A DNA stretch of 64,000 bases from Owenia fusiformis (lineage: Eukaryota; Annelida; Polychaeta; Sabellida; Oweniidae), in the NCBI GenBank assembly GCA_903813345.2, contig CAIIXF020000007.1, positions 37,286,759 through 37,350,758 of the forward strand, read 5' to 3'. The notes under the pieces are model-generated. The model saw only the letters and a program-made list of their open reading frames with translations, was not told where the DNA came from and made no database searches. Of this stretch, positions 1 to 64,000 are shown piece by piece. Each line of letters opens with the position of its first letter. Position 1 is the first letter of the stretch. Made by a program: the position numbers and the translations under genes.

Positions 1-479
1 AATGCCCCTTCCTTCAAGGTATGACATGCCCTAAAACAATGGAATACTTTATTGAATATCATCCATCATTGCTCATTATAAGCCATTGTTGATCATCATT
101 ATAATTCATTGTTGCACAATATAATTCATGAATAGAGTGAGACATATAAAAGCCAATGGGATCATCAAGTGTTCGAATTGGGAGGTTTTCGCTTTTCAAG
201 TTTTTTTAGGGTAGAAGTCTATTGCAAATTGGACCAAAAAATGTTCATATTTAGAGATGTTCAGGTATACAGGTTTAACGGTATATGAACTATCCAATGT
301 AATTCATAGAAGTAAGAAAATATATTTTCATGACAAAATTCTCACGTGCCTTTTTTCTCACAAAAATTTAAAATGAATATATATACTCATATCAATGGTT
401 GAACGTTTAGTTAGACTAAAAGAGATCGTCACATCACACTCAAATTCTAAAACATTTTTTTTCTAAAACATTTAGTTAC
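1..479. other. Intron downstream of the kinase hinge exon
   Basis: AT-rich intron starting with the donor GTAACT just below position 480. No exon was found. Around 246-290 it contains a decayed end of the 'CAGTAAAACCTGTATA' MITE family (agatgttcaggtatacagg). The next kinase exon, with the catalytic loop, must lie left of the window. Confidence 0.7.
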
Positions 480-761
480 CTTGGCAATTTGGGCACACCA
501 ATTAAGCAGGACTTTTGAGCCAATATTTGATTTATTTTTTCGGACATAATCCAGGAGGCAACCTAGGGGCATAAGTTGCGTCACAAGCATCATTTGTGCC
601 GTCATGCAGACCGCCAATATCCGTACGCAATATGTGTGCTCCACAGAGGCCATGACACGAGCCTCGTCCAAGAGTTCTTTATTCTGATTGGGTGTTGATT
701 CTTGTAAGACCTTAATGGCCACTGGGATTTTGACGCCTTCATTTTCTGGGATCCAAACACC
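480..761 (-). CDS. EGFR: EGFR exon: kinase N-lobe (VAIK, alpha-C, hinge)
   Basis: 94 codons, phase 0 at both ends, acceptor tttcag and donor GTAACT. It begins [17 protein letters not shown], holding the ATP-anchoring Lys of [18 protein letters not shown] follows, with the alpha-C Glu that salt-bridges to that Lys. [14 protein letters not shown] is the hinge: the gatekeeper Thr and the hinge Cys (position equivalent to human Cys797) are both present. It ends NWCAQIAK. The match to vertebrate EGFR is near-colinear and the length is as expected for this exon. Confidence 0.97.
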
Positions 762-3700
762 CTGAAAATATATTCAATATTTCAGAATTAAATTCACATA
801 TTCTATTCTCATTTTACTCATGATAGCAAAATATATTCAGCTTGCCTTATTTATCCAATATGGTAGTCTTGAATAGATCATATAAATACATTTCATTGCA
901 TATAAATATAATTCAAAATCATTTCATTTCTTTTTATATGTAAATGCCAAAACACTTTTAGTAAAAGATTGGATAAACATAAAACATGTACTAAATTTTG
1001 TGATTTTTTACAATAAAATGTACAATAAAATTACACAAATTACAATGAATATTGTAGTTTGATTACCTTATACACTGTCCCAAACGCCCCTGATCCAATT
1101 ATCGCTCCCTTTCTGAGTTCAGATTCCTTCGCAAGTCGCATCTGAGATAAATCTGGTTTTGCATCAGTTGGCGTCAAAGGCTATATATGCAAATAGTTGA
1201 ATATTAATTATTTTGTTAATGTTTCATGTGTAACAATAACTGATTTAAAAAGGCTTAAAAAATAAATGTTTAGGTTTTTATTTTCATTTCATATAAAAGC
1301 TTCTTGAGTATTGGACTGCATATGGTAAATGATAAAAATAATACTGATTAAAGAGAGCTTAAAATTTACAATTTTAAATACATGTTTACACGAAAAAATT
1401 CAATCTTATGATCACAACTAGAGTTAATTCAAGAAAAATATATACGAGGGGTGATCAATAAGTAATGTACGCTTTTTTACACGGATGCTTTTTATGGACC
1501 AATCTTTTTGATTTCCGTATGCAGATGAATCACAAATGAGCCTCTTTTTCTATCCCCTACCTCATTCTCATCATGGATACCAGTCATTCTCGCTGTGATA
1601 CGTGTTGTTTGTTCTTTGTGTTTGGCCCTCTCATTGCAACAATATGCAAGAATGATCACTCCCGCGATCAAAAGTACGAGCGACCCAACGGATGATCCAA
1701 CAATAATTCCAATTTTTTGCTGATCATTTTTTCTGAAAGAAAATTAATTTCGATTTGAAAAAAAACTTGGATTAACATATATTTCATGCATTCATACCAG
1801 ATAATGTTTAGTGAAACTTTTTGTGATACACAATATGTGTGAGCAAACTCCTGAATTTTATTTATGCTGTTTAATAATTTTTGTGTGATATACAGGGCGT
1901 TCAATAAGTATTGCTAATTTTGCTATAACTTTTGTTCTGTTTGCTTTTTCTTCATGAAACTTTCACAACATAAGGTACATATATCTGACTTTATTCTATG
2001 AAAATGTCAAAATGTCAAATCCAATCAGTATTAACAAAGTTATGGTTACTAAGGTAACCAGTATCATGGATATGCGGGGCAAATTTCACTTTGGACAACA
2101 TTTTGAGTGTTGAAAGCAGTATCATTTAATGCCGTTTAGCTCTTGGGATATGCAGTGCAGTTATAAATAATCCATTCCAGAGTCACTGCATGATCCATAT
2201 TAACTTCATGAGGTGCTCAAAATAGGCAGGCACCCTTAGCGTGAATTCACAGTTGCAGTCTGGCGACCCACTCGTGGTACACATTTTTGAAGCCACCCTT
2301 AAAGTGTGTGGCTAGGGAGGTGTTCACTGCAGACATCAGCTGATTGAGATTCTGATGCGATATTCCTCTCAGATCCCTTTTCACTGGGGCAAATACAACA
2401 AAATCAAGTGGGGCCTAATCTGGGAAATATGCTGCGTGGGGCAATGCTTCCATGCCAAGCTCTGTTATTGTATTTAGGAGAATAGAGGATCTGTGAGCAG
2501 GGGCATTATCCTGGTGAACCGTATAGGTCGATATTGCTTTTTAAGGACGTTGAAGTGTGTGGCCAGGGATGTGCAGTGTTCACTGAAGACAACCGCTGGT
2601 TGAGATTCTAGTGCGATATTCCTCTCAGATTTCTTTTCACCACTGTTAGATAATACATATAATTTAAACTGACAACATCAAGATTTGACCATATCAACAG
2701 TTTTTATTCATTAAAGTGTTTATTTGATGTATAACAATAATTCATCATGTAAACCCTTAAGGTTGCCCCGCGTATCCGTGACAATGGTTACCCTAGTAAC
2801 CATAACTTTGTCAATTCTAAGTCGGTTGTCCAGAATTTTGGATAGAATAAGGTCAGATATGAGTTGCTTATGTTGTAAAAGTTTCACGAAGAAATATGCA
2901 AAATAACAAAAGTTATAACAAAATTAGCAATACTTATTGAACGCCCTGTACATGTAAACTAAATGTTGTGTGAGTGATGTGCTTTTAGATATAAATTATA
3001 TGTGATACATAATAATTATGTGTGATATAAAACATGTGTGTTACATAATAATCATATGTGAAATCATTTATATCAACTCCTAGATGTAGGCTGAGTGCCT
3101 CACAAATGTTTGTCAAATGTTGCCCTTGGCTAATTCTAGAGTTCCCTTCTGATTGTTATTATATATCATTAAGCAAAAAAAAGAATTCAATGATGTCATA
3201 TATATTTGACCTTGCATTCTTTCATCACCTTGACAACATGCAAAGATGACACAAAATGAAAAAACATCATGCATGCATTGCATTATTTATGCATCAGATT
3301 AAAATGCATACTACAGGGCATCAAATAAAGGGGGAGAACAGACTTATTTGACACCCTGTATATGTTATTGTAAATTGAAATGTAAAATTTAAGAAATGAA
3401 AAAAAATCATGCATGATAAAGAGTATCTAATACATGCTTTGTATGCAAAGTTATAACATTTTCTTATGACAATACTTGGCTTATTTCCATGGCAATGGGG
3501 TATATATACACCCCTTCCATAAGTCTGGCACCTGGATATCGCATTTGGATTGTGTGTTAATACCTGTTTATGTTTGAGAGTTTATGAAAGATCATCTAAT
3601 TTGTTATTTTCTGAATTATTGTACGAGGGGTGATCAATTAGTAATGGACGCTCTTTTACACAGATGATTTTTGGATAATTGAATGATGTATCACTGGTGA

Positions 3701-6700
3701 AAAAATCAAAGAGATTGGTCTATAAAAAGCATCTGTGTAAAAAAGTGTCCATTACTTATTGATCACCCCTCGTATATGTAATAATAAATGAACTAAATTG
3801 AGATTCAGACATTGACAGTTTTGTTAATCCAATTAAGACTTTCAGTTGCCAAACTTATGCAGGGGAGTGTATATACATGTTTTTATTAGATGAATCAAAA
3901 AGCTATGTGAAATTGTAAAAGCTTTGTCGATATGGAGGGGAGTGTACATTCATGTTTTCATTAGTTGAATCTAAAAGCAATGTGAAATTGTAAAAGCTTT
4001 GTCGATCAATGTTAAAAAGCAATTATCAGTTGCCGAGAAAATACTTTGCAAAAAGTGTCTCATTTTTTTGGGACACCCAATATATTTTACAATGATTTAC
4101 TCAGTAACAGGTTCAGTAAAATCTTATTCAAATGCCACTGAGACCAGGTGTTCAGATTTCAAGGTTTTTAAAACTGGTAATCTATGGCATATACAGGTTT
4201 TACTGTATTTAATTATTAAGTCACAATTTTTTGGGTCAAAAGTAAGGATTAATTTTGAAAGAAATTCAATTTCTTCATCTCAAGCAAAGGTGATACCTTA
4301 AGAATGAGGTATAAATAGCGCATAAATAGAGTACACAGAAAAAGCTTTTGTAGAAAAACCATCGTTTTTTTTATTCTCAAAAACACATAAAAGCTTTACA
4401 TCTACGACGTATACTAGCATCCTCCGATCACAGGGCTTCAAAATCCAGAATATATTCTTTCTTTTTACCCCCTGCTATAAGCAGTTAGCATTTCCCCAAT
4501 TAAGAACTCGCAATCTGATTGGCTGTCGCAACAGTGTGACAGAAATCATGTATAAGTCATTGTGCATAATTAGATCACGTGATTCAGTTTAATCGGGCGC
4601 TTCCAAATTGGTTATAGCAGGGGGAAGAAGGAGGTACAGATTCTGGATACCTGCTTAGGAGGAAGCTATACTAGGAATAAACTAGAATTAGATGTAAATG
4701 CATAACCAAGCAGTTTGAGTCGTTTTATAAGCATTAGTAGAAGGAAATAAGGTTATGAAACTGTGGAGTGAATACCAAATGTTTACCAGATGAACTATGC
4801 TGTTAGACCCTACCTTTTTGCCGCAATCCTAGCTGCGATAACAGGATGTGTGACACCTACGCATAATGTCTCCCTGTCGCCTACGATGCGATAGGTCTTA
4901 TCCTCTGGGCATTCTGGGATGCAATTAGTCTAAAGATACGAGGACAGAAGATGACATTAGGCCTATAGTTCTAGAAAGCGGCTATACAGCTGCCGTGTAG
5001 CAAGAATTTAAGTGTCAAAAGCCACTCTCGAATTAGATTCCATGGCTCTATCTGAATTTCCCAAGTTTTTATAGACCAACATAGTTTCCCTATATATGTG
5101 GCCTTATTTTCAAAAGCATCGTGTTGCCTCAACAAAATCTGGGAAGACAATTGAAATTCAGGAAAAGTGTTTGAGACACCAATACAGTTCACATGTGCAT
5201 TCGATCAATTGAATAAATTAAAAATTTGGAAAAATTGATTGATGAAAACACAATAAAAAGAAATCTTGTTCTAAGGGCTGGTGTGAAAAAGTAAATCCAC
5301 CCCAGTTGGGATCAACCCACTACCCCTTAAAGTAATGTTTTTGATTATATTGGCATTTTGCTTTTGTATCCCTAATGATCAAGTAAATTAATTTTTGTAC
5401 AGCCATGAAATCTTTTTCATAGAGTGCAAAGCTTTGACGTAACAGGTGACATGCGGGTGAAATGATTAGATTGAGACAATCTGAAAACTTTGACCACAAA
5501 GTTAGTATAAGGGGGTGACATTTTCTGGATTGAAAACTACCCTCCCTTACAATTTAATAGTTTAATTACTCTGATATAACTACAAAATGCTCTTCAGTAG
5601 AGGAAGCAAACCTCTAACAAAGGGTTTTATCAGGTCAATTCAAATTGTGATCAAAGTTTTCAGATCATCTCTTTACCACACAAAACAACACAATGGGGTT
5701 TGAAAGGAGTTGAGAATCAAGATGGCTGCCATTGCCATGACAACATGCTATTACAGTCCACCATGCTGTTTTTACCTTTCCTGTTCGAGTTTAGCAGCGA
5801 TTATTGGATTCTGTGCATTCACACAGACTTTTTCATCTGTTTCCTCTTCCTGAATATCGTAAAGTAAGTCTGGGGGGCACTCAGAAGTGCAATTGAACTG
5901 AAATGTGCAGTTATTGAACTAAAATGTGTGCTCTGGTGGGGCCTCTCACTGGCTGTTCATAAATAAAGGTGTTCGAATTCAGCGAATTCATTTGTATGGT
6001 GAATCTGATATGGAGAGGGAGGGAGGGGTGATTTCAACACAAAGGGTGATGGTAAAAGAACTATGAACTGGGGATACAAAAATAAAAAAATGGCATCAGC
6101 AATATGTCAAGGAGAGGGGGAGGGGGGGGGGGGGGTAATCACATCAACATATTGAGTGGTTCCATTTGAATAATAAAAAATGAAATTCATAATCATTTTA
6201 TATTCATATATTTATGTTATATTTAGCTGCCAGTCTTCTACACAGCCACATAGAAGTCAATTAAACTAATTCTATTCTCCATTACTGTACATGGCTAATT
6301 TTCTTAATTACAACACTTTTTCTTGGGGGGGGGTTATGCTTTAAACTGATCTAACACATTCGTTATTTATGTATTTGTGCCATAAAATCAGAAGTCCATA
6401 TAATGTTGTATAATTAGTCAGTTTCAGCACATTCCATAACTTGTGGAAAAAGCTAGAGGATTAAAAACACTGTTGGTTTCTGCAGCTACCGATAATAGAC
6501 CAAGCTCAAGTGTGTTGTAAAAGATTCTGCTTTGTCTTCAAATAAAAAAAATTGGAGAGCTTATAATCATTCAAAGATATCATAGATTTCATATGTGACA
6601 CAAGAAGTTGACATTAAGCAAGTTATGAGCTATTTGAGTTAAAAATAACCATTGCATCGGCATGGTCAAAATATCATGACAACCCACAGGCCCATAGCCA

Positions 6701-9700
6701 GGATTTGCCAAGGGGGGTTCACTTTTTGAAAAATTCCATTGGGGTTCACTTTTGACAATTTCTGTCCAAAAATGGCCAAAATCACTTAAAAAGTGCTCAG
6801 AATGGTGAAAAACTGCATGAATTTGAAAGAATTTTTGGCAAGGGGAAGGGGATTCGCCTGAACCCATCGAACCTCCCCTGGCTACGGGCCTGATCCAGGC
6901 CATTATCGGTAGCTGCCTTTATATCAATTGTGAATAGAAATCAACCACACGTCACACTATTCCAAACTCCAGGTAAACAGAGTTAGAAATGGACACATGT
7001 TAAATAAGAGCATTTAATTATTGCATACACCCCCCTCCAAAAGTTTGGCAATCGGGAAGTTTTCATTTGATAGGGTGTAAAGTCTTTTTAATGTTTTTTA
7101 TTTTTTTGTTGTTTCATTACATCAGCTCGGAAAGTTACGTACGGCTAATTTGTGGAGTTTTTTTTAATCACTAAACAGTAAACATTAACCGCCTTTAACA
7201 AAAAGGGACTTCCAAAGGGGACTTTCAGTTGCCAAACTTATGGAGGGGAGTGTATATGACAATAAGAAAGCAATTCCAAATCATTTCAAATTATACATGT
7301 CAATATCATTAAACATATACACAGTTTATAAAAGTGGAAAAATATAAAAACATGGTAGTTTAATTCCTAATGGTGAGAGAAAGTTGGCATTTAAAAATTA
7401 TAATTCAAAACCAAAGTTACTCAAAAACTGAAAATAAATGCATTTCTTGAAAAGTATTTTCATGAATGCTTTTCACTGGTCGAGTTGTGTCATTAACCCT
7501 TATGTGTCCAGAGATAATGAGGAAAATAAGATGTCCTCGACATTTAATTCATAAGTCATTTTTTATCTAAACAGAAGACCATATTCATAAAATTCTCATC
7601 ATCATTCATGAGTCATAATTGAATTGAAAAAAAATTATTGGAAATAAACAAATAAAAAAAAGATGAAAAACTTACTATGTTATTCTCTTCATCTATATAA
7701 ACTTTGAGAAGTTTGCAGACATGACATTGGGTTGAGTTGGGACCCGTGCAACCACCAAAGCATTCATCGCTGCATCTGTAAAAAATCACCATATATGCAA
7801 CATGACATCACTTCCTGTTAGGTATATTTCAAAATGGCAGCCAAGTTTAAATGAACGAAACATTTTTAAATCAGCAAACTTTAACTTTGAATCCAGATTT
7901 TTTAATTTGATAAATACGGTACATATAATGTTTGTCATAAAAGTTTAAATATGATAAGGACACATATTGAGCCTCAATATGTGCATATCTTTAAATAGAG
8001 AATAATATCATTATTTTCAAGGAAAATTGGCAACCAAGAATCCTTCCTAATCTTTGTTCGACTGGCACGGACCAATTTGGTAATAATATTACCAAAATGT
8101 TCATCTCCAGACTAAATACTTGATCTGGCGATGAACATTACAGTGATATTATTACCAATTTGTTCCACTCCAGTCAATGAAGATTGTAAAAGAATGCTGG
8201 GACCAAATCCTTGTAGATTATTTGTAATCCAATAAATTAAACCATGGAGTCTTACCTATAGCATGCCTTCTCGACCAAATCTGGGTAATAATCTTTACGG
8301 CATTGAGACACACATTGGCCCTCTTGTTCGAAGTGTTTACATCCTATACACAAGCCAAGTCCATCTCCGTTACAGTGGTCACACTGAGGATGACACTTTT
8401 GGCAAATCTAAACAGAAGACCAAATTCATAAAATTCTCACAAACCACAAACATTCACAAGAAATTAACAAACTAACGTCAATTTGTATTTAAATTATTTT
8501 GTTTGTAATATATTCATAAAAAATGATATTTTATCAATCTAGAGCTATGGTAGGTGTGAGCATTTTTTCATCAATCACTAAATATAAGGTAACATTATAA
8601 GTTTCAGTGGCGTAGCGTGGGTATTTTTGAGTGTATGCCACGAGGGAGCGAAGCGAACGATCTTTGAGGGAGGTTCGGGGGTGGGTCCTCCCCCAAGAAA
8701 ATTTGAAAATGAGATTTCAGTTGAAGCGCTCTGGGGCGTATTAAAATATGAAATTCCGACGAAATGGACTAATGACATTTAAATTATTGGTCATTTTATC
8801 CATTTTTAAAGCGTGAGGCAATTCAATCTAAAAATCAACTTTCCTCTAAATTTTGAGAGTACGCCATCACGTTTTATGCGTATATGACGCTACGCCATTG
8901 AGTTTTATTTGATTGAAAAGCATACATGCATGTCACATATTAAATACTAAATATGTCACACCAAATTAAGGTGACATCAAATTAAGAGATATAAGGAAAG
9001 ATCAAACATTATGTAACCACCTGCGTGTAATTATAAAAGAGTAACAATGCGTTACAAATGTCATGGTAACAAAATTAAATGATGTTTAATAAAGCAGGTA
9101 TAATGTTCAGTATTTTCAGTAAAAATAAATCAGAAGACATGAACCAAAGGACAATGTTTTTTTGGCAAAAAACTAAACTTACTCTTCGTTCACCCCTAGG
9201 TTTCATGAAGTAACCATGGGCACAGTTTTCGGTATCAGGAGCCAAACATCTCGCTATCTTATTGGGATTATCATCTTCTGCCTGTGAAATTTCACAATCG
9301 TTACAGGCCCCCAGTCCAATAGTGTTGTTTGGCCCTGTACATCTGAAAATAAATAAATTGGATTTAATTGGTGTGCTGTAAATTTAGTTAGTGTTACAAT
9401 TAACCTGTGTATATTGAACATAAATCTGCTGAGAAAAACATTCAGTGTCGGTAGGTGTTCACAACAGAGAGGATAATTTATAAATAAGTCAACAGAGTAT
9501 GTGCGGAGGAAGGGTGTCCATTAGAGACAGGTGTTCCCTAAAGATGTGTTCACTGAGACAGGTGTTCACTAGAGATGTGTTCACTGAGACAGGTTTTACT
9601 GTATATGGAAATCATTTTCAATTTCAACCAGTTTAACTGGTAGTGGTATTTCTTTTATCTCAACAGACCTATTTTAACACATGATAAACCCAAATATTGC

Positions 9701-12700
9701 ATCTTATTTATTCAAAAATCAAAATGTTGTTAATACATGTTAATGTACTTTGCATTTGCCGAGTAAAAACAAATGTTAAAATCACATACTCTCCGCTCCA
9801 TAAATTAGGCAACTAAAAGTCTCATTGGGGATCATTCGTTAAAAGCTGATTATATATTTGGCAATTTGAAAAAATTGTTTTGGATTTCTTAAGTACTATA
9901 ATTAAGGAATAAGGAACAAAATTAATATTAAGACATTGACAGAAGTTGATATCCTATCCAATGAAAACGTCCAGTTGCTAAAATTATAGACGAGGAGGTT
10001 GATTCTGTGTTTGACATACCCAGCTCCTTCAAGACAGTTTTCATGGCATTTCATACAATGATTGCTAGCGTTTGGGTATTTCATAGTGGGGCATTCCGCT
10101 TTGCAGTATGGACCATCTTTCACGTTCTTACATCTCTTGCAATTGTTAGAATTCTACAAAACATTCAACTCATTAATATGCATGTTTATATATTCAGGTG
10201 GATAATTATGGTATGCACCTGTTAGCAGATATGGTGGAGACTTATTACTCAGTAGATAAAATACAATTTTGGCTATTTGTGATGATGTACTGTTTATGAA
10301 AAGTTATAAGTCGAACTATGTTTATTGTAAAAAATGAAGTTCAATGCATTAAAAATATATTAAGGCTATGCGATTTTACATCATAAAAAATACATGCAAC
10401 TTATATGGAGCTAGTTTTGCTCCATGGAGCTTATTTTACTACACTCATCCCAAATATTCAACTTATTGGTAACTGGTAGAACCAAGGCATGACCACCTGC
10501 CATTTGTTACAGACACAGAATGCCAACCACCAACCTCCAAACACCAAGCACAAAAATTTGGAGAGTATTACAATATGTCGTCACTTGTGATGGTGACATA
10601 AAATATAGTAAAAATTAGAACATAAAATATATCTAAAAAAACGTACTGGTCCGGTACACATGAAAGTATTCCTTCTAGTTACAGGTGCACATTCTTCATG
10701 ACAGTCCTCGCATGTGTTATCCCCCGCGTGAAATATTCCTAAAGATGGCAGGCATTCCTCTATGCATATATCTTTGTATTGCTTGTTGGAGCATGCCTGA
10801 CACATATTATTACCACGACCCCAGCAGCCATCACTGGTGCATTGTGGGTCACATATTTCACCCGCCGCGGCTGAAAGACGTAATTTGAAGATAGTAAGCT
10901 TTGATCATCAGAATTTTATTTTTTTTTGATCATCAGAATGATTTTTTTTTAATAATCATTTATTTCATATATAGGATACAAGCAATAATACAAATAATAA
11001 GGTTTGACAAAGTTAAGAACATTATTGTCAAACTGATGTTTTGTAATATTGAGGACAATTTATGATTTTTACAAAATTAAAACATTACTGAGAGCTTTTT
11101 TATTTATTTTATCGATATTACTGAAAGCTTGTCAATAAACATTTACTGATTTTTTAATTACTAAATAACATTATGTTACACAACTGAAAATTTACTTCCG
11201 TATCCATGACAACTTTACATTCACAAATAAACACTAAGATGTACATATGAGTCAGATCAAATAGCAAAATGCATCATGTCACACAATACTATTTATTTAA
11301 AGGGACTCCGTGCATATATTTAGCATTCTTTGGCAAAATAAAGACTTACTCTTGAACCTTCTTAGTATATATATAATAGGGTTTATTTGTATTGATGCCT
11401 GAACAGGGCCACAAGTACATCCAACAACAATGAAAAAATTACAATAAAAATATTTAAAAAAAAAGTTTTCTCGCTTGAATTTTAACGCAAATAAAGTTTT
11501 GCATCGTACATGATTAAATGTGTAAATAAAATGGTTCAATGATTATTTTACCATTTCTCCTTGAAAACTGTGCATAGTGTCCCTTTAAATTAGTTTCACA
11601 ATTAAAATATATTTTGACCTGACTCGTAAATAGAGAGAATGCATAAAATGAATGTAAATACATGCAAACACATGCTGTGCTTTATCATCAGTGCTTAAAT
11701 CATGCTTTTTTCAACCATTTGCTTGAATTCAAGTTCAATTCAAGTATTATCAGTTACAAACAGTCTTATGCAAAGTTGCAAAAATGCCTAAATTTGATGG
11801 ATTAATTTCTAGGCTTTCTAGTGGACATTCCCCAGACTGTACATCAACAGGATTAGTGAGTAAAAACTCTCTCCCTTTAAGCTGTCACCATTAGTTAAGA
11901 GGTAATTTGTTTAACAGTGCAATAAGACAATGACATGCAAGACCTCAAAAATAATGATATTATAATTATAATTCTGTCATTTTCTATTTTTATATTCATA
12001 TAGAAAAACTTTTTCTATACTCACAAATAATTATTTCATTAAATTAACAGCTTAATGGCAGAGACATTTCATAGCATGTGTTTGCTTTTAAAAGTCACAA
12101 TACATAATACAATAATGATATTGTATAATATGTTAATTTCATGCATATATTTTGCTCTCAGTATCAAATTTTTTGTCACACATTAATAAATTCACAACTT
12201 TGTCTGTAAAAATACATAAATATTGAAAATAAAGGAAAATACTAGAAAAATAATGGAACAATATCGAACCATTTTTAGGTAAGATAAAATAGATGCATGA
12301 ATTAATGTTTTACAATAGAAACATTTATGGTTTTTCATCATCTTTAAAATACTGTAACTTTGTGAGTTTATCTAATACTCAAATTCCAATAATTAACATG
12401 AATATTTTAGTCCAAAATGGCCTGAACATTACCCCAAAATGACTGAATCCATACCCCAAAATGACTGGATCCATACCCAAAAATGACTGGATCCATACCC
12501 TAAAATGACTGGATCCATACTCAAAATGACGGACCCCATATTCAAAATGACAGACTCATATCTAAAATGGTTGGACCCATACCCAAAATGACTGAACACA
12601 TACCCCCAAAAAGTTTGATCCATACCCAAAACAGAAAAATGTGAAATTCTTGGGAAATTAAACAAATCAAAAGTTAGAATATTTTAGTAAAATGATGAGG

Positions 12701-15700
12701 AAGCCTGATTTTAGTAGTCATCAATGTATCATCAATTTTTGATACATTGATGATACATTGATAGATAAATTATTGATACATTGATACATCAATTGTTGAT
12801 ACATTGATGGGGAACTTGATACATTGATGACAAATGCAAGGAATGTTTAAATCAGGCTTTACATTTTATGGGTAAATGGTATGGGTACATGCAAACAATA
12901 TAAAATATTAAACATAATCTAACCAAAAAAGCCTCATAACAAAATATTTATCCGTCTGTTTCTAGACAGAATATAATAAAAAAACAAAGGGAAGAGCAAA
13001 TACAAAGTAAGAAATATTCTTTGTATTTGCACTTTAAGATTCACGCTTAATTCTGTAAAAACAGACAGATTTAGCAAATGACATTTCTCCGAAGCTGTCA
13101 TTTTTTAAAATACCATAACAAAAAAGAAAAGAAGAATAAATAGATGTACAGTAAAACAACATATATGTACAGTATTTTTATTTGCATTCCAGGTATTGGG
13201 TTTCTATAGTGATGAGGCTTAATTAGGTCAGTTTGAATAAAATAAACAAAATGCATGCAACGTTTAATTTATATTAATAGTCATAAGATTCATTGCCTTC
13301 AAGAAGCCTAAACAGGTTCTCAAGTTTTTTGAAATTTCATTAGTTTGTTTTACTTAGTCTTGTTTTAAGTCTGTGGACCCTCTTTAATCCAATTCACCAT
13401 CAGGGGAGGTGTATAGTATGGGGGGTCACAAAGGCTAGCTCGATTAAATTCAATAGTCTGTCAGTAGTTATTTCTTTCCCACATATGATAAAATTTAGGA
13501 ACATCCTATCAGTATCAACTTCTCTATCTGATGCCTACAATACATTTTGCCACATTATGTTGGTATTTGAAATAAAAGGATAACATGAAAGAATGTTTTG
13601 GTGATCAATATATTTTGAGCATGACTATATGCAGTTTTCCCAATGGTTTGAGTTTTGAAAATCATAAATAGCCTGTATCAATGAATCTATTGCAGAAAGA
13701 GAGTGGCTCAAATAATTTTTTGGTATTATTTGGTGTAGGGGATTCCCCTTAGCTTTCCCTACATGGTCCTACACGCCATATAAGGATCTATCACATTTTT
13801 TTATTATTACTGTGGGCGATAATAGAGATAAAATCCAGTGGCAGGTTGATTTGCTTGTGATTTAAAGGTGAACTGATGTAAACATGTAATACAAAAATGG
13901 GGACCATGCTACAAGAGCATCTTATATTATAGTCAGCTTCATGCTACATGACTAATAAATAAGTGCATAAACATGCTTTCAAATTTCTATTCACGCCATG
14001 GATCTTTCTCACGAAACATTTTTAATACATTAGCTTTGATGAAACTAATTTTAATCTAATTAATAATTTATACAAAGTATCTCTGTAAAAAAGGATCTAT
14101 TTCTTATTGATCACCCCTCGTAAAAGGTGGGATTAACTGGTTTTGAAAAACTGCCATTTATTTTGTAGATGGAAAGGGTAGTAGATGGAGCTTATAATGT
14201 TATTAAATCAAATAATTGGGTCCTGAAATGCTCGAAGGAATGATTTCAGAGTTACGATATCAATCCGAGTCCAATTGAAGAAATTTAACTGTTCAGTGTT
14301 TGTACATTTGTGCGATTAAAAGTAAGTGTATTTAAGACCCCTTAAGTAAAAGTAAAAAGTATGTAAAGTAGAGAGACCCCTTGACCTTGAGTTATGAATA
14401 AGACGATTTTAGAAAAAGTCCTTGTATTGTTTTCTCTTTGTATTTTGAGGCAAAAAAGTGCTAAATGTACACTGTACTAAATGTACACTGCACTAAATGT
14501 ACACTGCACTAAATGTACACTGCACTAAATGTACACTGCACTAAATGTACACTGCACTAAATGTACACTGTACTAAATGTACACTGTACTAAATGTACAC
14601 TGTACTTGCACAAATTGTGTTACACTTAACTTCTACAAAAAACAAATGCGAGACAACAACATGCCGAATAGTACATTAGTACAATAATTAGTGATATATT
14701 AAGAAGGATATCGTGCTGACGTGCCGTTGACCATAACTTACTACAGGCAGAAGGTGGTCGATTTCTTTTATTGCCAAATTTTTGATCTGACCCGGGGGTA
14801 AATAACCTGCTCCAATTAAAGCTATCGCTTCCAACGAAACATAATTGGCGATTGTTGTATAAGAGAACGTTGCCGTTTTTTATATGTTTAAGAGAGATGA
14901 GCTCTAAGGCACGTATACAACAACTTCCAATGAGATTGATTGCTCCTCCGTACCTAGAATATAGAATAATATATACCAACAACAGTTTTAAAGCAACAAG
15001 CAACAATTTATGCTAAACTTTGCCCAAAATTTCACCTTTGGCAGTTCCAGGTTTACATGTTTTACAATATTTTGAAAATATTTTAATGGGATCGGATTAG
15101 TAACAGACGGATGGTACTTTACATCTAAATTACAGTTATTTTGAACATGTCATTCAAAATATTAAAAAATGATCAAACAGTTCTCTATGCATTGCTTTTG
15201 TTATCAAATACATCATAATAATTACAATAAATGTTTTTAAGTGCACATGTAAAACTATGACTGCCAAAAGTGATACTTTTAGGGAAATCATTCAATCTGG
15301 CACCAGTAGGGGGAGGCACTGCAACTAATTCACTCCAGCCTTCCTATTGGTGTTGTCATGACAACTGAATTGTAAACTGCAGGCCTATGTTGCATAGAAA
15401 CACAAAGGCATGCACTGTACAACAAATGAACAGCTGACATATGCGTCTCCCTAGTAACACCGTAACAAGCGCCCGACCCTGGCTAACAACCCTCCCAGCT
15501 TGATTGTACAACAGCCACAAAACTTTAGAGATGAAACAATTTGATAAATTCATTGTTAAACATATTTCACAAAAGTTAAAATGAGAGTTTTTTCAAATTG
15601 CTCTCAGAGCACCAATAATACTAATTCTTCCACTTTTGATTTTTACAAAAATGTTCCACTCATAGTAGAAATGTTCCATTTTTGATTTTTACCAAAATGT

Positions 15701-18700
15701 TCCACTCATAGTAGAAATGATGTTACCAAAATGTTCCACTCATAGTAGAAATGACCCGTTGTACAACCATGGGGAAGTTAATTGCAGCATTTGAACACCC
15801 GATTTTAAACTTACTACATGCAGCGTTTTCCTTGTTTTGCCTGACAACAACGGTACCAATACTACTTTCTTTGATCCTGCTCCACTCAAATGTATTAACA
15901 TAACAGAGTTGATCATTTTTGTAAATGATAATATTTCCATTTACAACTCGTTTAAGAGAAGTAAGGCCAAGTTCCATGATGTTTTTGGTTCCGACTATAC
16001 TTAGCGCTGCAGATTGTTGCCTAAAAGTTATATTTTTTATCACATGTACAACAGTTAATGAACCATTTTTATTTTATCAATTCATGCATGGAATCATTCA
16101 ATTAGATGATAAAATTTGCTGAATTTATTCAATTCAAGATTGCAAGGGTTATGCTAATCTGTTTTAACTCATTTATTTCACAATGCACTACATTTATTTT
16201 AGATCTTCTTAACAAAGTGGTGAAAATTATAGAACTGACAAAATTCAGAGATAACTGCTTCTCTACTTATTGTGGTGTTCGCTTTAATTTGGCGAATTCT
16301 GCGATTTGAAAAAATCGCCGATTCTTCACCAATTTTTTTCTCAGGTGGATCTGTGCATACGTATATGCAGTTATGTTTTTATTTTAAACGGTTTTCTTCA
16401 CCTATTTTCCAATTTTGCCAACTTCGTGAAATTAAATAACGCCAAATTAAGTAGAGTAATGTAAGACGTATAAATTTAAACTTACTGATCAGTCGCCCGT
16501 CCGTGAATTACTTCCAAATTCTTTAAAAATGATAAAGTTGTTAGATTTTCATGTCGAGACTGGACCATCAAATATTCTGTGATTTCACGTACACTTTCGA
16601 ATACGCTTAGTTCATGGGGCTCAATTCCAACGATGTTTCGGTGAACGTCTCTGAAAACAGAAACAAAAAAAGAATAAGTTAAATTTGCGGAGATGTTGAA
16701 TTTGCAATACTTTTAAAAATCACAAAAACATGAGTATGCACATATAAACAAATGTACAAATCCACAAAAATTGCTATCACAAATTAAATAAATGAGGCAT
16801 GTACTCTACACAAGTTACAGGTGTAAATGTCATGACAAAATGTCACCAACTACAGATGATTTACAGATCATAACTGAAAAATGCCGAGATCAGTTGCAAA
16901 AAACTGTTGGAGACCCAGCTATTTACAACATCCATTATATCAGTTATTAATTAAAGGACAATAATAACTAATGACAATAATAAGAAATAACAAACACAAA
17001 TAGAATCTAGAAATCATCACTTCAGCAAAATAGTACTCATATCATATGTAAAAGAAATGAATGTGTTAATGAGCCTACCCCGTAAAGCTTGATTCAAGGA
17101 TACGTAGATTTCCTTCAATAATGGTACAGTCTTTAAACCTTTGGATGTTGTTGGAATTCACAAACTCATCAGCTGTTGTACCGGGGCACTCTGAAAAATT
17201 TTCATTTCATTTTCATTTATCAAATTTGTAAAGAATTGTAAACATATATTAGGGTAATATCTTTATGTAACTATGTAAAATTACATACTCGTATATATAA
17301 GTGTACTAGATTCTGACATTTTATCAATAAATAAAAGATTTATATGCATTTTTCTTTGGTGGGGTAGAAAGTAAAAATTATTTGTTCCTTAATGCCTATG
17401 TCATATTCATCAGACAGAACTTGGCCAACTGCAGTATTTTGTTCAAAACTGATTTCAACTTGCTTCAAATTGACCACACTTTTGTCAAATCATGTAAAAG
17501 TTCTCAGGAGTTCAAATCTGACCTCAAATTTGAGATTTGACCTTCAATTATGAACAAAATGCTTAATCGACCAGGCGCCGGCTGATGAAACGGGGCAAAT
17601 GTGATCTAGGCATAAAGCACCAGTATATGTGTTTTACTTACTTTTTGGACAAGGCCCTATGCATGGAACACATTTTCCCGCATCTTTGTCTTTTCCCTCC
17701 ATCTTGCCAGGTGGGCAGTTTTTAATACAGTAACCATTATTCTGCATCAGATGATCTGAAAAACATTCAACCAATCACTGATTTATTCAATTAACTATAC
17801 AGTTCGTGAATCAATTAATAATCATTTTTCATTAATTGAAATTAAAAATGAGCATCTTTTCCTCCCACTGTTTCATGTCTTCATATCTTGTGACATCGCT
17901 GTACTTATTCTCATGTTCATCGATATAACTATTTGTATTGTCACTTGGCCGATATATGGCAGTTTAACATGCTTTAAGATACTATTGCGATACAACAACT
18001 GGTTTTAACATGGTTTGTATTGATAACAAGGCATTAACATACAAAATGTCACAACCTGCCATTTGTTACAAACAATGACCAAGAACACCAACAGTGGAAT
18101 GCCGAACAAAGTCCACAAAAAGGTTGTAGCAATATGTCACCACTTATATAATGCAAAATATCACCACCTGCCATTTGTTACAGACAATATGTCACCATTT
18201 ATGGTGATGACATAATGAACAGAAAATTGGCAAGAAACTTACTTGGACATTTCGGCACACAAAGTGTCCCATAAGCATATTTAGCGTTTGGGTTCTTCAC
18301 CATGCTGTATTCTGCGTCATCGTATATCATCTCCGGGGGACATTGGGCCACACATTTATTACCGTCTTTAAAATGCTTGCACGACTGTAATAAAAATTTT
18401 GTAAATGTTAGCCATTTTTCAAGTTTTTAGACAACGGAGATATCAATTTAACACTTCAAAGCTTTTATGCAAGATTTATTAATACTTATCTTTGAAAGTG
18501 TCACTAAACATTACAATTTTTGAAAACATTGTAAACATTGTATATTGTATATAATACACATCTTGTTACAAACTAATAGCTTTGTAAAACAGTATTTTAA
18601 AAATCATGTAAATATGTAACAGTCGATGTTTGAATGTATTGAAAGAATGGCACTGAAAAATTGTGTAAATCAATCAGCAGTCAATGGTTGAAATAGGTTG

Positions 18701-21700
18701 ATAATAATTCATTGATAGATCAACTGTGTGAGTTGTGCGAATATCTATAATTCAATGGTTGAAATAGGTTGATAATAATTCATTGATAGATCGACTGTGT
18801 GAGTTGTGCGAATATCTATCATTCAAGGGTTGAAGTGGTTGATAATAATTCATTAAAAGATCAGTGACTTATGTGAATATCTATACGTCAATGGTTGAAA
18901 TTACCCAGCATTCCCTGCTTGTTGGTCCCGTACAGCCTCCCGCACATTGTGAGTGGCAACATTTATTTGGTTCTTTTCCGTAGCATCTTCCATCACACTG
19001 TGGACTGCAAATGGTTCGACTCACTATAAAAATATAATTCTATTTGAAATTTTTTAAAATTTTTTTTAAAAATTTTTTTAAATATGGTAACACTATTAAT
19101 CCCTAAGACACATAGTGTTCAGGAAATAAATAAACAAAACAAAAAAACAAACGATCGAATTTAATAAGAGATTTTATCAAATGAGGATAAAACGCCTAAA
19201 GGTTCTACTTTTCTATGATATTGTAGGAATGTATCTCATAATTTCCCACATTTGGTGAAATATGGGTTTTTGAGATTTTTCATCCTAGCTCATATTTCAT
19301 TTAATTGGGGTCATAAAACTTGTGTACCTGTTCGATTATGTGCTGTTAAATACAATGACTATTACGTAATATATTGACATTAAGGGAAATGATAACATAA
19401 TAACTATCACACTTATTGACACTCATTAGAAAGTTAAACCAAATGAATTTTACTTACATTTTTGGCACATATCAGGACCTTCACCCCAGCAGTATTTTCG
19501 ACACTTATCGGGATCGTCATTATTACCCAAGCAGTAGGTTTCACAAGAGGCATGGCAACTCCCACCTAGCAACAGACAACAATAAAACATTACAAATATT
19601 CCACGATATTAATGAATGAAAAAAAAAAAAAATTTAATTTGATATAGGAACAGCAGTTGGAGAATCAAAACGTGTCCTAGAAATAAACATAGTTAGCGAA
19701 CTGAATAAGCTTTTAATCAATTTTTATTGTATCGGATGGGTATATGAATATAACCTATACTAATTTCCATTTCCCACTCTGCAAGACAGGAAATGAAATC
19801 TCTCCATTATTCCTAATACAATGTCCCCAGGTCCTACACCTACGACATCATTATCATGCTTTTAAGGACGGTAAATTCAGCATTGTTATTTCATAAATAC
19901 AGACTTGAATCACTCAAACGATTACACTCGGTTCGTACAGCGTGATAAATTGAAACATGGAGCTAAGAGGCACGTCATAAAAATTGAAGATCCGATGTTC
20001 AAGATTTGGTCAATTTATAAATTCATGTGAAATCATACACTTGATCATACATGGAGGGCAGGGGGGGGTGTAAATATGTATTACCTACTAAAAGGGATGT
20101 ATACACATATCATTCACTAGCGACAGCAATAGTAAATAATGGAATGATCATTATAAATTATGAAATATCAACCTTGTAGCAAATACAGTTAAGGGAATAA
20201 ATGCTTTTATGAATCTGAACATTTTGATACAACAATAATGATATTAATGTGCCATTAAAACTCAATTTAGATGATTTATCTCATGTAAACCTTAATGGAA
20301 AACACCTTAGCACTTACTGACCATTGTAAAGGTAAAAGCTATTTATTTACGTTGGTAAACATTTTCTTATTAAGTAACTCGCACTTAATGATTAACAATA
20401 TGTCAAATAAATGGTGTCAGATAAATGGTGTCAGCTAAACCCAATATATGTAGGTGTATCCATTTGGGTTAAGTGAGATCCCATTAAACTGGAATCAAAT
20501 ATGCTTCAATGACAAATACAATTTTTTGGATACTTAACAGGCTCGTAGGATTTGCCAAGGGGGGTTCACTTTTTTAAATAATTCTAGGAGGGTTCACTTT
20601 TGATCATTTTGGTCCAAATATGGCCAAAATCACGTAAAAAGTGCTCAGAATGATGAAAAACTGAATGATTTTGAGAGAATATTTGGCCAGGGGGGAGGGG
20701 GGGGGGGTTCGCTTGAACCCATAGAACCCCCCCCCCTGACTACGGGCCTACTTAAGCATGACACATGGTAGACAATTTTATTGTACAAGAATCTAATAAA
20801 AATGGCAGCCCCAAAATTTATCCAGCATGCCCAAAAAATTCAGTTCAAGATTTTCACACCAAGAAACATCCCTAAATAGGGGAACTTCCGATACCAGATC
20901 AACAAGGGTGTAGTATATGCAGAATACAGATTTAAATTTCTTTTTAAATATGTTTACAATCCGGGTAGAAAAAACAGAAAATCAGCATGTTCGGAGTATT
21001 ATGGATTTTTAGCAATTTTGAAATACATGGGAGACCTCACTTAGTTGTTCAGCTGTTAAAATTCATCTAGCTTCAACCAAAATCAAATCCCCCCCTCCAT
21101 CATATTTCTATAACAAAGCTCTGACAATTCTCAAAATCGTCTGCCTTCCTCCATTTTCTTGCTGATTTCTCTCTAAAATTTGAATAAAGTGTCTCGATTT
21201 CTTACATTTCTGTACAATTTAAAGTCCAAACTACATGCCTGTTTACTTTATTCCTTGCTAATTCCACTCCTTTATACTCCCTTTATCATTTTAAAACGTT
21301 ACCATGATGCCCATATTACCAAGCAACACACATTTTAAATACAATTAATATACACAGTATTCATCATTAGACAAAATGACTGGTCCCCAATGAATTAAAC
21401 ACAATTTATTACAATGGTTACTCAATTTGAATGGCTTATAGTATGAAATAAAAATAGTACGAAATAAACAGCCAATTTGTATGCAAGACCTAATGAAGGA
21501 TTAATAGCTGACTAAACTAATTTGCCTTTACTTTACACGTTGATATATGCGTTTCTTTTGATAAACCAGTCTTGTGTATATTAAAAGCCTAATTTAAGAA
21601 TGACCTTATTCTTTTTGAAGAAATGAGACACAATGCAGATATCACACTGTAACCAATATAGCGGATTTGCTTTTGAAAAACCATGTGATTTTACCATATT

Positions 21701-24700
21701 TGGAATAATATTAATTGTTTAAAAGTATGAAATGACTTGAGTAAAGAGAAAAAATCAAATGAAATACCATTCCTTATGCAGTAGAATCTGTGTCTAATGT
21801 GAACACCTATAAGACCATCCAAAAGTGTTTAGCAGGTGTTCACGTTTGAAGGTTTCTTAACATGTGAATCAATGGGACAATACAAAAATGGGACTGAAAA
21901 GTGTTCACATTAAGAGGTGTTCAGATTAGAGAGGTGTTCAGATATACAGGTTTTGCTGTATTTGGAATTTTTTCTGAAATAATTTCTGCTATTTGAAGGT
22001 TTTAAACATTACCCTAATGACATTGAATCAACACCAAAAGAAATGCACCTACTCAAAAATGCTCCCTTTGGTCATGCCGTTTTCATTCTTTTTCTCTCTA
22101 AAATTTGAATAAACTTTTTAATTTTCTTGCGTTTCTGTACACTTTAGAGTATCCACTACATGTCTGTTTACGTTATTCCTCGCTGATTCCACTCTTTTCT
22201 ACTTAATTTTACATTCTTAAACATGACCGTTGGCGATATTTCATGACGGTTGCACTCTAAGGGTATACCACAAGGTACTTATTAAGAACATCTTAATTAT
22301 AGATTTTGCTGCGCCTATAAAAGGTTTTAAATAATTCATGCCCACTATTGAATTTTTTTACCTAACTGACTGTGATTTCACCGATGTAAGAGTTCTTTTA
22401 GAGGAACACAAAAACATAAACGTTTCAACGAAAGATCCAACACAAAGAAAGCCACTTTTAACACTAAATTATTTATATGGTGTTAGAGTGTTTAGGAGAA
22501 AATGTGTTGAAATGTATCAGTCAAAGCCTTTTAGAGATTTTCCCTATTGTGAGAAAGTTCTAGAACCATTTAAAAATCATATCAGTTAGTCAATCAGATA
22601 ATGCGTCTGATAGATTCAAGAAAACAAAACAGAAAATGCAAATTACCTAAATAAATATATTTCGCAATTTTTTTAATATGTTCTACCTGGTTTCAATCGG
22701 GGAAGTAATGAGAAGTAAGACTGTTTTCTCGTTATTTTCTTAATTAGTCTATTGATTTGACAGAAATCGTTCTGTCAACACGTCTTAAAAGTAATGAAAA
22801 TACTTGTAATACAGCTTTACATTAGAAATAAATTTAGTGCTTAATTACAACTTAGATGGCTATGACAGATTTTCTGAGAAATAAATGATTTTTAGTGTTG
22901 CTGGACATAGGTGGTTAGGATTAAGTGTCCTGGAAACAAACCATTATAAAAAGGCATTAACATGCAAAATGTCACCACCTGCCATTTATTACAAATGCCA
23001 ACCACCAAATGCCGAACACCAACTGCCAAACACCATCTACAAAAAAGTTGGAGACTATAACAATATGTCACCATTTTTGGTATTACATAATACACAAAAT
23101 AAAATCAACATACTATTTTATTTAGATAGGGTAAGTTGCAAACCCTTTTGGTCTAAACATTTTTTTATTTATTATTTATGGACCAAATAAAACCAAAAGG
23201 TTTCAGTGTATAAGAGCCGCCCAAGCATATTTTCCTTTCGTTCAGTTTTTTTTTCAAGCCCTCCATGTGAGGTGTAATTGCCATGGCCATGCATGCTAAA
23301 ATCGAGCATTTTTATGTTTTTCTTCAAAGGATTTGTACTTTATTCAAAGAATACCAAACCACCATGTGAAGTTACATACAATGCAAGGCACGTGTAAGAA
23401 TTTTGAAAAAATATATTGGAGGGACACCCATATTAGGCGTGATACCTATAGCTTGGTCTCGGCTGAAGAAAAGGTGAATTCTACAAATGGGATAACGAAG
23501 ATGCAAGGAGGGGGATAGGACTACCCTAACATCAATCTAATATAGGCTTATATTAATACAGGCTATCAAAGAAAATGAATGAATGGAACTTATTCATTTG
23601 GTAGGGGTCACAGACTGCCCCATATTACATAGCGAGATAAAAACGCTGGCAAAATAAAATCTAAGATTTTGAGAACTCATATCATAACGGTAAAAATAAA
23701 ACAGAGTCTTAAGTAATACTAAACTCCCTTTTTTACAGCTGTTTGAAAAATAACTGAAAAACAAAAGAAAAAAAACAGTTGTTTGACATCTATTATGAGG
23801 GAACACCAATAGAAGGGAAGACATCTATCAAAATTGTCCAGGGGTGCACTTAAAATTGTCCAAGTGCAAGGGCTTTCCTTGTCAAGATGTGCCAATTAAG
23901 CACCCACGGGGCATGTCATGAAAACGTCTCAATCTGTTCATTGTCACTCTATTATTTGATTAAAAAAATAGACTCATCTAATTTCCTTTGCCTTTTTAAA
24001 ACTTTCATGAGATATCAGTGTTTTTAAGCGTTTTTTCAGCTCCATTTTTTGCATTTCAAAATACAGTAAGACCTGTCTAATCCATGGAACTCAGGTCATG
24101 CATGGGTCTGACCAAATATTTTCACTTTTCAATGCTTTTTAACATGAAAGTCTATGGGAGCCAAAAAAGTGTTCATATATTGACTGGTGTTCAGATTAGA
24201 AAGGTGTTTGGATATCAAGGTTTTCTTAAAATATGTATGACTTAAAGCACGCGGAACTCAATATTATATACATTTCTCAAATACGGCAAACATGCCATAA
24301 AGTTTGATCTCGATAAATGAGAAACAGATTAAGATGTTTCCTCAACGTGGGTATATAATAGCCGATATGGTAAGAATGAATGGAAAAGGAGGCTTCGTTT
24401 AAAAACAGGTCGAGCCCAAAGATGATATACACATACTGACACCGCGTCAGTATGAAACTGGAGGACTTGAACATGCTGACGACGTGCACAATGTCCTTAT
24501 CTTGGAACGATCTCAAAAGTCAGAAGTCAGGAATTTAAATTCCACTGAGTTCTAATACTAAACATAGAAAATAGACCAAATAAAAATAAACAAATCATAT
24601 GATACAATAGTTCAGAGGATGTTCATCCCAGCATGCATCTGGAATGAACTGATCCGGCCAATCAGCTTGTAGAATATAAGCAAAATGTGCTGGGAGCATG

Positions 24701-27700
24701 AACCTCCTCTGGAAAAGTTACAATGGATTACATTGACATGGAGAAAGATTTCACATTCAGAGAGATACCTACACACTCTGTTGCTCGTTATATTGTTAAA
24801 AATTACTGAAAATAAAAAGCAATATAAAAATTGCATACCATAACATGAAAAATCATTTTCAAAATCGTCCAAAAATGTCCTCCAAAACCCCAGTGCTCAT
24901 TTTGTTGCAATCTCCAAATGCAGATTTTCAGACATTGTTCCCTTCATTCTCATGGATAAATCATAGATATTTGCAATTTGGAGAATGCTTGTGATAAAAT
25001 TCATTGTGCATTTAAACAAATATAATTGCTGCTTATTCAAAATGCATGCTTTTTATTAAGTACTTACAAACTCTCCTAGGGACGTCATCTGTTTCCTCAA
25101 AGTATACATCTTCCTCGAGTATGTCATCCCACAGGATGTCGTTTGCGTGACAGAGGAACGGATTGTTGTAAAAGAACACGTTCCCTTTCATAATTTCTGG
25201 AAATACGGAGAGAGAAAATCATATTTTTATTCAAGACAGACAAATTTTGCAATATTTCGATTCATTATTTAAATCTTTTTGAAGCAACTGACAAATGTTT
25301 TTTTTAATTACGACATCACAGACTTCAACAATGGAAAAAGTAAATCTGAAGGCATCAACATGCAAAATGTCACCACCTGTCATTTGTTACAGACTGCTGA
25401 CAAAAAAGTTGACTGCTGACAAAAAAGTACTTTACCACTTCTGGTGGTGACATAATTATGTAATACGTGAATTTTTACAGGTAAAAAAGTGATTAAACAT
25501 CATTGCCATGGAAACTTTTAATAGTTATTTATCTATTGAGATCAACAATTTGTTCTCATTAGCAAAGATGTCCATTCAGACATTTCTGTTGTCATGTGTT
25601 GTCATGACACAGCATTGTGTTGTCATGGCAGCTAAAACAATTGTTGTAAGTAAAATGATCTTTATGAGACAAGAGACTCTTTGACACTTCTAGTCCCTCC
25701 TTTCCCACTAAACAACCTGGATGTACAACTACGAGATTAAATTTTAATCTTTACCAAATCAAAAAAAAAAGCTTATATTTTTTATTTCAAATGGCTAGAA
25801 ATATCTTGACTGGAAAGTAGATTTCAACAGTAAATCATATTGTATCAGTAAACATAAATAAAATAGTAGAATCAAAAGCTGAAGAAATGAACTACATGAT
25901 GTTTATCAATTTGGAATAATTTTACATGCTTCGACTAAATGGAACAAGGCATCAACATGCAAAATGTCACCACCATTTGCTACAGATGCCAACTACCGAT
26001 CACCAACAGCGGTCACAAAACTTTTTGTTGGTGACATAAAAATGGATGCCATTTTCCAAAGAGGTGAGGTTTTGAGACTATTTGAATTGTCATAATGTAT
26101 TACAAAGGTGTCACTTATATGTTGACACACAGACAGACAGATGGGTGCACAGATAATTGGATGAATGCTAGTTTACCCGTGCAGCTAAAAACATAAGTAT
26201 AATTTTAGCCATTTCAAGAGGATTTGCTATATAGTTTGAGGCTATTATTAAACATAATAAAAATATCAGAGTATCACTCACCATATAAAGACTTGAATTG
26301 GAGCTCCTTTAATCCAACTTGTTTTGAGATCGCAGATTTTTGATAATTCAACGCTACGTACAAACTGTATTCCTTCCCTTCATGCCCAAAAAGCTTCCTT
26401 CCACGTATAATCCTTAAATTTGTTAAAAATGGAACATCTGCGTAAACACTGACGATCAACACATACCCAGTAACCTCTCGAATATCCTTCAGAAAACTTA
26501 AGTCATATTTTACATCGTCATCATCCAGAAAGACAATTTCAACGTTTCCATCGATGAATGTACAGTTTGTGTATCTCTGGCGGTACATGTCGTAACGTCT
26601 ACTCGCAGATCCTTGAAATCCCATACCAGTCGATGTGCCTTGGCATACTGGAAAAAATAAATGGGAAAACAAATAATTATATGTTAGATGTGAAATAGTT
26701 TTTACCATAGATCTTTATGTAAAAAGAATGTTGTCAGTCTCCTGCACAGACTCAAAAAAGTAAAATTAAGTAATAATAATGAATGGAGATAGTGGTGAAA
26801 GGTGAGGTGAATGAAGGTGAGGGAATTAGATATGAGGCGTATTGGGATGAGGCAAATGCAGGTGAGGCATTTTGAGATGACAATGTTTACTTGGCTGAAC
26901 AATGTTTACTTGTACTTGTAAAGGCTTTTATATTTTAGATCATTCACAAGCTAAATTAATAGGATTTTGATGCAAATATATCATTAAGCCACAAGCACAC
27001 ATGCATAAATAGCAAAACTACATCATTAAAACCATCGTATTACAATACATGTACATTATGGGCATGCATTTAAACCATGAATATATGAAGTAACTAAAAA
27101 TAACTTCATGCAGTTAATACAACCACTTCATCAAAAAATAAAACTAATTTTTGGAAGTCCAGGATAGAGTTACAGTTTATAAAAATAACATGTCAATCAA
27201 GACTGATAAAATTGAATATAAGGAATTCTCAAGCTAACTAACTTATTAATTAGTTCCATTTGGAAAAACATTTCTTATATGTTTGTGGTTTCAGTATACT
27301 GGATTTCACTCGATCAAATCCAAAGTTAAACACATTAAAAAAGTTCTGCATGAAAGGTACACACAATATTCTAGTTAGATATATCACAAAGTATTATTTC
27401 TACACCAAAGTTACACACTAAACTCAAAGATATGATAGATCTATTGGAAATTAAAGTATGTTTTCTGAACCAAAGTTACACACGAAACTCAAAGATATGA
27501 TAGATCTATTAGAAATTAAAGTATGTTTTATGCACCAAAGTAATACACACGAAACTCAAAGATATGATGTGATTTATCACATAGTATTATTTCTGAACCA
27601 AAGTTACACACAAAACTCAAAGATATAATAGATCTATTAGAAATTAAAGTGTTTTCTGAACCAAAGTTACACACAAAACTCAAAGATATAATAAATCTAT

Positions 27701-30700
27701 TAGAAATTAAAGTGTTTTCTGAACCAAAGTTACACACAAAACTCAAAGATATAATAGATCTATTAGAAATTAAAGTATGTTTTCTACATGAAAGTTACAC
27801 ACAAAACTCAAAGATATAATAGATCTATTAGAAATTAAAGTATGTTTTCTACATGAAAGTTACACACAAAACTCAAAGATATAATAGATCTATTAGAAAT
27901 TAAAGTATGTTTTCTACATGAAAGTTACACACTAAACTCAACGATATGTTAGATCTATTAGAAATTAAAGTATGTTTTCTACATGAAAGTTACACACAAA
28001 ACTCAAAGATATAATAGATCTATTGGAAATTAAAGTATGTTTTCTACATGAAAGTTACACACTAAACTCAACGATATGTTAGATCTATTAGAAATTAAAG
28101 TATGTTTTCTACATGAAAGTTACACACAAAACTCAAAGATATAATAGATCTATTGGAAATTAAAGTATGTTTTCTACATGAAAGTTACACACTAAACTCA
28201 ACGATATGTTAGATCTATTAGAAATTAAAGTATGTTTTCTACATGAAAGTTACACACAAAACTCAAAGATATAATAGATCTATTAGAAATTAAAGTATGT
28301 TTTCTACATGAAAGTTACACACAAAACTCAAAGATATAATAGATCTATTAGAAATTAAAGTATGTTTTCTACATGAAAGTTACACACTAAACTCAACGAT
28401 ATGTTAGATCTATTAGAAATTAAAGTATGTTTTCTACATGAAAGTTACACACAAAACTCAAAGATATAATAGATCTATTGGAAATTAAAGTATGTTTTCT
28501 ACATGAAAGTTACACACTAAACTCAACGATATGTTAGATCTATTAGAAATTAAAGTATGTTTTCTACATGAAAGTTACACACAAAACTCAAAGATATAAT
28601 AGATCTATTGGAAATTAAAGTATGTTTTCTACATGAAAGTTACACACTAAACTCAACGATATGTTAGATCTATTAGAAATTAAAGTATGTTTTCTACATG
28701 AAAGTTACACACAAAACTCAAAGATATAATAGATCTATTAGAAATTAAAGTATGTTTTCTACATGAAAGTTACACACAAAACTCAAAGATATAATAGATC
28801 TATTAGAAATTAAAGTATGTTTTCTACATGAAAGTTACACACAAAACTCAAAGATATAATAGATCTATTAGAAATTAAAGTATGTTTTCTACATGAAAGT
28901 TACACACTAAACTCAACGATATGTTAGATCTATTAGAAATTAAAGTATGTTTTCTACATGAAAGTTACACACAAAACTCAAAGATATAATAGATCTATTA
29001 GAAATTAAAGTATGTTTTCTACATGAAAGTTACACACAAAACTCAAAGATATAATAGATCTATTAGAAATTAAAGTATGTTTTCTACATGAAAGTTACAC
29101 ACTAAACTCAACGATATGTTAGATATATCAAGTAAAAAGTATGTTTCTTACTTTAGAGTTACACACAAGATTCTATTCTGCAGCAAGTTACACGCAAAAC
29201 TCAAAGATATGATGAGCTTTATCACAAACACCGTAGTATTATTTATATACCAAAGTTGCACACAAAACTCAAAGATATGATAGATCTATTAGAAATTAAA
29301 GTATGTTTTCTGCACCAAAGTAACACAGAAAACTCAAAGCTATGATGAGCTTTATCACAAACACTGTAGTATTATTTATACACCAAAGTTGCACACAAAA
29401 CTCAAAGATATGATAGATCTATTGGAAATTTAAGTATGTTTTCTGCACCAAAGTTACACACGAAACTCAAAGATATGATGTGATTTATCACAAAGTATGT
29501 TTTCTACAACGAAGTTGCACACAAAACTCAAAGATATATTAGATATATCAAAAAGTATGTTTCTTACTTTAGAGTTGCACATAAGATTCTATTCTGCAGC
29601 AAGTTACACGCAAAACTCAAAGATATGATAGATCTATCAGGAAGTATGTTTTACCAATTATGCTTTGATAAGAGAGGTTGATATGATGTTACAACTATAA
29701 AGTATTTTGCTAATAAGACAGTTGTTAAAGATGATCCCAGAAAATACTATAAATCCACGCTCACGTCAACTGACGTGCCAAAAAATTTGAAGATGAACTC
29801 GCCAAACTACTCCTTTTTCTTCCAAAAACGAATGAACGAATATTCTTCTTTTTGATTTCTGAAAAATTTAGAGTTCCTACTTTTTGATTACTATCTCCAG
29901 TTGTTTTTAATTCCATGCAATTTTGTTGTAATTTGAAAATAAACTATGCTTACTTAGAAATTATTTGAAAGAACGTAAACAAATCAGTTTTTGGTGTGAG
30001 ATATTACCCTTGTTAAAAATGCTTAGAATGTCATTCTCTCAAACAAAATAATGATTTTTCGAGTATTTCTATACAATTAAGAATATTGTCTTTGCAAACA
30101 TGTATTTTACCATCCATAAAATCGGCTCTCTTCCCCTCTATTTTGCATTTAAAAACATGACCACAGTTACCATGGTGATAATTTATTGCGAGGATGAGCA
30201 TAAAGCCAGGTGTTCTCACATAAAAAAGATAATGTAAACAAGGGAAGACTGTTGAATCTCTACCGTAAACATCCCCGGGGTCTCATCTTCAACGCAACAT
30301 TGCTATCACCACTGTGCCAAATTTTCTCTCCGTGGACAAACTTAATCGGTACTTTTCTCTTAAAAATTTGAATGAACCATGTGATATTTTTGCCCTTTTA
30401 CACAATTTGGAATATGGACTTTATATCTGTTTTCTTTATATCTTGCTAATTCCACTCTTTTCCACTTAAATCTCAATTTTAAAATATGACTACCATGAAA
30501 TCTGCCACAGGGCTTCCAGAGTCGAAGCTTAACACCAAGGTGACTAATAAGGGTATCTTCATATGATTCGGGCCTGGGATCTGGGAAATTCCCAGTTACT
30601 GTTTACAAAATAATTATATTTAACTTTGGAAAAACTGTCTCATATGAGAACGACCAAAAATGTTTGGATTGGTAGATCTTTACACTTAAGGTTTATCAAC

Positions 30701-33700
30701 ATGGCAATCTATGGCAGATCAAAAAATTGTACTGGAAAAATATCAATAAAGAGAGGTTCAAGGATACGTTTACACATTTATATGTTCTGTGTATTCAACT
30801 TATTTCTTTTTAAATTATTCAAAATATATGTGAAGAATAGGGATCCCACGATTGCTCGATGCACCGATATAATCGCTAGAAATCACCTCCGATTCGATTA
30901 ATCGATATGGATTCTCTATTTTCGATATTATCGATAATCGTTTTTCAAACCAACTCACCCGCTATGTAAGTAAAAGAGCTCAATTAAACCAAAATTGACA
31001 CAGCAAACTCCGTGAAAAATGAAAAATGAAAAATATTTTGAAGAGCTAACATGACACGCCACATATTTTCGTGATTCAAACCGAACGTGAACTTTTTAGC
31101 AATAAATGGATTTTCAATAATTTTGCGAACATTTGTGATTTTAGATGCCCTATGTGCATTTTCACACCAAATATTATATCATAAATTATCTTAATACGTA
31201 ATAAATGCGATAGGGCCCTAGACGTATCTTTATTTTAATGTTTTAAGATGTTATAGTATCTTTTCAATTTGCAATAAATTTAGCGAACGACAATAAAAAA
31301 TGACGTTCGAATATTTAATGAACAGCGAAACCTCGGCGAGGTTTAAAACTTTAAATCCCGTAAATTTGCTGATATTCGTAATATGGAGCACACTATCGCA
31401 ATAAACACAACCCAAAATGTAAGTCTGAGGTGTGGAGGTCTTTTAAAAACCCAACAATCAATAACAACACAACTTTCTATGCTCAGAAGAGTAGGCCTAA
31501 CTTTGAATTTTTTTTAATGGGCGGACTCGAACCCCACCCCCCCCCCATGTAAACACAGACATTTACATGAATGTGTATCGAATCGTTTGTATCGAATCGT
31601 TTTCATAATATCGAGATACGTATCGAATCGAAACAAAATGTATCGTGGGATCCCTAGTGAAGAAGTATACCATATATCATCATAATTTTACCATTGTACA
31701 ATGTCCAAAGTGATTTGAAAATTTAAACAAGTTATTCTTGAAAACTTTAGGCAGTCATATTGACCTGTTTTTTTATGTTGCCATGGTGACATGAATTACC
31801 CAGGTCAATGTGCCAGAGATATACCCAACATGCACTTGTGATTTTACAAGTGACAACAACATATATTTTATGTTGAGTAGTTTTGTAAAATTATCGTACA
31901 TGAAAATAACATCCAAAATGTCATGAATCAAAATTTCACTTAAAACTTCAAACTTGTCAAAAACTCAAGGATTGTTCTTTTGAATCATCTTTTGACGATA
32001 TGAGCCAAAGCAAATGATTGTCAAAATAAAGTTTATTTATTTAAAGATCTTATGTGAAGAACTCTGAATTAATAAGGAATTATAACAAATCCATTACCAA
32101 ACCAAAAAAATGCAATTCAAAATTTTCTAAGAAGGCCAGAAATGGAAAATATACCAGTGTATGTCGGAAATGTTTATCTGGGGGGGGGGGGGTGATGTTA
32201 TTTTAATGTTCATGATAATGTAAAAGTACAAGGGGCCAGACTGGGAAAATAATTATCAACATCAAAACTAACTGAGAAGCAGAATCTAAACACAATCTTT
32301 GTGGTTCTAAATGATTTCTTGAAATCCTTAGTCATTTTGGTAATCTAATCTGTATGGAAAATATTTTTAATAGTGTTTTGAGGGCCTTATCAAAACAACA
32401 TAATCAAATTACATGTGCTTCATGTTTCGATTTAGCACTTATAATTTGGTTGCGAAGCCTGGATTTATACATAGACATTCAATTCAGACTTTTAAATCTT
32501 TTGAAATTTGTAAGTGCATAATTTGACATTCAGCCTGGAGGCAAAATAGAATAGAGTTAAATCAAAAACTGCAAAAAAGATTAGAAAGGAATGGAATCGG
32601 CAAGGAATGAATAAATTGTCAAATTGCCAGAATTTAAAATTATGTAGAACTACTTAAAACAGAAATTTCTGTCATATCCACAGGGAAAAACGAGGGGAAT
32701 ACGCATAAACGGAGAGGAATTATAGTAAAGGAACAGAATGAAAAGATCGACTGAAAAGATGACGCACTAGAATTCATGAAATTGTATTTATTGCACATTT
32801 CTCACCCAGGTCTTTGGATAAATATTGCTTATAAGCATACCAACCCGCTAGAGAGGCCCAAAGGTCACCCACCTCTTCTTTTACCTGTGATTCATCCTTT
32901 GTTCAAAGGACTTCATTTATTACTCAATTCAAGTAAAATACCCATCATGATAAACCATGGCATCTCAAATTTTCTCAGCCCTGAGATGCTACGAGTATCA
33001 GAATGTGAAATATCCTTGGACAAAGGATGCTGCGAGTGTAATCTGATAGATCTTTCTAGGTTATGCTCAGTTTCAGAGTCTAGTTCAATAGGCAAAATAA
33101 TCCTATTGAAAAGGGTGGCCTTTTCAGTCAGAGAATATTCTATAATGTGTACTTAAATTCAAAATTCTTCAAAAGTGACATGGAACAAAACTTCTCAGAA
33201 TCGGCTAATATGACTCTCATTGGTTATGAGACTATTCTGTCATTTTTATTTACATTTTCCTTTTGAACAAAGGTGGTTTTCATGCATTTAGGACTCGAGA
33301 TTATCCAGGGACCACTTCCTTGTTGGTACATGTCAAATATCTCATGGGCAATATACATTGTATAATATATCTATAAAACCTAAAATGCTGTATGTTATAT
33401 ATTATAACACAGAGTTTGTTTTCTGTCTCAAAGTGCAGAAAAATATAATGTTAAATTCACTGATTAAAATCTTCTTGTTTAAAGTTTAATAATTTTTACG
33501 TTATTTAAACATGATTTACTGCACATGTACTGCACACGGTATACGCTATCAGGAAGTTCTTTAATTCAAAACGAAACTTGAAAATAAGAATTATACAATA
33601 TACATGCTTCACAATACCTGTATATTGTATTTTGTCAAAGTTACTGAGGTTTAACCTCTTTTAATACTGTTGACCATCAGGTTAAATCTAGAGTTTTGGC

Positions 33701-34170
33701 CCCTTTGAGTCCCTGGGTTTAAAACCCCTGAGTTTGAATTCTAAGGTAAGGGCCCCTGGATAAAAGCCCCTGGGTTTAATTTTTTATCCCCTTGATAATA
33801 TCTGATAAATATTTATTGTAGACTCAACACATTAAAGAGCAGTTGATACAGTAAAAAACATATGGACCAATAAATCAATTTTTAAACCGTAAACATATTT
33901 TTAAACCATTCAACTTATTTTATCCTTGCAATTAAACGTCGCCACTCTCTATACACTGTTTATACCTAAATGTATGATATAAAATAAAGTTCAATGCTGG
34001 TTTCAATAATTAAAAAATGAAACTACAGTAATTCATCAAACTTTTATATGTTTGAATTTTAACTTCAAATATCTATTGACCTACGTACCTTTCATGAATT
34101 TTGTATGAACATGCACCATCGTCATGCACAAGATACATACGATAAGTGTTACTTCGTGTAGTTTCAACAT
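480..34170 (-). CDS. EGFR: EGFR/ErbB-family receptor tyrosine kinase gene (5' two-thirds; 3' end off window)
   Basis: Single-pass membrane receptor that binds EGF-like ligands and activates an intracellular tyrosine kinase. Seventeen constitutive coding exons plus two pairs of alternative exons were assembled by hand; all have AG acceptors and GT donors and matching phases. Order: 34089-34170, 26282-26647, 25068-25196, 19458-19565, 18905-19023, 18243-18384, 17642-17755, 17079-17190, 16486-16650, then 15815-16020 OR 14742-14953, then 10647-10870, 10020-10153, 9183-9342, 8256-8407, 7676-7775, then 5776-5897 OR 4814-4929, then 1561-1732, 1067-1180, 480-761. The sum is 3003 nt, 1001 codons. Diagnostic motifs are CQGTS at the mature N-terminus, [18 protein letters not shown] in L1, [12 protein letters not shown] at the start of domain [13 protein letters not shown] and VAIK in the kinase, and [14 protein letters not shown] at the hinge. 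The catalytic loop, DFG and C-tail exons lie left of position 1. Orthology to EGFR is by recognition of family motifs; assignment to one vertebrate paralogue is not meaningful for an invertebrate. Confidence 0.96.
762..1066. other. Short AT-rich intron
   Basis: Intron of 305 bp between the glycine-loop exon and the VAIK exon. Nothing but A/T-rich sequence was seen. Confidence 0.85.
1067..1180 (-). CDS. EGFR: EGFR exon: intracellular juxtamembrane end and glycine loop
   Basis: 38 codons, phase 0/0, acceptor atatag, donor GTAATC. It starts [10 protein letters not shown], the conserved 'PLTP' juxtamembrane motif next to the activating juxtamembrane segment, continues [18 protein letters not shown], and ends with the nucleotide-binding loop [10 protein letters not shown]. 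All three glycines of GxGxxG are intact. Confidence 0.97.
1443..1516. mobile_element. Solo end of mariner-like MITE (family B)
   Basis: Starts tacgaggggtgatcaataag and matches one half of the complete copy at 3622-3774 (gtaatg..acgc, acacggatgcttttta, gaccaatctttttgattt). The other terminal repeat is missing. It sits about 45 bp downstream of the donor of the transmembrane exon. Confidence 0.75.
1561..1732 (-). CDS. EGFR: EGFR exon: transmembrane helix and basic juxtamembrane
   Basis: 172 nt; the first base completes a codon left by the preceding exon (AG+A = Arg), then 57 codons to donor GTAGGG. KNDQQK leads into the single hydrophobic helix [20 protein letters not shown], continuing ILAYCC, followed by a basic stop-transfer stretch [19 protein letters not shown] and the acidic end IHDENE. 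GxxxG/SxxxG-type small-residue motifs (GSSVGS) lie in the N-terminal half of the helix, as in ErbB transmembrane dimers. If both alternative juxtamembrane exons upstream were skipped, this exon would read AAA AAA TGA, a stop. Confidence 0.95.
1891..2950 (-). mobile_element. Decayed mariner/Tc1 element with transposase remnant
   Basis: About 1.06 kb bounded by inverted repeats: tacagggcgttcaataagta at the left and its complement (tacttattgaacgccctgta) at the right, each starting with TA. The minus strand at about 2520-2240 reads [17 protein letters not shown], then HAAYFPD, a stop, and APLDFVVF. These are the 'DNAPAH' and 'PxYSPDLAPxDFxLF' blocks of mariner transposases (DDD/DD34D superfamily). 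The in-frame TAG and a duplicated internal block (2280-2390 repeated at 2540-2640) show it is dead. It lies in the transcriptional orientation of the receptor gene. Confidence 0.85.
3312..3360. mobile_element. Minimal hairpin MITE
   Basis: tacagggcatcaaataaag is followed by a short loop and cttatttgacaccctgta. The two arms are inverted copies and both ends carry TA, a 49-bp foldback resembling mariner ends. Confidence 0.6.
3503..3877. mobile_element. Tc1-like MITE family A, interrupted by a nested MITE
   Basis: Left end tatacaccccttccataagt and right end ttgccaaacttatgcagggg-agtgtata are inverted. The element is split by the family B MITE at 3622-3774. Other copies: 7025-7257, 9787-10005, 55599-55812. 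Confidence 0.75.
3622..3774. mobile_element. Complete mariner-like MITE (family B)
   Basis: 153-bp foldback. Left tacgaggggtgatcaa and right ttgatcacccctcgta are perfect inverted ends with TA at both; the stems continue (cttttacacagatg / catctgtgtaaaaaa). It is inserted into a family A MITE. Confidence 0.85.
3863..4007. repeat. Tandem duplication of MITE end plus flank
   Basis: Two near-identical copies of 70-75 bp, each ending in aaattgtaaaagctttgtcg and including ggggagtgta, the family A terminus. Confidence 0.7.
4418..4666. mobile_element. hAT-like MITE (family G), 8-bp target duplication
   Basis: 249 bp flanked by the perfect 8-bp duplication TATACTAG (4410-4417 and 4667-4674). Imperfect inverted ends: CATCCTCCGATCACAGG against CCTGCTTAGGAGGAAGC. 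Almost the same sequence recurs at 55108-55358 with a different 8-bp duplication. 8-bp duplications are the hallmark of hAT transposases; no coding capacity. Confidence 0.85.
4814..4929 (-). CDS. EGFR: EGFR alternative exon 16b: extracellular juxtamembrane
   Basis: 116 nt (38 codons plus 2 nt), acceptor ctttag, donor GTAGGG. It reads [19 protein letters not shown] then [19 protein letters not shown](R). It is homologous to the exon at 5776-5897: the pattern NCxxECPxDxxYxI...CVxxxxPxIAAxxxxxR is shared and both have the same entry (phase 0) and exit (2 nt, AG). If spliced after 16a the frame breaks and TAG is met at the 17th codon, so the two are mutually exclusive. It encodes the last cysteine-rich residues and the stalk before the membrane. 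Confidence 0.9.
4930..5775. other. Intron between mutually exclusive exons 16a and 16b
   Basis: 846 bp. It is long enough that steric exclusion of splicing is not forced by intron size. No repeat or conserved selector sequence was recognised by eye. Confidence 0.7.
5776..5897 (-). CDS. EGFR: EGFR alternative exon 16a: extracellular juxtamembrane
   Basis: 122 nt (40 codons plus 2 nt), acceptor atttcag, donor GTAAAA. It reads [20 protein letters not shown], then [20 protein letters not shown](R). It carries an N-glycosylation sequon (NCT) that 16b lacks, and a more acidic middle. Same phases and Cys pattern as 16b. Skipping both makes the transmembrane exon read AAA AAA TGA. Confidence 0.92.
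6687..6892. mobile_element. Family C short inverted-repeat element
   Basis: Ends caggcccatagccagg and cctggctacgggcctg are inverted copies. The interior is G-rich then A/T-rich (ggggttcactttttgaaaaa). Other copies: 20538-20750, 38956-39203 (variant), 44979-45189, 52310-52514. An open reading frame over it is a by-product. Confidence 0.8.
7025..7257. mobile_element. Tc1-like MITE family A
   Basis: Left tacacccccctccaaaagtt-tggca and right tgccaaacttatggagggga-gtgtat are inverted; A/T-rich interior without coding capacity. Confidence 0.75.
7676..7775 (-). CDS. EGFR: EGFR exon 15: cysteine-rich module
   Basis: 100 nt (1 + 33 codons), acceptor tacag, donor GTAAGT. It reads [20 protein letters not shown], then [13 protein letters not shown], the furin-like 'CxxxCxxGCTGP' motif. 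NST is an N-glycosylation sequon. It ends in phase 0, which both 16a and 16b accept. Confidence 0.94.
8037..8205. repeat. Foldback repeat around TTTGGTAATAATATTACC
   Basis: accaatttggtaataatatt and aatattattaccaatttgtt (in inverted form) flank opposed atgttcatc/gatgaacat blocks. A related sequence lies at 42520-42660 (gaacattatggtaatattat). Confidence 0.55.
8256..8407 (-). CDS. EGFR: EGFR exon 14: cysteine-rich modules
   Basis: 152 nt (50 codons + 2), acceptor gtttag, donor GTAAGA. It reads [50 protein letters not shown](R). CHPQC and the C...C-C...C spacing are those of furin-like repeats of ErbB domain IV. Confidence 0.95.
8605..8901. mobile_element. Inverted-repeat element 'cagtggcgtagcg'
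   Basis: Left cagtggcgtagcgtgg and right gacgctacgccattg are inverted ends about 297 bp apart, with a G/C-rich insert near 8640-8700. Confidence 0.6.
9183..9342 (-). CDS. EGFR: EGFR exon 13: cysteine-rich module
   Basis: 160 nt (1 + 53 codons), acceptor tttcag, donor GTAAGT. It reads [56 protein letters not shown] is a sequon. The incoming GG+A makes Gly-Cys, restoring the 'GAGCTGP' join with exon 12. Confidence 0.94.
9440..9604. mobile_element. Family D MITE copy
   Basis: gtgttcac repeats end in gagacaggttttactgta, the family D terminus (consensus by eye: CAGTAAAACCTGTATATC...). Confidence 0.55.
9787..10005. mobile_element. Tc1-like MITE family A beside a splice donor
   Basis: Left tactctccgctccataaatt-aggcaac and right gttgctaaaattatagacga-ggagg are decayed inverted ends. 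The right end stops about 14 bp short of the exon 12 boundary. Confidence 0.6.
10020..10153 (-). CDS. EGFR: EGFR exon 12: cysteine-rich module of domain IV
   Basis: 134 nt (44 codons + 2), acceptor ttgtag, donor GTATGT. It reads [44 protein letters not shown](G). It matches 'NCIQCAHYIDGPHCVKTCP...CHLCHPNC' of human EGFR domain IV in Cys spacing; NAS is a sequon. Confidence 0.95.
10483..10601 (+). mobile_element. Family F repeat (aaggcat...ccacctgccatttgtt)
   Basis: gaccacctgccatttgttac at one end and gatggtgacata at the other. Further copies: 18028-18215, 22951-23090, 25349-25454, 25946-26039, 50596-50722, 54894-55008, all in the same orientation. Confidence 0.7.
10647..10870 (-). CDS. EGFR: EGFR exon 11: start of cysteine-rich domain IV
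   Basis: 224 nt (2 + 74 codons), acceptor tttcag, donor GTACGT. It reads [74 protein letters not shown]. The 'CDPxCxxxGCWGxG' signature marks the start of ErbB domain IV. The entry phase (needs 1 nt) is met by both 10a and 10b; skipping both gives CAC CGC GGC GGG TGA. Confidence 0.96.
12424..12640. repeat. Minisatellite, about 21-bp unit
   Basis: Around ten degenerate units of ccccaaaatgactggatcca type. An open frame on the minus strand here is an artefact of the repeat. Confidence 0.8.
12720..12825. repeat. tgatacattga repeats with dyad symmetry
   Basis: Repeated tgatacattgat in both direct and inverted order (atcaatgtatcatcaa...ttgatacattgatgat), able to fold into hairpins. Confidence 0.75.
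12950..13078. repeat. Nested hairpin
   Basis: Outer arms cgtctgtttctagacagaat and attctgtaaaaacagacag; inner arms gcaaatacaaag and ctttgtatttgc. Probable small foldback element. Confidence 0.6.
14080..14122. mobile_element. Solo end of family B MITE
   Basis: Ends ttattgatcacccctcgta, identical to the right terminus of the element at 3622-3774. Confidence 0.7.
14460..14606. repeat. 16-bp minisatellite
   Basis: About nine copies of ctaaatgtacactgca with ca/ta variation, almost perfect. Confidence 0.92.
14742..14953 (-). CDS. EGFR: EGFR alternative exon 10b: C-terminal part of L2 (domain III)
   Basis: 212 nt (1 + 70 codons + 1), acceptor ttctag, donor GTAAGT. It reads [70 protein letters not shown]. 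Homologous to exon 10a (15815-16020): shared SLK, NGN, Y.N.QLC.V, F.WSR and final Cys. It has an extra adjacent Cys pair (GSCC) near residues 11-12 that 10a and human EGFR lack at this position. The same phases make it exchangeable with 10a. If both are used, TAG appears at the 17th codon after the join. Confidence 0.92.
14954..15814. other. Intron between mutually exclusive exons 10a and 10b
   Basis: 861 bp. Contains a tandem repeat (15628-15753) near exon 10a. No selector or docking sequence recognised by eye. Confidence 0.7.
15628..15753. repeat. Tandem repeat, about 46-bp unit
   Basis: Three partial copies of aaaatgttccactcatagta-gaaatg, the first two with ttgatttttac. It ends about 60 bp from the donor of exon 10a. 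Confidence 0.85.
15815..16020 (-). CDS. EGFR: EGFR alternative exon 10a: C-terminal part of L2 (domain III)
   Basis: 206 nt (1 + 68 codons + 1), acceptor ttttag, donor GTAAGT. It reads [68 protein letters not shown]. Closer to vertebrate EGFR ('LGLRSLKEISDGDVIISGN', 'NLCYANTINWKKL') than 10b is. This part of domain III includes ligand-contact residues in human EGFR, so swapping it could change ligand choice. Confidence 0.95.
16258..16463. mobile_element. Family E MITE near a splice donor
   Basis: Inverted ctctacttat...tttaatttggcg and cgccaaattaagtagag ends. Other copies: 45367-45579 (complete) and 47640-47810. The right end lies about 22 bp from the exon 9 boundary. Confidence 0.65.
16486..16650 (-). 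CDS. EGFR: EGFR exon 9: middle of L2 (domain III)
   Basis: 165 nt (1 + 54 codons + 2), acceptor tttcag, donor GTAAGT. It reads [54 protein letters not shown]. 'EITxxLxxQ....NLTxLxxxxNLExIxGR' is the L-domain repeat; NLT is a sequon. It ends CA and completes Gln with the G of either exon 10. Confidence 0.96.
17079..17190 (-). CDS. EGFR: EGFR exon 8: end of domain II, start of L2
   Basis: 112 nt (2 + 36 codons + 2), acceptor ttcag, donor GTAGGC. It reads [36 protein letters not shown](G). 'FKDCTxIxGNLxIL' matches 'FKNCTSISGDLHIL' in human EGFR. Confidence 0.95.
17642..17755 (-). CDS. EGFR: EGFR exon 7: cysteine-rich domain II
   Basis: 114 nt (2 + 37 codons + 1), acceptor tttcag, donor GTAAGT. 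It reads [37 protein letters not shown], then Lys-Cys across the junction, giving the 'KCxxCxGPCxK' motif at the end of domain II. Confidence 0.95.
18028..18215 (+). mobile_element. Family F repeat with internal duplication
   Basis: caccacctgccatttgttac occurs twice, once near the start and once near 18155, ending atggtgatgacataatg. Confidence 0.65.
18243..18384 (-). CDS. EGFR: EGFR exon 6: dimerization arm of domain II
   Basis: 142 nt (47 codons + 1), acceptor tacag, donor GTAAGT. It reads [47 protein letters not shown]. The stretch from YDDAEY to KYAYG aligns with the arm of human EGFR (YNPTTYQMDVNPEGKYSFG), through which two activated receptors contact each other. Arm length is conserved. 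Confidence 0.97.
18681..18900. repeat. 70-bp tandem repeat, three copies
   Basis: Copies of tcaatggttgaaataggttg followed by ataataattcattgatagat and tgtgtgagttgtgcgaatat; the third is shorter and diverged. Confidence 0.88.
18905..19023 (-). CDS. EGFR: EGFR exon 5: cysteine-rich domain II
   Basis: 119 nt (2 + 39 codons), acceptor tatag, donor GTAATT. It reads [39 protein letters not shown]. 'CCHxQCAxGCTGP' is an ErbB signature (human CCHNQCAAGCTGP). The second residue of the usual 'DCLVC' is Trp here. Confidence 0.97.
19458..19565 (-). CDS. EGFR: EGFR exon 4: start of cysteine-rich domain II
   Basis: 108 nt (2 + 35 codons + 1), acceptor gctag, donor GTAAGT. It reads [35 protein letters not shown](L), joining to SRTIC as in human 'NCQKLTKIIC'. 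CWGEGP is the domain II signature. It has a longer Cys-rich start than vertebrate EGFR ([19 protein letters not shown]). Confidence 0.94.
20538..20750. mobile_element. Family C element
   Basis: Left caggctcgtaggatttgcc and right ccctgactacgggccta, with ggggggttcacttttt inside. Confidence 0.75.
21165..21290 (+). repeat. Dispersed repeat family H
   Basis: tctctctaaaatttgaataa ... ttccttgctaattccactcc. Similar blocks in the same orientation: 22090-22225, 30345-30490, 40825-40955, 43965-44105, 57503-57600. In reverse orientation: 32562-32660, 37758-37880, 53752-53870. Probably fragments of an old, larger transposon; no coding region recognised. Confidence 0.7.
21779..21960. mobile_element. Family D MITE, complete
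   Basis: Left cagtagaatctgtgtctaat and right gatatacaggttttgctgta are inverted; interior gtgttcacattaagaggtgt. Confidence 0.75.
22338..22589 (+). CDS. Unrecognised 83-codon ORF inside the receptor intron
   Basis: Antisense to the receptor gene. Starts [20 protein letters not shown] and ends EPFKNHIS. Composition looks protein-like (mixed charged residues, three Cys) and a TATA-like cctataaaagg lies about 25 bp before the ATG. I do not recognise a family, and there is no conserved motif I can name. It may be a fragment of a decayed transposon or chance. Function unknown. Confidence 0.2.
   Translation: MPTIEFFYLTDCDFTDVRVLLEEHKNINVSTKDPTQRKPLLTLNYLYGVRVFRRKCVEMYQSKPFRDFPYCEKVLEPFKNHIS
22951..23090 (+). 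mobile_element. Family F repeat
   Basis: aaggcattaacatgcaaaat, gtcaccacctgccattt at the start; caatatgtcaccatttttgg near the end. Confidence 0.7.
24063..24226. mobile_element. Family D MITE
   Basis: Left acagtaagacctgtctaatc; interior gtgttcagattagaaaggtg; right atatcaaggttttctt, decayed. Confidence 0.6.
25068..25196 (-). CDS. EGFR: EGFR exon 3: C-terminal part of L1
   Basis: 129 nt (2 + 42 codons + 1), acceptor tccag, donor GTAAGT. It reads [42 protein letters not shown](C). 'G.V.F.NNPxLC....I.W.DI' matches human EGFR '[22 protein letters not shown]'. Confidence 0.96.
25349..25454 (+). mobile_element. Family F repeat
   Basis: aaggcatcaacatgcaaaat and gtcaccacctgtcatttgtt at the start, ctggtggtgacataat at the end; the middle carries a duplicated gactgctgacaaaaaagt. 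Confidence 0.7.
25946..26039 (+). mobile_element. Family F repeat (short)
   Basis: aaggcatcaacatgcaaaat, caccaccatttgctacagat; ends ttggtgacataaa. Confidence 0.68.
26282..26647 (-). CDS. EGFR: EGFR exon 2: L1 ligand-binding domain
   Basis: 366 nt (2 + 121 codons + 1), acceptor ttccag, donor GTGAGT. It starts (V)[10 protein letters not shown], then [80 protein letters not shown] and KELQFKSLY. This is the beta-helical L domain of EGFR; NCT is a sequon. The mature N-terminus 'VCQGTS' is preserved as in human EGFR. Confidence 0.98.
27370..29650. repeat. 65-bp satellite with higher-order structure
   Basis: About 30 or more units of 65 bp built on gttacacacaaaactcaaag, atataatagatctattagaa and attaaagtatgttttctaca. 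The centre (27781-29130) is very homogeneous; both flanks are decayed and irregular. Two unit types alternate: A (aaaactcaaagatataatag) and B (taaactcaacgatatgttag). Entirely within the first coding intron. Confidence 0.95.
30838..31656. mobile_element. Non-autonomous hAT-like transposon, 819 bp
   Basis: Perfect 8-bp duplication GTGAAGAA at 30830-30837 and 31657-31664. Inverted ends TAGGGATCCCACGAT and ATCGTGGGATCCCTA, with subterminal tcgattcgat/tatcgaatcg motifs at both ends. No transposase frame inside. Duplication length and 'TAGGG' ends point to the hAT superfamily. Confidence 0.92.
32562..32660 (-). repeat. Family H fragment, inverted
   Basis: aatggaatcggcaaggaatg-aataa is the complement of the ttccttgctaattccac end of family H. 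Confidence 0.5.
34089..34170 (-). CDS. EGFR: EGFR exon 1 (first coding): signal peptide
   Basis: 82 nt: 27 codons plus G, donor GTACGT. It reads [20 protein letters not shown] then VHTKFMK(V). A hydrophobic core ([13 protein letters not shown]) is followed by polar residues: a cleavable signal peptide. G + TA of exon 2 gives Val, making KVCQGTS as in human EGFR (KKVCQGTS). An in-frame stop (TAA, + strand 34183-34185) lies 12 nt upstream of the ATG, fixing the start. Confidence 0.93.
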
Positions 34171-37100
34171 CGCAAAATATGTTTAAAAAACTATCCATGC
34201 ACTGTCGTTACTTTTCTTGTGAAGAAATGATTTCTGTTAGTAGAATAACATAATCGTGTAATCATCTAACAATGAAACAATATAAGCAATCTTTCCTTAT
34301 AGTACATCTTAGTCAAATGATGCTTCCTTTCGTTTCAAATTCCACGAAATTCATAACTGATGCTGATCAATGATAATATATAATTAGTTTCATGGTTATA
34401 TGCTTGCAATTGTATTTAACTATCTTTTAATAGCATTCATCATTCGATCTCTCTGAAGACTTCAAATCCATTTGAGTGTCAAAGCAATCCTAAATGGCAT
34501 CAAAAATTATATACAAAATGATACAATAGCAGTTTCCCTATTTACATATTTCATTCAATTTCTTTGTTTTCCTTGGTTTCTGTAACATTTAGTAGGATAC
34601 TATCTCCAATTCTGCCATAATTTTCCACTTATCTCAGTAGTTCCAAAGTCACAGCTTGATAACCAGCTACTATACATTCCCACAACGTAGAACTTATCCT
34701 ATTAAAACAAGCCTTGTTTTTTTACAAGCTGTAGTTAATATGTAGTAAAATTATAGTATTATCTTGACTGTTCAATGGTATCTATCTTGTTTTTGTGACC
34801 CCCTTGGTACTTGAGATATAAATATGGACTCTCCAATAAAGTTAGTGACATGAATTTATCTCCAGGTGCGTAAATCCAAAATGGATGCATATATCAAGCT
34901 TTCATTTTTATTTCTATTGCGTGCACATATTCTCAATATTTTGTATTCTTTCTATTGCTTTTATATCTTGTGTATCCTTGATCCTAAAAGCATGCAAAAT
35001 ATGGTCGCATTCCCGTTCCATGCGTATAAAGCCTTATAAGGTCATATAATAGGCATTCACATTTTCGTATCTCATTAATCAGAAATCAGACTGATGAGTG
35101 AGAATCAAACTGATGATTTGTATCGCTTATAAATCTTGTTCTATATCAAATTTAATGCATTCCTATGTGGTTCGATATCATAATCCAATGTTGTATTCTA
35201 TGAGACAACCGAATGAACTACACGACAAATATAAATCTCTTCTATGCATGTGTACTTTAAGAATGCTTTACTCGTGCAGTGTAGCATCGAACATTAAGTT
35301 AAATATACACTTCATACAAATCCCTATACAGACTGTCAACATCATAGACCCCATTGAACAAACAAGCGTCAATAATATTATCCTTTTTTCTCCCCTTCTA
35401 TTAGCTATAAAAGAGTATAAAACTCTATTGCGATACTCGAATATGCCATCAAAAGCTTGCACAACGGACGTCTTAATAGCTCCAATTTTTTTATGAAATT
35501 TTAATGAAAGAAAGTGTAAGCTATATATGTGCACAATGTGAAAATGGCTGCCTGGACTATAATCTATTCATCGCATGTCTTCAAATTGATTTATGAACTT
35601 GACATAACTGATTATACCCATTAAAAAATCTACATTTGTATCTGACATTTCAGTTATTTCTTACTTGATTTAAAATACATTTTTTTAAATTCATAATTTT
35701 CCTCATAAATAAAAGTAACATTTCAATGCTCTTTTCATTCATAACTCAAGTCCTACTCATTTCAGAGTATTATACACAGAAAACCACCACATTTGCGACA
35801 TTCACTCAATGGGTATAAAGTCACTTACTTATGATCATAAACACTATCGAGTGGTTAAAATACAACTCCAGATTTGCTGTTTAATTCAGGGATATTAATC
35901 TATTTTTTGACCTTGACCCCTAAATGTATAAATCACATCGATCTTTTATCGGTGTAACAAATACGGATGTTGATTCAATGAGTAATTCTCGATCATTACG
36001 AACTCTAATTTTGTCGAGTATTGAGAAAAAGTAAATAAACTACTTAAAGTCATAGCTTTGATAGTTGTTGATAACGAGTTGAGTAGTGGATTAAGTACTC
36101 AATTATACCAGTCATGTTTCAATGAGAAATTGTACCTAATGCATTGAATCATGGGAAATGAGTATTCTACGTACTGAATGAATTTTCGATATAATCCAAA
36201 ATATTTCGAAAGTGGCGAGAAAGTCCATTTTATCGAAAAAGTCCATTTAATCAACATGGTGATTACTATTAAGTATAGCAGATCTTAAACATGTTATATA
36301 TTTATAAAAGATATGCAATGGTCACAATATTTGCATGTACTTGAACACTTGGTGTTCCTAAATGTACATTCATTTAAATTGGTTATTTGTGATATCTTGG
36401 ATAATCTATCAGTCCAACTCACTCAGAATACACTTAAGCTTGACATCGGAAAAGTACAACAAATAAATAAATAAAAATAAATAAAATAATTAATTTCACT
36501 GACTAACCTGCAGAAGTCGATTCTTCATCATATAAAAAGCTTGCATATCCCCCTAAAGTCACATCCAAAATGCTTAACCATGATACAATCCAGAGATTCC
36601 AGATGTAGCTGTTATGTGGCAGTATATATTGCATTTCCTAAATCAATTCAAACTTATTCCATATATGACAATTTGTTATTTTCCAAATGTCTCCAAAGTT
36701 TGTTAACCTCTGCTATATTTAAATCTGAAACAGCTTCTGTTGGTTTATTTATCTTGTTCCAATTTCCAAATATCTGAAAGTGTCTTTTTGAAACTGATCA
36801 TAAACACAAATCAGCACTCTTGTTAATAGACATCTATGCTACTCTTTTTCAATCTTTTAACAGTTTACAAAGTTTACAACTTTAAATTCCAGTTTCTATC
36901 TTTATTGTATTGTTGCCTCTTTTTTATAATCCTTTAGCTCATAAGCTCTGAGACTGTGTTACTACCCTACTTATCTTTACTACTATGGCTCTATTGCTAC
37001 TTGCAAATGGTTCCCATCAATCTGGCACTATTTTGTGACCATATGTCCTCGAATCCAAACATTTATCCTAAGAAGAATGCGACCCCTTGTACCTTGGTGT

Positions 37101-40100
37101 CCCTTTAATGTGATCTCCAAACTTAGACCCTCTGAACTTATCTAAGGATGCTTTAATTGTAGATTGTGAATGTTTATTATGCAAGCGTCAGGTTGCAAGT
37201 GAGTTCGGTCATATAGTAATGCCCTGGATGGTTCAACCAAAGATTCCCGCCTGACAAAAAGATCCTGCTGTTTTCAGAAATATCACTTGTTCTCTTAAAA
37301 ATATGACTCAAGTGGTTGACTTTCTTGCGGTTTCATCAAGCTTAGAATCCCTCCTCTGAGTTTGGTCCGATTAATCTTTTGTTGTTCCTGAGTTTTTGAT
37401 TAAGTTCGTTGGATTATTGAAGGGCTTGTTCCCAGGCTTCAAGAGCATATTACGTTCATGCTGGTCCCATCTACTATGATCTACAACTCTGTGTATCTTC
37501 CACTATCTTCCTCAAGTGCCATGGTGCGGTAAAAAACAGGAGTCGATTACAGAACATGTGCTTGGCTCTTAGACAAATACAATTTGAACAGAAAGCATAT
37601 CAATGCCAAGTGTCATTCCAGATTAGCTAGCCTAGTAGAGTTTAACTTAATGTTTAGGAGGGTGGTATCTTATGAATGAGAATGTTTTTTGCTACCTGGA
37701 ACTAAAATCCAACAGTGGACATTGTTTTCCTCAAGGAAAACCCAATTGATGGTCATGTTTTCAAATGCAAAATATGATGAAAAAGAATGGAATTAGCAAG
37801 GAATAAAGTAGACAAGAATGTAGTCAACACCCTCAATTGTATAGAAATGCATGAAAATCAAATACTTCATTCAAATTCTAGAGAGAAAATTGCAGAAAAG
37901 CGTGATCAATGGTAAATTTAAGCAGACGTTCACTCTGAAACATGTGCAAAAGCTTCAGTGCAATCTGCAACCAATAACAAACATCAGTATGAAATCCACC
38001 TCTGAAAAGACACAAGATGCCGATACTTCATCAAGGTATTGAAAAAAGGTGCAGAAAATCTTCCCAAGTGACATTTCACGCACGGAAACATATCTTAAGC
38101 AGACAGAGGAAATCTGGCAATTGGAGACTGTTGCATATTGTGAAGTGAATTTGGCCAAATCAAGGTTTTCATGACATTATGTAAAATACTTAAAACCAGT
38201 CATTCGTAATCTGTACAAAGAAGCCCAAATAGAGTATATGGCAAAGAAATTCCGTCAACCTAATTGAGGAAATGGGTAGGGGGGTTAAGAGTTGACATAT
38301 ACATCCTGGTTTTACCAACACAACTATTTGAGGGAAGGTATACATAACATAAACCATATCAGCAACTCAAAACTCAAATCCAAACATCACTAAATACTCA
38401 AAATTTCTTGTGACAACTTTTCTATGTTCTATACTTCAATGGTGAAAACAATGTGTTTACAATTACTTCAAAAACTGAAAGAACATATCACGTATCACAA
38501 CAGGTGACGGGTAGCAGTTTTACATCCTTACCATCCCTGATTGACAAAGTTATAGGATATTCAAAAGATGAAGGGTTGTTTTTATTTATCCCTTGAGATA
38601 CAGGATGCAAAGAAATGGGAAGATCCTGACTGGGCATTCCTATATCCTTATCTCTATGATAATGTTATCCTTAATCTCTGTGATAATCTTTGTACTCTTT
38701 TCAATTGTCCAATTTTGCATCTTAAAAGAGAGCTTCATCTTCAGCCTAATGTGTTATGCTCTCACAATCATTGTGACTGATTTGGCACCTTTTTTCAAAC
38801 TCAGTTCATGAATTTCTCTAAAAGATGACTAAATCTTAATATCTCTGGTGCACATTTATAAAGTATTGAAAATGCAAGTGTCTTTTTTATACTCTTTCAT
38901 TTCCAGAGGTGTAGCCAGGACATAAAAAGGCCGAGACAATATATAGACAATATACATAGGCGTAGTCAGGGGGGGGGGTCATAACCAATAAAATATAACC
39001 ATTAGATAGAAGAGCTTTAAAATGTTTTTTATTTGAAGCTTCTAGCTCAATATTGAAGTTGCATCAATTTTTGTAAAATTCACAACAAATCTTTAAAAAA
39101 ATTGTTTTGCCTTGCTTATGCCGCGATTGGGCCTCCCTGACTAGAAACCCCAAAAAAATTTGATGATCTCACCCCCCCTGAATGAAAGCTGGCTACGCCC
39201 CTGATATAAAAAGTTATCCTTAGACTTCACTTCACAGTCTCAATTAAAAAATCTGTATAAATATTTTTCTATAAAATTCTGCCTTACACCATTGCTTTCA
39301 ATTCTAATTTTCACTTTCAAACATGACAATTGCCCTACTTTCTGGACAAGAAATCCAGGTCCACGTTCAACACAACAATAAGATTATGAAAAATAACAAA
39401 ACGGCGTCTTTAACAGATGTGCCCTCAAATTTTTTGCCGCTCTTCTACGAAACATGACATCATACATTTCAGTTTTGAAAAACAAAAAAACAGCTGCGAA
39501 GAAATATAAACGAGACAATATCTACCAATGACAATCCTTTGGATATCATATTCACTTCCTTTTCAATTTTTTTTCGTTATACACGGACCTAAAATTATTT
39601 TATGTTCTTGAACCTTGCACCTGCTTTTATTCATAGAAACATAAAGAATACAAAGCCCTTTTTATTTGCTCTTTCGTAAACTTGAGTATTTCAAAAGAAA
39701 CTGACAAAGTACGGTGTAATTTGACCTCATGTTTTTGTCATGTTAGATCATTCAATAGTCTGTGAGTACAAAAAGTGAACTTCAAATATTGAATTCAATA
39801 TCAACATATTTTTCAACTTCTTTTCTTGCTGGAGAATACCAAAGATGTAATTAGCCATACTAAGTTTGCATCTTTAAGTATCTACATGTGATTATGTTCA
39901 ATATATGATCAAATGCAACTTAACATGTCAATGACAAAATAGACTCAAAAAGTGAGAAAATTCTGAAAATTTTTGAAAATTTCTAAAATTCGTATTTTCG
40001 AAATGAAAACCATTTCTGATCAATGATTCCAAGCAAAGCTAACTTTACAATTTGCAAGATTATCTCCGAAAAATACTGAAATTCCCATAATGATACATGT

Positions 40101-40243
40101 GCCCCTTTACCAGGAACTTTCCATGTAAGCAGCAGAGGGGGCCTGCATAAACTAGAATCTACCCTTTGCATTCGTTTGACTTCACTTCTTAAAAGAGAGC
40201 TTCGTCTCCACTCTTTCAAACTAAAATAAACCTGTGAACTCAC
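34171..40243. other. Probable 5'UTR and 5'UTR intron of the receptor gene
   Basis: About 6 kb without a recognisable coding exon. The receptor promoter is not next to the ATG: no TATA/GC cluster is seen at 34.2-35 kb. Content: old family H-like fragments (34550-34720, 36840-37000, 37758-37880), an aaat-rich stretch (36460-36495) and a family C variant (38956-39203). Open frames here (35098-35496 and others) match nothing I recognise. Confidence 0.45.
38956..39203. mobile_element. Family C-related element
   Basis: Left ataggcgtagtcagggggg and right ctggctacgcccctgat are inverted, with aaaccccaaaaaaatttgat inside. Confidence 0.55.
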
Positions 40244-40466
40244 CGCGCCAATCAGTGTTCGTCGACCAAATTTGACCGACGTTCTTTATATGGTCATTCC
40301 TTCTGACGTCATCGTTGAGCCCGGAATTGACCAATGAAATGCGCATATTTAATTAGAACGCATTTGGCGCATGTTTCTTCAAGCTCGCTGATTGGTGGAA
40401 GGTCAGCGTGTAGGTCAAAAGTGATTTACCCAAACTGTCACCGGTACCCGTCGTGGGGGCGGGGCT
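40244..40466 (-). promoter_or_regulatory. Candidate promoter of the receptor gene
   Basis: A GC-richer island in AT-rich DNA. Read on the minus strand (rightmost first): GC box (gggggcggggc, 40454-40464), CCAAT (attgg on +, 40391-40395), inverted CCAAT (40331-40335), a full CRE TGACGTCA (40304-40311) and a TATA-like ATATAAAG (+ ctttatat, 40284-40291). About 30-50 nt downstream are donor-like GCGCG|GTGAGT (40238-40243) and TTCCTG|GTAAAG (near 40112), either of which could end a non-coding first exon. Orientation fits the receptor gene, 6 kb from its ATG. Inference from motifs only. Confidence 0.45.
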
Positions 40467-42249
40467 ACTAAACTGTAATATGGTCTCTACTAGGCAGAGT
40501 GTAGTTTAACTAGACTCTGCACGCAGGGTAACTAGAATCAGAACCCAATGTTGAATACTGAAGGTGCATAGGACTTATGTAACTTCACTACATATTATAT
40601 AATATATTGATTACCATAAGGAGACAGTAATTGGCATATCTCTAGTATCAAGGAAGTAGTTTTATCTGTCGATCTGCTATAATTATGATACCTAATTTAT
40701 AAAAGATAATCCAAATGTCACAATGTTGCATCACTACAATCACAGTGGCATTATCATTAACTGATCTAATCGTCTGCTTCCACCCTCATTCGTAATTATA
40801 TAAATCATGGTTATTTCACTCGATTTCTCTTTAAAATTTGAATAAGGTGCCTGAGTTTTTGGTATTTATATTCAATTTGAAGTTTCTTCTTCATGTTGGT
40901 TTAATAAATTCCTGGCTTAGTTGTCTTTTTACTGCTTTATTTTGAAAATTAAAAGTGACCCTGTGAATTTCAATTTCAGGCATATCAATAATCTCTCACT
41001 CTTGATTACAAAAAAATGTCATAATGGCACAATTATTACTGTTTATCCTCGGAATAAAAATCAGTATTCATGTTTTTTCATGGTAAAATAAAAAAAACGA
41101 AAAAAACATTTTATGACCTTGCCCTTGGCAAAACATGAAATTACATTGCATAAAATAAATTGGAATGAAGACATGTATTTATTATGACATAATGAATATT
41201 TTGAGGATGGGTATTTTATGAGACCCATTGAAGAAATCTATCAAACAAACAGGATATTGGACGTTAAACGCAAATAGTACTAATCAAATTCCGTTTCCTG
41301 GCCTACTGTAAAAGGTCAGTTTACCCAAGGGGTTCAACGCATCTGCAAATAGCATTGTAATCTGATGGATTAATTTCCATAAAAATATCTATGTCAAATA
41401 TATGTAAATATGGCATATCAAAAAATAACAAGATTTTCTAGGCTGAGTGCCAATTAGCTGCCTGTTGTAGTTGATTTAATTGTTGTATAGTTAAGCAATT
41501 TATTAAAGTCATTTGCAAAAAGATAAGTAAAGTTAATTGTAAACATTTCCAAATTGCATGATAATTGCTTGACTTATACTTCCTTTGTTCGATGGAAAAA
41601 TATATTGTTTCCATTTTCAATTCAACTTTTCAAGGATAAAAACCCCATAAAAAGCAACCGTTTTCTCACAAGTTTCAATTTCAAGAAATTTTACTCAGTT
41701 AAAAATGACTGATGTATTTTTCTCTGTATATGACAACGTCACATGGTTAGCGCCAAACTGAGATTATGCTGAGCACAACACAGAATTGGTGAGAGTGAAC
41801 CATCTATCATCTATCAACTATTGTTCCGTAGACAAGATTTCAAAGATATAATCATTTTGTACTAGATTTTTGAATGACAGTGAGCCATTTTATTCAATGA
41901 ACTTTTTGAAAAGTTTTCAATATTAAAATATCAACATACACAAAATAGGTACTATACATCTAAAGCCATTAAAAACATCAAACCAAGTCATTTTAACAAT
42001 AAATTCTGAAGTTAAAGAAGTTACAATACAAAAACAACAAGCCAGGCACGTATACTACAGTTCAAAATCAAAAAGTTTTGACAAGATAAGTCAACCAGTA
42101 AGTCACTACAAGTGAAAAACAGATATGTACTCACACAGTAAAGGTCTGAAACCAATAATATTATAAGATTACAAACCACACAAGACATTTTAGAAAAAAA
42201 GAAGATAATTGCATCCAAACTAAAGAGTTAGGCTTGCACCAAATCCCCC

Positions 42250-43340
42250 TCCCCTATTCTAATACTCCCCAAACAGTGTGGTGGGGAGGGGGTCAATGCA
42301 CATCTAAGTAAAGAAAAACTACAACATGTTTTATTATCTGAAACAAAATATATTTAAGAAGACAAAACCTCCTTTCTATTGGTATATTACAAAGTTATAA
42401 AACAACACACACTATTACAGCATTCAGAGCTGAAATCCTGGGTAGTATATTTTACAATGGTCTCGGAATTATTTTTGGGTAGCAAAGGAGATTGACTCCC
42501 AGGATTCTTTAACACTCTCCTTTGACTGGCAAGGGACAATTTGACAATCAGAATAGTATAGTCCATCTCCAAATCAAGTTTTAAGTTGGATATGAACATT
42601 ATGGTAATATTATTACCAAATTGGTATTTGCCAGTCTATTCTCCTTGACCTTGACCTTATAAATCCGAGACCATCGTGTACTATTCTACCAAGTAGATAC
42701 CAACCTTTCCGATAAGGTTCCTGTGATTTGGCTATAAATCGAACAAAGAGTTAGTATGAAGCATTTAAGCATTAATATACATGCGTGCTACATTTGCATT
42801 GTCAGCACTTTCTATTTATAAAATAGGGCTGGCACGGAACTAAAATTTGTTACGTTCCAAGTCCGTTCTGTTTCAGTCCTACTACAAAGCAGCTATTCAC
42901 ATTGAAATTCCGTCAACTTATTGTTGATTTTATTATCAAATCAACAGCAAATTTTCAAGCAAGTCGATTTGTTTTGCATATCACTCAATTAATAGTTTCA
43001 TATGTTATTTCCCGTCAAGCATTTTCAAAATCATGCATTTAATAATTATTCAGTTTAAGACAACATGCTTAAAACAATCTTCACTTATTTTTATTTATAA
43101 ATGTGTAGTTTTAGGGTGCAGTTAGCTCATTAAACAACTGTTTTCCGACTGTTTTCCGTCAAAGGTAGTGATTATTTCAAGTTTAGACACTTCTAATCAA
43201 CCCCCCTGCACTGATTTGTTGGTAAATTAAAATGTTTACAGAATCATGTTCACCCCATGCCTCAGGTCAGGCAGAGTTGATAGAAATATGTTTACCCTCT
43301 ACCCTTGTCTGATTAAACACAACTGTCATGGATGGGGTCT
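42250..43340. other. Intergenic, no gene seen
   Basis: A foldback related to the 8037 repeat lies at about 42427-42680 (ccaggattctttaacactct; ggtaatattattaccaaatt). Otherwise nothing recognised. Confidence 0.5.
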
Positions 43341-43348
43341 CCAAGAAA

Positions 43349-43445
43349 CATAAAGTAAAACCTGTATATCTGAACACCTCTCTTATCCAAACACCTCTCA
43401 TTTGTGAACACTTTTTCCCAATCTCTCATTGACTTGTATAAAAAC
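43349..43445. mobile_element. Family D MITE, one end
   Basis: agtaaaacctgtatatctga then acacctctcttatccaaaca. The opposite end is not found. Confidence 0.6.
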
Positions 43446-44966
43446 TTGATTTTTTAAAACATCTAGTCATTATATTCATTATGATTTTAATACGAGATAA
43501 ATATGAAGTAGCGTTATAAATTAGTTGCCAACAATATTTTATGTCGTGCCTTTTTTCTAAAAAGTATACAGTTTTGAATTTCTCAAGACAATGCTTTATT
43601 AATACAGATGGGGTATATAGATACTTGATTATGTGGGATTTACATATGGATACTTGCTATCATTTTAATTTCACCCCTCCACCCTCCTATCCTATGATAT
43701 CCTCAAAGGTCAGACACAAGGTTGACCTATTCCTTTATCTGGCTGTTAATATGAGCAATCCTATGAGACACAAACCCTCAAGATGCAATATGGATGTAAA
43801 AAACAACAATAAGTTGTTTTTTCCCCACAATGACTTCCTCAAATACCCTAAAATCCTGTTGAGATGCAATCCAGGATAACTTCAATGAGATTAAGCATGC
43901 AATATGATATCAATATCATAAACTGGCCTCTTGAAAAAAATCCGTCTGCTTAAGTTTATTTTTGACAATTTCTCGAAAAAAATTGAATAAAGTTCCTGAA
44001 ATTTTACCATTTTTGTACAATTTAGTGTATTGTCTTCAAATCTGTGTGTTTTAATTTTTTCCCCAAAGCTCACTTTATGTAGAAATTTTGATTTGAAAAT
44101 GTAACCCTCATAATTCTTTTGGTAACTATAGGAAACCTTCAGTAGACATCTTTTCTAAACTGTAAGTGACACCACTGTTCTGATTAACAGACATCTTGAC
44201 TGAAACACTTAAAAGAAACATGTGTGCTCAAATTCACTTGATGAAATTCACCAAACGTCTGTGTGTACCATACACATTGAAGCAAAAGTACTTGACAATG
44301 TGAAATTTCAGTTTACAGATTCATGTATGCTACTTGAAAACTCCCGTGTAGATGCTAACAAGTACAAGTACTATGTTTAATACATATTCAATGTCACTTA
44401 TATGAGCTGTGAACAAACAGTTTGCAGGAATAAGTACTGTAACCTTAAAGTAAAATCTCAAACCCCTATACCCTTATCCTGAAATAAGAATGAAAAATAG
44501 TCGTTTCTGGGAATGTATAAAAAAAGCATGAAATGTACATTTAAAAATTATAACAGAATTCCCTAAATGTCAAACATAAAGAGTATTTGGGGAAAATTGT
44601 AGGACATTGAAATGACATTGTGTTGGTATACTGAGTATAGTTTATGTTTTTAAGGAGTGTAGGTTCAACTAAAAATATTTGTATTGGCTTAACCTTGTTG
44701 GTCGGCAACCAATTTGAATCAGACTGTTTAAAAAGTCATTTTGTGCTTTAATTCTGAGAACTTCAGAGTTTCGAGTTTCTGATGATGATGTCATATGCGT
44801 GTTACCAAGGATACCAGTATCTCAGGTTTTATCACCAGCTTCTAAAAACAACAACTACAAACAGTTCTTCTTAAATATCATACTGGTACAAGGGGATTAA
44901 GATTAGGATAAAAGAGAAGGAATGATAAAGAAAAGTTAAAGAACAGAGTGATATGGCACTAGGTTA

Positions 44967-45345
44967 CAGTAAAACCTGCAGGCCTGTAGCCATGGAGGGT
45001 TCGCAGGGTTCAGGCGAACCCCCCCCCCTGGCCAAAAATTATTTCAAAATCATGCAGTTTTTCACCATTTTGAGTACTTCTCAAGTGATTTTAGCCATAT
45101 TTGGGCCAAAATTGTCAAATATGAACCCCCCTGGAAATTTTTGAAAATTTACCCCCCCCCCCCCTTGGCAAATCCTGGCTACGGGCCTGACCACTGGGAC
45201 TGGTCGAAAATGTTCAAATTAGCAGATTCACATTTCATGTTATTTTTAACATGTTAGTCAATGGGAAAAAATTGGAAAAGAAAAAAAGTGTTCACATTGT
45301 GTAATGTTCAGATTTGAGAGGTGTTCATGAATACAAGTTTACAGT
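44967..45345. mobile_element. Family D MITE interrupted by family C
   Basis: cagtaaaacctg at 44967 and gaggtgttcatgaatacaag, tttacagta near 45342 are its two ends; the family C element 44979-45189 is inserted right after the left end. Confidence 0.7.
44979..45189. mobile_element. Family C element nested in family D
   Basis: Left caggcctgtagccatgg, right cctggctacgggcctg; inverse orientation to the 6687 copy by its internal sequence (tggccaaaaattatttcaaa). Confidence 0.78.
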
Positions 45346-45366
45346 ATTATATAAAGATGATAAAAC

Positions 45367-45579
45367 TACTGTACTTCTACTTAATTTTGCCCTACTTGTT
45401 TTGGTGGATTTGCCGTTTTGAACATTTGGTGGCTACATAATTTCGCAGATTTACAATATAACAATATACCCTGGTACTAATTTACATGGTACTAAAATTA
45501 CTGGGAAATTTAGTAATTTCGTTGACTTTGATAATTTGGCGCCAAATTAAAACGTCCGCCAAAAGTAGAAGTACAGTAA
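45367..45579. mobile_element. Family E MITE, complete
   Basis: tactgtacttctacttaatt at left and aaaagtagaagtacagtaat at right are inverted ends; inner gcgccaaattaaaacg. Confidence 0.8.
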
Positions 45580-46119
45580 TATTTTGATGATCTGTTAATC
45601 TTCCACAATTCATGTAATTCTCAAAAAGATCAATCATTTTAGGATAACTATGAATGAATGGTCCCTAGCTGTCATGATAATAACTCATAATATTAATCAC
45701 TTATGAGATATATTAATCACTTATATAAGCCATTAATCACTTTTCAGGCTCCAATCAATAGCCAGAAAATCTATAGTGTAAATTGAACTTATTACAATTT
45801 TCTTCCATTCAATTGAAAATATAAACTCTTTAATCTAAAATAATTATACCCTTTGTTACCAAGGAAACTCTAAGTATAATTATCATTTCTGAAGTACGCT
45901 CAAAGCATTTGAAGATGAAGAACTCTCTTCGATTATATCATTATATCCTGTATTAGCGAATGACTTCCGTACGCCTTGGGGTCATATATAAGATTTTTCA
46001 TAATTCATTCGCTAAATTAATGTGACGGCTTATTGCCCAGAATGTCAGAGCTTAGTAGTATATTAGTCTTTGAATGAAACCAAACCAGTGGGATCTTTAT
46101 AAGTGGAACAAATTTGGTA

Positions 46120-46215
46120 TTTCAAAAAAGTGTTCTACTTGGAGGTGTTCCACTTGGATATGTTCCACTTGGAGGTGTTCCACTTATTGAGGTGCTCCAC
46201 ATAGAAGGTTTACAA
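46120..46215. repeat. Short minisatellite gaggtgttccactt
   Basis: Five or so copies of ttccacttggaggtg type, 17-18 bp, resembling the array at 58571-59507 and the family D inner motif gaggtgttca. Confidence 0.7.
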
Positions 46216-47132
46216 AGGTTTAATTTATATTAAGTTATGCGTTTCTGAATTAAAAAAGTGTTTTACTTGGAAGGTGTTCTTCTATTTCATTTTTCAATAA
46301 ATTAATTTCTTAGCCACCAGGCTCCATGCCTGAGTAAAACTCATTCCATAGAGACCAATTTGTAAAAACCTAATAAAAACAAATGTATCACTATGGTTAC
46401 TAGGGCTCCTTATTTGGTATCATAATGACTTAGAATGGATATAAGTATTTATCAGCAAACATTCAAAATTGGGGATGACACACACAATTTAAATTAATTA
46501 TCCCAAAATTGTAAATCTGTGATAATCCGTGAATGCGATCAGACTCCGAGACCAATTTATCAAAATCTCGTTTAACGAGATGCACTGAGTCATGACCTCC
46601 TGATCAGTATGTATAATCAATGACAAATATTTTGACTGGCTTGTTTTCGTGACTGCAGGAGTAACAGTTGTTGTCAGTTCCATGCCTTGGAGGTATATGT
46701 TGCTTTGATCTGGTTGCCGTAGTAACCTGGGGAGATATATCTGTGATTGGTCATGTTGTCATAGTAACCTGACACTTACCTGGGAGATTGACTTTCCAAG
46801 AAAGTTTTACATTTTTTTAAATATTTTCTCAAACTTACTAAAGAAAGAACGTTTCTATTTATTTCTATATAATCTAAAACATGCACCCTTGCCTTCGCAT
46901 ATTTGTCTTACTTATGAATTCCTTTTTATATTATTTTATGATAAAAGCATTTTCATGTCTGTTTTTTGAATGAGAAACGCACCTGTCATTTCCATGGCTA
47001 CAGGTAAGCAAAGATGCAATTAACTCAGGTAAGTCTCAAATGATCATTTCATGATTTTAACATGAAATAAAGTGAAAAGAGAGAAACAGAATGGAATATA
47101 TATTTTGGTGACATAACTTACTCAACAACAAG

Positions 47133-47330
47133 TACAGTAAAACTTGTCAGATGGATAGAACACCTTTCAGTAAAGAACACCTATTTATAAAGAACACTTT
47201 TCAGAAAGGCAGCCCCATTGATTTACACGCTATGTTGAAATTAACCGCTCTGTAAGGAGTACCTGTCTACAAGAAACAACTTTTGCAGATTACAAAGTGT
47301 TCTATGAATACAAACACAGGTTTTACTGTA
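47133..47330. mobile_element. Family D MITE, complete
   Basis: tacagtaaaacttgtcagat at left, aaacacaggttttactgta at right. Confidence 0.75.
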
Positions 47331-47639
47331 CTAGACACACCAAAAGTAAAAAATTCAGATTTCAACTCGGTGAACTTCAAAATACATTTTAGTTCAGTAT
47401 ATACTGCCATCTATTCAACATTTGTTTTTTACAAAAAAACATATACCATACACATGAACTAAAAGCAAGTGGTTTTTAGTATCTTAGGAATTCTATTGTT
47501 TATTATGCCACAATATAACAATGGCAACTCCACCCTACTTCAATTAGTTTCCCTGGCAACCTCTTGTATTCAGTCTGATGCAAAGATGCGAAAATTTCTA
47601 TGATTGAAGTAACCATTATACCCAGCTGAGATTGTTAAA

Positions 47640-47810
47640 GTCCGCCAAATCAAGAAGCCGCCAAATTCATTATTTCAATCGTAAATATGTAAAGTACATG
47701 TATATACATTTCAATATTGCAAATCCGCCAAATGAAGTAGCCACCAAATGTTCATCAAAGCAGCAAATCCACCATATTAAGTAGCGCCAAATTAAGTAGA
47801 AGTACAGTAA
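47640..47810. mobile_element. Family E MITE, left end decayed
   Basis: agtccgccaaatcaagaagc at left; gcgccaaattaagtagaagt-acagtaa at right. Confidence 0.65.
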
Positions 47811-47849
47811 ATGATATAACAAGGTTATCATAACCCTATCTATAGAGGT

Positions 47850-48410
47850 TTTGCCATATACTGTATTATTTATTGTGTCTTTAGACTATTATTAGAAACA
47901 TAGCGGAGAACAAATGATAAATCATAGTATGTCACGATTGCCGCACCTGTGTCATATACTGTATTATTTATAGGGTAGAAAATGGCCGAGAACAATTAAT
48001 ATATCATGGTGAATCAGGATTTCTGAAGGCTGTGTCATAAACTGTATTCTTTATGGCTGAGACCAAATGATTATATAATACTTTATCAGGATTATTGAAG
48101 GCTGTGTCATAAACTGTATTATTAATTGTATTAAGAATGGCTGAGACCAAATGATATATAATACTTTATCAGGATTTTTTGCGAGGTCGTGAATCAGGAT
48201 TTCCGAAGGCTGTGTCATAAACTGTATTCTTTATGGCTGAGACCAAATGATTATATAATACTATATCAGGATTTTTTGCGAGGTCGTGTCATAAACTGCA
48301 TTACTTATTGTATTAAGAATAGCTGAGACCAAATGATATATAATAGTTTATCAGGATTTTCGAGGTTGTGTCATAAACTGTATTTTTTATTGTGTCAAGA
48401 ATGGCTGACT
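47850..48410. repeat. Tandem repeat, about 100-120-bp unit
   Basis: Four to five degenerate copies of gtgtcataaactgtattctt, atggctgagaccaaatgatt and tactttatcaggattt. A related short repeat (ctgtgtattatactgtct) follows at 48695-48830. Confidence 0.85.
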
Positions 48411-50761
48411 AATCCTGAAATGACCACTTCATATCTTGGCTAAAACTTGTTATCTTACATTGTAAACTAAAATGTCATTTTCTAACTATATAATATCAGA
48501 ACTGATAGAGTCAAATCGGAACAGCTGCTGTGATATATGGAGCAATCAAAGAATTATATAGAACTAATGAAATATTAAGAATGAGATTGGAGAGGAGGGA
48601 AGAGATTGTGAAAAGCTATTTTAAGTCTTGGGAAAAGCCCCAGAAAGTGGCTGGTTTAGAAACAGCTTGATTCAATAGAGGATCACTCGATTTTTCGTCG
48701 CTGTGCATTATACTGTCTTGTATTGCATGTAGAGTTTTCATAATTCTTGTGGCTGTGTATTATACTGTCTAATATTGCATACAGTTTTTCATAATTCTGT
48801 TGGCTGTGCAATATACTGTCTTATATTGCATGTTTTGTTTTCATATTTCTTGAAAACCATCAAAAATAAATCCATCGAGAATGAGTTAAAATAACATAAC
48901 AATAGCGAAGAATAAGAAAAAAGAATAAATGATCAAATACAAAGAATATATTGATATCAGAAACACAGCAGATTTAACTGTTTTGTTACTGTTAAAAAGC
49001 TTTTTGACAAAATGTCTCATAATGAACCAATTTAACACTATTAAGTAACAGGTACAGTTAAAAACAAAATATGAAATTCATCACGATCTTGTAAACAGGA
49101 GAAACGTTGTAAGCTGCGTAGAGTTGAGTCCGTGATGATAATTAAGTCAAACTGGCAGAAAAGGTGCAGGAAGTCAGTCAACTCATCTACTTAGATGAAA
49201 CAAACATTATTAATTATAACCAGGGGAAAAAAAGTGCAAAAATCTTCTGTTTTTCAGTGAAAAGAGGAAGACAGAACAGACCGAAAAACAGTAAGAGAAA
49301 GAGAATAATATCAAGTAATAATTTTCAATAAACTCTCTTAGATTTTTTTATAGATTTTTTTTCAAATTCATTTGAATATTTTTGATTTTATTTTTTATTT
49401 TTTCATTTTAAAGAATTTTTTTTTTTTATATTTGATTATTTGTCCTCATCAGTTCAGTTATCTCCTCCAAGATAAACCAGGTGTTATACACCCTGTTGAA
49501 AGCTGGAAATTTACATACCACCCCCCTGCCCCCCATTGTTCCTTGTTAAAAATGATAAAATACTGAGATTTTTTGTTTGAGATATAGAGATATGTCAATC
49601 AAAAATAGGTTAATTATGATTGAGTACTCAGTAAGGAAAAAAATGGAGAAACAGAAAGTGGAATACCATATTAATATACCATATTAAAGCTAATTCAATA
49701 ATATTAAATTAGTGTCCAGTCTCAGATCATAGCTATGGGGATTAACCCTAAACTAAAGAAACTGCTTTATCTAAAATACCCCACAGAGTTGACCCTAACT
49801 GCCCCAAGCTGGACCCACATGGGCTAAATACACAAAGTGCCAGTTGAGAGGAGATACCAATTATCACCCATCCCCAGAGCAGAGTCTAATCTTACATGAG
49901 GAACCAGGGAAGATTGCTGATGTTTTGGAGAGTGAGAGAGATACTTTGAATCATGTGGATTGATCCTCCAAAAAATAACAGAAAGGGATTTAGAGGAAAG
50001 GGAAATATAACCCCCATCCCAATCCCTTCCATTCCCAAACTCATTGTTTTAATTATGGCCATGAGAGAGTATGATAAATTGATAAAGCTATAGTCGTAAA
50101 ATCGGATTATCCGAAACACTTCTCTAATCTGAACACCTCTCAATGTGAACACTTTTTCTATCCCAGTTTTGTGAGCTGAAGTGATTGCTTGTATTTTGAT
50201 TCTTAAAAGAGAGCTTCATCCACAAAATGTACTTGGCCACTCTAGATAAACTGTGGCTTCTTTGAAAGCCCAATTTATCCTTAAATGAGAGATAATAACA
50301 CCATGGGCCTAATTTCCTCAATTTCAATCTTCAGATCTCTATAGATCAACAGGGTATGTGTCAGAGACCTGCTCATTGATGAACCAACCTGTGAATTGAA
50401 TATAACATCTTTAGATACTCTAGCTTCAATGGATCTACAGGCAATTATCCACCTACTTAATCCTCCAGATGCCCTGTTGTCCTTAAGGCGTACTGGTCAA
50501 GCACTTTTGATAAAGCACATGGAACACATGGAACAGGTTGCAAATGTCAGTCTTACACAAAGCCACAAAAAACCTGGACAATCCCAGAACAGAATAAGGC
50601 ATAAACATGCAAAATGTCACCACCTGCCATTTGTTAGATACCAAACACTGAACACTGTTACAGATGCCAAACAACAACCACTGAAGATCGAACACCAACT
50701 GCCGAACACCAGCCACAAAAAAGATAAATGTAGCAGGAAAGAGAGACTATCATTTCAATAG

Positions 50762-51529
50762 TTTTTTTTTTTTTTTTTAGTTAGTTACATACTTTATTGT
50801 CAAACTATGATACATAAATTATACATCAACTGACACTTTAACAAGTGTATGAAGTTGTTTTAGTGACAAAAATGAAAATTTAATAATAACTATACATATT
50901 GATAGCATATGTATGCATCTAACTTATGGCTAGTGGTGGTGGGTTGTGGCTGCCAATGTGTGTTAACTCTATTTCAGTTTAGGAAAAAATGTATGGATGG
51001 AAAGGTAGATGAGGTGACAATATATAATTATATTTCAGCAATTAAGTTTTTCTTTCTATTCATTTTAAATTGAAGTAAAGAAGGCAAAAATCTGACATGA
51101 TCTGAGATAGAATTCCAGATTCTTGGACCCTGTACTTTGATTGAATATAACCATATTTTTGTTTTGTAAGCCCTAGCATGTAAATCATGATTTCTTCTGG
51201 TAGGATAATTGTGAAAATATTCATTTTGATTAAAATAATCATTATATAGTTTTGAATAAACAGGTTCCTGGTAAATACAACAATAGACAAAATTCGAAAC
51301 ATTAAATTCATACACCTGGTTTACAGGTAAAATGTTGTACTTCTTAAAGAGAGGTGCTGAATGTGCCATTCTTGGCTGGTTGTCTAATATTCGAAGGAAT
51401 CTCTTTTGAAATAGAAGTAGAGAATGCAGCTCATTTGTATGAGCATTGCTATGGCCACCCCAGATTAAATTACAGTAATGTATATGTGAGTATATCAGGG
51501 AATTATAGATTGCCAAAAGACTTGTTTTA
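50762..51529 (-). mobile_element. 5'-truncated non-LTR retrotransposon (LINE)
   Basis: Minus-strand copy with a 17-nt poly(A) (poly-T at 50762-50778), a 3'UTR, and an open frame ending at 51028 that encodes the C-terminal part of a LINE reverse transcriptase: SLIYSHIHYCNLIWGG, SLLLFQKRFLRILDNQPR, NYPTRRNHDLHARAYKT and GPRIWNSISDHVR. Flanked by the 8-bp duplication TTCAATAG (50754-50761 and 51530-51537). About 166 codons remain and are intact; the catalytic YxDD part is absent through 5' truncation. The CR1/L2/Rex-like group is likely; assignment not certain. Confidence 0.88.
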
Positions 51530-51839
51530 TTCAATAGGTGGCGAATCTTATATATTGATTAGAGGTATGGGATGAGTATATCTATGACTTAAAGAATCTA
51601 TCAATCAAAGGAAGCGGGATGATTTCTCAATCCCTTGTGAGCTTAGATGGTTTTGTGTTTGTTAAAGAGGCATGTGAAATTAATGATTGCGATGGTTTAG
51701 AGGAAATCTTGATTAATTCTTTCTTGATTAATTTCTCATTGATAAACTGTAAAACAAGATCAAAATTTGAATATAAAAAGCACCTGCAAACTGTATAGTT
51801 CAAAAATATAACACATTATTTAAATCTCTCTAAAAATAA

Positions 51840-52095
51840 GTAACTGTATTAGTAATTTACTCAAAATAAGTCACCCACAAAACTCAAAATGTGTAACACT
51901 TTTACTCAAAATGTAAATAAAAACTCAAAATATGCAAGCTCAAAATATGTAATAATATACTAATGTAAAACTGTACAGATGTATTACTCAAAAAAGTACC
52001 TTACAAAACTCAAAATGCGTAAACTCATAACTCAAAAAGTACTCAAAAATAACAGCTGATTAACTCAAAATGTGTACTAGTATAACTCAATTTTA
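51840..52095. repeat. Degenerate repeat of actcaaaatgtgtaa
   Basis: Many irregular copies of aactcaaaatatg/taa spaced 15-40 bp, similar in wording to part of the 65-bp satellite (aaaactcaaag). Confidence 0.6.
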
Positions 52096-52309
52096 GTTCC
52101 CAGTTATTTAAAAGTTCATTAACAATTGAGATTCCTGATTAAGATTAACAGAATGATTCTGACAAAGTCGTAAACATTTCTTTAAGAGGGCAGACTAACA
52201 AAAACAAAACTTCCAGATTCATCTGTTATTTATGTTATTCAGTCTGGCCCACAGACACAAAAAATGTGGTTAATTGGTCATTGACCCATAATGAAGTTGA
52301 GACAGTTCT

Positions 52310-52514
52310 CAGGCCCGTAGCCAGGATTTGCCAAGGGGGGGTTCACTTTTTGAAAAATTTCAGGGGGGTTCACTTGTGACAATTTTGGTCCAAAAATGGC
52401 CAAAATCACTTAAAAGTGCTCAGAATGGCGAAAAACTGCATGATTCTGAAAGATTTTTTGGCCAGGGGAGGGGTACGCTCGAACCCATCGAACCCCCCCC
52501 CTGGCTACAGGCTC
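52310..52514. mobile_element. Family C element
   Basis: Left caggcccgtagccaggattt, right cccctggctacaggctcg; interior gggggttcactttttgaaaa. Confidence 0.8.
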
Positions 52515-52540
52515 GATTCTCTATCTTTTTCAACACTTTA

Positions 52541-52640
52541 CAGTAAAATCTATAAACCTGAACACCTCTGGGACCAGAAAAAAGTGTTCAGATTGGCAGG
52601 TGTTCACATTTCAAGATTTTAACACGGAAGTCAATAGCAG
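52541..52640. mobile_element. Family D MITE, one end
   Basis: cagtaaaatctataaacctg, aacacctctgggaccag and gtgttcagattggcaggtgt; right end missing. Confidence 0.6.
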
Positions 52641-53408
52641 ATTAAAAAATGTGACCAAAAAAGATGTTACGACATTTCTTTGTGAATATACATGCTATCT
52701 AATATTCTGATATGGAAAAAAGTAGCTTAATTAAGGAAGAAAAAGTAGTCTAGCTAACTTGGTATGTTAGCTGGCTAATTTCTGACATCGTATCAAAAAT
52801 CCCCCCCCCCTCTCCCTATATGCTTTCTTCCCTTTATGTGAAACCATTAAATCAATGTAGAAAAGACAGATCCAGTTTGACAGAATATGATAAGTTTACT
52901 AAATGGTTTCTGTAATGCAAATTACTAACTTATCGAATTTGTATCAGGTCTTGTAATTGATTCCGTCAATTGTGGATTATATATTCCATTTTCCATCAAT
53001 TACTGATAACTTATTCCGTCAATTATAGAGTACACATGTTCAATATGTAAACATAGCTCAGTTACAAATATAATTTCATGCTTTAGTCAATAACAACTCA
53101 GATTCCAATACATTTACATATATGTCTATTATTTAGATGTTACTGATACGAATCAAATGTACTGAAACACGATATTTTCTCATTACGGTTGATTAAAGTA
53201 ACAACAAAAAAAAACTGAATGATTGTATGAAGTGAAACGATATAAAAGTTAGTTATAAACTATCAAATATTCCTGTTTGGACATTGAATATAATAAATAA
53301 TAAATAAATAAATGATGAATAAAATATGTTTCTTTTTTCGACAAAATATAACTTGGAGATAAGTCTAAAAGGAGAACGTACTATCCAAAAATAATATCAT
53401 ATATAGTA

Positions 53409-53604
53409 CAGTAAAATCTGTTTAATCAAAACACCTCTGGAACCAATCAAAAGTGTTCAAATTGGCAGGTGTTCACATTTCATTCAACTTAATATAAGAG
53501 AGAAGTGACAATACTGATACTAGGAAAAGTGTTCATATTGAGAGGTGTTCAGATTAGTAAGGTGTTCAGATATACAGAGGTGTTCAGATATACAGGTTTT
53601 ACTG
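53409..53604. mobile_element. Family D MITE, complete
   Basis: cagtaaaatctgtttaatca at left and gatatacaggttttactgc at right; the last 20-bp motif is duplicated (gtgttcagatatacag twice). Confidence 0.78.
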
Positions 53605-54893
53605 CAAATCAAGGTACTCTAGGTACAAACAAGTAGAACTATAAATCATTGATATCGACTCCTACACATTTTGTAGTTACAAAGTTGAATGACTTTATCA
53701 CCTTATATGTAACATAATGTCAAATGAACATTTTGATTTTCTCAAAACAATCCATGAGAAAAGAATGGAATCCGCAAGGAAAAAATGAATGGACATTGAG
53801 TCTATATCTCTAAATTATTTAAAAACAAGCAAATGAACAAGTTTTAGAGAGAAATCAAATGAAATATCATAACAAGAGAAGATTAGTTGAAACAGATTTT
53901 CCCAAGTCTGCAAGGCTGTTAACCCCAGGTGTCTTGGTACAAAATAATTTACATTTCTCCTTCAAATTGGGAAACAAACAAGAGTTAACTTGATTCAAGT
54001 TCGTAAGTAACTTCAGTATAATTAATTAAATCTTATTAGTCTCAGAATACATCCAACATAAGTCAGGATATTGAATCTTCAAACAATGTTTTGGTTTCCA
54101 TGGAGATTCCATTAAATATTCAATTATGGCCTGTCAATCAAAAACTATTAATAGCTCATCAATCCCGAATTAATCCCCCATCCCCTTCCCCAATGTACTA
54201 TAGATTGGGAAGGGGGTTCACATTGATCGTTTGTGATCCACCCCCATTCACTCACACACCCCTCCTACAAAATGGGATAGTAGAACGGTCGGGGGGGGGG
54301 GGGGGTGTTACTAGACTAACGTAGCAAGAGTAAGGTAATAAATAAAATATAAATGATTATCAGAGAGAGCATAAAACGTGAGCGTCGGCTATTAGTTTAT
54401 ATCATTAATTCCGATTAGATCCCACCGTTGGGGCCAATGTTTTAATATCAATACGACCCATCCTCACTGATTTCATTTACGCGGGGCATTGCTATAAATG
54501 AATAAGCACGTCATATCAAATAAAATCCCAAATGGAAAAAGGCAATAAAAAATTAATAAAAATGAGACCAAACTACATATGAAATCATGGAAATTGGATT
54601 CTCTGATATTGCACAAAAAATAGAATGACCAATGACAAATATTTTTGATGACCAAATATTTTTGATGGTTGTTGTTTATCTGGAAAAAATCTCAGGAGAA
54701 TCGCACTTCATCATATATCAGGATACATGGACTAATTCGATGTCGGAAAAAAAATCAGTCTATAAATCCAGAGATTATTACCTGTCAGTTTAAATGGTTG
54801 GCTATAAGCTACATTTATTGATAATTCTCTGTCTAATTAGGAAAAACAATTCATATTAAATGCATACTTATAGTATCCCAGACATTATTAAAC

Positions 54894-55008
54894 AAGGCAT
54901 TTACATGCAAAATGTCAGCACCTGCCATTTGTTACAGATGCCGACTGCCGACCACTGAATACCAACCACCAAACACCAAAAAATGTTACCACTTGTGGGG
55001 GGACATAA
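54894..55008 (+). mobile_element. Family F repeat
   Basis: aaggcatttacatgcaaaat, gtcagcacctgccatttgtt; ends acttgtggggggacataa. Confidence 0.68.
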
Positions 55009-55107
55009 TAATAATTAGATGTCTTTTTACATGTTTAACAATCTACATTCCCTTCAACGCGCTATTTCTACATGGTATTTCAAAAACATGATATCTTGCT
55101 TATATTC

Positions 55108-55358
55108 AACCTCCGATCACAGGGCTTCAAAATCCAGACTATATTCTTTAATTTTTTACGCCCTGCGATAAGCAGTTAGCATTTCCCTGATTAACAACTC
55201 GCAATCTGATTTGCTGTCGCAACACTGCAACAGAAATCATGTATAAGTCATTGCGCATAATAAGATCACGTGATTCAGTTTAATCGGGCGCTTCCAAATT
55301 GGTTATAGCAGGGGGAAGAGGGAGATACGGATTCTGGATACCTGCATAGGAGGATGAC
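55108..55358. mobile_element. hAT-like MITE (family G), second copy
   Basis: 251 bp flanked by the perfect 8-bp duplication TTATATTC (55100-55107 and 55359-55366). Nearly the same sequence and the same orientation as 4418-4666. Confidence 0.85.
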
Positions 55359-55598
55359 TTATATTCTGATGATATTTGACAGACTTCTGCTATTTCAATG
55401 GACTTAACACTTGAATGACTTAACACTTGAATGACCATCTTTGCTAAACAAATGGACTACATGAATTGATGGGAAATTACATGTACAAAACCAATTTAGA
55501 CATCTTTCTAGATATTTCTGGACATATGAATAATGAAATCAAAATTCTGCTCTGGTAACCGTCCAAAGATAAAGCATCTTTTAGAAATAAAATTCATT

Positions 55599-55812
55599 TA
55601 CACTCCCCTCCATAAGTATGGTAACTGGAAATTTTCATTTGATTGCTTATTAAAGCATGCTAATGTTTGAATCTTAATTCCATTCTTTATTGCAGTAGTT
55701 AAGAAATTTAAAATAGATCTGATGGTTTTTGTTAATTGCCAAACATGACGCCCTAATTAACATATAATCCAGAGAGGAACTTAATTTGCCAAACTTATGG
55801 AGGGGGGTGTAC
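55599..55812. mobile_element. Tc1-like MITE family A
   Basis: tacactcccctccataagta and aacttatggaggggggtgta are inverted ends, with TA at each. Confidence 0.82.
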
Positions 55813-56329
55813 TATCTTTAAATATCAATAGTAGAAACAGTTGCTACTGAATAATCGAGAAAAACATTGCAAAAATTCAAAGCATGAATGAGAAATGCAA
55901 AACAGGGGATTAAACCTGATTTGTGAGATTTCGAGGATAAACAGAATACGGAAATAATGCTGAGGTTACATACAACCTAACTCATATTTTATAAAGTCAT
56001 AATTCTGCAGCATTTTCTGCTGACCCAAAGGCTACTTTAAGACAGACGTAGGCTTAGAATAAAATGTATCTCTTATCAGTCAATATGGTACAACGAAAAT
56101 GGGACTTCTGCGCATGTTAAAAATTTTCGTCAAAACTCAACTTTTGTTCAAGTTGATACGATTGTCTTTCGAACTAGAGACTTACCTCATTCGAAAGATC
56201 ATAAAAGACTTTATCTATGCTGAAAATCTTAGATCCAAACATAGTAGAATACGCCGTCAGTCCGCATTTGATTTTTTGAAGTGAGTTTCGTAGATCGTCA
56301 GATTTCTCCGACTGATATCGGGTTATCTC

Positions 56330-56960
56330 AAATTGGTTCGTTTATAAATACAAATTTCTTTACCGTTGTAAGGCGCATGCGCAAAATTGATTTATAAACG
56401 TGATTGGTTGATGGTTTTTCTCCTGAGCATGCGTGAAGTCTGATGAACACTTATGACGAAGACCGGAGCAAACATTAAAACTCTCAAACGAAATTCCAAG
56501 ATTCAGATCATTTCGCCGTGTTTGCTAAGCGTGTATACGTGAATGACAAGCTGTTTTGAGTAGATCAGGTACCTGTTTTAGACACAACATTGATTTAGCT
56601 TGACATTGATGTGCACATTGGCACTTTTGAGCATGTTAATACAAGTTTTTACACGCTTAGCACGAGACGTGTTTTCGAAAAATCTGTTATCTGATTCACT
56701 CGATTATCGTATGGATATGTATTTCTGCTGACATTTCAACACCACATCACATAGAATTACGATGCAGAATGATAATAAAACACAAAACAACTACTAAATT
56801 CCACTTGTTATTTCACAGGAGGTAAAATTGCACACTGCCTAGATTCTTTGTAAGGGTCGTCAGACATCGGATTGGCCGCCATATTTGAAATGAAAATATC
56901 ACTAAATAGAGGTCTGCGCATGTGTCAACATTTCGACTGTTATTTTGTAAGATTTACCAA
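56330..56960. promoter_or_regulatory. Promoter-like motif cluster, orientation unknown
   Basis: Contains a perfect NRF1-type palindrome gcgcatgcgc (about 56371-56380), an inverted CCAAT (gattggttg, about 56402), gagcatgcgtg, and at about 56870-56885 an inverted CCAAT joined to a YY1-type site (ggattggccgccatattt). These motifs are typical of housekeeping promoters. No adjoining coding exon could be identified; the 61-codon frame at 56099-56284 is not recognised. Confidence 0.25.
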
Positions 56961-57711
56961 AAGGCACGATTTACAGGAAGATCAAAATTCAGCAATCTCA
57001 GCCTTCTGCCAAACTTAAGGAACAAAATAAAACGTAACTCATATTTTGTAAGCTTCCCAGACCACTCCTAACATGACTGGAATAAAGAGATAAGATTAAT
57101 CACCAAATAAAACTGCAATTAATGAAATCATTAACTCCTAAAAAATAGATAAAAACATTGTATTAATATCTGTTACTGTCTGCTTTTAACTATTAACAAA
57201 TATTGACTATGCTCAATCATATACTTAACCAATAAAAATCAAATACACCAATTACGTTCTGTATATTTCTAAAATGGGAAAAATTCCATTTTTTTACCAA
57301 AAAACTCAGCGGGGTTTAACCTTTTAACAACAACTGTAAAAATAGTGTTTCGTTTTCATTTAGACAGAGAAAATATTACCCAGTAAGTTATTTCCTGAGA
57401 ATCTTTGTTCTATACCTTAGTGACGTCTTAGTAGAGCTGACTGAAATACTGATTTTCTCCCTATGAGTAGAGATTTCAAAAAAGTCTAGCTGTTTTTATA
57501 TTTTCTCTCTAAAATTTGAATAAACCGTCTCTTTTTCAAGCATTTCCTTGCAATTAAGACTTAACACATGTTCTTTAAGTTTATTCCTTGATTTTATCCA
57601 ATGATCTCCACAGGATTTTTTCTCAAGTGGGAGCAAATTTTTCATATTCACAATTCAGACAAAAATTGGTCAAAATATGCCTATCTTTATGATGTTTCTC
57701 ATTTTCAAGTG

Positions 57712-57800
57712 GATGCAAATGGATTATCAGGGTGGTGCAAATGGATTCCCAAGAAGTTGCAAATGGATTATCAGGTGGGTGCAAATGGATTATCAGGTGG
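57712..57800. repeat. 22-bp minisatellite
   Basis: Four copies of tgcaaatggattatcaggtg-gg, the second altered (ttcccaagaagt). Confidence 0.88.
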
Positions 57801-58357
57801 GTACAACCCACAGGGGCTTGGCTGGAGTGTCAGGCAAGCCCTCCGATAAGTGTGTACTGTTATAAAGAGACCAATGTTGATGCTTCCTGAAATTTCTCAG
57901 GTAACCCAAGGGTAGCAATTTGATATTTGTACTCCTTGGATGTATGCAACTTGATAAGTCCATATTTTTTTTGATGAGTGGAATGACATTAGTAACTATG
58001 TCGGTATGACCTGCTAAGAGCTACGACAATGATCGATTATCACATTTCCCAGCAGGCTTCCTTTGATGAGCCTGACGGTACACATTAGTGAACAATCCCA
58101 AACAAAACAGTTACCATGACAAAAAGCGATATAAGAGAAAAAAAACTGAACATTTCGGGAATTTGCAATAACAAAGAAACGAAGCCATCCATGAAAATCC
58201 AACTAACGTCCAAAGTTCAGAAAATCTATAGATTCAGAAGAGTGCTTTCGTCAAAATGATTCAATGATATATGCAAATAGAATCTGTTATTAGTAGGTTC
58301 ATTGTGTTAATACAAGGGACAAGTGAGTGTGGGTGTTTCATCAATGATTCTGCTAAT

Positions 58358-58455
58358 TTTGTTGTTCCACTAATGTATTGTGTTCCACTAATGTATTGTG
58401 TTCCACTAATGTATCTTGTACCAACAATGTATCTTGTTCCACTAATGTATCTTGT
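58358..58455. repeat. 18-bp minisatellite
   Basis: Five copies of ttccactaatgtattgtg with cttg variants. Confidence 0.88.
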
Positions 58456-58570
58456 TCATCATCCATGTAACCTTTTCAAATAAAAGCTAACATAATATTG
58501 AAGCAAAATTGTTTTCATTTTTCATCCAATTAGAGTCACATTATCAACACTTGTTTTACTATCATTTGAA

Positions 58571-59507
58571 GTGTTCAACTTATTGAGGTGTTCAACGTAT
58601 TGAAGCATTTGACTTATTGATGTATTCAACTTATTGAGGTATTCAACTTATAGAGGTGTTCAACTTATAGAGGTGTTTAACTTATTGAGGTATTCAACTT
58701 ATAGAGGTGTTTAACTTATTGAGGTATTCAACTTATTGAGGTGTTCAACTTATAGAGGTGTTTAACTTATTGAGGTATTCAACTTATTGAGGTGTTCAAC
58801 TTATAGAGGTGTTTAACTTATTGAGGTATTCAACTTATCGAGGTGTTCAACTTATAGAGGTGTTCAACTTATGGAGGTGTTCAACTTATTGAGGTGTTCA
58901 ACTTATAGAGGTGTTTAACTTATTGAGGTATTCAACTTATTGAAGTGTTCAACGTATTGAAGCATTTGACTTATTGATGTATTCAACTTATTGAGGTATT
59001 CACCTTATAGAGGTGTTCAACTTATAGAGGTGTTTAACTTATTGAGGTATTCAACTTATAGAGGTGTTTAACTTATTGAGGTATTCAACTTATTGAGGTG
59101 TTCAACTTATACAGGTGTTTAACTTATTGAGGTATTCAACTTATTGAGGTGTTAAACTTATTGAGGTGTTTAACTTATTGAGGTATTCAACTTATAGAGG
59201 TGTTAAACTTATTGAGGTGTTTAACTTATTGAGGTATTCAACATATAGAGGTGTTAAACTTATTGAGGTGTTCAACTTATAGAGGTGTTCAACTTATAGA
59301 GGTATTCAACTTATTTAGGTATTCAACTTATTGAGGTATTCAACTTATAGAGGTGTTCAACTTATAGAGGTGTTTAACTTATTGAGATATTCAACTTATA
59401 GAGGTGTTTAACTTATTGAGATATTCAACTTATAGAGGTGTTTAACTTATTGAGGTATTCAACTTATAGAGGTGTTCAACTTATTGAGGTGTTCAACCTA
59501 TAGAGGT
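58571..59507. repeat. 17-bp minisatellite, about 55 copies
   Basis: Units of ttcaacttattgaggtg and ttcaacttatagaggtg, with tttaactt variants alternating; 937 bp = about 55 x 17. A longer period is visible because the block from gaagcatttgacttattgat recurs near 58600 and 58960. Confidence 0.94.
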
Positions 59508-60053
59508 TAAAAAGAAGGCAGTACAAGATGTGACTGATCACAATTTAAAGCAATCCTTTTAAAGGTTATTTTTAACGCTTCATCAATGGGCTCAAAAAGC
59601 TGTCTATTTTTATTGAATTAAAACAGATTGTTCTTTCTATTTCAAATGGATTCCAATAATTGACAAACCACCCTCTCCTTGTGACCTAACAACAGGAGGT
59701 TTCTACCCATAATGCCCTGTGAATAGCATGTGGCAATTTCCACCAATCAAGTTTCATCATCAGTTGCTTTAATTTGCTTTATTCCTACACTGCAATTATA
59801 TCAAATTAATTTTCTTTTTTTGTCACATGTATTTTTTTGCAATTAATTACTTAAAGGTACATTTTGATGTCTTTCATAGTCTCAATAATCTCAAATACCA
59901 TAATAATTTAACATTTTACCATTCGCCCACGATTCTATTTCTCCAATTTCTGTCAATGTCCTGAATGTGAATGTGACCATCATTTAATTTTGCCATGTCT
60001 TTTTAGAGACCGACCTAATCGAATGATGGCATTAACTCCTACATTCTCTCAAA

Positions 60054-60194
60054 ATGACATTTCACTTAAAGGGGCATTGTGTCTAGCCATGACATTTCAC
60101 TTAAAGGGGCACTGTGTCTAGCCATGACATTTCACTTAAAGGGGCACTGTGTCTAGCCATGACATTTCACTTAAAGGGGCACTGTGTCCAGCCA
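60054..60194. repeat. 35-bp tandem repeat, four copies
   Basis: gacatttcacttaaaggggc followed by actgtgtctagccat, nearly perfect in all four. Confidence 0.93.
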
Positions 60195-60252
60195 ATAAAC
60201 AAATGGAGACTGAAAACAAAACCTGTACCACAAAACTAATCAACTAATGTTA

Positions 60253-61172
60253 CCCTACTATCACACCAAACTAGTTCTCACTGCGTTCTCGAAAACGGGC
60301 TTCAACTGTATACGAACGGACTGGACCTTTCATTTTGCAATGATTTTTCCTTTGATCTTAATGGTTGAAGCAATCATTAATCGATGATTGCTTGCGATGG
60401 TCTGTTTTCGGAATTTCAAGGTCGGATTTTTTATAAGGGTACTAAGAACCGTTTGGGATCTATTTACAAACTTCATCGAACGTACTCAAACGAGTAGGTC
60501 CTCTAGAACTTAGACAATGCTCACAATGTTCTCGTGGTCGTCACGTTCTACAATTAGAACGAGTGACAACGTACTAAGGACGAGCTGGACGTACTACGAA
60601 CGGAACCGTCGTACTTCAATCCTACTAGGGACGTTTTAACAACGAGTTGAACTGTCTGCGGACGTGTTGAGAACGAGGTAGAACTAATTGCAAACGGGTT
60701 TAAACTGATTAAGAACGTATTTAAGACTGCTTATGAACGAGTTAGCAAAAATATAGCTATCACACCAAACAAGTTGCCACCGCGTTCTTCAAAACTGGTT
60801 TTAAACTGTGTGCGAACGGAATAAACGTAGCTGCAACTTTCTAAGGTCTATTTACAAACTTTATGAACGTTCTCAGACGGGAATGTGATTTTAGAATTTT
60901 GAATCGATTCAAAATTCGATGACGACCATACCGTTCTGCAATCAGGTCATGTTGACCTTCTAGACTAAGGGACGCGTTCTACAACGTTGCACTCCAACGT
61001 GGTGCGACCTGAACGAACTGCGAACGAGATGGACGTATTGAAGACTGTTTAAGATCGAAGAAGCTAATTATTTCAGACATATTTCCCGACCACAGCCAGA
61101 TTGAGCCCGTTTGACGACGTTTTCGTAGGACTGGCAAGAACGGGTAAGAACTAGTTTGGTGTGATAGGGGGG
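60253..61172. mobile_element. Non-autonomous inverted-repeat element, 920 bp
   Basis: Left ccctactatcacaccaaact-agttct and right agaactagtttggtgtgata-gggg are inverted. TTA flanks both sides (60250-60252, 61173-61175), compatible with a 3-bp TTA duplication as in PIF/Harbinger elements. The internal copy of the terminus at about 60757 (ctatcacaccaaacaagttg) and many 'aacg' phrases show internal repetition. No transposase frame. Confidence 0.7.
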
Positions 61173-61333
61173 TTAACGACTCTCACACTATCATTACCAC
61201 TATGTGGCACCCCACACATATATCTGATTAGTCTGCGCTCGTTAACGTAACATGATGTCTGATACCATCAAATACACCTACTACTTCCTCGACCGAGTTG
61301 ACATCACAATCAAGTTAATGGTCTGCCCTTATA

Positions 61334-62319
61334 CACGGGGTACCATCGAATAATTTTGGCAACGTACCGGAGAACGACATTTTACTAAGAAATGGCAATA
61401 ATTTAGCACAATATATTTTTTAACTAGAGTTCTACTTTGATTTTGACAAAAGTAAGTATTCCATGCAATGGCTATTTCATTCATGAGTTTGTAGGAATTC
61501 TGTTGGAACCCAGTTCTGATCAAGTACGAAGTTATTGAAATCGGCGCAGTCGGACTTTACTCCGAAAGATGGTTTTTCGATTATAACTTTTTACAACATT
61601 TAAGTATAGACTTTTGAAAAAAGTACAGAATAGTCCTTATACTATTGAATAATTCTGTTATTTCTGATTCACACGACTCTGATTTGTTTAATTAAAAAAA
61701 AGTTTTAAAAATATTACTTAGGAACGTAACCGGAGCTAGGAACGTAACCGGAGCAGATCAGTTGAATTATATAATTAAAAAAAATATATATATGATATAA
61801 TAAATACGCATTCGAACAATCCCGTATGTTTTTAGATTAGTGTATGTGCTTTAAATCATATATTTTAATTTTTTTGATTAAATAATTCAACTGATCTGCT
61901 CCGGTTACGTTCCCAGCTCCGGTTACGTTCCTAAGTAATATTTTTAAAACTTTTTTTTAATTAAACAAACCAGAGTCGTGTGAATCAGAAATAACAGAAT
62001 TATTCAAAAGTATAAGGACTATTCTGTACTTTTTTCAAAAGTCTATACTTAAATGTTGTGAAAAGTTATAATCGAAAAACCATCTTTCGGAGTAAAGTCT
62101 GTCTGCGCCGATTTCAATAACTTCGTACTTGATCAGAACTGGGTTCCAACAGAATTCCTACAAACTCATGAATGAAATAGTTATTGCATGGAATACTTAC
62201 TTTTGTCAAAATCAAAATAGAACTCTAGTTAAAAAATGTATTGTGCTAAATTATTGCCATTTCTTAGTAAAATGTCGTTCTCCGGCACGTTGCCAAAATT
62301 ATTCGATGGTACCCCGTGC
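61334..62319. mobile_element. 986-bp near-perfect palindrome (foldback element)
   Basis: Arms of about 460 bp (61334-61795 and 61857-62318) are inverted copies with few differences; loop of about 60 bp. Ends CACGGGGTACC and GGTACCCCGTG. TTATA lies at both outer edges (61329-61333 and 62320-62324). Each arm contains two tandem aggaacgtaaccggagc motifs near the loop. Equivalent frames appear on opposite strands in the two arms (for example MIRTGFQQNSYKLMNE), an effect of the palindrome. Confidence 0.88.
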
Positions 62320-62587
62320 TTATATAGATATATGAGACAATATTTCTATACCCTTCCAAGCGCAATCAAATATACTCGAACATCATCAAGTAAAACTACA
62401 TTCTGCGATATCACATTCAATTCCTTTATGAGGTTCGATGTCTGTGCTTAATGTTGAACACACCTATAAAAATATTGTATACCCAAACTACAGTTACACC
62501 TAGTTCAGCTAAAAAGTGTTACTTAAGATCTCCCTATCGAGAACTTTTTTGTAATTTTTGCATAACTGTTTCAATAAAAGGTATTTT

Positions 62588-62733
62588 TTGTAACCTGAAC
62601 ACTGATTGGCAGGTATTCACATTTCAAGGTTATTTTAACATGGAAACCAATGGCAGGTTTCTAAATATTACCGAAAAGTCTTCACACTGAGGTGTTAAGA
62701 TTCGATAAGTGTCGGATATACAGATTTCTCTAT
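62588..62733. mobile_element. Family D MITE, decayed
   Basis: acctgaacactgattggcag, cacactgaggtgttaagatt and cggatatacagatttctcta. Confidence 0.5.
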
Positions 62734-63327
62734 ATACATATTTTACATTACTTATAAACTTATAACTCTGTCGACATGTCGTCAATGCCTCAATTTTCTC
62801 TCATTGAAAGCCTACTGGTGTCAAGAGGATTGCACAGAGACCTGTTAACCCATAATTAGATACAATAACTGTTTCTGCTAAATTGTCTTGGAATTGAACA
62901 CAGTTATTACATAAGTTCTTCAAGGAGTATATTGATTTCTTCTAAATTATGAGGATTTCCCTGACAGAAACTCTAGAAACGGAACTTACATATAAGGTTC
63001 ACTTAAACACATAATAGACTTGGAGCACTCAAAATGCTGCCATAATTACTCTTAAAAATTTGAAAAATTGTTGATGTATTCATGCTTTAAATTCAAAATA
63101 AGGTGAATAAAGTGAAGTCAGCAAGGCAAAAGGGATTTCCTTATATGTTAGGTAAACTATAAGTATATCTGCTCTCTGATTGGTTAAACCTGCACATCGC
63201 TCCAAACGCAATATGTTGACATATATTGTTTTTACATTTTCAAGCTCTAATATAAAGTTTATGTAAATAAAAATTGTTTTTTTCTGCGTAATATCAAAGA
63301 ACAATCATTTAGTTAAAAAAATAAAAA

Positions 63328-63397
63328 GGCGAATGCGGGATTCGAACCCGGGCCTCCCGCGTGCTCAGCGAGGATTCTACCCCTACACCACCGTATT
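63328..63397 (-). tRNA. tRNA-Gly-like sequence, probable pseudogene or SINE head
   Basis: Minus strand: A box ggtggtgtaggggtagaa, anticodon stem CTCGC/GCGGG, then gaggcccgggttcgaatccc with the B box ggttcgaatcc, and a poly-T run right after (T5 then T7), as for Pol III termination. The body matches eukaryotic tRNA-Gly closely, but the loop is TGAGCAC (63361-63367) with G at the U33 position, reading AGC rather than a Gly anticodon, and the acceptor arms (AATACGG, ATTCGCC) do not pair. Not a functional tRNA as it stands. Confidence 0.5.
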
Positions 63398-63447
63398 ATT
63401 TACGTAGTCCCAGTAATTAAACGCCAGTTATTTTGAATGCTATGATT

Positions 63448-63565
63448 CGGAAGTGACGTCACGTTCTTCATTTAGAAACCTTTCCAAAATCATATCGCCG
63501 GCTCAGATCAGAGCAAATTCAATGAAAAATCTTTGAAATGACACATTTATCGTAAGTATTTCTAC
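63448..63565 (+). promoter_or_regulatory. ETS-CRE composite site with a donor-like site downstream
   Basis: cggaagtgacgtcacg (about 63450-63465) joins an ETS site to a full CRE. About 90 bp downstream, acatttatc|gtaagtattt looks like a strong splice donor. Could be the promoter and first exon of a rightward gene, or part of a repeat. No coding sequence visible before the window ends. Confidence 0.25.
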
Positions 63566-63689
63566 ACAAGATTTGCCCCATTTGTTCATCATTCTATAAT
63601 CTTTCATTAAGCTCAAAATGTTAAAGTTCACCCCCGAAACAACCCAAGATTGCGTTTCGGAGCGTAGTCCAGCTTTAAAACATCAAACT

Positions 63690-64000
63690 GTGGAATCATT
63701 TTATTTTTTTTATTTATTTAGATTTTATTTATTCAGGGATATCTAATAAGAAATACATATGTTTTCTTGTTTCCATTAGAACCCTGCAGACACACATACA
63801 CACTACATTTAACAATAAAATATGTGACAATATACATATCATAAAATTAGAAATTTGTAAAAACAGTACATTAATATGTGTAAAAATACTATATGACTAG
63901 TCGATAAAAATAAGCATTAAAAGTAATTGTCACACTTGACATTCGAGCATATTAAGACATGTAAAATTACAATTATTCACTAATTGAAGCAAGGAATTGC
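63690..64000 (-). mobile_element. Possible LINE 3' end
   Basis: On the minus strand it ends with tatccctgaataaataaaat, ctaaataaataaaaaaaata, a pattern seen at CR1-like LINE 3' ends. No reverse transcriptase frame inside the window. Confidence 0.25.

Follow-up and report, generated by a model that had tools for sequence, protein, structure and literature searches.

Mutually exclusive exons in receptor tyrosine kinases

Mutually exclusive exons are known in the ligand-binding domain of a receptor tyrosine kinase (FGFR2) and also within the EGFR family (ErbB4). The IIIb and IIIc forms of FGFR2 are produced from such exons, and for this pair the switching of ligands is established. For ErbB4, the accessible part of one report describes the JM-a and JM-b forms, generated by mutually exclusive use of exons 16 and 15b, of 75 and 45 nt, in the juxtamembrane region; the choice between them alters susceptibility to metalloprotease processing (PMC2944867). 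In the mud crab Scylla paramamosain, likewise an invertebrate with two alternative EGFR forms, the spliced isoforms EGFR2a and EGFR2b are described, the differing part not being stated in the portion of the report at hand (PMC11024359).

The EGFR gene analysed here carries two homologous exons, 10a and 10b, as candidate alternatives for the second half of domain III. As in FGFR2 IIIb/IIIc, the receptor is a tyrosine kinase, the pair encodes the second half of a domain that binds ligand, and one exon is predicted to be used per transcript. The two systems differ in that the domain is an Ig domain in FGFR and an L domain in EGFR, which are not homologous, and in that the ligand switch is established for FGFR2 but is suggested here by position. 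The parallel with ErbB4 is that the receptor belongs to the EGFR family and that its two exons would be mutually exclusive, whereas the ErbB4 exons, as far as the accessible text goes, are short, unrelated in sequence and located outside the ligand-contact domain. What would be new with respect to both systems is a homologous mutually exclusive pair placed, by prediction, in EGFR domain III. Among the titles and abstract openings listed for the open-licence literature, no such pair was found; given the crab isoforms, a comparable case may be in print.

Organisation and reading frame of the EGFR gene

The sequence searched was a 498-Mb genome of 525 contigs, and the window, the whole 64-kb stretch analysed, lies inside a contig of 39.8 Mb. 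The EGFR gene is located on the minus strand of the window, with the domain order I, Cys-rich, III, IV and kinase. The first L domain lies at about 26.6-26.3 kb (exon at 26277-26645), followed by Cys-rich exons that extend to 17.6 kb. Domain III starts at 17.19 kb and domain IV at 10.87 kb, and a tyrosine kinase exon lies at 0.77-0.45 kb (447-770), next to the left window edge, past which the gene appears to continue. The domain I and kinase exons were assigned to the same gene from order and strand, and splicing of the kinase exon to the others is presumed. All exon limits are approximate except for those of exons 9, 10a, 10b and 11. Inspection by eye showed the Cys-rich exons (19.6-17.6 kb) and, at 1.5-1.7 kb, a hydrophobic stretch, as candidates for the furin-like domain II and the transmembrane segment of the family; the sole Pfam match of the frame at 1492-1743 was TMEM154, below its cut-off.

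Within domain III, exon 8 (numbered by order; 17079-17190, minus strand as for all exons of this gene) forms the start of the domain; its acceptor was set by eye and is in phase with exon 9, and 17079-17188 was used for the splice test. Exon 9 (16486-16650; DVHRNIVG...VIHGRATD) is the constant part of the domain. From homology, frame and splice sites, exon 10a (15815-16020; 206 nt, 68 whole codons plus split codons) and exon 10b (14742-14953; 212 nt, 70 whole codons plus split codons) were assigned as alternative second halves, separated by an intron of 861 nt (14954-15814). The constant exon 11 (10647-10870) carries the end of domain III and the start of domain IV. Exon 12 of human EGFR matches exon 10 of this gene in its boundaries and its phase.

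Membership in the EGFR family was indicated by both Pfam and structure searches. For the receptor L domain (PF01030; cut-off, 21.8 bits), the domain I exon scored 62.4 bits, and spliced exons 9-11 scored 78.8 bits with 10a and 60.9 bits with 10b, exon 9 giving a complete L domain with either exon 10. Domain IV (PF14843, GF_recep_IV; cut-off, 29.5 bits) was matched at 44.2 and 43.8 bits, and the kinase (PF07714, PK_Tyr_Ser-Thr) at 74.8 bits on the same strand as the EGFR exons. Both spliced forms matched EGFR ectodomains in the PDB (best E-value, 3.7e-48 for 10a and 9.2e-43 for 10b), with fly EGFR (3i2t) at the top in both searches. These Pfam and PDB queries contain the constant exons 9 and 11, and the scores are thus not due to exon 10 alone. 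Among the best 60 of 120 matches for the 10a form and the best 60 of 87 for the 10b form, the named molecules were EGFR, ErbB2-4 or LET-23. General names only were attached to 1n8y_C (10a form) and 9mtx_B (both forms).

The sequence-only reading had proposed that exactly one of the two exons must be used, and in silico splicing bore out the frame logic of this proposal in detail. The lengths and coordinates of both exons, the AG/GT sites and the matching entry and exit phases were as claimed. Both exons are 2 modulo 3 in length, and only single inclusion of either keeps the frame; the 8-9-10a-11 and 8-9-10b-11 forms are open throughout the tested 705 and 711 nt. Inclusion of both leads, as had been predicted, to TAG at the 17th codon, counting from the one at the junction; this stop lies 47 nt into 10b and 165 nt upstream of the next junction. 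Skipping of both gives CAC CGC GGC GGG TGA, the stop being met 10 nt into exon 11.

The introns from exon 9 to exon 11, including both alternatives, are 465, 861 and 3871 nt long and have GT-AG ends. Because 861 nt separate the two exons and the sites are of the common GT-AG type, steric limitation and U12-type exclusion are both disfavoured as the means of exclusion. The donors of 10a and 10b have GTA|GTAAGTT in common. Of 17 positions in the acceptor tract, pyrimidines occupy 7 before 10a, 12 before both 10b and exon 11, and 15 before exon 9. No significant similarity was detected between the introns flanking 10a and those flanking 10b, the one match under E 0.1 being exon against exon. A scan for intron pairing established no pairing that would impose the choice of one exon; it gave 17 inverted-repeat pairs, a count with neither a control set nor conservation behind it. 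As the simplest inference, one of the two exons would be retained per message, the products of double inclusion or double skipping being cleared by nonsense-mediated decay, and splicing factors would pick 10a or 10b by tissue or stage, perhaps via the poor polypyrimidine tract of 10a.

The swapped segment and the ligand pocket

By alignment, exon 10 corresponds to residues around 409-476 of human EGFR, with the numbering taken from chain 1mox (396-493). In the accessible part of one report, the pocket for EGF Leu47 is formed by Leu382, Phe412, Val417, Ser440, Ile438 and Ile467, and Asp355 is the partner of EGF Arg41 (PMC4282322); the 1mox residues at 412, 417, 438, 440 and 467 are consistent with these names. 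Site 3 is listed as Leu382, Phe412, Ile438 and Gln384 in the accessible part of another (PMC3728333). Five of the six Leu47-pocket residues of human EGFR map into the swapped exon (alignment and PMC4282322), and in human EGFR, as far as both excerpts describe it, the ligand C-terminus is received in this stretch of domain III (PMC4282322, PMC3728333).

At the five pocket positions, 10a and 10b carry A and G (412, near which the alignment is possibly shifted by one), V and I (417), I and L (438), Y and Y (440), and R and K (467), respectively, and on this alignment the differences in the pocket wall look mild. Judged by eye against the human residues, the counterpart of Asp355 is apparently an Asp at the exon 8/9 junction and that of Gln384 apparently a Gln in exon 9. 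Both equivalent contacts thus appear to be constant in the two forms. Stronger differences were found nearby. Positions 441-443 are KND in 10a and NNR in 10b, with D replaced by R at 443, and positions 465-468 are VVRQ in 10a and GNKR in 10b. Depending on the alignment, 10b has inserts of 2 and 1 residues, or inserts of 2 and 4 residues plus a 3-residue gap. It has four cysteines against two in 10a, and only 10b contains an NWS sequon, a possible glycosylation site; K+R minus D+E is 6 in 10a and 3 in 10b. Structure models of the single exons were unreliable (mean pLDDT, 45.7 and 44.7).

Such differences would allow an altered ligand affinity or preference; they might also act on stability, on glycosylation or on the hinge between domains III and IV. 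Since five of the six Leu47-pocket residues sit in the swapped segment, a ligand effect is plausible, and we give it somewhat less than an even chance. Domain I, the kinase and the domain III counterparts of Asp355 and Gln384 would be common to the two predicted receptors, and the surface around the pocket for the ligand C-terminus would differ between them, which may confer different affinity or preference.

A switch of ligand is not forced by the sequences, because the pocket wall changes only mildly. It could be that the two exons are functional and mutually exclusive, but that ligand choice is unchanged and the swap tunes stability, glycosylation, autoinhibition or the III-IV hinge. The near-equivalence of the pocket-wall positions fits this explanation, as do the two extra cysteines and the NWS sequon of 10b and the differing loops and inserts. 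Against it stand the placing of the swapped stretch where human EGFR takes the ligand C-terminus, as far as the partial sources go, and the changes at 443 and 465-468. We consider it unlikely; it shares its splicing part with the explanation by ligand preference, and the probabilities of the two overlap.

Divergence, constraint and copies of exons 10a and 10b

Exons 10a and 10b are 38-39% identical in protein (25 of 64 aligned residues; 26 of 68), sharing SLK, NGN, QLC, WSR and the final Cys as the earlier reading had noticed. The pair aligned with a score of 114.5, whereas 2000 shuffles of 10b averaged -9.6 and reached 29 at most, and chance resemblance is ruled out at 14.6 SD above the shuffles. 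Identity at codon positions 1, 2 and 3 was 0.58, 0.63 and 0.39, the third being the most diverged, and the same codon was used at 14 of the 25 identical residues. Nucleotide identity was 0.53 and amino-acid identity 0.39, and stop codons are present in neither exon. When neutral decay to a nucleotide identity of about 0.52 was simulated, amino-acid identity dropped to 0.23, and only 1.4% of copies from 10b and 3.6% from 10a (3000 copies) stayed free of stops; the simulation assumes neutrality over the whole time, and a recent loss would escape it. Open 70-codon frames in the 3.9-kb intron amounted to 0.5%. Fly EGFR, human EGFR and human ErbB3 agree at 17 positions of the exon; 10a has the common residue at 12 of these and 10b at 11, a number reached by none of 20,000 shuffles of 10b (maximum, 7).

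In a maximum-likelihood tree, which with five sequences, 72 columns and no clock serves as a guide only, the branches of 10a and 10b were 0.74 and 0.78, and the two were grouped apart from the others with 82% bootstrap; neither of two alternative groupings was rejected (AU, 0.095 and 0.215). The tree favours an old duplication inside the lineage of this animal. Over the swapped stretch, 10a and 10b lie about 1.5 substitutions per site apart, and human EGFR and ErbB3 about 1.3, which suggests that the arrangement has been kept for long. Because both exons are free of stops, diverge most at third codon positions and have equal branches, both are probably under constraint and neither is likely to be a relic.

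One exon might nevertheless be silent or a dying relic that seldom or never enters the message although its frame is open and its homology still visible. The acceptor of 10a, the weakest among those compared, would agree with such a state for 10a. For 10b, the agreeing observations are its lower scores in Pfam and in the PDB search and its absence from the listed matches of the genome-wide search with the L-domain profile alone, in which exon 10a scored 35.8 bits and exon 9 scored 39.8 bits; 10b was found in the genome with the 10a peptide as query, at 38.3 bits. The equal branches, the retained structural residues, the lack of stops after deep divergence and the intact sites and phases speak against a relic and leave room for a recent loss. 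On balance, we regard this explanation as quite improbable.

An assembly error, or the collapse of two paralogous EGFR genes, is a general possibility for which nothing was found in favour, and it is barely credible for exons that are only 38% identical (26/68), lie 861 nt apart within a single 39.8-Mb contig and each have one genome locus, the other match being to an insulin-receptor-like gene on C10.

The copy number was examined in the window and in the genome. When 12 exon peptides, a part of the exons of the EGFR gene, were compared with the window at E-values up to 5, 10a and 10b formed the sole strong same-domain pair (E, 5e-11). The remaining matches reflected the likeness of domains I and III, Cys-rich modules, and weak ones, several through stops, which were taken as chance. 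This window search revealed no third copy of exon 10 and no duplicate of the other peptides tested. The genome search with the 10a peptide gave at least three matches, namely 10a, an L domain on C10 in a gene that resembles the insulin receptor as judged by eye, and 10b; with the 10b peptide, at least two matches were obtained, 10b and 10a. By these profile and peptide searches, the counts of which are lower bounds, a second EGFR gene as the source of the exons was not found.

Because of the frame logic, the constraint on both exons and the finding of no second EGFR, 10a and 10b are likely to be functional mutually exclusive exons of EGFR domain III. In this explanation they stem from an old tandem duplication of one exon. 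The proposal of mutually exclusive use in the second L domain, made in the sequence-only reading, is thus strongly supported at the level of sequence. In its fullest form, the ligand-preference explanation would have an invertebrate with one EGFR discriminate ligands by splicing and not by gene duplication, with two ancient and equally constrained ligand faces of domain III switched by tissue or stage for different EGF-family ligands, an arrangement that would be shared widely among related worms. Taken as a whole, this scheme is doubtful, and we put it forward tentatively. In vertebrates, EGF signalling was diversified through four receptor genes; if true, the scheme would reach this result along another, independent route, in parallel with FGFR2 IIIb/IIIc. 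It would also offer a clean test system, in which ligand binding can be compared for one receptor with a single exon changed.

In collections of viral and prokaryote contigs, 31 and 8 pattern matches were obtained, and no relative was confirmed among them. A search for COX1 gave no match at E-values up to 0.001. Two further queries indicate that the animal is probably a spiralian, perhaps an annelid. A homeodomain query of the genome gave 45 matches, 11 of them inside C1:17.97-18.47 Mb; one is followed by KLTGP, a feature of spiralian Lox5. The erythrocruorin linker family, an annelid mark, gave three partial genome matches above its cut-off.

Repeats beside the alternative exons

On the minus strand, a tandem array of the 16-bp unit TACATTTAGTGCAGTG and its variants was observed at about 14605-14460, within the intron between exons 10b and 11 and a short distance downstream of exon 10b; nine copies were counted by eye. 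Immediately past exon 10a, at about 15755-15640, short direct repeats consisting of CATTTCTACTATGAGTGGAACATTTTGGTAA and its variants were also detected, in approximately three copies as judged by eye.

Cysteine-rich, repetitive and transposase-like stretches

Additional Cys-rich stretches were found at 8407-4880 (minus strand), in the interval from domain IV to the membrane. In the family profile scan, the stretch at 8407-8252 scored 25.2 bits against GF_recep_IV, under the cut-off of 29.5 bits, and no family match was obtained for that at 5900-5772. Repeated units compose the open frame at 27531-27794 (minus strand), which is probably translated repeat DNA. Another open stretch, at 2415-2540 (minus strand), may be a remnant of a Tc1/mariner-type transposase lying in an intron.

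Homeobox and linker-like loci elsewhere in the genome

In the genome containing the window (G000), Hox-like homeoboxes are clustered at contig C1:18.0-18.4 Mb (loci L010-L016), and in one member, L010, the homeobox is followed by KLTGP. At locus L009 and its neighbours (contig C6:27.03-27.05 Mb), the erythrocruorin linker family is matched in part three times, each match scoring above the family cut-off.
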